Below are positions 1 through 33,046 of a stretch of DNA of 33,046 nt, piece by piece. The translations under genes were made by a program, and so were the position numbers. Source of the DNA: Candidatus Thiovulum imperiosus. Its GTDB lineage: Bacteria; Campylobacterota; Campylobacteria; Campylobacterales; Thiovulaceae. The notes under the pieces are model-generated. The model made no database searches, was not told the DNA's origin, and was given only the letters and a program-made list of their open reading frames with translations. The stretch's first letter is position 1; each line of letters opens with the position of its first letter. The stretch lies in the NCBI GenBank assembly GCA_024281175.1, contig JAMJTW010000026.1, positions 35,197 through 68,242 of the forward strand, read 5' to 3'.

Positions 1-1
1 A

Positions 2-466
2 CTTTTGGAAATTTCGGAAAAAGAGTTTCATATCTTCCAAAGAGTGTTTCGAGAACTCGGTATTACTAGACCTGAAGAACTTGCAATTACAACAAATCGA
101 GCAGTGAAAAAAGAGACTGGTGTCGATTTCCTCAAGATTTCAGAAAAGAAAGGAGTTTCTACACTCGAAAACTATATCACTGTAACAGAGCTTTGTGAAA
201 TTGTCCGAAAAGGAGATTTTCCAGAAGAAACAAAACTTTCTGTTTCTACAAAAAATGACAAGCCAAATCCTCGAAAACTAAACCTCATCTTAGAAGAAAA
301 TGGTTTTCAAACCCGAAATGGTAAGGTTTGGGAAGCTACTGAGAAAGGGAAAAAGTTTTCTGATTTCGTTCAAAACAAATCTAAAACTTCTGAAAAAACT
401 ATTTATCACCTAACTTGGAAAAAGGAAGTTTTGGAAGAACTCTTTTTAAAACAGAAAAAGCGGTAA
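2..466 (+). CDS. Phage antirepressor/BRO-like protein, C-terminal part (5' end outside window)
   Basis: The frame is open to the left edge, so the true start lies outside the window; about 154 codons are visible. The last 75 residues resemble the C-terminal domain of phage antirepressor or BRO proteins. A short helix-turn-helix-like stretch (TVTELCEIV) is followed by PRKLNLILEENGFQ, then a W..TEKGK motif, then a basic tail with an LTWK motif. In that family this part is thought to bind DNA or partner proteins. It could be a leftover of an integrated phage or a stand-alone antirepressor. Two other BRO-type genes lie at 20227-21950, so such genes seem to be scattered in this genome. The family call rests on motif resemblance only. 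Confidence 0.5.
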   Translation, partial: LLEISEKEFHIFQRVFRELGITRPEELAITTNRAVKKETGVDFLKISEKKGVSTLENYITVTELCEIVRKGDFPEETKLSVSTKNDKPNPRKLNLILEENGFQTRNGKVWEATEKGKKFSDFVQNKSKTSEKTIYHLTWKKEVLEELFLKQKKR

Positions 467-554
467 TTGCCAACTGGTTGAAATCACGCTTTGGGGCTGA
501 AGTAGTTACTCTCAAATTATATCTTTTAGTTAGAATTCTCTAAAAAGGAATTTT

Positions 555-2252
555 ATGAGAAGTGATGAAGTTAAAAAGGGGTGGGATAGAACACCTCATC
601 GCTCTCTTTTTAGAGCTACTGGATTAAAAGATGACGATTTTGAGAAGCCATTTATTGGAGTTGCAAACTCTTTTATAGAGATAATTCCAGGGCATTTTTT
701 TCTAAACAAGTATTCAGAAATTGTAAAAGATGAAATCCGAAAACAGGGCTGTGTTCCATTTGAATTCAATACAATTGGAGTAGATGATGGTATCGCAATG
801 GGACATGATGGAATGCTCTACTCTCTACCGAGTCGAGAACTTATCGCAAGTTCTATTGAAACAGTTATGAATGCTCACAAACTTGATGCAATGATTGCTC
901 TGCCAAATTGCGACAAAATCGTTCCTGGAATGATAATGGGGGCTTTACGAGTTAATGTTCCAACAGTTTTTGTTTCTGGTGGTCCAATGAAAAAGGGACA
1001 TAAAAAAGATGGAACTCCAATCGATTTAGCTACGGCATTTGAGGCTGTTGGAAAGTTTGGAAAAGGTGAAATGAGTGAAGAGGAGCTTTATGATATAGAG
1101 TGTAACTCTTGTCCATCTGGTGGTAGCTGTTCAGGAATGTTTACAGCAAACTCTATGAATACTCTTTCAGAAGCTCTTGGAATTGCACTACCAGGGAATG
1201 GAACAATTTTAGCTCTAACTCCAGAGAGAGAGGAACTTTTAAGAGAAGCCTCAAAACGGATTTGCGATATTGCAAAAGATGAAGAGAAACGAGAAGAGTT
1301 CAAAATGCGAAATATCGTAAATAAAGATGCAATCAAAAACGCTTTTGTAGTTGATATGGCGATGGGTGGAAGTTCCAATACAGTTCTTCACATGTTAGCA
1401 ATTGCAAAAGAGGCTGGAGTAGATTTTGAACTTTCTGATATAAATGAGATTTCTAAATCTATCTCTCACATTGCAAAGATTTCTCCATCTCTTTCCACTG
1501 TTCATATGGAAGATATAAATCGAGCTGGTGGAGTAAATGCGGTAATTCATGAGATTTCAAAAAGGGATAGTGAATTTCTAAATTTAGAGACTCTTACAGT
1601 TACAGGTGAGACGATGAGGTCTCGAGTTTCTGGTGCTGAAATCTTAGACCCTGAAATCATTCACCCAATCTCAAATCCATACTCAGCAGTTGGTGGTCTC
1701 GCAATTCTCTATGGAAATCTTGCAAAAGAGGGTGCTGTTGTGAAAACGGCGGGAATAATGCCAAATATGAGACAGTTTTCTGGAAAAGCTATCTGTTTTG
1801 ACTCTCAAGATGAGGCAATCGAGGGTATCAAATCTGGAAAAGTAAAAGCTGGACATGTTGTTGTAATTCGATATGAAGGACCAAAAGGTGGGCCTGGAAT
1901 GCAAGAGATGTTAAGTCCAACTTCCCTAATTGCTGGAATGGGATTAGGAGAGAGTGTTGCTCTAATTACAGATGGACGATTTTCTGGAGCAACTCGAGGA
2001 GCAAGTATTGGACATGTTTCACCTGAAGCTGGAGAGGGCGGTGTAATTGGACTTCTTCGAGATGGAGACCAGATCGAAATAGATGTTGATGCTTACAAAT
2101 TAGAAGTGAAACTTTCAGATGCACTATTAGAAGAGAGAAGAAAGCATTTTGTTCCTAAAAAGAAAAAGCTAAATTCTAAATGGTTAGCTCAATATCGAGC
2201 TTTAGTAACAAATGCTAGTAATGGTGGAGTTTTAGAAGCTGATTTAGGGTAA
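555..2252 (+). CDS. ilvD: Dihydroxy-acid dehydratase
   Basis: IlvD converts 2,3-dihydroxy-3-methylbutanoate (or the 3-methylpentanoate) to the 2-oxo acid, the third common step of valine and isoleucine synthesis, in the cytoplasm. The 565-residue length is normal. The Fe-S cluster motif NCDKIVPGM (C119) and the second one [11 protein letters not shown] (C192) are intact, as is the C-terminal signature [19 protein letters not shown]. The N-terminal site reads PGH rather than the PCN seen in many [2Fe-2S] members, which points to the oxygen-labile [4Fe-4S] type (inference). The start is fixed by AAAAAGGA just upstream of ATG. The gene stands alone and ends in a clear hairpin terminator. Confidence 0.97.
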
Positions 2253-2257
2253 ATTAG

Positions 2258-2297
2258 AAAATAGAGAAGAAAAGACTTCTCTATTTTTACTTTTTTT
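2258..2297 (+). terminator. Intrinsic terminator of ilvD
   Basis: A 12-bp perfect stem (AAAATAGAGAAG at 2258-2269 with CTTCTCTATTTT at 2276-2287) closes a 6-nt loop and runs into a T-rich tract. It begins 5 bases after the ilvD stop codon. Confidence 0.85.
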
Positions 2298-2484
2298 CAG
2301 AGGAAAATTCTTCGCTTTCTATTTCCAACTTTCTTTTTGAACTGAATTTTTGACCTCATTTTTAAAATGAAGTCGTCCAAACCTCTCAAATTTCTCTCGA
2401 CACTTATTGATTAAGTTCCGAACTGAAACCTCCTTGAACAGAGAGAAAAATTCTTTGCTGAAAAGTTGGGTGAAAGATGATGGA

Positions 2485-2528
2485 GTAAGTAAAAAAGAAA
2501 AGCTAGTTTCTGAATATTTTCAGAAACT
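2485..2528 (-). terminator. Intrinsic terminator of the dynamin-like gene
   Basis: A 10-bp perfect inverted repeat (AGTTTCTGAA at 2505-2514, TTCAGAAACT at 2519-2528) has a 4-nt loop. Read on the minus strand it is followed by a T-rich run (complement of 2485-2504). It lies 16 bases past the stop of the minus-strand GTPase gene. Confidence 0.75.
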
Positions 2529-2544
2529 GTAAGAATTAGAAAAT

Positions 2545-4812
2545 CTAAATTTCACTCTCTTTTATAAAGTAGATAAGACTTAAAATATCTTCACCATCTT
2601 GAACTCTATTTTCAATATTTCCAAACTCATCTCTTTTTATTTTTGGAACAACTCTAGCGATAAATTCATCAAAAAGATTACTTTCAAGAGAACCATTTTT
2701 CAGAATAGAGTCTAAGATAATTTTTATTTTTTTATCAACAGAATTTAGAAATGCGACTTCAAGATTTATGGCTCGAATTATCCCTTTTTTCAAGATGTTT
2801 TTTAAATTTTCAATATCTTTATTTATCTCTTTAATTACACCACTTTTTGTTGAGCTTCTCTCTGTATTTTTCAGAATATCTTCAGCTTTGCCAGAACTTT
2901 TTGAGTCTTTTTGAGAAAGTACTAAATTTACGAGAGAGCCGTCACCACCATTGTAGTAGTTATCAAGAAATTTGAATTCTACACCAGAAGTTTCAAATTT
3001 TTTTAATCTATCCTCACTTTTTACAGGATAGAGAAGAAGAATATCAAAAAGGTCTCTGCTAAATCTGTCGATGAGGTAGAAGAAACGACCCTCATTATGA
3101 GCAATATCTTTTGTTATAGAATTTATAAACTCTATGCTCTCTGTTCGAACCTCATCGCTACCAAGACCTTTTAAAAATTCCACTAATATTTTCTCATCAA
3201 TCTCTTTCGCTTTCTCATCTGTCATCGACTTTATCAAAGTTGTAAAATCTCGCAAATATTTCTGATGAAGTATCTCTCTAATTTGGTGATTTACTCTCTC
3301 CACAGGAGTCTCTGTTGTTAGTGAATTGCTAACCCCTTTCTCCACTTTATCAAAAAGTTCTCCTGAAATTGGCTCAAAATACTCAAGTCGATTTGTATCA
3401 TCTCGAAATCTATTTGTAAAATAGAGTCCCTCCAAAATCTCCTTTTTCAACTCCATTTTTAGAGTTTGCAAATTTTCCCGCAAATTCTCATCTATATCTT
3501 TAAACGCTTTTCTTAAAATCACACTTCTCTGAATATTTTCACTATTTTGGCTTCGAATAGCATCTTCTCGATTTAAAAGTGGAAGTAGAATTTCTCGAAT
3601 TTGATTTGAGAAGTTGGAAACTTTTCTTTTTAAAATCTCAAATCTATCACTCTCATAATAGGAGATAAGTTCATTCCGAATTTCTAAAATACCACTTTCC
3701 AATTCAAATTTCTCATGATACTTATCTCTCTCTACTGTTTCAGTTTCCACAAGATACTTTAGTGCTGAACCTGTAAAGACTCTATGTTTCTGAGCAATCT
3801 TATATCTATTTACAACATCATTTTCCAGATATCTTCTATTATTTTCAACTATCTCTAAAGAGATTGCTGTATCCATCTTGTTTCCAAAAACAAAGAGCTT
3901 TTCAGAGAGTTTTATTCCATCAAAATCACTATCTTTTCGAATTGTGTCGAGTTGGGGTGCTGTAATATTTGGTCTATCTCCAGCATTTGTCACTAATACA
4001 ATTGCATCTGCACTTTTCAGTCTTTCAGAAGTCTGTCTCTCATGAATTTTTGTAGGTGAGTCAAATCCTGGAACATCAAAAATTACTGAATTTTGAAGTT
4101 GAGAAAGTTTTGAAGACTCTATTCTAATACTTTTTACACTTCGAGGTTTTGAAGTATCTGTTTCAACTCCTCTCTTTACACCTCGAATGTAAGATTGGAA
4201 CTTTTCACTATAAAGCTCTTCTCCAGAAAAGAGATACTCATTTCCAGAGAGTTCTAACAAATCTCTATATTTCAAAATATCTCGTATCTCTTCGTCACTC
4301 TTTCCAAGATGGAGATTGTAGAGATTTGAATTTTTCTCTTTTAACTCTTCAAAAAAGTCTTCAAAATCTGAAAGAGAGAGAGTCTCAAAAGATGTTTTTG
4401 AGTTTATAGGAAATTCTAACTCTCTCAACATATCTAAAAATATCTTTTCAAACTCATCTCTACTGTACAAGAGAATAGAAGCCTTATCTTCTCCATAAAG
4501 AAGTTTTGTTGATGTAAAAGTGCATCTTTCAGGTGCTGATGGTAAAACATTGCTCTCAATAATAGCGTTGGCAAAAGTTGATTTTCCAGCTTTCTCTAAT
4601 CCAACAATTGCTATTTCAAAACTATCTTTCTCCAGCTTTTTAAGGTAGCTCTTTCCAATATCTCGAAGTTCCTCTAACTTTTCCAAATTCTCTTTAGAAA
4701 ATACTCTATTTCGAACTCTACTTTCTAAAACTCTATTTAGAACTTTCAGACTATTTTGAGCTATTTTTAAGACTCTCTTTTTCTCTCTAATATACTTTTT
4801 TGAAAAATCCAA
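2545..4812 (-). CDS. Dynamin-like large GTPase
   Basis: This is a 755-residue protein with a dynamin-type GTPase domain near the N-terminus. The P-loop is GLEKAGKS (71-78), switch I threonines lie in RCTFTST (96-102), G3 is DVPG (246-249) and G4 is NKMD (311-314). The long charged helical remainder (about 390-755) fits the stalk of bacterial dynamin-like proteins, which bind and remodel membranes. No obvious transmembrane helix is present. The likely start is TTG at 4812; there is no ATG nearby and no strong Shine-Dalgarno site, so the start is uncertain. The gene is monocistronic and divergent from the two-component operon. Bacterial dynamins often occur in pairs; no partner is visible here. 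Membrane repair or phage tolerance roles are known for some members, but nothing here decides between them. Confidence 0.85.
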   Translation of the reverse strand: MDFSKKYIREKKRVLKIAQNSLKVLNRVLESRVRNRVFSKENLEKLEELRDIGKSYLKKLEKDSFEIAIVGLEKAGKSTFANAIIESNVLPSAPERCTFTSTKLLYGEDKASILLYSRDEFEKIFLDMLRELEFPINSKTSFETLSLSDFEDFFEELKEKNSNLYNLHLGKSDEEIRDILKYRDLLELSGNEYLFSGEELYSEKFQSYIRGVKRGVETDTSKPRSVKSIRIESSKLSQLQNSVIFDVPGFDSPTKIHERQTSERLKSADAIVLVTNAGDRPNITAPQLDTIRKDSDFDGIKLSEKLFVFGNKMDTAISLEIVENNRRYLENDVVNRYKIAQKHRVFTGSALKYLVETETVERDKYHEKFELESGILEIRNELISYYESDRFEILKRKVSNFSNQIREILLPLLNREDAIRSQNSENIQRSVILRKAFKDIDENLRENLQTLKMELKKEILEGLYFTNRFRDDTNRLEYFEPISGELFDKVEKGVSNSLTTETPVERVNHQIREILHQKYLRDFTTLIKSMTDEKAKEIDEKILVEFLKGLGSDEVRTESIEFINSITKDIAHNEGRFFYLIDRFSRDLFDILLLYPVKSEDRLKKFETSGVEFKFLDNYYNGGDGSLVNLVLSQKDSKSSGKAEDILKNTERSSTKSGVIKEINKDIENLKNILKKGIIRAINLEVAFLNSVDKKIKIILDSILKNGSLESNLFDEFIARVVPKIKRDEFGNIENRVQDGEDILSLIYFIKESEI

Positions 4813-4936
4813 CTCTATATACTTTATTTAAATTATAACTAATCTGATACATTTTCCTTATCAAAAAATCTCTTAATTGTAAGTAAAAGAAAAATTAAAA
4901 CAATTTTAAAAAAATATTAAATTTTCCTAAAGCCTA

Positions 4937-4979
4937 TGTTATAATCACTTTAAAATCAGAGAGTGTACAAAGTAAAGGA
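4937..4979 (+). promoter_or_regulatory. Extended -10 promoter and RBS of the response-regulator operon
   Basis: TG-T-TATAAT (4937-4945) is a perfect extended -10 element. AAAGGA (4974-4979) is a good ribosome binding site 5 bases before ATG 4985. No clear -35 is visible, which is usual for sigma-70 promoters in Campylobacterota. Confidence 0.7.
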
Positions 4980-4984
4980 TTTGA

Positions 4985-5656
4985 ATGAGGATCTTGATTA
5001 TTGAAGATGAACCAACTCTAAAAAAAACTCTTCTTGAAGGCTTAAAAGAGTACGGCTATCAGAGTGATGAGGTAGATACTCTAAAAGATGCTGAATACTA
5101 TTTAGACATTAGAAATTACGACTTAATTTTAATGGATTGGATGTTACCAGATGGTAATGGAATAGACCTCATCGCCCAAATTAAACATAAATCTTCAAAA
5201 ACAATTGTTGTTGTTCTCTCTGCAAGAGATGATAATAGTAGTGAAGTTGAGGCTTTTAAAAGAGGTGCAGATGACTATATCAGAAAACCTTTTGACTTTG
5301 AAGTCTTAATTGCAAGAATAGAGGCTAGATTAAGGTTTGGTGGTAGCAATATTATTGCAATCTCAAATTTAGAGATAAATCCTGAAGAGGAGAAGATAAC
5401 TTATAAAGATAAAGAGATAGAGTTGAAGGGAAAACCTTTTGAAGTTTTAACTCATCTTGCTAGACATAGAGACCAGATAGTTTCAAAAGAGCAACTTCTT
5501 GATGCAATTTGGGAAGAGCCTGAACTTGTAACTCCAAATGTAATTGAAGTGGCTATAAATCAAATTCGTCAAAAAATGGATAAACCTTTAGGTATCACAA
5601 CAATTGAGACAGTTCGAAGAAGAGGCTATCGGTTTTGTTTTCCAAAAGGGGATTAG
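4985..5656 (+). CDS. cosR: OmpR-family response regulator, CosR/HsrA type
   Basis: A 223-residue response regulator with a receiver domain (1-115) and an OmpR winged-helix domain (about 125-222). The acidic pocket (E7, D8, E9), phospho-acceptor D51 in LILMDWMLPDG, S79 and K101 in IRKPFD are all present, so the receiver should be phosphorylatable. The DNA-binding half, from GKPFEVLTHLARHRDQIVS to RRRGYRFCFP, matches what I remember of Campylobacter CosR and Helicobacter HsrA almost word for word. Those are essential orphan regulators of redox and stress genes with degenerate receivers. Here the gene overlaps a histidine kinase gene by 22 bases, which suggests a normal phosphorelay. The orthology call is from memory and needs an alignment. 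Confidence 0.85.
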   Translation: MRILIIEDEPTLKKTLLEGLKEYGYQSDEVDTLKDAEYYLDIRNYDLILMDWMLPDGNGIDLIAQIKHKSSKTIVVVLSARDDNSSEVEAFKRGADDYIRKPFDFEVLIARIEARLRFGGSNIIAISNLEINPEEEKITYKDKEIELKGKPFEVLTHLARHRDQIVSKEQLLDAIWEEPELVTPNVIEVAINQIRQKMDKPLGITTIETVRRRGYRFCFPKGD

Positions 5657-6717
5657 TAAATTTAAAATTCTTTTTAATATTCTCAATTTCCATATTTCTC
5701 TTTACAACTTCTGTCATATATACACTAACAGATATCATTTTAGAGAGAGAGAGAAGCTACGCAGAGGGAACTTCTTCTATTTCCAAAGGAGAAGGAGACT
5801 CTCTTCTCATAAACTTATCCGCTATCGTCTACCTCTTTGGTTTCGGAGTAGTTCTTCTCACTTTTCTCTACTCTAAATTTCTCTCAAAAGACTCTCGAGG
5901 TCCAATAGAACTTATAAATAGATATTTAACTAATACAGATGAGAAGAGTTTTCGTGAAATTCCAAAAGAGAAACTTCCCGAAGATTTCCATCTTTTAGCA
6001 GATACAATCAACGATTTGATAAATAGAATAGATACATTTATTAAATATCAGAACCAACTTTTTCTTGGAACTTCTCATGAACTTAAAACACCTCTCGCAG
6101 TAATACGACTTAAAAATCAAGTTCTACTTATGAAACCTAGAGAAGTAAAAGAGTATGTAGAAGTTATAAAAGCTACTAATGAAAAAGTGGACGAGATGAG
6201 CAAAGTTATTGGTGATGTTTTAAGTATTGGAAGACAAGAGTCAGCTCAATTTGAGTCTCCAGTTGAGATGGATATCATCTCCTATTTAAAGAGATATGGT
6301 GATGATTTTAGTCTTCTTGCTGATGCTCAGGAAAAGAGATTTGAGATAAATTTAGAACCAGAAACATTTTTGGCTCCTATACAAAAAACCCTACTATCTC
6401 AAATAGTTCAAAACTTTCTCCAGAATGCTCTGAAATTCACTCCCCAAGGGAAAAAAGTTGAATTGAGGAGTGAACTGATTGGCGAAAATTTAAAAATTTC
6501 TGTTCTTGATGAAGGTATTGGAGTTGATGAAAAAATAGATATTTTTGCACCTTTTCAAAGAATGGGAAATAAATCTGGAATAGGTTTAGGTCTCTTTTTA
6601 GCAAAAAGTGCAGCTGATGCCATGAGTGCTAAAATCTCTGTAAAAAATAGAAAAGATGGTGTTCAAGGTACTATTGCAACTTTGCAGATAAATAAAAAAA
6701 TGGTCTGTTTGGTATAA
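5635..6717 (+). CDS. Membrane sensor histidine kinase
   Basis: A 360-residue kinase with two N-terminal transmembrane segments (about 11-33 and 57-80) and a very short periplasmic stretch between them. A HAMP-like linker follows. The dimerisation/H-box is LGTSHELKTPLAV (phospho-His H148), the N-box is NFLQNALKFTP (260-270), G1 is DEGIGVD (292-298) and G2 is GIGLGLFLAK (315-324). Every catalytic motif is intact. The start is a TTG inside the end of the regulator gene, with AGAAGAGG upstream; no ATG is better placed. The overlap implies translational coupling, and the kinase most likely phosphorylates D51 of the regulator. The input signal is unknown; with so small a periplasmic loop it may sense within the membrane or cytoplasm. 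Confidence 0.9.
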   Translation: MFSKRGLVNLKFFLIFSISIFLFTTSVIYTLTDIILERERSYAEGTSSISKGEGDSLLINLSAIVYLFGFGVVLLTFLYSKFLSKDSRGPIELINRYLTNTDEKSFREIPKEKLPEDFHLLADTINDLINRIDTFIKYQNQLFLGTSHELKTPLAVIRLKNQVLLMKPREVKEYVEVIKATNEKVDEMSKVIGDVLSIGRQESAQFESPVEMDIISYLKRYGDDFSLLADAQEKRFEINLEPETFLAPIQKTLLSQIVQNFLQNALKFTPQGKKVELRSELIGENLKISVLDEGIGVDEKIDIFAPFQRMGNKSGIGLGLFLAKSAADAMSAKISVKNRKDGVQGTIATLQINKKMVCLV

Positions 6718-6743
6718 CTACTTCTGTTACCTCGACTGTTATC

Positions 6744-7658
6744 ATGAATATATACAAAATTGAAGGCAAAAATGTTGATGAGGTTTGGGAGATAAATAAA
6801 ACTTATAAGAATTCCTCAAATCTTTTAAAACAGCAGAAGCTCTCTTTTTTAGAAATTGCTCTAAATTATCAAACTTTTTTAGACACAACAATATTTGAAT
6901 TCAATATTCAAACAAAACACTTTGCTCTCCAAAACCATCTTCAAATGGAATTAGGAGAAGTTTTAAATTTTTTCTATGTCTCAAAAGGAGAAGCTACTTT
7001 TGGTTGCGGAGGAGTTGAAACATCTTTCCGAGCTGGAGAGTGGGGAGTTTCAAACTATAAAATCAAAAATGTGATTTATATGCAGAAAGAGGCAACAGAT
7101 GCTACTGTTACTCATGTAGTTGTAAATAGAAATATTTTAAAAGAGATGTTGGAAACTGATAGCGAAATTTCCTCTTTTATAGAAGATATTTTAGAAAATA
7201 GAGTTAGAGAATGTATTCTATTTCGGGGTTTTCTAAATAGCGATATTTTGGAAATGGTTCGTCAAATTTGGATTTATAAGAAGTCTGAAAGTAAAGTTGA
7301 ACAGGTGTTAGCTTCTCTAAAAATTAGAGAACTCTTTTTAAAAGTTTTGAGTTGGCACTTCTCTCAAAAAGAGGAAAAAATAGCTCAAAAGAGTTTAAAA
7401 CTTATTCATGAAAAAGCTGGAGATATTACAGTAAAAGAGTTAGCTAAAAATTTAGGTGTCTCAGAAACAACTATTAGAAACCATTTTAAAGATGAGTTTG
7501 GAGAGAGAGTGAGTTTTACAATTTTTAAAACAAAGATGTTTCAAGCTCAACACTATTTGCAAACTCATAAAAGTATCTCATATAAAGAGTTAGCTCAAAA
7601 AGTTGGATACACAAACTCCCATAGACTTAAAAAAGATATGGAAAAGTTTTTTGGATAG
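6744..7658 (+). CDS. AraC/XylS-family transcriptional regulator
   Basis: A 304-residue regulator. The N-terminal two thirds looks like a small cupin-type or PchR-like sensing domain with no recognisable ligand motif. The last about 85 residues form the AraC double helix-turn-helix: helix 1 region DITVKELAKNLGVSETTIRNHF and a second part around SYKELAQKVGYTNSHRLKKDM. It lies 26 bases after the kinase gene and probably shares its transcript. No good ribosome binding site precedes ATG 6744, so the start may be different. The adjacent direct repeats at 7659-7692 are its best candidate binding site, which would make the large adhesin gene its target (inference). Confidence 0.82.
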   Translation: MNIYKIEGKNVDEVWEINKTYKNSSNLLKQQKLSFLEIALNYQTFLDTTIFEFNIQTKHFALQNHLQMELGEVLNFFYVSKGEATFGCGGVETSFRAGEWGVSNYKIKNVIYMQKEATDATVTHVVVNRNILKEMLETDSEISSFIEDILENRVRECILFRGFLNSDILEMVRQIWIYKKSESKVEQVLASLKIRELFLKVLSWHFSQKEEKIAQKSLKLIHEKAGDITVKELAKNLGVSETTIRNHFKDEFGERVSFTIFKTKMFQAQHYLQTHKSISYKELAQKVGYTNSHRLKKDMEKFFG

Positions 7659-7692
7659 ACAGATACAAAAGTAAAATATACAGATACAAAAG
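7659..7692. promoter_or_regulatory. Two direct repeats, candidate AraC-type operator
   Basis: ACAGATACAAAAG occurs at 7659-7671 and again at 7680-7692, exactly 13 of 13 identical and 21 bp apart, which is two helical turns. Direct half-sites about 21 bp apart are the classic layout for AraC-family activators. The site lies between the AraC-type gene and the promoter of the adhesin gene. Confidence 0.55.
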
Positions 7693-7708
7693 AGAGGTGA
7701 ATTTTCCT

Positions 7709-7756
7709 TGTAATTTTAAGTTCTTTAGAAATAGAATTTAAAAAAAATTGTAAGGG
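7709..7756 (+). promoter_or_regulatory. Promoter and RBS of the adhesin gene
   Basis: TTGTAA (7709-7714) and TAGAAT (7732-7737) are separated by 17 bases. TAAGGG (7751-7756) sits 6 bases before ATG 7763 as ribosome binding site. The downstream repeat of the putative operator ends 16 bases before the -35. Confidence 0.55.
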
Positions 7757-7762
7757 TCTCTT

Positions 7763-10700
7763 ATGTTTAGGTATTTAGTTTTTATACTTTTTACTTTTTC
7801 TCTTTTTGGAGCAATACCTCCAACACTTTCATATCAAGGATATCTTCTTGAAGATAACGGTAGCCGTGTAAATAGTGATGTCAATATCACTTTTCTTCTT
7901 TATGATGTTTCAGAAGATGGAACAGCTCTTTGGAGCGAAGAGAGAAATGTCTCTATTGAAGATGGTATCTACTCTGTAATTCTTGGTGCTGAAGAACCAA
8001 TCGATTTGGATTTTGATGTTCAGTACTGGTTAGCACTACAAATTGGTAGTGAAGAGATGTCTCCTCGACAGAAACTTACAAGTGTTGCCTACTCTCTAAA
8101 TTCTATAAAAATGCAAGAGGATTTGGAAACTTCTATTTCTAATTTGGAAACAGATTTAGAAACTCAAATTTCAGATTTAGAATCTGCCTTAGAAAGTTCT
8201 ATTGAGCAAAACAACTCAAATACTCTACTTGCAGTCTCAGCAAACTCTGACAATATAAATTACAACTTCGATTCTATTTCAGATTTGGAAACTTCTATTT
8301 CAAATTTAGAATCTGATTTAGAAAGCAATGTCTCAGATTTAGAAACTTCTATTTCAGATTTAGAAACAAAAACAGATTTAAATGTTTCAGCTCTTTTGGA
8401 AAGAATCTCAAATCTGGATACAACTTTAGAATCTGATTTAGAAAATAATGTTTCGAGAATTGAAACTATCATTTCTGATATGAACTCTTCTGTTCAAACA
8501 GATATTTCGACAAACTCTGGAAACATAGCTACGAACACTTCTGACATTTCGACAAATTCTGGAAACATAGCTACGAACACTTCTGACATTTCGACAAATT
8601 CTGGAAACATAGCTACAAACACTTCTGACATTTCGACAAATTCTGGAAATATAGCTACAAACACTTCTGATATTGCGACAAATACTGGAGACATAGCTAC
8701 GAACACTTCTGACATTTCGACAAATTCTGGAAACATAGCTACAAATACAGCTTCTATTCTAAAGAATTACGGAAGCATTTCAGATTTGAACTCTACAAAA
8801 ATGACCTCATCGGATTGGGATAGTGATAGCAATGGAAAACTTGATACTTCTAAAATTGAAGTTGATGAGGTTTTAAATCGAAGTGGAACAACTCAAAGTG
8901 GAACAAATGCTATTGCTTTAGGTTATGGAGCAACGGCTTCTGGAAATTACAGTACAGCTTTAGGTTTTGGATCAACGGCTTCTGGAAATTACAGTACAGC
9001 TTCTGGTTCTAGCAAAGCTTCTGGTTTGATTTCAACAGCTTTTGGAGATACTACAACAGCTTCTGGTACTGGTTCAACAGTTTTTGGTATATTAACAACA
9101 GCTTCTGGAGATTACAGTACAGCTTTAGGTTTTGGAACAGAAGCAAACGCTTCAAACTCTTTAGCAATTGGAAAATACAATACAAAAGGAAACAGTGATG
9201 CTCTTTTTGTAATTGGAAATGGAAATGGAGAAGATGAAGCTAGATCCGACGCTTTTGAAGTAAATACGAGTGGTGATGTTCAAATTGCTGGAAAACTTTA
9301 TGTTGGTGGAGTTGAAGTTACAAGTTTTGACTCTACAGAAATAGAAACTGCAATCGATAGAAATACAACAACTCTTGAAACTTCCATTTCAAATATCGAA
9401 ACCGACTTAGAGAGAAAACTTGAAGGAAATGGTTCAATTATTTTAAATCAAATTTACCAACTTGCAGAAAATACTATAATAGCAATTGAAGGCAATTCTA
9501 CGAATTTAGAAACTGCAATTGAAAGAAACTCTTCAAATCTCGAAACTTCTATTTCTACAAATGTGAGCAACTTAGAAACAAGCATAGATAGAAATGTAAC
9601 AAACCTTGAAACTTCTATTTCTGCAAAGATGAGTACTTCAGATTGGGATACAAATTCTGATGGAAAAATTGAAGATGAGAATTTAGATACTGATGGTATT
9701 TTAAATCGAAGCGGAACATCTCAAACAGGAACAAATGCTCTATCTTTAGGTGAAGATACAAATGCTTCTGGTAATTTTAGTACAGCTTTTGGAGAGAGTT
9801 CAACAGCTTCTGGTTATAGCTCAGTAGCTTCTGGTCAAGGTACAACAGCTTCTGGTTCAACTGCAACAGCTTTTGGTTATGGAACGACAGCTTCTGGAGA
9901 CCATTCAACAGCTTTTGGTACATACACGGTTGCAGACCAAGAAAATATGGTGGCTATTGGTAAGTATAACTCAGAAGGAAATAGCGATGCTCTTTTTGTT
10001 GTTGGAAATGGAGAAAATGGTGCAAGAAGCAATATCTTAACTGTAACAGATGAGAATGTTTCAATTTCTGGAAAACTTTATGTTGGTGGAGTTGAAGTTG
10101 AAAGTGCAAATTCTGAAACTATCTTGAATTCCTCAGGAACTTCTGCAACAGGAACAAATGCTCTTGCTTGGGGTAAAGATACAAATGCTTCTGGTTCTTA
10201 CTCAACAGCTTCTGGTAGCGGTTCACTGGCATCTGGTTATGGCTCAACAGCTTCTGGTTATAAATCAACAGCTTCTGGTTATAAATCAACAGCTTCTGGT
10301 TATATATCAACAGCTTCTGGTTATAAATCAACAGCTTCTGGTGCATATTCAACAGCTTGGGGTAAAGATACAACAGCTTCTGGTTCTTACTCAACAGCTT
10401 CTGGTTCTTACTCAACAGCTTCTGGTTCTTACTCAACAGCTTCTGGTTATCTTTCAACAGCTTCTGGTGATTATAGTACTGCAATGGGTTACTATACAGA
10501 AGCAAATGCTTCAAACTCTTTAGCAATTGGAACTTACAATACAGAAGGAAATAGTGATGCTCTTTTTGTAATTGGAAATGGAACTAGTCTCTCTGCAAGA
10601 AGTGACGCTTTTGAAGTAAATACTTCTGGTGATGTTCAAATTTCTGGAAAACTCTATGTTGGTGGAACAGAAATTTCTGCTTCTGGAAGTTCTGGAGATG

Positions 10701-13309
10701 AAAGAAATACAACTACTATCTTGAATGCTACTGATGGAACTTCTATGAGTGGAACGAATGCTCTTGCTTGGGGTCATGAGACAACAGCTTCTGGTGATTA
10801 TAGTACAGCTTCAGGATATGGTGCAACAGCTTCAAGTTATGCGTCAATAGCTTCTGGAGAATACTCAACAGCTTCTGGTTTGATTTCAACAGCTTGGGGT
10901 CTTAGTTCAACAGCTTCTGGAAATTACTCAACAGCTTTTGGTGGAGGTTCAACAGCTTCTGGTGACAAGGCAACAGCTTGGGGACAACAAACAACAGCTT
11001 CTGGAGACTACTCAACAGCTTGGGGAATAGAAACAGAGTATGGGACTAAAACAACAGCTTCTGGAGAAAGCTCAACAGCTTGGGGTATTGGTTCAACAGC
11101 TTCTGGAAAAGGGGCAACGGCTTTGGGACAACAAACAACAGCTTCTGGAGAAAGCTCAACAGCTTGGGGTTGGAATTCAGTAGCTTCTGGAGACTACTCA
11201 ACTGCTTGGGGTGAGAGTGCAACAGCTTCTGGCTATACCTCATCAGCTTCTGGATATCAAACAACGGCTTCTGGAGACTACTCAACTACTTTTGGTTTTG
11301 GAACAGTTGCAAGTGAAGACAATATGACTGCTGTTGGAAAATACAATTCAGATGTTTCAAATGCTCTTTTTGTTGTTGGAAATGGTTTTGATAGAAATAG
11401 AAATTGGATAGTTGAAAGCTCTGAAAGAAACAACTCTTTTGTCGTTACAGACAAAAATGTTTCTGTTTCTGGAAAACTCTTTGTAAATGGAGTTGAAATT
11501 TCTGCTTCTGGAAGTTCTGGAGATGAAAGAAATACAACTACTATCTTGAATGCAAGTGACTCTGTAACGATGACAGGAACAAATGCTCTTGCTTGGGGTA
11601 AAAATAGTGATGCTTCTGGACATTATAGTACAGCTTCAGGATATGGTACAACAGCTTCAGCATATAGTTCAGTGGCTTCTGGTTTTTACAGTACAGCTTC
11701 TGGATATTACAGTACAGTCTCTGGATATAAAACAACAGCTTCTGGAACTAGTTCATTAGCTTCAGGTTCTTCTACAACAGCTTCTGGAGCTTATAGTACA
11801 GCTTCTGGACTTGAGGCGAACTCTTCTGGTGTATCTTCTATGGCTTGGGGAGGAATTGAAACAAGTAAAGATGAAATAGGCACTATAGACTTTGGTCAAG
11901 GACCAATGCCAACTCTTGAAACTTACCCAGTTTTTGAAAAAGGTGGAACAGCTTCTGGAGATAGTTCAACTGCTTGGGGTGTTGAAACAGTTGCTTCTGG
12001 AAAATTCTCAACTGCTTGGGGCGGAGAGTATATAGAAGATGAAGTAGGTGTTTATGACAGTTCATCAAATTTATATCTTAAAGATGACAATGTAACAAGA
12101 GGTGGATACGCTTCTGGAATGTCTTCAACTGCTTGGGGTATTGAAACAAATGCTTCTGGAAAAAGTTCAACAGCTTTAGGAACCGGGACAGTTGCAAATG
12201 AGGAAAATATGGTGGCTCTTGGAAGTTATAACATTGCAAATCCAAACACTCTCTTAGTAGTTGGAAATGGAGAAGACGGAGCAAGAAGTAATGCTTTTGA
12301 AGTAAACAGTTCTGGTGATGTTCAAATTTCTGGAAAACTCTTTGTAAATGGTGATGAGGTTTCTTCTTCTGGAAGTTCTGGCGGAGATGCTTTGAATTCT
12401 AGTGGTGCAGAAGCAAATGGAACAAATGCAGTTGCTTGGGGACTTCAAACAGTAGCTTCAGGAGACTATTCAACTGCTTGGGGTTTTCAAGCAAATGCTT
12501 TAGGATTACTTTCAACTGCTTGGGGTTTTCAACTATTTGCTTTGGGGAATTATTCAACTGCTTGGGGTGGAAATACAATTGCTTCAGGAGATTTTTCAAC
12601 AACTTTTGGAATGGGAACAGTTGCTTCTGGAGAGGGTTCAACAGCTTGGGGTGGAAATACAGTTGCTTCTGGTTTCCAAACAACAGCTTTTGGTCAAGGA
12701 ACAGTTGCTGATGAAGACAATATGACTGCAGTTGGAACATATAATGAAGCAAATATATCAAATACTCTTTTTGTTGTTGGAAATGGTAGAGATAAAAATG
12801 GAGACAGTTTTGTTGATGTTTCTGAAAGAAATAATGCTTTTGAAGTAAATACTTCTGGTGATGTTCAAATTTCTGGAAAACTTTTTGTTGGTGGAAATGT
12901 AGAAATTGCTGGTACTGTTACTGCAAACGGAACTACACTCTCTTCCGACTCCCGTCTCAAAACAGACATCAAACCTATCGAAAATGCTTTAGAGAAAGTA
13001 GAAGAGATACATGGTGTAACTTTTGACTGGAAAGATGAGAAACGAGGCACAGAACGAGAGACAGGTATTATCGCTCAAGATGTTCAAAAAGTTCTTCCTG
13101 AAGTTGTTTCGGAAGATAGAGATGGATATTTACAAGTTGAATACTCCAAAATGAATGGTCTTCTTATCGAAGCAGTCAAAGAACTCAAATCTGAAGTTGA
13201 GGAGAAAGACGAAAGAATTTCTAAACTTGAGGAGGAGAACAGAAAACTTATGGAGAAACAGGATAAAATTTTAAAAGCTCTAAAATCGCTTGGAGTAGAA
13301 ATAGAGTAA
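7763..13309 (+). CDS. Giant YadA-head repeat surface protein with C-terminal S74 chaperone
   Basis: An 1848-residue secreted fibre-like protein. It has a signal peptide (1-17), an N-terminal domain (about 20-110, from LSYQGYLLEDNG to MSPRQKLTSVAYSL) common in bacterial S74 surface proteins, and a coiled-coil stretch (about 113-345) including six 14-residue repeats. Six YadA-type head blocks follow, built of 7-residue half repeats of the form xxSTAxG. Each block ends in a conserved module with NALFVVGNG, ARSDAFEV and GKLYVGG. The C-terminus (1728-1848) is a peptidase-S74 intramolecular chaperone: S1728 and K1733 in SDSRLK have the dyad spacing of endosialidases. These chaperones trimerise beta fibres and then cut themselves off. 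No YadA beta-barrel anchor is present. It is probably an adhesin or surface fibre. Confidence 0.88.
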   Translation: MFRYLVFILFTFSLFGAIPPTLSYQGYLLEDNGSRVNSDVNITFLLYDVSEDGTALWSEERNVSIEDGIYSVILGAEEPIDLDFDVQYWLALQIGSEEMSPRQKLTSVAYSLNSIKMQEDLETSISNLETDLETQISDLESALESSIEQNNSNTLLAVSANSDNINYNFDSISDLETSISNLESDLESNVSDLETSISDLETKTDLNVSALLERISNLDTTLESDLENNVSRIETIISDMNSSVQTDISTNSGNIATNTSDISTNSGNIATNTSDISTNSGNIATNTSDISTNSGNIATNTSDIATNTGDIATNTSDISTNSGNIATNTASILKNYGSISDLNSTKMTSSDWDSDSNGKLDTSKIEVDEVLNRSGTTQSGTNAIALGYGATASGNYSTALGFGSTASGNYSTASGSSKASGLISTAFGDTTTASGTGSTVFGILTTASGDYSTALGFGTEANASNSLAIGKYNTKGNSDALFVIGNGNGEDEARSDAFEVNTSGDVQIAGKLYVGGVEVTSFDSTEIETAIDRNTTTLETSISNIETDLERKLEGNGSIILNQIYQLAENTIIAIEGNSTNLETAIERNSSNLETSISTNVSNLETSIDRNVTNLETSISAKMSTSDWDTNSDGKIEDENLDTDGILNRSGTSQTGTNALSLGEDTNASGNFSTAFGESSTASGYSSVASGQGTTASGSTATAFGYGTTASGDHSTAFGTYTVADQENMVAIGKYNSEGNSDALFVVGNGENGARSNILTVTDENVSISGKLYVGGVEVESANSETILNSSGTSATGTNALAWGKDTNASGSYSTASGSGSLASGYGSTASGYKSTASGYKSTASGYISTASGYKSTASGAYSTAWGKDTTASGSYSTASGSYSTASGSYSTASGYLSTASGDYSTAMGYYTEANASNSLAIGTYNTEGNSDALFVIGNGTSLSARSDAFEVNTSGDVQISGKLYVGGTEISASGSSGDERNTTTILNATDGTSMSGTNALAWGHETTASGDYSTASGYGATASSYASIASGEYSTASGLISTAWGLSSTASGNYSTAFGGGSTASGDKATAWGQQTTASGDYSTAWGIETEYGTKTTASGESSTAWGIGSTASGKGATALGQQTTASGESSTAWGWNSVASGDYSTAWGESATASGYTSSASGYQTTASGDYSTTFGFGTVASEDNMTAVGKYNSDVSNALFVVGNGFDRNRNWIVESSERNNSFVVTDKNVSVSGKLFVNGVEISASGSSGDERNTTTILNASDSVTMTGTNALAWGKNSDASGHYSTASGYGTTASAYSSVASGFYSTASGYYSTVSGYKTTASGTSSLASGSSTTASGAYSTASGLEANSSGVSSMAWGGIETSKDEIGTIDFGQGPMPTLETYPVFEKGGTASGDSSTAWGVETVASGKFSTAWGGEYIEDEVGVYDSSSNLYLKDDNVTRGGYASGMSSTAWGIETNASGKSSTALGTGTVANEENMVALGSYNIANPNTLLVVGNGEDGARSNAFEVNSSGDVQISGKLFVNGDEVSSSGSSGGDALNSSGAEANGTNAVAWGLQTVASGDYSTAWGFQANALGLLSTAWGFQLFALGNYSTAWGGNTIASGDFSTTFGMGTVASGEGSTAWGGNTVASGFQTTAFGQGTVADEDNMTAVGTYNEANISNTLFVVGNGRDKNGDSFVDVSERNNAFEVNTSGDVQISGKLFVGGNVEIAGTVTANGTTLSSDSRLKTDIKPIENALEKVEEIHGVTFDWKDEKRGTERETGIIAQDVQKVLPEVVSEDRDGYLQVEYSKMNGLLIEAVKELKSEVEEKDERISKLEEENRKLMEKQDKILKALKSLGVEIE
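8501..8752 (+). repeat. Six tandem 42-bp repeats in the adhesin gene
   Basis: Six consecutive 42-bp units (8501-8542, 8543-8584, 8585-8626, 8627-8668, 8669-8710, 8711-8752) each encode DISTNSGNIATNTS or a close variant, residues 247-330. They differ at only a few bases, so slippage or recombination could change the copy number in frame. The heptad-like pattern fits a trimeric coiled-coil stalk. Confidence 0.9.
10178..10486 (+). repeat. Tandem 21-bp head repeats in the adhesin gene
   Basis: A run of 7-residue head units. Units at 10259-10279, 10280-10300, 10301-10321 and 10322-10342 encode YKSTASG (one YISTASG) and are almost identical. Units at 10385-10405, 10406-10426 and 10427-10447 encode SYSTASG and are identical. 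The same motif with more variation continues through most of 8900-12700. Confidence 0.88.
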
Positions 13310-13314
13310 TTTTC

Positions 13315-13340
13315 TTAAGAGGGTTCCTCCCCCCTCTTAA
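13315..13340 (+). terminator. Hairpin after the adhesin gene
   Basis: A 9-bp perfect stem, TTAAGAGGG (13315-13323) with CCCTCTTAA (13332-13340), lies just after the adhesin stop. The T tract that follows is short, so termination may be partial, allowing read-through to the small ORFs and the Ig-repeat gene. Confidence 0.55.
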
Positions 13341-13349
13341 AGGTTTTCA

Positions 13350-13511
13350 ATGGAAAATGATAAATTCAAACTTGAACTGATTTCAAAAGAGATAGACCTA
13401 ATTCATAAAAAAATTCTTATATTACTGGGAGCTGTTACGGGAACTTGGTTTTATAGAGTTGAATTTCTAAGAAAGGAAAACTGTGAACTTTGCAGAAATA
13501 ATGGAATTTAG
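13350..13511 (+). CDS. Small membrane protein, 53 residues, unknown
   Basis: An ATG ORF of 53 codons starting inside the tail of the adhesin hairpin region. It has a charged N-terminal helix (about 1-20), one probable membrane segment (KILILLGAVTGTWFY, 21-35) and a C-terminal CELC motif (45-48) that could bind a metal or form a disulfide. The ribosome binding site is weak (AAAGG at 13339-13343, 6 bases before ATG). It overlaps the next small ORF by 29 bases, as coupled genes do. I do not recognise a family. It may not be a gene; the intact frame and position between two surface-protein genes are the only support. Confidence 0.4.
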   Translation: MENDKFKLELISKEIDLIHKKILILLGAVTGTWFYRVEFLRKENCELCRNNGI

Positions 13512-13593
13512 CTTTGGAGTAGCTTTTATATTAGGGATAGTTCTTGGAATAGTGGCAAGTCAAAGAAAATGGAAAATTACAGAATGGTTTTAA
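13483..13593 (+). CDS. Very small membrane protein, 36 residues, unknown
   Basis: A GTG start at 13483 is preceded by AAAGGA at a 5-base spacing; an internal ATG at 13501 is the alternative. The product is a single hydrophobic helix (FGVAFILGIVLGIVA) followed by the basic tail SQRKWKITEWF, typical of tiny inner-membrane proteins with the tail in the cytoplasm. It overlaps the previous small ORF and stops 9 bases before the Ig-repeat gene, so the three probably share a transcript. Function unknown. Confidence 0.45.
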   Translation: MNFAEIMEFSFGVAFILGIVLGIVASQRKWKITEWF

Positions 13594-13602
13594 AGGAATA
13601 AA

Positions 13603-16600
13603 ATGAAAAAAACAGTACTCCTTTCAGCTATTACCTCATCACTTCTCTATTCATATCAAATTTCAGAAGGTAGTTTCAATTCTGGTTTTGGTGAATTCTC
13701 GAGTAGTGCATACTCAAATGTAGGAAGTATTGGTGATAGTGTTGGAAGTTTTGAAGGTTCAGGATTTTCAGGCTTTTCAGGTTCTTACACAAATCCTGAA
13801 GATTTAAATGAGGCTCCTGAAGTTGAGATGCCAACTTCTATATCTCTATATGAAGATGGCAAAGTAGAGATAGATATCTCTGTTTCTGATAGTGAAAATG
13901 ATGATGTAACTATTACTTACAGTGATGGAACTCGAGGAAGGATTTCTCAAAGTGGTGATAAGTTCTACTATATTGGAAGTAGCAATAGAAATGGTTCTGA
14001 TGAGATAACTTTCACATTTGATGATGGCTTTGATGGTGTTGTTGAAAAGAGTTTAAAAGTCTCAATCATAGCAGTTGATGATGCACCATATTTACTTGCA
14101 ATTCCAAATGTTACAGTAGTCGAAGACTCTGCCGAAAAAGTTGTCAGTTTAAAAATGAATGATGTGGACTCTAGTGTTGAGGGAACAGTTTTTTCAGTAA
14201 CTGGAGGTTCTGAAATTGTAAATACATCTATTTCTGGAAGTTCTCTAATTTTAGTTCCAAAAGCAGATAGTAGTGGTAGTGCTACAATTTCTGTATCAGC
14301 AAAACTTGGTGCAGTAACAGATACAAAAACTTTTACATATATAGTTACAGAAGTTGATGACATGCCTGTTTTAGGTGCAATTTCAGATATAGAAGTTGCT
14401 GAAGACTCAGGTTCTAAAGAGGTATCTCTTCAAATTTCTGATGTAGACTCTGATGTCTCAAATGTCTCTTACACTTTAAGTGGAACTCCAGATTTTGCTG
14501 AAGTTACTCTTTCTGGAAGCTCTATAATTTTAACTCCAAAACCTGAAGCGTCTGGAGAGAGTGAAATTACAGTAGTGGCAAAATTAGATGGTAACACCAT
14601 TTCAGAAAGTTTCAAATATGTAGTTCTTTCAGAAGATGATACACCAATTTTAGGTGCTTTTGAAAACTTAGAGAGTTCTGAAAACAGTTCATTACCAATA
14701 TCTATTTCAGATGTAGACTCTAACTTGGAAGATGTCTCCTACTCTATCTCCTCTTCAAATTCAGATATTGCTGAGGTGAGTATTGTAGATGGGAAAATTG
14801 AAATAGTTCCAAAAGATGGTGCTTCTGGAGAGACTGAAATTACTGTCACAGCAGAACTTGATGGTCAAACTGTTTCTCAAAGTTTCACATACACAATACC
14901 AAAAGCTGACATTGAACCACCTGAACTAGATTTTTCTGATGTAAGTTTTGAGAGTCAAAAAGAGAGTTTTGCGGAAAGCCTCTCTTTTGCAACAACAAAT
15001 GTAGCTTCAATATCTGCTTCTTCCTCAAATTCAGACCTTGTTTCAGTTTATACAAATTTAGAAGGTGGCGAACTAGTTCTAAACATTTCTGGAAATAGTA
15101 CTGGAAAAGCAAAAGTTGAAGTTGAGGCAAAGAATTCAGAAGGTGATATAACTACTGAGAGTTTTGAAGTTGAAATATATGCAAATAGAGACCAAATAGC
15201 TTTAGGAAATGCAGAACTAACTTTCGAAACAATTCGAGGCGAAAATGAGACTCAAAACTATGTTCGAACAGATTTAGACCTCATCACAGATTTAAATGAT
15301 ATTCCAGTCTCTTGGAAATCTTCAAATGAAGATATCATCTCAACTTCTGGTGAAATTTTTGTAAGCGATGAGAAAGATTTCACAATTCTACTTACAGCAA
15401 CTTTAGAGCTAGGTGACTTTGAGAATAAAAAATCTTTCCTAATTACAGTTCCAAAAGAGGAATTAACAGACGAAATTGCAGTTAAACAGGCAGTTGAAAA
15501 TCTCACATTCAATTCAATTCGAGGAGAAAACTCAAAAAGGTCTGAAATATATTACGATTTAAATCTCTATACAGAAAGTGTTTCTGGAACAAGCATAGTT
15601 TGGAGTTCTTCAAGTGAAGCTATTTCAGAAAGTGGTGAAGTTACACGAAGCAACACGGATATACTTACTTCTCTTGTAGCAGAAGTTTCAAAAGGAGAGG
15701 TAACATCTGAAAAGAGTTTTGCTCTAATTGTGAAAGCTGAAAAAGTAGACAATTCTGAAATAGTTCTTTCTGATTATGAGTGGCTAACTTATAGCAAAAT
15801 CATTGCCGAAAACCGCAGTAGAAGTGAAATTGAGAAAGATGTAAATCTTTATACAGTAGCTCCAAACGGTTCAGATATTTCTTGGGAAAGTAGTAACAGT
15901 GCAATTTCAGAAGATGGTGAAGTAATTCGTGATGAGGTGAATGATAAATATGTAACTGTTGAAGCTACTCTTCAGAGTGGTGATTTCTCTCAAACAAAAG
16001 AGTTCCTCTTAAAAGTTCTTAAAATTGTTTCAGAAACTGAAGAGAGTATAGAGTTTGACAGAATAGAAGATGATGGTAATACCATTACACTCTATCTTGA
16101 AAATAATATCTCAACTTCTGTATCAGTAGATGAGAACTTAGAAGCAGACAAAATAGTTTTCGATGATAGTGTAAAAATTGTCTTAGAAAACAACACTTCT
16201 CTTCTTACAACAACTTTAAGTAGTGACGGAACTTCAAAAAGTGAAGTGGAAACTGAAGATGGTGTAAGTGAAATCTCTTTAAATAGTGTTGGAACTTCTG
16301 AAATTGGAGAAGATGGAACTGTTTCTGTAAGTAGTGGAAATAGTAGTGCTACCCTACAAGATGATGGTTCTACAACTCACTCCGTTGGAACTACTGTTGC
16401 AAATTCAAAACTTGTTGGAACTACTGTTTCTGTTTCTGAAAATGGTGCTGAAACAACTTATGAAAAAGTTTTAGATGGTATTGTTGTTAAAGCTGTTATT
16501 AAAACAGATAATGAAGAAAATACAGAAACAACATTCTCTGTTACAGATACAGCAACAGGTGAAACGGTTCAATTTGACTCTACTCTTGCTGATGGTGAGA

Positions 16601-16698
16601 CTTTCCCTGAAGGTAGTGAAGTTGAGATAGATGTTTCTGAAAGTGGTGAAATTGAAATCACAATACGAACAACAGTAGATAGTTTGGAGATTAAATAA
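13603..16698 (+). CDS. Secreted Ig-like repeat surface protein
   Basis: A 1031-residue exported protein with a signal peptide (about 1-17) and a Ser/Gly-rich start. Residues about 57-435 hold four Ig/cadherin-like beta domains of about 95 residues, each with a VEDS..V.L...D.DS motif and a linker such as VDDAP or VDDMPVL. Residues about 535-835 hold three repeats resembling the 'atrophied bacterial Ig' domain: a TFETIRGEN or TYSKIIAEN motif, then VSWKSSN..I...GE. The last about 170 residues are Thr/Ser-rich beta sequence without a known anchor. The ribosome binding site AAAGGA precedes ATG 13603. Its stop overlaps the start of the lipoprotein gene (TAATG), so the two are translationally coupled. 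Likely a surface adhesin or matrix protein; partner unknown. Confidence 0.8.
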   Translation: MKKTVLLSAITSSLLYSYQISEGSFNSGFGEFSSSAYSNVGSIGDSVGSFEGSGFSGFSGSYTNPEDLNEAPEVEMPTSISLYEDGKVEIDISVSDSENDDVTITYSDGTRGRISQSGDKFYYIGSSNRNGSDEITFTFDDGFDGVVEKSLKVSIIAVDDAPYLLAIPNVTVVEDSAEKVVSLKMNDVDSSVEGTVFSVTGGSEIVNTSISGSSLILVPKADSSGSATISVSAKLGAVTDTKTFTYIVTEVDDMPVLGAISDIEVAEDSGSKEVSLQISDVDSDVSNVSYTLSGTPDFAEVTLSGSSIILTPKPEASGESEITVVAKLDGNTISESFKYVVLSEDDTPILGAFENLESSENSSLPISISDVDSNLEDVSYSISSSNSDIAEVSIVDGKIEIVPKDGASGETEITVTAELDGQTVSQSFTYTIPKADIEPPELDFSDVSFESQKESFAESLSFATTNVASISASSSNSDLVSVYTNLEGGELVLNISGNSTGKAKVEVEAKNSEGDITTESFEVEIYANRDQIALGNAELTFETIRGENETQNYVRTDLDLITDLNDIPVSWKSSNEDIISTSGEIFVSDEKDFTILLTATLELGDFENKKSFLITVPKEELTDEIAVKQAVENLTFNSIRGENSKRSEIYYDLNLYTESVSGTSIVWSSSSEAISESGEVTRSNTDILTSLVAEVSKGEVTSEKSFALIVKAEKVDNSEIVLSDYEWLTYSKIIAENRSRSEIEKDVNLYTVAPNGSDISWESSNSAISEDGEVIRDEVNDKYVTVEATLQSGDFSQTKEFLLKVLKIVSETEESIEFDRIEDDGNTITLYLENNISTSVSVDENLEADKIVFDDSVKIVLENNTSLLTTTLSSDGTSKSEVETEDGVSEISLNSVGTSEIGEDGTVSVSSGNSSATLQDDGSTTHSVGTTVANSKLVGTTVSVSENGAETTYEKVLDGIVVKAVIKTDNEENTETTFSVTDTATGETVQFDSTLADGETFPEGSEVEIDVSESGEIEITIRTTVDSLEIK

Positions 16699-17042
16699 TG
16701 AGATATATACTTGCAACTCTACCCCTTTTCTTTTTTATAGCTTGTAGTGGAAGTAGCTCTTCAAGTAGTCCTGATATAAATGAGACAAATATTACGGAGG
16801 AGACTCCAGTCGAGGAGACTCCAATCGAGGAAACTCCAGTCGAGGAGACTCCAATCGAGGAGACTCCAGTTGAAGAGACAAACTTTCCTATTCCATACTG
16901 TGAAGATGGTGAAGTGATACAACTTCTTTCTGGAGATATAATTCAGAAAATTTCTGAGAGTCCAGAAGTTGAAATAACTCATAACCAGAATGGTTCAAAA
17001 AGTGTATGTCTTCTCTCTGGTGAGGCTGAAGTTATAAGATAA
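16698..17042 (+). CDS. Small lipoprotein with Pro/Glu repeats
   Basis: A 114-residue protein with a lipoprotein signal peptide and lipobox FFIAC (C16 is the lipidated cysteine), a Ser-rich linker, then five repeats EETPV/EETPI (34-58). The C-terminal about 50 residues form a small domain with two cysteines (YCEDGE and SVCLLSG) that could pair. The repeat works as an acidic spacer that lifts the end domain off the membrane. It is coupled to the Ig-repeat gene by a TAATG overlap and could anchor or help export that protein (inference). Confidence 0.75.
   Translation: MRYILATLPLFFFIACSGSSSSSSPDINETNITEETPVEETPIEETPVEETPIEETPVEETNFPIPYCEDGEVIQLLSGDIIQKISESPEVEITHNQNGSKSVCLLSGEAEVIR
16797..16871 (+). 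repeat. Five tandem 15-bp repeats in the lipoprotein gene
   Basis: Units of GAGGAGACTCCAGTC or the close variant ending ATC repeat five times in frame. Copy number could vary by slippage without breaking the frame. Confidence 0.85.
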
Positions 17043-17052
17043 CTCTTGCTTT

Positions 17053-17116
17053 TTCGTCATTTCAAGCTACTCGAGAAATCCCAAAGAGACCTCTCGACTT
17101 CGCTCGAAGTGACGAA
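17053..17116. repeat. REP-like imperfect palindrome
   Basis: Arms of about 24 bases (TTCGTCATTTCAAGC... and ...GCTCGAAGTGACGAA) form an imperfect hairpin. The GTCATTTCRAGC...GAGAAATC type of sequence is a familiar dispersed intergenic element in many bacteria. It fills most of the gap between the lipoprotein gene and hisZ and may also end transcription. The rest of 17117-17240 shows nothing clear. Confidence 0.6.
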
Positions 17117-17253
17117 TTTAGTTGGGAAAACTTTCCACCAATTTCCATGCCAAACTCCTTGCCTGATTTGGAAGAAAATAGGAATTCGAGAAGTCAAATT
17201 GGAAAAGGAAAAGTATCTCTTTTAGAAGTCTCTCCAGCTTTTAAATATTTAGT

Positions 17254-17271
17254 TACAATTTAAGAAAAGGG
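17254..17271 (+). promoter_or_regulatory. Probable -10 and RBS of hisZ
   Basis: TACAAT (17254-17259) is a plausible -10, and AGGG (17268-17271) lies 5 bases before the TTG start at 17277. The same TTACAATT context recurs before the rhodanese gene. Confidence 0.4.
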
Positions 17272-17276
17272 TATAT

Positions 17277-18116
17277 TTGATACTTGAACATGAAATACCT
17301 CAAGGTTCAAAAATATATTTTGGAGAGATTGCAAAGAAGAAGAGAGAGATAGAAAGCATCGCCTCTGAAATTTTAGACGCCAAAGGTTTTACAGAAATCG
17401 TAACGCCTATCTTCTCCTACCACCAGACTCACTCAATAGAGCCTCAAAAACTTATCTACTTAACAGACTCTAAAAACTACCCAATGACTTTACGAGCCGA
17501 CAATACTGTAGATGTTGGAAAGATAAGTTTGAAAAGACTTGGAAATAGTGAGGGACGATGGTTCTATATCCAACCAACTTATCGTTACCCATCAAAAGAG
17601 AAGTATGAAATTGGTGCTGAACAGATTGGTAGTAACGACCTTTTAGATGTTTTGAAAGTCGATTTAGAAATTATAGAAAAGATTGGAATAAATCCAATTT
17701 TGCAAATTGCAAATGTTGAAGTTCCAAGAAAAATAGCACTGGATTTAGGTTTAGATATCTCTATTTTCAAAAATATTGAAATTCGGAAAATTTTAGATTT
17801 GAAAATAGATTGGTTGGAAAAGCTCTTCTATTTAGAAACTTTGGAAGAGTTGGAAGAGGTTCTGAAAATTGTGCCAGAATACCTGATAGAGCCTTTAGAA
17901 AAAATTGGAAATACAGCAAAAGGGGTAAAGTATAATAAGACAATTCTCTCTCCACTCTACTATACAAAAATGGAGTATTACAACCATCTCTTTTTTAGAA
18001 TTTTTGAGAACAATCGAGTCTATTCAAGAGGCGGTTGCTACCTCATCGAGGGAATTGAGTCTGTCGGTTTTGGTCTATTTACTGATGAGGTTTTAAAAAC
18101 TTATGAGGAAAATTGA
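17277..18116 (+). CDS. hisZ: ATP phosphoribosyltransferase regulatory subunit (HisZ type)
   Basis: A 279-residue class II aminoacyl-tRNA synthetase-like protein without an anticodon-binding domain, as in HisZ. HisZ pairs with the short form of HisG to make the first enzyme of histidine synthesis. The core shows a motif-2-like region (MTLRADNTVDV ... GRWFYIQPTYRYPS) with the EIGAEQIGSND segment, and ends in a motif-3-like GGCYLIEGIESVGFGLF. It is shorter than the 320-390 residues of many HisZ proteins. The start is TTG with a good AGGG site. It overlaps murE by 14 bases, so the two are coupled. It could be a HisS-like protein of another role, but HisZ fits best. Confidence 0.8.
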   Translation: MILEHEIPQGSKIYFGEIAKKKREIESIASEILDAKGFTEIVTPIFSYHQTHSIEPQKLIYLTDSKNYPMTLRADNTVDVGKISLKRLGNSEGRWFYIQPTYRYPSKEKYEIGAEQIGSNDLLDVLKVDLEIIEKIGINPILQIANVEVPRKIALDLGLDISIFKNIEIRKILDLKIDWLEKLFYLETLEELEEVLKIVPEYLIEPLEKIGNTAKGVKYNKTILSPLYYTKMEYYNHLFFRIFENNRVYSRGGCYLIEGIESVGFGLFTDEVLKTYEEN

Positions 18117-19395
18117 ACTTCCAGATAGAGAGTATAGATACATCACAGACGACTCTCGATATTGTGATGAAAAGACCGCTTTTCTTCTAACTTCTCAAAA
18201 TCGAAACTTCTCTTCTGAAAAGTGTTGTTGTTCCATAGAACTTTCGGAAATCAGAGAACTTTTTGGAGTGGATAAGATAAAAATCATTGGTATTACGGGA
18301 ACAAATGGGAAGACAACTACTGCTTCTCTCTTCTACTCAATACTTTTAGATTTGGGATATAGAGTTGCTCTTCAGGGAACTCGAGGCTTCTTTATGAATG
18401 ATGAAAAGATAGAGGAGAAATCTCATACAACTCCTCCAATTCTCGATACCTATCGCCATATCTACCAAGCTATTGCTGATGGTTGCGACTACTTTGTGAT
18501 GGAAGTGAGTTCTCACGCAATTGAGCAAGAGCGAATTGAGACTTTGGATTTTGCTTTAAAAGTTCATACAAATATTACTCGAGACCATCTCGACTATCAC
18601 AAAAGTTTGGAAGAGTATATAAGGGTTAAAAATAGCTTTTTTGCTGATGAGTCGATGAAACTTCTAAATCGAGATGATAAACATATCGATTTCAACTACA
18701 AAAATGCCTATACCTATTCGCTTGAGTCGGGAAGCTCTTTCAAAATGTTGGCTTACTCCATGACTCAAGGACTTTCTGGAATGGTTCAATTCTTCCAAGA
18801 GGTTGAGGATTTTCATAGCAATATGTATGGCTTCTTCAACTTATATAACATTCTCGCCTCCATATCTGGAACAAAACTTCTTACAAATAGACCACTACGG
18901 GAAATTTGCGATGTGGTGGAGAATTTCTATGGAGTTTCTGGAAGAATGGAGATAGTCTCAGAAGAACCTTTGGTAATTGTTGATTTTGCTCACACTCCAG
19001 ATGGAATGAGAGAGGTTTTAGACTCACTCCGAGAGAAAGATATAGTTGTTGTCTTTGGAGCTGGTGGAGATAGAGATAAAGAGAAAAGACCTCTTATGGG
19101 AAAAGTGGCTGAGCAGTATGCTAAGAAGATAGTTATCACTTCAGACAATCCCCGTTTTGAAGAGCCTGAAGATATTGCAAATGAAATTCTTTCTGGCATT
19201 TCCAAATTGGAAAAAGTGGAAACAATTTTGAATAGAAGAGAAGCAATAAAAAGAGGATTAGAACTTAGAAATGGCGATGAGGTTTTGTTAATTCTTGGAA
19301 AAGGTGATGAGACAAAACAGGTAATTTACGACAAAAAGTTTCCATTTGATGATAGAGAGGTGGCTAGAGAACTATTGGTGGAGAAAGGAGAGTAA
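18103..19395 (+). CDS. murE: UDP-MurNAc-tripeptide synthetase (meso-DAP adding)
   Basis: MurE adds meso-diaminopimelate to UDP-MurNAc-L-Ala-D-Glu in peptidoglycan synthesis, in the cytoplasm. Visible motifs are the ATP loop GITGTNGKTT (63-72), the substrate loop with SHTTPP, the central MEVSSHAI motif, NITRDHLDYH, FAHTPDGM and the DNPR motif (TSDNPRFEEP) that selects meso-DAP. At 430 residues it is shorter than the usual 480-500, mainly through a reduced N-terminal domain; I recall similar short forms in Campylobacterota. It overlaps hisZ by 14 bases. A 44-bp piece of this gene (19212-19255) recurs exactly at 31488-31531, beyond the CRISPR island. Confidence 0.95.
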   Translation: MRKIELPDREYRYITDDSRYCDEKTAFLLTSQNRNFSSEKCCCSIELSEIRELFGVDKIKIIGITGTNGKTTTASLFYSILLDLGYRVALQGTRGFFMNDEKIEEKSHTTPPILDTYRHIYQAIADGCDYFVMEVSSHAIEQERIETLDFALKVHTNITRDHLDYHKSLEEYIRVKNSFFADESMKLLNRDDKHIDFNYKNAYTYSLESGSSFKMLAYSMTQGLSGMVQFFQEVEDFHSNMYGFFNLYNILASISGTKLLTNRPLREICDVVENFYGVSGRMEIVSEEPLVIVDFAHTPDGMREVLDSLREKDIVVVFGAGGDRDKEKRPLMGKVAEQYAKKIVITSDNPRFEEPEDIANEILSGISKLEKVETILNRREAIKRGLELRNGDEVLLILGKGDETKQVIYDKKFPFDDREVARELLVEKGE

Positions 19396-19412
19396 AAATT
19401 CTACCTTTTTTA

Positions 19413-19539
19413 GTGACCAAATAGAGTATTTTTACACTCTGACCGTAGTCGCAGAGTTTATCTCAAACTGCAGACTCTTCGGTCAGTTCTGGAAGAACCT
19501 CTATCAGAGTATTTTACCTTGAAAAAGCTATTTGGTCAC
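19413..19539. other. 127-bp structured element with perfect terminal inverted repeats
   Basis: GTGACCAAATAG (19413-19424) and CTATTTGGTCAC (19528-19539) are a perfect 12-bp inverted pair. Between them lie four further hairpins. AGAGU/ACUCU spans 19423-19440. A long one spans 19439-19485, closed by CTGACCG/CGGTCAG with inner stems AGTC/GACT and GCAG/CTGC. GTTCT-GGA-AGAAC is at 19486-19498 and CTCT-ATC-AGAG at 19499-19509. This is a closed multi-branch fold. It begins 18 bases after the murE stop and ends 4 bases before the CRISPR leader copy. It could be a structured non-coding RNA or a MITE-like element; no target duplication or reverse transcriptase gene is seen. Confidence 0.6.
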
Positions 19540-19542
19540 CCC

Positions 19543-19960
19543 AAGTAATTTTCATGCACCATTTCGCAGAAACTTAAATTTTAAAAAGATAAATTTATAA
19601 GAAAAAGTTTGAATTTAAGGTTTCAAATATAGGAGAAAAGGTGGTTTTCTATCGTGCATCATTTCAACGAACAAATTTTTTTCCTTAAATCCCACAAAAT
19701 CGATGTTTCTATTTCCAAAAATTGGCTTTTCTTAAATAGATAGGAGAGAAAGATGAAAATAAGAGAAAGTTTCCTGAAATTAGTTTCAGAAAACTACCGT
19801 TTAAGTTTCAAAAGTAATCAAAAATGGCTTCAAACTTATGCCATAAAATTCTCTTATAAAGCAAAAAATCTATGCCCGAAAAATCAAGGTCAATTTTCGC
19901 TTAAGCTAAATTTTATTTTTCTTCCACTACAATTACACCCAATAAATGGGAACAGTTAGG
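19543..19960 (+). repeat. CRISPR leader, copy 1 (direct repeat of 30488-30952)
   Basis: About 418 bp nearly identical to the sequence before array 2. The homology starts at AAGTAATTTTCATGC, where AAGTAA matches the last codon and stop of the WYL gene upstream of copy 2. Copy 1 lacks two short stretches found in copy 2 (the hairpin at 30605-30634 and an A-rich piece near 30700). It contains a 68-codon ORF at 19753-19959 with a fair ribosome site (AGGAG), also present in copy 2. Its changes between copies are mostly amino-acid changing, so I treat it as leader rather than a gene. TACAAT at 19928-19933 is a weak candidate -10 for the array. Confidence 0.85.
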
Positions 19961-20193
19961 GTTCCGTTTCCCTTATAGGGATTGCAAAACTCTAAAATGA
20001 CTTTAGAAGCTGCTTGGATTTGTATAAAAGTTCCGTTTCCCTTATAGGGATTGCAAAACTTGAGTCTTCCCGATGGACCATCAACAATAGTATCTAGTTC
20101 AGTTTCCCTTATAGGGATTGCAAAACTTGTGTAGATAAACAAAAAAATTTCAACATATTGTATGTTCCGTTTCCCTTATAGGGATTGCAAAAC
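19961..20193 (+). CRISPR. CRISPR array 1: 4 repeats, 3 spacers
   Basis: Thirty-base repeats start GTTCCGTTTCCC, have centre TTATA and end GGGATTGCAAAAC. They lie at 19961-19990, 20030-20059, 20097-20126 and 20164-20193. Repeats 1, 2 and 4 are identical; repeat 3 has A in place of C at position 5. Spacers are 39, 37 and 37 bases. CCCTTATAGGG is a short internal palindrome. The leader lies to the left, so it is transcribed on the plus strand. The last repeat runs almost directly into the BRO gene, so the distal end may have been cut off. Confidence 0.97.
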
Positions 20194-20226
20194 TTTCCTG
20201 TAAAATCTCCAAAAAAGATAAAGCAA

Positions 20227-21213
20227 ATGAAACAAAATTTCAAGAAAATTCAAACACCAAAAGAGTTAAGACTATTTCAAGGTATAGAAATTAGAACTTT
20301 GAGAAAAATGGAAGATGACTCAATTTGGTTTGTAGCAATTGATATTGCTAATGTTTTAGAAATTAAAAACACAACAGATTTTTTGAAAAATTTAAAAGAA
20401 AATGAACGGGCTAGATTAAACCTAGGGCGTCAAGGGGACGGAAATATCGTTTCAGAGTCTGGATTTTATAAACTTGTTCTTCGGAGTCGAAAACCACAAG
20501 CTGAGCCTTTTCAAGATTGGGTTAGTAGTGAAGTGCTTCCAGCAATTCGGAAAAACGGTTTCTATATTTCTGAAACGATTTCGCCTCTTCAAATTGGAGA
20601 GATGATTACAGAAGTGAAATCTATTTACGAGGAACGAAAACTTTTCGATTTAGAGTATCGAGATTTGAGAGAGAAAATTGAAGAGACTCTGGAAAACTTT
20701 GGAGCAACAGCTCAGCAAGTGAATGGAATTTTCGCAACAATGTTTCAAAATCTTCATATTGCAAATGTCCGAAAAACAGCGGGTCAAATCGTTTTTGATG
20801 AACTCAAAGAGCAACGAAGAGAAATCTCAATTCAATCTTTCAATCAACTCCGAAAGATTTCAAAAATCTACAAAAAAGATTTTCTTGTAGCTCTAAATTA
20901 TCTTGATGAAAACGAAATTGTGAGATTTAGAAACTACTTAAGACATGTGATAAATGAGACAATTTTCTATATGAATTCACCTTTTACAACTGTAACACTT
21001 CAGGGAATTCAGAGACAAATCGCTCACTCTTCAGCAAATCTTGCTCTAAATATGTTGGATTATGGAGCTAAGAATTTTCCAAGACCACTTCGAGCAGAAA
21101 TTGAAAAACTCTATACTCTTCTTACAGAGGGCGGTTCTGAAAAGGAGATAGAGGAGATTTTGGAAACTATCAAAATTACTCATCACAATTTGGAAGAGAG
21201 TCTAAAAAAGTAA
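20227..21213 (+). CDS. BRO-family (phage antirepressor-type) protein
   Basis: About 328 residues from ATG 20227. The open frame extends back to a TTG inside CRISPR repeat 4, which is not a credible start. Residues about 15-115 are a Bro-N domain: ELRLFQGIEIRTL, WFVAIDIANVLE, the SESGFYKLVLRS motif and the PFQDWVSSEVLPAIRKNGFY signature. The C-terminal half is helical and ends at 21213. Bro-N proteins are DNA-binding antirepressors of phages and mobile elements. The C-terminal half is nearly identical in DNA to the broken copy downstream, while the N-terminal halves differ. TGTAAAAT(T/C)TCCAAAAAAGA stands before both copies. Likely a mobile-element passenger rather than part of CRISPR immunity. 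Confidence 0.75.
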   Translation: MKQNFKKIQTPKELRLFQGIEIRTLRKMEDDSIWFVAIDIANVLEIKNTTDFLKNLKENERARLNLGRQGDGNIVSESGFYKLVLRSRKPQAEPFQDWVSSEVLPAIRKNGFYISETISPLQIGEMITEVKSIYEERKLFDLEYRDLREKIEETLENFGATAQQVNGIFATMFQNLHIANVRKTAGQIVFDELKEQRREISIQSFNQLRKISKIYKKDFLVALNYLDENEIVRFRNYLRHVINETIFYMNSPFTTVTLQGIQRQIAHSSANLALNMLDYGAKNFPRPLRAEIEKLYTLLTEGGSEKEIEEILETIKITHHNLEESLKK

Positions 21214-21252
21214 TTTCATATTTAACTGTAAAATTTCCAAAAAAGAGAATTC

Positions 21253-21949
21253 GTGAATTTAAAACTTTTAGAAAAAATGCCAGAAAATTTTCGATTTTTT
21301 GAGGGAAAAGAGATAAGAACTCTACTTGATTTGAAAACAGAAGATTTGTGGTTTGTTGCAAAAGATGTGGCTTCAATTTTAGGATATATTCGTAAAAATG
21401 GAAAAGTTGATACGAACAATATGTTAAAGCGAATTCACAAAGAAGATAAGGGGACGGAAAAAATCCGTACCCTTGGAGGAGAGCAATCCTTATCCATTTT
21501 AAATGAGAGTGGGATTTATACAGCTGTATTGGGTAGCAAAAAAGATGATGCAAGAGATTTCCAAAAATGGATAATGGAAGAAATGCTTCCAGCAATTCGG
21601 AAAAACGGTTTCTATATTTCTGAAAATATTTCGCCACTTCAAATTGGAGAGATGATTACAGAAGTGAAATCGATTTACGAGGAACGAAAACTTTTCGATT
21701 TAGAGTATAGAGATTTAAGAGAAAAAATTGAAGAGACTCTGGAAAACTTTGGAGCAACAAAACAGCAAGTGAATGGAATTTTTGCAACAATGTTTCAAAA
21801 TCTTCATATTGCAAATGTCCGAAAAACAGCGGGTCAAATCGTTTAGCTCTAAACTGTCTCGATGAAAACGAAATTGTGGGATTTCGGAACTACTTAAGAC
21901 ATGTGATAAATGAGACAATTTTCTATATGAACTCGCCTTTTACAACCTA
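21253..21949 (+). pseudogene. Broken BRO-family gene, second copy
   Basis: It starts at GTG 21253 and reads as a Bro-N protein (MPENFRFFEGKEIRTL, WFVAKDVASILGY, NESGIYTAVLGSK, FQKWIMEEMLPAIRKNGFY) for 197 residues to a TAG at 21844-21846. Compared with the intact copy, about 94 bases (equivalent of 20795-20888) are missing here. This shifts the frame and creates the stop. The homology resumes (NEIV.FRNYLRHVINETIFYMNSPFTT, another frame) until about 21949, where a REP-like element takes over. About the first 110 residues differ strongly from copy 1, while 21584-21844 is about 95% identical in DNA. The 197-residue product could still be made as a short Bro-N protein. Confidence 0.75.
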
Positions 21950-21951
21950 TA

Positions 21952-22069
21952 TGTCATTTCGAACCCTTTATGGTGAGAAATCTTTTACATCGCTTCGAGT
22001 AAAACGATAAGTTTCCAAGATTTCTGTATTGCTACGCTCATATCGAAAACGAAGTTTCACTAAATGACA
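21952..22069. repeat. REP/MITE-like element
   Basis: Inverted ends TGTCATTT (21952-21959) and AAATGACA (22062-22069), plus an internal inverted pair AGAAATCTT (21976-21984) and AAGATTTCT (22017-22025). It is of the same GTCATTTCGA...GAGAAATC type as 17053-17116. It cuts off the 3' end of the broken BRO gene and sits just upstream of the cas operon promoter region. Confidence 0.6.
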
Positions 22070-22087
22070 AGAGAAACCTATTTTAAA

Positions 22088-22106
22088 TTTGATAAAAATT
22101 GTCAAA
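22088..22106. promoter_or_regulatory. Palindrome upstream of the cas operon, possible operator
   Basis: TTTGATAA (22088-22095) and TTGTCAAA (22099-22106) form an inverted repeat with 7 of 8 positions paired. It lies about 40 bases before ATG 22149 in an AT-rich promoter zone with several TAAAAT -10-like hexamers (22116-22121, 22127-22132). The WYL regulator at the end of the operon is a possible ligand; this is only a guess from position. Confidence 0.3.
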
Positions 22107-22148
22107 TATAAATTGTAAAATATTTGTAAAATTTTCAAGGCTCCATAT

Positions 22149-23465
22149 ATGGCAAAAGCAGTAATTACAATTTTAGGACTTGCACCTAAACCAAGAAGTG
22201 AAGCACGATTTGCTGAGTATTATTTTAATGGTTCTATTTTTCCACCTCTTTTAAGAAATAAACATATAACAACTTTTCATCTTTTTGCTAATAATTTAGG
22301 AGGTAGTTATGACATAATTCCCATCTACACAAAAGAGGCGGAAAAGAGATGGAAGAGTTCCGTAGAAGAGTTCCAACTAGAGGGAAAATCTATTTTGTGG
22401 AGTAGATATCAAGAGCAACTTATCTCTGATTTGAATAACTTAGATGATATATTCTCTTCAATTAAAACTATTACAGAAGACAGAAATTATGATGAATTTA
22501 TTATTGACATGGTTCAAGGACCTCGAGGTGTAGCCATAGTTGAGACACTACTTTTAAAACTTCAATGGACAAAAATATCTTCAAAAGTTTCTAAAATTTT
22601 CATCGGAAATCCAGCAAAAAATGGTTTTGAACTTCTCAATATAAAAGAGTATTTTGAACTTTCTGAATTTGCTCAACTTTTGGTGAATTTCAATTCAAAT
22701 TACACTCTTGGAATTAAGAGAGAGTTTTCAAACCTGAAATTTCAGAAAATTGTAAAAGAGTTAAATAAATTTTCTCAAGCGATTTTATCAAACTCTTTTA
22801 ACTCTCTAATTAGAACTTCTGGAGAAGAAAACCGTTCAACTGTTGATGATATTTTAGAGGCGATAGGAGATTTAGAAAACGATACAAAAGTCTCACTTCT
22901 TTCAAAAGAGTTAGAAGATGTAAAAGAGCATATTTCTGAAATTCAAAAATGGAACTATCTGCCTCAATTTCAGAAATATTACAACTTCTCAAGAATTATG
23001 TTTGAAAAAGGGTATCTCTTAAATTCTATTTCACTGCTAAATGAAGTTACGGGACTCTATGCAAAAGAGAGGTTTAAATCCTACTCGACAAGTGTGAAAA
23101 AGGCGGTGGAGAGTTATGAAACAGAGGTAAAATCTCAAGAGAAGAGACGGGCAAATGGTGATTTCATAAACGATGCTAAAAATTATCATGAACTTGTAAA
23201 AATTTCTCAAGACGCTATTCGATTTGGAGAAAAGAGTAAAAAAGGTTTTCTAGGAGTTTTAACAGAAGTTAGTAGAGGTCTGGAAAGAGTTGATAGAAAT
23301 AGACTTTTCCAATTTAAAAATCTTCTTAAAGATATTGCTGATACTAGAAACGATTTGGCTCATGGTAACGCATCTTCTTATGTTTTAGAAGTTGAAAAGA
23401 GAATAAAAGGATTTTTTGAAGACTTAGAGTATCTCGTACTCACAAAAGATATTCTAAAAGTATAA
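22149..23465 (+). CDS. CARF-HEPN ribonuclease, Csm6/Csx1-like (TM1812 type)
   Basis: A 438-residue accessory nuclease of type III CRISPR systems. The N-terminal part (MAKAVITILGLAPK, YYFNGS, then DMVQGPRGVAI as in CARF ligand pockets) is a CARF domain of the TM1812 type that binds cyclic oligoadenylate. The C-terminal helical part is a HEPN domain with the RNase motif RNDLAH (R400, H405), the RxxxxH signature. On activation such proteins cut RNA without sequence choice, giving dormancy or death of the infected cell. It is the first gene of the operon, before cas10. AAGG at 22137-22140 is the ribosome site. The exact subfamily (Csm6, Csx1 or other) needs a profile search. Confidence 0.85.
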   Translation: MAKAVITILGLAPKPRSEARFAEYYFNGSIFPPLLRNKHITTFHLFANNLGGSYDIIPIYTKEAEKRWKSSVEEFQLEGKSILWSRYQEQLISDLNNLDDIFSSIKTITEDRNYDEFIIDMVQGPRGVAIVETLLLKLQWTKISSKVSKIFIGNPAKNGFELLNIKEYFELSEFAQLLVNFNSNYTLGIKREFSNLKFQKIVKELNKFSQAILSNSFNSLIRTSGEENRSTVDDILEAIGDLENDTKVSLLSKELEDVKEHISEIQKWNYLPQFQKYYNFSRIMFEKGYLLNSISLLNEVTGLYAKERFKSYSTSVKKAVESYETEVKSQEKRRANGDFINDAKNYHELVKISQDAIRFGEKSKKGFLGVLTEVSRGLERVDRNRLFQFKNLLKDIADTRNDLAHGNASSYVLEVEKRIKGFFEDLEYLVLTKDILKV

Positions 23466-23495
23466 AAAGAGACAAAAAAAGTCTTACTAATCTTG

Positions 23496-23514
23496 TATAA
23501 TTTTCTAAGAAGGA
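23496..23514 (+). promoter_or_regulatory. Possible internal promoter and RBS of cas10
   Basis: A perfect TATAAT at 23496-23501 lies just ahead of AAGGAG (23509-23514) and ATG 23520. No -35 is seen. The ribosome site decides the start: the open frame reaches back to TTG 23493, but ATG 23520 is the right one. Confidence 0.45.
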
Positions 23515-23519
23515 GTTTT

Positions 23520-25379
23520 ATGCAATATATTTTTAATTTTGTGAAAAATAGTTATGTTAAAAAACAGTTCTCTTTTCCATTTTATAGAATTGAAGCTATA
23601 AAAGAGGTGCTTGGAGAAAAGATAGAAGAAGAGAAATCTCAAGCGATAGAGGAGTATACATCTAAGTATCCTGCTCTCTACTATAACGCCTTTCAAGAGG
23701 GAAGTTCTGAAGAAATTTCAAAATTCGATGATATAAATCTCGAAAGGATTTTTAAAGATAAAAATAGAGTTATTATTCTCTCTGGAGATTTTTGGGGAAT
23801 CCAAAACTTTATTTTTGATGGTCTCTCTACAAACAGAGCTACAAAAGTAATTCGTTCCCGTTCTGCCCTTGTTCAAATTGTAAATTTTGTAATTTCAGAA
23901 ATTGTAAATAAGGAGTTTGAGGGAGATACAGTTCTAATTGGAGCTGGAAAATTCACAATTCTTGCAAATCATAGAGAAAAGTGGAAAGAGGAACTGGAAA
24001 AGATTCAAAAAAAGTTAGATTCCTATTTCTTTGAAAACTTTTTCGGAAGAAGTGGATTTGTTCTCTCTGGAACTGAAACAGAAATCGAAGTTTTGAAACA
24101 AGGAAAATTTGAAGATGATTCCATTTCAAAGATTTTTGGAAGATTAGCTTCTGAAAATGAGAAAGGAAAATATCGAAAATTTGATTTTGAGAAGCGAGAA
24201 AACTTTTTAATAAATCCTTTTGAAAAGGGTGGAGAGCCTTGTGAATTTTGTGGTTTGAGAGTTTCTAAAAAAGATAATTCTTGTGAAATCTGCTCTTCTC
24301 ATATAGATTTGGGAAAAGAACTTACTACAAACAGATATATGAGGGTTTTCAAAAATGGTGGAATTCCAGTTCTCAAATTTGGAGGGGACTCTTATGGAGT
24401 GGAATTTTATAAAAATTTCAAAAGATTGGAAGAAACTCCTTATGAGAATTTAGAAAATGAAATTGGAATTTTCAATATTTTAGAAAGCACAAAAGAGAAT
24501 GTGAATGCAGAATATCTTCAGAAGAGTCCAAATCTTCGATACTGGTCTCTAGCTTCGGCAGTTCCAAAAGATGAAAATGGAAAGATTTTAGATTTTGATG
24601 AAATTCGAGGAACCTCATCAGGACTTATGGCACTGAAAGCTGATGTTGATACGATGGGAGATACTTTCCGAGAGTTTTTAGAAGATGAAAAGATACCTTT
24701 TAAAAAGTTTCTTCGACTCTCAAGAGAGATGGATTTCTTCTTTTCAGACTATGTCTCGAATTTGATAAAAACGGAGTATCCAAAAATCTATGTCGTTTTT
24801 ACAGGTGGAGATGATGTTTTCGTTCTTGGAGAGTGGAAAGAGGTGATAGAGTTTGTAAAAAATTTGAGAGAGAAATTTCATATCTACTCAAACAGAACAA
24901 CAACTCTTTCAATGGGACTTACAATGTTCAAATCTGGAAGTTTGAAATATATCTCTGAAGAGACAGATGATGCTGAAAAGAGAGCAAAAGCGGTAGAAGA
25001 TGAGAATGGGAATTCTCGAGATGGTATCGATATTTTCGGCTACTCTATGAAGTTTCCGCTGTTTCTGGAAATTGAAGAGAGATGGAAAAATATTTGGGAA
25101 AAAGTTCCAACAGAAAAGAGAACTTCAAGTTTTATCTACCGACTTATCAAATTTGCGGAGATGAGTCAAAAGTCTAAAAATTTTATAGAAAAGGTAGATG
25201 ATGACTTCTCTTTTGAAAACTTCCAATGGAAATCAAAATTAACTCATAACTTCCGAAGAAATGTTGAAGGTAGCGATGAGGTTCTCAAAGAGTTTTCAGA
25301 TTTTATAGAGAATTACGGTGAAAAGGCAATTCCATCAATTATGATGCAGATATATCGAGATAGAGAAAAACCAGAGTAG
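23520..25379 (+). CDS. csm1: Cas10/Csm1, type III-A, without HD nuclease domain
   Basis: The large subunit of the Csm effector, 619 residues from ATG 23520. It shows the conserved GDFWGIQNFIF motif (89-99) and RSRSALVQ, a zinc site (C241, C244, C255, C258 in CEFCG ... CEIC), ALKADVDTMG of the palm domain (371-380) and the cyclase site GGDD (429-432) in VVFTGGDDVFVLG. Usual Csm1 proteins have 750-850 residues with an N-terminal HD DNase; here the protein starts straight into the first palm region and no HD motif is seen. It should therefore make cyclic oligoadenylate on target RNA binding but lack the HD-type DNA cutting. It sits between the CARF-HEPN gene and csm2. Confidence 0.92.
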   Translation: MQYIFNFVKNSYVKKQFSFPFYRIEAIKEVLGEKIEEEKSQAIEEYTSKYPALYYNAFQEGSSEEISKFDDINLERIFKDKNRVIILSGDFWGIQNFIFDGLSTNRATKVIRSRSALVQIVNFVISEIVNKEFEGDTVLIGAGKFTILANHREKWKEELEKIQKKLDSYFFENFFGRSGFVLSGTETEIEVLKQGKFEDDSISKIFGRLASENEKGKYRKFDFEKRENFLINPFEKGGEPCEFCGLRVSKKDNSCEICSSHIDLGKELTTNRYMRVFKNGGIPVLKFGGDSYGVEFYKNFKRLEETPYENLENEIGIFNILESTKENVNAEYLQKSPNLRYWSLASAVPKDENGKILDFDEIRGTSSGLMALKADVDTMGDTFREFLEDEKIPFKKFLRLSREMDFFFSDYVSNLIKTEYPKIYVVFTGGDDVFVLGEWKEVIEFVKNLREKFHIYSNRTTTLSMGLTMFKSGSLKYISEETDDAEKRAKAVEDENGNSRDGIDIFGYSMKFPLFLEIEERWKNIWEKVPTEKRTSSFIYRLIKFAEMSQKSKNFIEKVDDDFSFENFQWKSKLTHNFRRNVEGSDEVLKEFSDFIENYGEKAIPSIMMQIYRDREKPE

Positions 25380-25410
25380 AGGAGTTTAAGACAAAATTTG
25401 TAAGTTAGAA

Positions 25411-25425
25411 GAGATAAAATATCTC
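25411..25425 (+). other. Small hairpin between csm1 and csm2
   Basis: GAGATA-AAA-TATCTC is a perfect 6-bp stem with a 3-base loop in the 81-base gap between csm1 and csm2, the only sizeable gap in the csm genes. It has no T tract, so it may be an RNA processing or stability element rather than a terminator. GGAG at 25451-25454 is the strong ribosome site of csm2. Confidence 0.4.
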
Positions 25426-25460
25426 ATGGATTTAGGTAAAACAGAATATAGGAGAAAAAA

Positions 25461-25952
25461 ATGAAATACCATGGAAATAGAGGTGGTGGAAACAACCACA
25501 AAAGCGGAAATAGAAATCAGGCGAAAAAAGAGAGTGGCTTTAAATTGGAACATGAAAAAGAAGTAGTTCCAAATCCATTTAAAAGTGGAGAACATCTTGC
25601 AACTCTTTTTGGAGAGAAAGCAGAAGAGTTTGCGATTACTATAACGCAAAATGATAAAAAATATATAGGAGGAAAGAAAGAACAAAATATAAAATCTACA
25701 CAATTTCAAAAGTTTTATCAAAAAGTTTATGAACTTCTTGAAGATAGTGAAAGTGGAGAGGAGTTTAAAACTGTAATTCTTCCTCAAATTATTCTTTTAA
25801 AATCGAAAGTTGAACGGGCATATTCAAGAGATTTAGCGGGAATTCAGTTTAAAAACATGATGCAGAGTTCAATAGATTTAGTGAAATCACATGAAGAGCT
25901 AAAAAACTTTAAACTCTTTTTAGAGTCAATCATCGGTTATATGCCAAAGTAG
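25461..25952 (+). CDS. csm2: Csm2, small subunit of the type III-A effector
   Basis: A 163-residue helical protein. After a Gly/Asn/Lys-rich, probably disordered N-terminus (about 1-30), the Csm2 pattern is visible. TQFQKFYQKVYELLED corresponds to the family motif around QxRKFY; ILLKSKVERAYSRD corresponds to the 'K..YA..R' region; and the end, FKLFLESIIGYM, matches the family's 'F..FFEAIVAY'. Csm2 forms the belly of the complex beside the Csm3 backbone. It stands 9 bases before csm3. The N-terminal extension is longer than in most Csm2 proteins. Confidence 0.85.
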   Translation: MKYHGNRGGGNNHKSGNRNQAKKESGFKLEHEKEVVPNPFKSGEHLATLFGEKAEEFAITITQNDKKYIGGKKEQNIKSTQFQKFYQKVYELLEDSESGEEFKTVILPQIILLKSKVERAYSRDLAGIQFKNMMQSSIDLVKSHEELKNFKLFLESIIGYMPK

Positions 25953-25961
25953 GGAGATAGA

Positions 25962-26675
25962 ATGGAAATTAGAGAATTTAAGGGAAAGATAGTTTTAGAG
26001 AGTGGTCTTCATATTGGAGGGGGAAACGATAGCATGAAAATTGGAGGGATAGACTCTCCAGTTATCTCAAGAGAAGTTTTTATTACAAAAGATAATCGAG
26101 AGAGAAAGTTACGAGAACCTTATATTCCAGGAAGTTCTTTAAAAGGGAAAGTTCGCTCTCTTCTTGAGTATAAATTTGGTCTGATTGACCCAAATAGCGA
26201 AGGTTCTGTTGTAAGTCATGAAACAGTATTTGGTGATAAAAAGTTGAGAAACCTCATCATCAAAGTTTTTGGAAATGGGAAATCTGACAAGAGAGATGAA
26301 ATTGGTGGTATCTCTATTTCAAGAGCTATTTTTCGAGACGCTTATATCACAAAAGATGTTCAGCAAAAGATGATAGATAAGAAGATAGATGTTTTTGAAG
26401 ATAAAATTGAAAATGTGATAAATCGAGTTAAAGGAACTGCTGAACACCCACGACATATTGAAAGAGTCGTTTCTGGAATTGAGTTTGATTTCTCTTTTTC
26501 CATTAGAGATTTTGGCGAAGATGAGGACAAGAAAGCCTTGGAAACTATTCTTCTCGGTTTAAGACTTCTTGAAAAAGATGCTCTAGGAGGTCTTGGAAGT
26601 CGAGGTTCTGGAAATATAAGTTTTGAATTAGAAAATTTTCCAACTGAAAAAGAGCTTTGGAATGCAATTAAGTAA
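25962..26675 (+). CDS. csm3: Csm3, Cas7-type backbone and RNA-cutting subunit
   Basis: A 237-residue RAMP protein. LHIGGGNDSMKIGGIDSPVI carries D31 in the place of the catalytic Asp of known Csm3 (D33 in Streptococcus), which cuts target RNA every 6 bases. PYIPGSSLKGKVRSLLE and the Gly-rich loop LGGLGSRGSG are the standard RAMP motifs. Multiple copies wrap the crRNA. It overlaps csm4 by 14 bases. Target RNA cutting should be intact. Confidence 0.95.
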   Translation: MEIREFKGKIVLESGLHIGGGNDSMKIGGIDSPVISREVFITKDNRERKLREPYIPGSSLKGKVRSLLEYKFGLIDPNSEGSVVSHETVFGDKKLRNLIIKVFGNGKSDKRDEIGGISISRAIFRDAYITKDVQQKMIDKKIDVFEDKIENVINRVKGTAEHPRHIERVVSGIEFDFSFSIRDFGEDEDKKALETILLGLRLLEKDALGGLGSRGSGNISFELENFPTEKELWNAIK

Positions 26676-27504
26676 ATTTAAAATTTCCCCAAAATCAGCT
26701 TTTATCACCCCTCCAAAGGGTGATATGATTTTTGGAATGTTTGCAAAGATGCTGTTTCTAAAAGGAGAAGATAGGTTTCCAGATTTCCCAAAATCTACAT
26801 CTATCATCTTTTCAGATTTCTTACCAGAAGGCTATTTTCCAAAACCAGCTCTACCTCCAAAAGTTTTAGGAGTTGGTGAAGATAGTAAAAAGAAGAAAGA
26901 GTTTAAGAAAAAGAACTTTTTGAAAATTGGAGAAAAGTTAGAAGATAGAAGTTTTAAAGAAGTGAAATTTCTTTCAAAAGAGAGAGTTTTCAAAAACACA
27001 ATTTCAAGGTTGCATGGCAAAAGTGAAAATCTCTACTCTGATGAAATTGTAAGATATAGAGGAGACCTCTCACTTTATGTAGCTTATGAAAAGAGTTTTA
27101 AAGAAAAGGAGATTTTAGATACTTTGAACCTCATCGGCTCTTTTGGATTTGGGAAAAAGAGTTCTTCAGGTTTTGGACAGTTTGAAGTTGAAAAAGCTCC
27201 TTTAGAAAGTTTTGAGTGGGAAGTTTTTGGGAAATCTTTAAAAAATGGAATTTCTAAACCCTCTTTTCTTCAAGGAGCTACTATTGGTGTAAAAGTAGAA
27301 ATGTTGGAAAAGAAGGTAGCAGAACTTGGAGAGTTTCCAAAAGGAACTCCCTATCTTACACTATCTCCATCTATTCCAAATAGTGGTGAAAAGAGCTTTT
27401 ATAACCTGTATCAGAAATTTGGAAAGCATGGTGCTGATGAGGTTCAAATCTGGAAACAGCACTCTCTAATGGCTGACTCTGGTGCAGTCTATTTCAAGGA
27501 GTAG
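26662..27504 (+). CDS. csm4: Csm4, Cas5-type subunit
   Basis: A 280-residue RAMP protein that holds the 5' tag of the crRNA and contacts Cas10. Typical features are the early GDMIFGMFAKML, the FSDFLPEGYFPKPALP motif (family 'SD.lP.gflPkP') and the glycine-rich FGKKSSSGFGQFEV. The start ATG 26662 lies inside the end of csm3 and leads straight into the first strand, so the 14-base overlap is likely real. csm5 begins 3 bases after its stop. Confidence 0.9.
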   Translation: MQLSKFKISPKSAFITPPKGDMIFGMFAKMLFLKGEDRFPDFPKSTSIIFSDFLPEGYFPKPALPPKVLGVGEDSKKKKEFKKKNFLKIGEKLEDRSFKEVKFLSKERVFKNTISRLHGKSENLYSDEIVRYRGDLSLYVAYEKSFKEKEILDTLNLIGSFGFGKKSSSGFGQFEVEKAPLESFEWEVFGKSLKNGISKPSFLQGATIGVKVEMLEKKVAELGEFPKGTPYLTLSPSIPNSGEKSFYNLYQKFGKHGADEVQIWKQHSLMADSGAVYFKE

Positions 27505-27507
27505 AAA

Positions 27508-28467
27508 ATGGAGTGGAAAACAGCAACTTTAAAACTTACAACTCTCTCTCCAATTCATATTGGAACTGGAGATGTTTTTGAACCAACAAACTCTGTAATA
27601 GGAGTTGATAAAGGAAATCGTTTCCTCTTTACATTTAATGAGGGAGAGTTTGTTAGAGAGTTGGCAAAAAATGGGCGTTCTGAAGCTCTGCTAAATGCAA
27701 GTTCAAGCATAAGTGGAATTTCACAATTTTTTAAAAGAGATGAAAATTTTAAAATTATTAGAAAGATATTCAAAGAGGCTATCTGGATAAAAGGAAAGAA
27801 AGTTGATGGTGATATTTATAGAACCTCAAAAAATGGTCAAGCTAAAGCATATATTCCTGGAAGTTCCTTAAAAGGTTCTATTGCCACAGCACTTATGACG
27901 AAAAAATATGAGGGTGATTGGGAAGAGACAAAAAGACTTTTTGGAATTGATGGACAAATTTTCAAGAACTTTAGAATTTCAGACTCTAAAATTATTAAAA
28001 GTGTCTCTTTTATCTCAAGTTCAAATCTTGTTCCAAGAGTAGAAGATGCTGATAGAACTCCTCTACCACTCTCTCTTGAAGCGATAAACAAGGGTTCTGA
28101 ATTTCATTTCAAAATTCAATATCGAGAAATAGGTTTCACTCTGAATGAGATACTAAACTCTCTTACAAAGCACTATCAACATATACTTGAAAGTGATGAT
28201 TTGATAAGAAAATTTCAACCAAAAGTAAATCTTGGAAAAGAGCAGTATCTTATTAGAGTTGGTAAATATTCTGGTAGAAGTTCTGTTACAGTTCAGGAAG
28301 CTAGATACGATAGAATGGACGAAATTGAAGAAGAGTTGAAACATGAAAGAGATGATAGAAAAGTTGCAAAACTTGAAAAAGAGCTAAAATCTTTAGAAGA
28401 TGAAACAACAACTCGACTTTTTCAAGGAAATGAACCTTTTGGTTGGGCAATTTTAGAAGTGATTTAG
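27508..28467 (+). CDS. csm5: Csm5, Cas7-type head subunit
   Basis: A 319-residue RAMP protein that caps the 3' end of the complex and helps crRNA maturation. It begins TLSPIHIGTGDVFEPTN, typical of Csm5, and has AYIPGSSLKGSIATALM in the middle. The C-terminus has a charged helix (about 268-300, EIEEELKHERDD) before GWAILEVI. The stop codon is followed at once by the cas6 ATG (TAGATG). Order csm2-3-4-5 is the standard type III-A order. Confidence 0.92.
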   Translation: MEWKTATLKLTTLSPIHIGTGDVFEPTNSVIGVDKGNRFLFTFNEGEFVRELAKNGRSEALLNASSSISGISQFFKRDENFKIIRKIFKEAIWIKGKKVDGDIYRTSKNGQAKAYIPGSSLKGSIATALMTKKYEGDWEETKRLFGIDGQIFKNFRISDSKIIKSVSFISSSNLVPRVEDADRTPLPLSLEAINKGSEFHFKIQYREIGFTLNEILNSLTKHYQHILESDDLIRKFQPKVNLGKEQYLIRVGKYSGRSSVTVQEARYDRMDEIEEELKHERDDRKVAKLEKELKSLEDETTTRLFQGNEPFGWAILEVI

Positions 28468-29163
28468 ATGGTAATTTTCAAGGCTAAAATAACTCAAAAT
28501 CTCCCTATTTTTGATGTTATCTCAAGACTTATTCAAGGCTTTATCTATACAAAAATTGCACCTTATGAGCATGACGGTTTTAAACACTCTACGGGAAAAA
28601 TTTTTAAATCTTCAAGTTTCAAATTTGAGTATAAAAGAGACTCTTCAGTATTTAAACTTCTCTTCTCCTCTCTAATTCCAGAAACAGAGGAGAAGTTTGG
28701 AAGATATATCGAAACTCACGGCTTGGAACTTGGAAATATAGTTTTAGAAGAGCAAGAGGTCTCTTATCGTCGAAGAGAGTGGCGAAATCCTGAAATTATC
28801 TTTTGGGCAGATATTTTAATGATTTCAAAAACTGCGAAAGGGCGAAGAGACTTTTTGAAACCTAGTGATGAGGTTTTTCTACCAAATTTACAAACTCACT
28901 CTTTTCAGAAGTTTGAAACTCTTTTCCAAAGAGACTATTTTGGAGGTTGGAAAATGGAAGTTCTGAAAAGCCGAGAGAAACCAACAAAACTTTTTTACAA
29001 CAAAAAACCCTACTTTACTTGGGGTGGGAAATATAGACTTCAAGCTGACCCAGAGATGATAAATCTTCTGCTAAATTCTGGAATTGGTGGTCAAACAATG
29101 AAAGGTTTTGGAATGATGAAAGTTGAAAAGGATAACTTTGAGCAAGATGATATTGCTATTTAG
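28468..29163 (+). CDS. cas6: Cas6 CRISPR-RNA endoribonuclease
   Basis: A 231-residue Cas6. The N-terminal ferredoxin-like fold carries APYEHDGFKHSTGK, where H35 or H40 is the likely catalytic His. The C-terminus has the Gly-rich Cas6 signature LLNSGIGGQTMKGFG (residues 201-215). Cas6 cuts the precursor within each repeat to leave an 8-nt 5' tag on crRNA. It starts with no gap after csm5 and should process both arrays, which share one repeat. Confidence 0.9.
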   Translation: MVIFKAKITQNLPIFDVISRLIQGFIYTKIAPYEHDGFKHSTGKIFKSSSFKFEYKRDSSVFKLLFSSLIPETEEKFGRYIETHGLELGNIVLEEQEVSYRRREWRNPEIIFWADILMISKTAKGRRDFLKPSDEVFLPNLQTHSFQKFETLFQRDYFGGWKMEVLKSREKPTKLFYNKKPYFTWGGKYRLQADPEMINLLLNSGIGGQTMKGFGMMKVEKDNFEQDDIAI

Positions 29164-29518
29164 TCATAAACTCACCGAAAGCCAAAAGAGAGATGCCGTA
29201 GATAGTTTAGGAGTGAAAGAGTTTCTAAATCTACCTGAAGAACTCCAGAAAATTTGGTCTCAAGTTCCAGCAGAATTGGAGACTCTTTCTCAATTTCTCA
29301 AGCCGATAGAAAAGTGGTTGGAAGAGATTTTAAAAGTTGGAGATTATGTTCTAATTAGCGGTGATTTTGGAGCAACTTACAATATGATAGAATTTGTCAA
29401 AAATAGAAAAGGGGTAGCTATCTACTCCACAAATAGAAGAGTTGCTGAAGAGATACACGATGGAGACAGAGTGAAAGTCTCTCACACTTTTCAACATGTG
29501 AGGTATAGATACTATTGA
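29147..29518 (+). CDS. csx20: Csx20-type CRISPR accessory protein
   Basis: A 123-residue protein from ATG 29147, giving the family-like start MILLFSHKLTESQ; the open frame reaches back to a TTG at 29123. Conserved-looking parts are LPEELQKIW, GDYVLISGDFGATYNMIEF, AIYSTNRRVAEE and the end VSHTFQHVRYRYY. These match the Csx20 pattern as I remember it. Csx20 is found only with type III CRISPR loci and has been proposed or shown to be a ring nuclease that removes cyclic oligoadenylate. It overlaps cas6 by 17 bases. With a CARF-HEPN effector in the same operon, a role in switching the response off fits. Confidence 0.75.
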   Translation: MILLFSHKLTESQKRDAVDSLGVKEFLNLPEELQKIWSQVPAELETLSQFLKPIEKWLEEILKVGDYVLISGDFGATYNMIEFVKNRKGVAIYSTNRRVAEEIHDGDRVKVSHTFQHVRYRYY

Positions 29519-29521
29519 AAA

Positions 29522-30493
29522 ATGGCAAAAACTGGAAATTTCCTAGAGTTTATAAAAATCCTATTAGAGAGAAAAGGCGAAATTATATGTCCTGAAGAGT
29601 TTGGGAATAGATTTGGTCACGAGAGAACAGTAAAGAGATATTTCATAGAACTTAGTGAATATCAAAATATTGTAAAGATAGGGATAGAGAAAAAAGCGGG
29701 TGAAAAGGGACGGCAAAAAGAGTGTTACAAGTTAGTTTCAGCTTCAGACATCTTACTTGAGTTTTTCAAAAAGAGTGATGATATTGAACACTTTATCCAC
29801 TGGTCAAACTCACTCGACCCTGAAATTTTTCAAGATTTAGAAGAGAATAGCCAAAAGGCTCTGCACAATATTTTAAATAGTAACGATGAGGTTTTCTATT
29901 TCAAAAATGCTGAATTTGAAGAGATAAAAAATCGAGAAATTTTCAAAAAAATCAAAATAGCAATTCAAAATCGAAACCTCATCAATTTCCAGCACTACTA
30001 TCGTGGTCAAGATATAGAAGTCTTTGAAGCAAAACCTATCAGAATTCTCTTTAATGAAAATAATTGGTATCTCCTTTTTGTTGAGAATGAGAACCTCCAG
30101 TTTTCCAGAATCAACTTCATAAACTCTTTGGAAATTGTAGAAAAGAGATTTCTTAAAAGTGAAATTGAGAAATTTGAGAAGCTGATTCCAAAAATTCAGA
30201 ATCCAATGACTCTTTTTAATCAAAAACCAAAAGTTGCCAAGATTCGAGCATTGTCTGGAATCTCAAAATATTTTGGAGAGAATTCAAAAAAGTTTTTAAG
30301 AAGTCAAAAGTTTCTTAAAGAGAATAGAGATGGTAGTGTAGATTTTGAAATAAGCTATACTCAACCTCTTGAAGTTTTACCTTTTATAAAAAAGTGGCTT
30401 CCAAATCTCCAAATCTTAGAATCTCCAGAAGCAGAACTTCAAAAAGCTCTCCAAAAAGATTTAAAAGAGATGTTGGCAATATTAGAAAAGTAA
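29522..30493 (+). CDS. WYL-domain transcriptional regulator
   Basis: A 323-residue regulator with an N-terminal winged helix-turn-helix (about 5-70, GNRFGHERTVKRYFIEL) and a WYL domain (about 140-205) in which NWYLLFVE (181-188) gives the name motif. A C-terminal WCX-like domain (about 235-320) ends LQKALQKDLKEMLAI. WYL proteins bind nucleic-acid-like ligands and often control CRISPR-Cas or other defence operons. It is the last gene of the operon, 3 bases after csx20, and its stop codon lies inside the repeat shared with leader copy 1. It may repress or activate the cas operon; the target is unknown. Confidence 0.85.
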   Translation: MAKTGNFLEFIKILLERKGEIICPEEFGNRFGHERTVKRYFIELSEYQNIVKIGIEKKAGEKGRQKECYKLVSASDILLEFFKKSDDIEHFIHWSNSLDPEIFQDLEENSQKALHNILNSNDEVFYFKNAEFEEIKNREIFKKIKIAIQNRNLINFQHYYRGQDIEVFEAKPIRILFNENNWYLLFVENENLQFSRINFINSLEIVEKRFLKSEIEKFEKLIPKIQNPMTLFNQKPKVAKIRALSGISKYFGENSKKFLRSQKFLKENRDGSVDFEISYTQPLEVLPFIKKWLPNLQILESPEAELQKALQKDLKEMLAILEK

Positions 30494-30952
30494 TTTTCAT
30501 GCACCATTTCGCTGAAACTTAAATTTTAAAAAGAGAGATTTATAAGAAAAAGTTGGAATTTAAGGTTTCAAATATAGGAGAAAAGGTGGTTTCCTATCGT
30601 GCATCGTTGCTAAAGAGTGCAAAGCACTGCAACGAACAAATTTTTTTCCTTAAATCCCACAAAATCGATGTTTCTATTTCCAAAAATTGGTTTTTCTTAA
30701 AGAAAAAAATTAGATATACTTCCAAAAATAGATAGGAGAGAAAGATGAAAATAAGAGAAAGTTTCCTGAAATTAGTTTCAGAAAACTACCGTTTAAGTTT
30801 CAGAAGCAATCAAAAATGGCTTCAAACTTATGCCATAAAAATTTCTTATAAAGCAAAAAATCTATGCCCGAAAAATCGAGGTCAATTTTTGCTTAAGCTA
30901 AATTTTATTTTTCTTCCACTACAATTACACCCAATAAATGGGAACAGTTATG
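30488..30952 (+). repeat. CRISPR leader, copy 2
   Basis: A near-identical direct repeat of 19543-19960, overlapping the end of the WYL gene. It has two additions compared with copy 1: a hairpin at 30605-30634 (CGTTGC...GCAACG with inner AGTGC-AAA-GCACT) and about 26 bases near 30700 that add GATATACT, a possible -10. An ORF at 30745-30987 (80 codons) matches the one in copy 1 but runs into the first CRISPR repeat. Candidate -10 for the array is TACAAT at 30920-30925. Confidence 0.85.
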
Positions 30953-31272
30953 GTTCCGTTTCCCTTATAGGGATTGCAAAACTGTAAATGTCTCAGATGT
31001 AACTTCATTTTCAGAGAAGTTGTTCCGTTTCCCTTATAGGGATTGCAAAACTACTTTAAATTTCAAAGAAGGTAGAGCAGTACCAACAGAAGTTCCGTTT
31101 CCCTTATAGGGATTGCAAAACAAAAACTCCACCCTCAAAGTTTCTAGTTGTGCTAATGTAGTCAATGTTCTGTTTCTCTTATAGGGATTGCAAAACTAAT
31201 AAGTGATTTATCATTTAAAATCCTCAACATAACCACCATACAGTTCTGTTTCCCTTATAGGGATTGCAAAAC
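30953..31272 (+). CRISPR. CRISPR array 2: 5 repeats, 4 spacers
   Basis: Same 30-base repeat as array 1, at 30953-30982, 31022-31051, 31092-31121, 31167-31196 and 31243-31272. Repeats 1-3 are perfect. Repeat 4 has two C-to-T changes (positions 5 and 11) and repeat 5 one (position 5), as expected at the leader-far end. Spacers are 39, 40, 45 and 46 bases, the older ones longer. None is shared with array 1 and I saw no match elsewhere in the window. Confidence 0.97.
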
Positions 31273-31487
31273 GATTACTTGCTAGGATAAGTCACTACAG
31301 TACTCATTAGCTTATCTTGAACGCCTAAGTTTTCCAGAAGCATGTTCGTTTCTCTTTTTTAAATTCCGTATAGCTTTCCAAGTTATGTTGGAATAAAATA
31401 GGAGTTTTTGAAATAAATTCCAAAGAATTCGAGAAATTGGAGATTTGCTTTTGAGAAGTTCAGGATAAAACTTCTTGTAAATTATGG
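31273..31487. other. Intergenic stretch after array 2
   Basis: No convincing gene. A minus-strand open frame of 80 codons covers 31312-31554 but has no ribosome site or family resemblance. A small inverted repeat AGAAGTT/AACTTCT lies near 31455-31476. The stretch may be a decayed remnant. Confidence 0.35.
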
Positions 31488-31531
31488 AAAAGTGGAAACA
31501 ATTTTGAATAGAAGAGAAGCAATAAAAAGAG
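31488..31531 (+). repeat. 44-bp exact copy of an internal murE segment
   Basis: Identical to 19212-19255 in murE over 44 bases, in the same orientation, from AAAAGTGGAAAC to AATAAAAAGAG. Sequence on both sides differs from murE. It lies 216 bases past array 2, so the CRISPR island is bracketed by murE sequence on both sides. Confidence 0.9.
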
Positions 31532-31545
31532 TCAAAAGACTCTTT
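31526..31545 (+). terminator. Hairpin at the right end of the island
   Basis: AAAGAGTC-AAAA-GACTCTTT is a perfect 8-bp stem with a 4-base loop. It uses the end of the murE copy as its left arm. The T tract is short (TTTCATAT). It may end transcription coming from array 2. Confidence 0.5.
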
Positions 31546-31634
31546 CATATCCACTAGAAATATATTTTTTTAACAAATATATCGTATACTAAGATAATAT
31601 AAAATTATCCACACCCATTTTATCGCTAATTTTC

Positions 31635-31690
31635 TTGAATCTAAACATTTTTCTGTTACAATTAAGTGAAGTCAAATTTTAACTAAAAGG
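31635..31690 (+). promoter_or_regulatory. Promoter and RBS of the rhodanese gene
   Basis: TTGAAT (31635-31640), a 16-base spacer, and TACAAT (31657-31662) preceded by TG (extended -10). AAAAGG (31685-31690) and AAAGGA (31691-31696) are two ribosome sites fitting the two possible starts, ATG 31696 and ATG 31705. Confidence 0.6.
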
Positions 31691-31695
31691 AAAGG

Positions 31696-32829
31696 ATGAA
31701 CTCGATGAAGAGAATTTTCTCATTATTGTTCATTGTTACTTCCATCTCCTTTGCAGACGGTTATGAGAATAACGATATTCTCATTGAGCCTGAAGAAGCT
31801 GTAAAGCTAATTGGGCAACCAGATGTAATGTTTGTTTCAGGAGATAGTGAAGATGTCTACAAGTTAGGGCATATTAAAGGCTCTGTTGAGATGTATGCTC
31901 ACCACTTACACCATGCTGACCTATTAGGTAATCTACACTGCGAACCTCTTTTTAGATGCGTAGATGATGCAGAAGAGTATATTGGTTCTAAAGGTATCAC
32001 AAACGATACGATGGTAATCGCTTATGACGATTATAAAGGACCTAATGCTACTGGCGTTTATCATTTCTTCTTAAGTTATGGTCACACAAATGTAAAAATT
32101 CTAAATGGTGGTAGAAATGCTATTTCTGAATTAGACCCTAATAAAGAGGCTTATAACGAAGTTCGAAAGGCTTATAAGAAAGCTAAAAAAGCTGAAAGAA
32201 AAGCGAAGAAGGCTTATAGAGCTGGTAAGAAAGATGACGAGATTTCTGAAGAGGATTTAGAAGCTCTTAAAACTGCTTACAGTGAAGCTAAAGCTGAAAA
32301 GAAGAGACTTCAAAAAGAGGAAGAAGCAGCTGGAGAAACTCTACTTGTTGTAAAAGGTGAAGAGGAAGTTGATGAGGTAGAGTACCATATCGACCCTGCA
32401 AAAATCGACACAACTTATCTTGCAACAAAAGCTGAAGTTGAACATGCGATGCATGACATTTTAGAAAATGGTGATGACTCTCAATATAGAATTGTTGATA
32501 CTCGAAGTATGACTGAAATCATCGGCGAGAGAAAAATGGACAATGTGGCACGAGGTGGTCATGTTCCAGGTTCTAAACTTCTTGAATGGAAACACATCTC
32601 TGACTCTGATAGAAAGAAATCTTTTAGAACAGCAGAAGAGATGAAAGAAGTATTTGATAGATTTAATATTTCAACAGAAAATACAGTTTATGCCTACTGT
32701 CAAGTAGGAACGGGACGAAGTTCAGAAATTGTCACTGCTCTTCAACTTCTTGGGGCTAAAGATGTTAAAGTTTTTGCTGGAAGTTGGGATGCTTGGGGTA
32801 ATGATATGAATTTACCAATTAAGAGATAG
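31696..32829 (+). CDS. Periplasmic two-domain rhodanese-like sulfurtransferase
   Basis: A 377-residue protein with a signal peptide; the mature protein starts about D21. ATG 31705 (giving MKRIFSLL) is an equally good start. The first rhodanese domain (about 28-145) lacks an active cysteine: AYDDYKGPNATG stands at that position, as in the inactive half of two-domain rhodaneses. A Lys/Glu/Ala-rich helical insert (about 153-215) follows. The second domain (about 240-375) has VDTR, GHVPGS, the active loop CQVGTGRS (C335) and AGSWDAWG. It probably moves sulfane sulfur in the periplasm. The next gene starts 9 bases later and is Tat-exported, so the pair may work together in sulfur oxidation or reduction (inference). 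Confidence 0.85.
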   Translation: MNSMKRIFSLLFIVTSISFADGYENNDILIEPEEAVKLIGQPDVMFVSGDSEDVYKLGHIKGSVEMYAHHLHHADLLGNLHCEPLFRCVDDAEEYIGSKGITNDTMVIAYDDYKGPNATGVYHFFLSYGHTNVKILNGGRNAISELDPNKEAYNEVRKAYKKAKKAERKAKKAYRAGKKDDEISEEDLEALKTAYSEAKAEKKRLQKEEEAAGETLLVVKGEEEVDEVEYHIDPAKIDTTYLATKAEVEHAMHDILENGDDSQYRIVDTRSMTEIIGERKMDNVARGGHVPGSKLLEWKHISDSDRKKSFRTAEEMKEVFDRFNISTENTVYAYCQVGTGRSSEIVTALQLLGAKDVKVFAGSWDAWGNDMNLPIKR

Positions 32830-32837
32830 GAAGGTAT

Positions 32838-33046
32838 ATGGAAACTAAAAGAAGAGACTTTCTTAAACTTTCAGGTATGACTGCTGCTCTTGTAGCTTCT
32901 CAAGGTTCTCTTTTCGCAAAAACAGAAGTTCAATCTTTTGAGAATGGAAAAGAGGGTTACGGAAATACATCATACACTGAAAATATGTATCGAAACGAGT
33001 TCTCTTTCACTTATGGAAAGAAAGAGGAACACGGATTTGCTTACCA
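32838..33046 (+). CDS. Tat-exported protein, probably molybdopterin oxidoreductase subunit (3' end outside window)
   Basis: Only the first 69 codons are visible. AGGAAGG sits upstream of ATG 32838, 9 bases after the rhodanese stop. The N-terminus METKRRDFLKLSGMTAALVAS is a twin-arginine signal (RRDFLK), so the protein is exported folded, usually with a bound cofactor. The following sequence (YRNEFSFTYGKKEEHGFAY) would suit the start of a large molybdopterin oxidoreductase just before its Fe-S cysteines, but these lie past the window edge. The substrate might be a sulfur compound, given the rhodanese next door. Confidence 0.6.
   Translation, partial: METKRRDFLKLSGMTAALVASQGSLFAKTEVQSFENGKEGYGNTSYTENMYRNEFSFTYGKKEEHGFAY

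Follow-up and report, generated by a model that had tools for sequence, protein, structure and literature searches.

The multi-hairpin segment between murE and the CRISPR leader of the window (the whole stretch of 33,046 nucleotides that was analyzed) is almost certainly a MITE, a gene-less, non-autonomous DNA transposon whose termini are 16-bp inverted repeats. The family to which it belongs, the ends of its members, their 8-bp target duplications, and their intergenic distribution were observed in the genome. What seems a strange structure is in this way accounted for by a common type of mobile DNA.

Ends and predicted fold of the segment

A perfect 12-bp inverted repeat was found, with GTGACCAAATAG at 19413-19424 and CTATTTGGTCAC at 19528-19539, in agreement with the preliminary description. 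The multi-hairpin architecture reported there was recovered by folding as well: in the predicted structure, the 12-bp helix closes the segment, three stacked stems form one long hairpin, and additional small stem-loops are present. As RNA, the plus strand had a folding energy of -42.2 kcal/mol (z -5.57) and the minus strand -45.7 kcal/mol (z -5.22), and none of the 200 shuffles was as stable in either case. With DNA parameters, the fold of the 127-bp segment had a z value of -5.55.

The extent given earlier, 19413-19539, is accurate for the 12-bp repeat but not for the whole element: the real terminal repeat is longer, and the element occupies 19409-19542. Other copies give the full ends as GGGA(S)TGACCAAATAG / CTATTTGGTCA(S)TCCC; in the window copy, the left GGGA has changed to TTTA and the right TCCC to CCC. 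The window segment is a decayed copy of a MITE with the following parts:

19409..19424, plus strand: left terminal inverted repeat, with GTGACCAAATAG intact on the inside and the outer GGGA degenerated to TTTA (comparison with other paired elements)
19425..19527, no strand assigned: interior of type A, non-coding (BLAST and alignment A1)
19528..19542, minus strand: right terminal inverted repeat, CTATTTGGTCAC followed by CCC (TCCC minus T)

A dispersed family with 8-bp target duplications

The genome searched comprised 2.2 Mb in 36 contigs and was 98% complete. BLAST of the 127-bp query against the whole genome gave 44 matches, with E-values reaching 1e-28 besides the match to itself. The 12-mer end with at most one mismatch occurred at 152 genome sites, compared with 8 for the reversed control, and the exact 16-mer GGGASTGACCAAATAG at 56 sites, compared with none for its reversed form. 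Paired ends were extracted from 80 genome stretches around the end sites; comparison of the pairs gave a true end of 16 bp, GGGASTGACCAAATAG. The pairs made up 52 distinct non-overlapping elements of about 97-197 bp. The segment had been said to match neither repeat family of the window. This is correct insofar as its interior is unmatched elsewhere in the window, but a family does exist in the genome, as the 44 matches demonstrate.

The interiors fell into at least three types: type A, that of the window copy (about 15 elements, some of them loosely assigned), type B (about 34 elements, mostly 160-176 bp), and type C (about 3 elements). Type A copies besides that of the window include L002-L005, L007, L008, L010, L011, L015, and L020, among others, as identified by BLAST and alignment A1. 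Mean likeness over the longer sequence was 0.78 for type B and 0.55 for type A; type B copies are thus more alike, and type A looks older or more broken. Open reading frames covered 3% of the elements versus 72% of random places in the same stretches, an intergenic bias that is partly expected from selection against insertions into genes.

Two further observations concern the family as a whole. Type B interiors, e.g., L069:1382-1556, are palindromic, built of GTCATTTCGA...GAGAAATCT units, and may themselves be an older repeat that the ends came to enclose. Two element loci recur together with their flanks as inverted or direct copies (L066 and L067; L036:1422-1587 and 3237-3402), representing either segmental duplications or assembly repeats.

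With the ends taken at GGGA/TCCC, exact 8-bp direct repeats flanked 18 elements. When the right flanks were shuffled among the elements, a mean of 0.37 such duplications was expected, with a maximum of 3 in 1000 shuffles. Exact matches of 5, 6, 7, 9, 10, or 11 bp numbered 0-1 each and formed no peak. Three of the duplications belong to type A copies (L005, GAAAATAT; L011, AAAAATAA; L020, GAAAGGAA), which indicates that the subfamily of the window copy moved in this manner. A fixed 8-bp duplication is characteristic of DDE transposases with an 8-bp stagger.

The properties of a MITE are thereby found in the family: the elements share terminal inverted repeats (16-bp GGGASTGACCAAATAG), they are short, numerous, and devoid of a transposase gene (n = 52, 97-197 bp), and they produce target duplications of fixed length. 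The window copy itself lacks a target duplication, and its own transposition is therefore deduced from that of its family. The earlier suggestion of a small mobile element is strongly supported by the dispersed family, the 16-bp ends, the exact 8-bp duplications, and the intergenic distribution. No paper describing the 16-mer GGGASTGACCAAATAG or the family was found in a literature search; the family is a new one of a known kind. REP/BIME sequences, which are moved by RAYT/Y1 enzymes without target duplication, were also considered as an identity and rejected because 8-bp duplications are present. No pair of filled and empty sites was readable from the relatives, which are too diverged.

We propose that a putative DDE-type transposase acting in trans would recognize the GGGASTGACCAAATAG ends, and that copies would have been inserted into AT-rich intergenic sites with duplication of an 8-bp target. 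The stem-loops would then simply follow from the inverted repeats and from palindromic pieces in the interior. The outermost bases are unpaired in several copies, as expected if the ends serve only as protein-binding sites.

A chance fold of no history can practically be dismissed. Its sole support is that AT-rich intergenic DNA has low complexity; it is refuted by the other copies found in the genome, by the shuffles, none of which folded as well, and by the target duplications of the family. The preliminary description had named a BLAST search for further copies as a check, their absence counting in favor of chance; copies abound, and that ground for refutation falls away.

The same description had offered a structured non-coding RNA as another explanation. 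We consider it scarcely credible that the segment is such an RNA, or a 3' structure or processing site of the murE mRNA, selected for its fold. Its stability (z about -5.5) would suit this function, and most type A copies retain the inner stems CTCTGAG/CTCAGAG and GAGTC/GACTC; yet both strands fold equally, Rfam gave no match, and the 52 copies are scattered and carry 8-bp target duplications. Covariation, suggested beforehand as a check, did not appear in the helices: none of the 15 consensus pairs predicted by RNAalifold in 15 type A copies had a compensatory change. Pairs of the window fold were changed on both sides in 6 cases versus 4.7 in shuffles, with 131 of 500 shuffles scoring as high, so that in this comparison the fold was no better than shuffles. 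Shuffles came close to the window fold both in covariation score and in the percentage of cells that were paired; its slight excess can be explained by relatedness alone.

That the segment is a transcription terminator of murE is highly unlikely. It does lie 13 bp after the murE stop codon, a place where murE of another genome of the same genus (G001) has a terminator. Against this reading, no terminator-like site was found in 19300-19700, and the neighbors of the elements were convergent, divergent, and tandem in the proportion 10:10:27, with no convergent excess. Taken together, the lack of compensatory change, of an Rfam match, and of a convergent bias leaves both the structured RNA and the terminator unsupported, and we retain the MITE as the identity of the segment.

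The junction with the duplicated CRISPR leader

The surroundings of the window copy comprise the following features:

18103..19395, plus strand: murE, intact, with relatives 66-77% identical; the element starts 13 bp past its stop codon
19543..19960, plus strand: first copy of the CRISPR leader (BLAST match to 30488 onward)
29522-30493: WYL-domain gene (PF13280)
30488..30960, plus strand: second (parental) copy of the CRISPR leader, without the element

The right end of the element is followed directly by AAGTAATTTTC, the start of the leader homology (19543 = 30488). The element had been placed 4 bp from the leader, at the breakpoint of the duplication. The distance proved incorrect, since the homology starts at the outer end, at 19543; the position of the junction at the end of the element is right. 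The first six bases of the leader, AAGTAA, are the last codon and the stop codon of the WYL-domain gene (29522-30493). As AAGTAA at 30488 is the end of this gene, the leader copy at 19543 was probably derived from that at 30488.

The most economical history that we can propose would begin with insertion of the element at AAGTAATT, the stop codon in a duplicated segment of the WYL-domain gene and leader. Sequence between the left end of the element and a point 13 bp past the murE stop would then have been deleted, and with it the left-hand copy of the target and the outermost GGG. In G001, murE is followed by its terminator and by other genes; neither the element nor a CRISPR is present there.

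Alternatively, the element could have caused the leader duplication, if a transposase acted on its right end or if copies recombined, so that the CRISPR segment was joined precisely to that end. The homology with the parental leader begins at the very first base after the right end, and the window copy lacks a target duplication; moreover, composites bounded by the terminal inverted repeats elsewhere in the genome enclose a C5-methyltransferase gene (L030) or Bro-N genes (L026, L039). On the other hand, insertion into the leader copy and deletion on the left would produce an identical junction, the element has no second copy at the parental leader or elsewhere in the window, and the composites have no target duplications. 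We therefore regard a causal role as unlikely; a transposase working on the right end could have made the junction, but the junction can be explained without one. The earlier proposal that the element helped the rearrangement is thus not established, since insertion followed by left-hand deletion gives the same picture. Even so, a causal role would concern this copy alone and would be compatible with the MITE identity.

Several other observations were made in the CRISPR region. A 47-bp murE fragment (31485-31531, 98% identical to 19208-19255, E 7e-18) lies downstream of the second CRISPR array and is followed by the hairpin AAAGAGTC-AAAA-GACTCTTT; a common history of rearrangement is thereby suggested for the murE tail and the CRISPR-Cas island. 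Directly after the first CRISPR array, two Bro-N genes (20185-21213 and 21253-21846) with near-identical parts were found, including a 287-bp repeat at 92%. The gene at 22149-23465, located beside cas10/csm1, has a weak HEPN (Apea-like) match and possibly encodes a CRISPR-associated CARF-HEPN effector.

Transposase, distribution, and known MITEs

Transposases of six families (PF12762, PF00872, PF01609, PF03400, PF01610, and NF033572) were not found in the genome, and no autonomous copy was present between the ends in the stretches examined. IS1595 and IS256 family members produce duplications of 8 or 8-9 bp and have ends beginning with GG. The family described here resembles both in duplication length and in the GG start, whereas neither transposase is encoded in the genome. 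Derivation of the MITE from IS1595 or IS256 found no support, as a transposase with the same ends (PF12762 and Transposase_mut, PF00872, respectively) was absent from G000, G040, and G041. DDE_Tnp_1 matches in two foreign genomes were also rejected as a partner, having no such ends alongside. The partner transposase may belong to another family, may lie in the missing 2% of the genome, or may have been lost.

Three longer units of 1.5-1.85 kb (L026, L030, and L039) were tried as autonomous copies and rejected: they hold Bro-N or methyltransferase genes and have no target duplication. Between MITE ends of mixed types, L030:1404-2932 contains a C5-cytosine methyltransferase gene, and L026:1711-3396 and L039:1322-3167 contain Bro-N genes. 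The mixed end types and the lack of a target duplication indicate that these units are probably composites of two elements. The Bro-N protein encoded at L039:1953-2807 additionally contains a stretch resembling a DUF559 endonuclease and a DeoR-like helix-turn-helix, which seems an unusual combination.

Beyond this genome, the exact 16-mer GGGASTGACCAAATAG was absent from all of the 396 further genomes sampled from the phylum, and the 127-bp query had no match in 39 relatives. The gammaproteobacterial MAG CSMAG_1677 contains a 163-bp MITE (L087, L098, L106, L115, L122, and L133) with the same 16-bp left end and a right end with 2-3 differences; exact 8-bp duplications were present in five copies. 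This MITE is thus similar to the window family in its ends and duplication and differs in its length, its unrelated interior, and the phylum of its host. One palindromic element with the same ends was found in a Bacteroidales MAG (L108). The 56 stretches with the 16-mer in public genomes were mostly single and unpaired and therefore look like chance matches; viral contigs gave four single matches.

It is a quite unlikely reading that the GGGASTGACCAAATAG ends and the 8-bp duplication mark an undescribed transposase family that crosses at least two, perhaps three, phyla and is seen here only via its MITEs, elements of which in this genome also bound composites with DNA methyltransferase or Bro-N genes. 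Absence of the family from the 396 genomes of the phylum, together with the ends in the gammaproteobacterial MAG, makes both transfer and the missing transposase testable. What is gained is a tested family, with its ends, its 8-bp target duplication, and a list of copies. The occurrence of MITE ends next to CRISPR leaders and cargo genes is relevant when rearrangements at such places are read.

Bacterial MITEs such as Correia/NEMIS, RUP, and ERIC are shorter than 200 bp, have no gene, carry terminal inverted repeats, duplicate their target, and are mostly intergenic, and their transcripts are predicted to fold into long stem-loops (PMC2229807, PMC10969869). Correia, RUP, and ERIC differ from the window family in ends and target. 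The MITE families treated in PMC2229807 mostly have 5'-TA ends, in contrast to the GGGASTGACCAAATAG ends and 8-bp duplications found here, and no sequence kinship was seen. The abundant hupL MITE of Candidatus Thiomargarita nelsonii is like the window family in that its parental IS was not found, and differs in its described 10-bp direct repeat and 19-bp inverted repeat (PMC4853749). RUP of Streptococcus pneumoniae is about 107 bp long and present in about 100 intergenic copies, and an IS has been proposed to mobilize it in trans (PMC2229807). RUP has TA targets and the proposed partner IS630-Spn1 (PMC2229807), whereas the window family has an 8-bp target and no partner was found. By the properties listed for bacterial MITEs in PMC2229807, the window family is a MITE.
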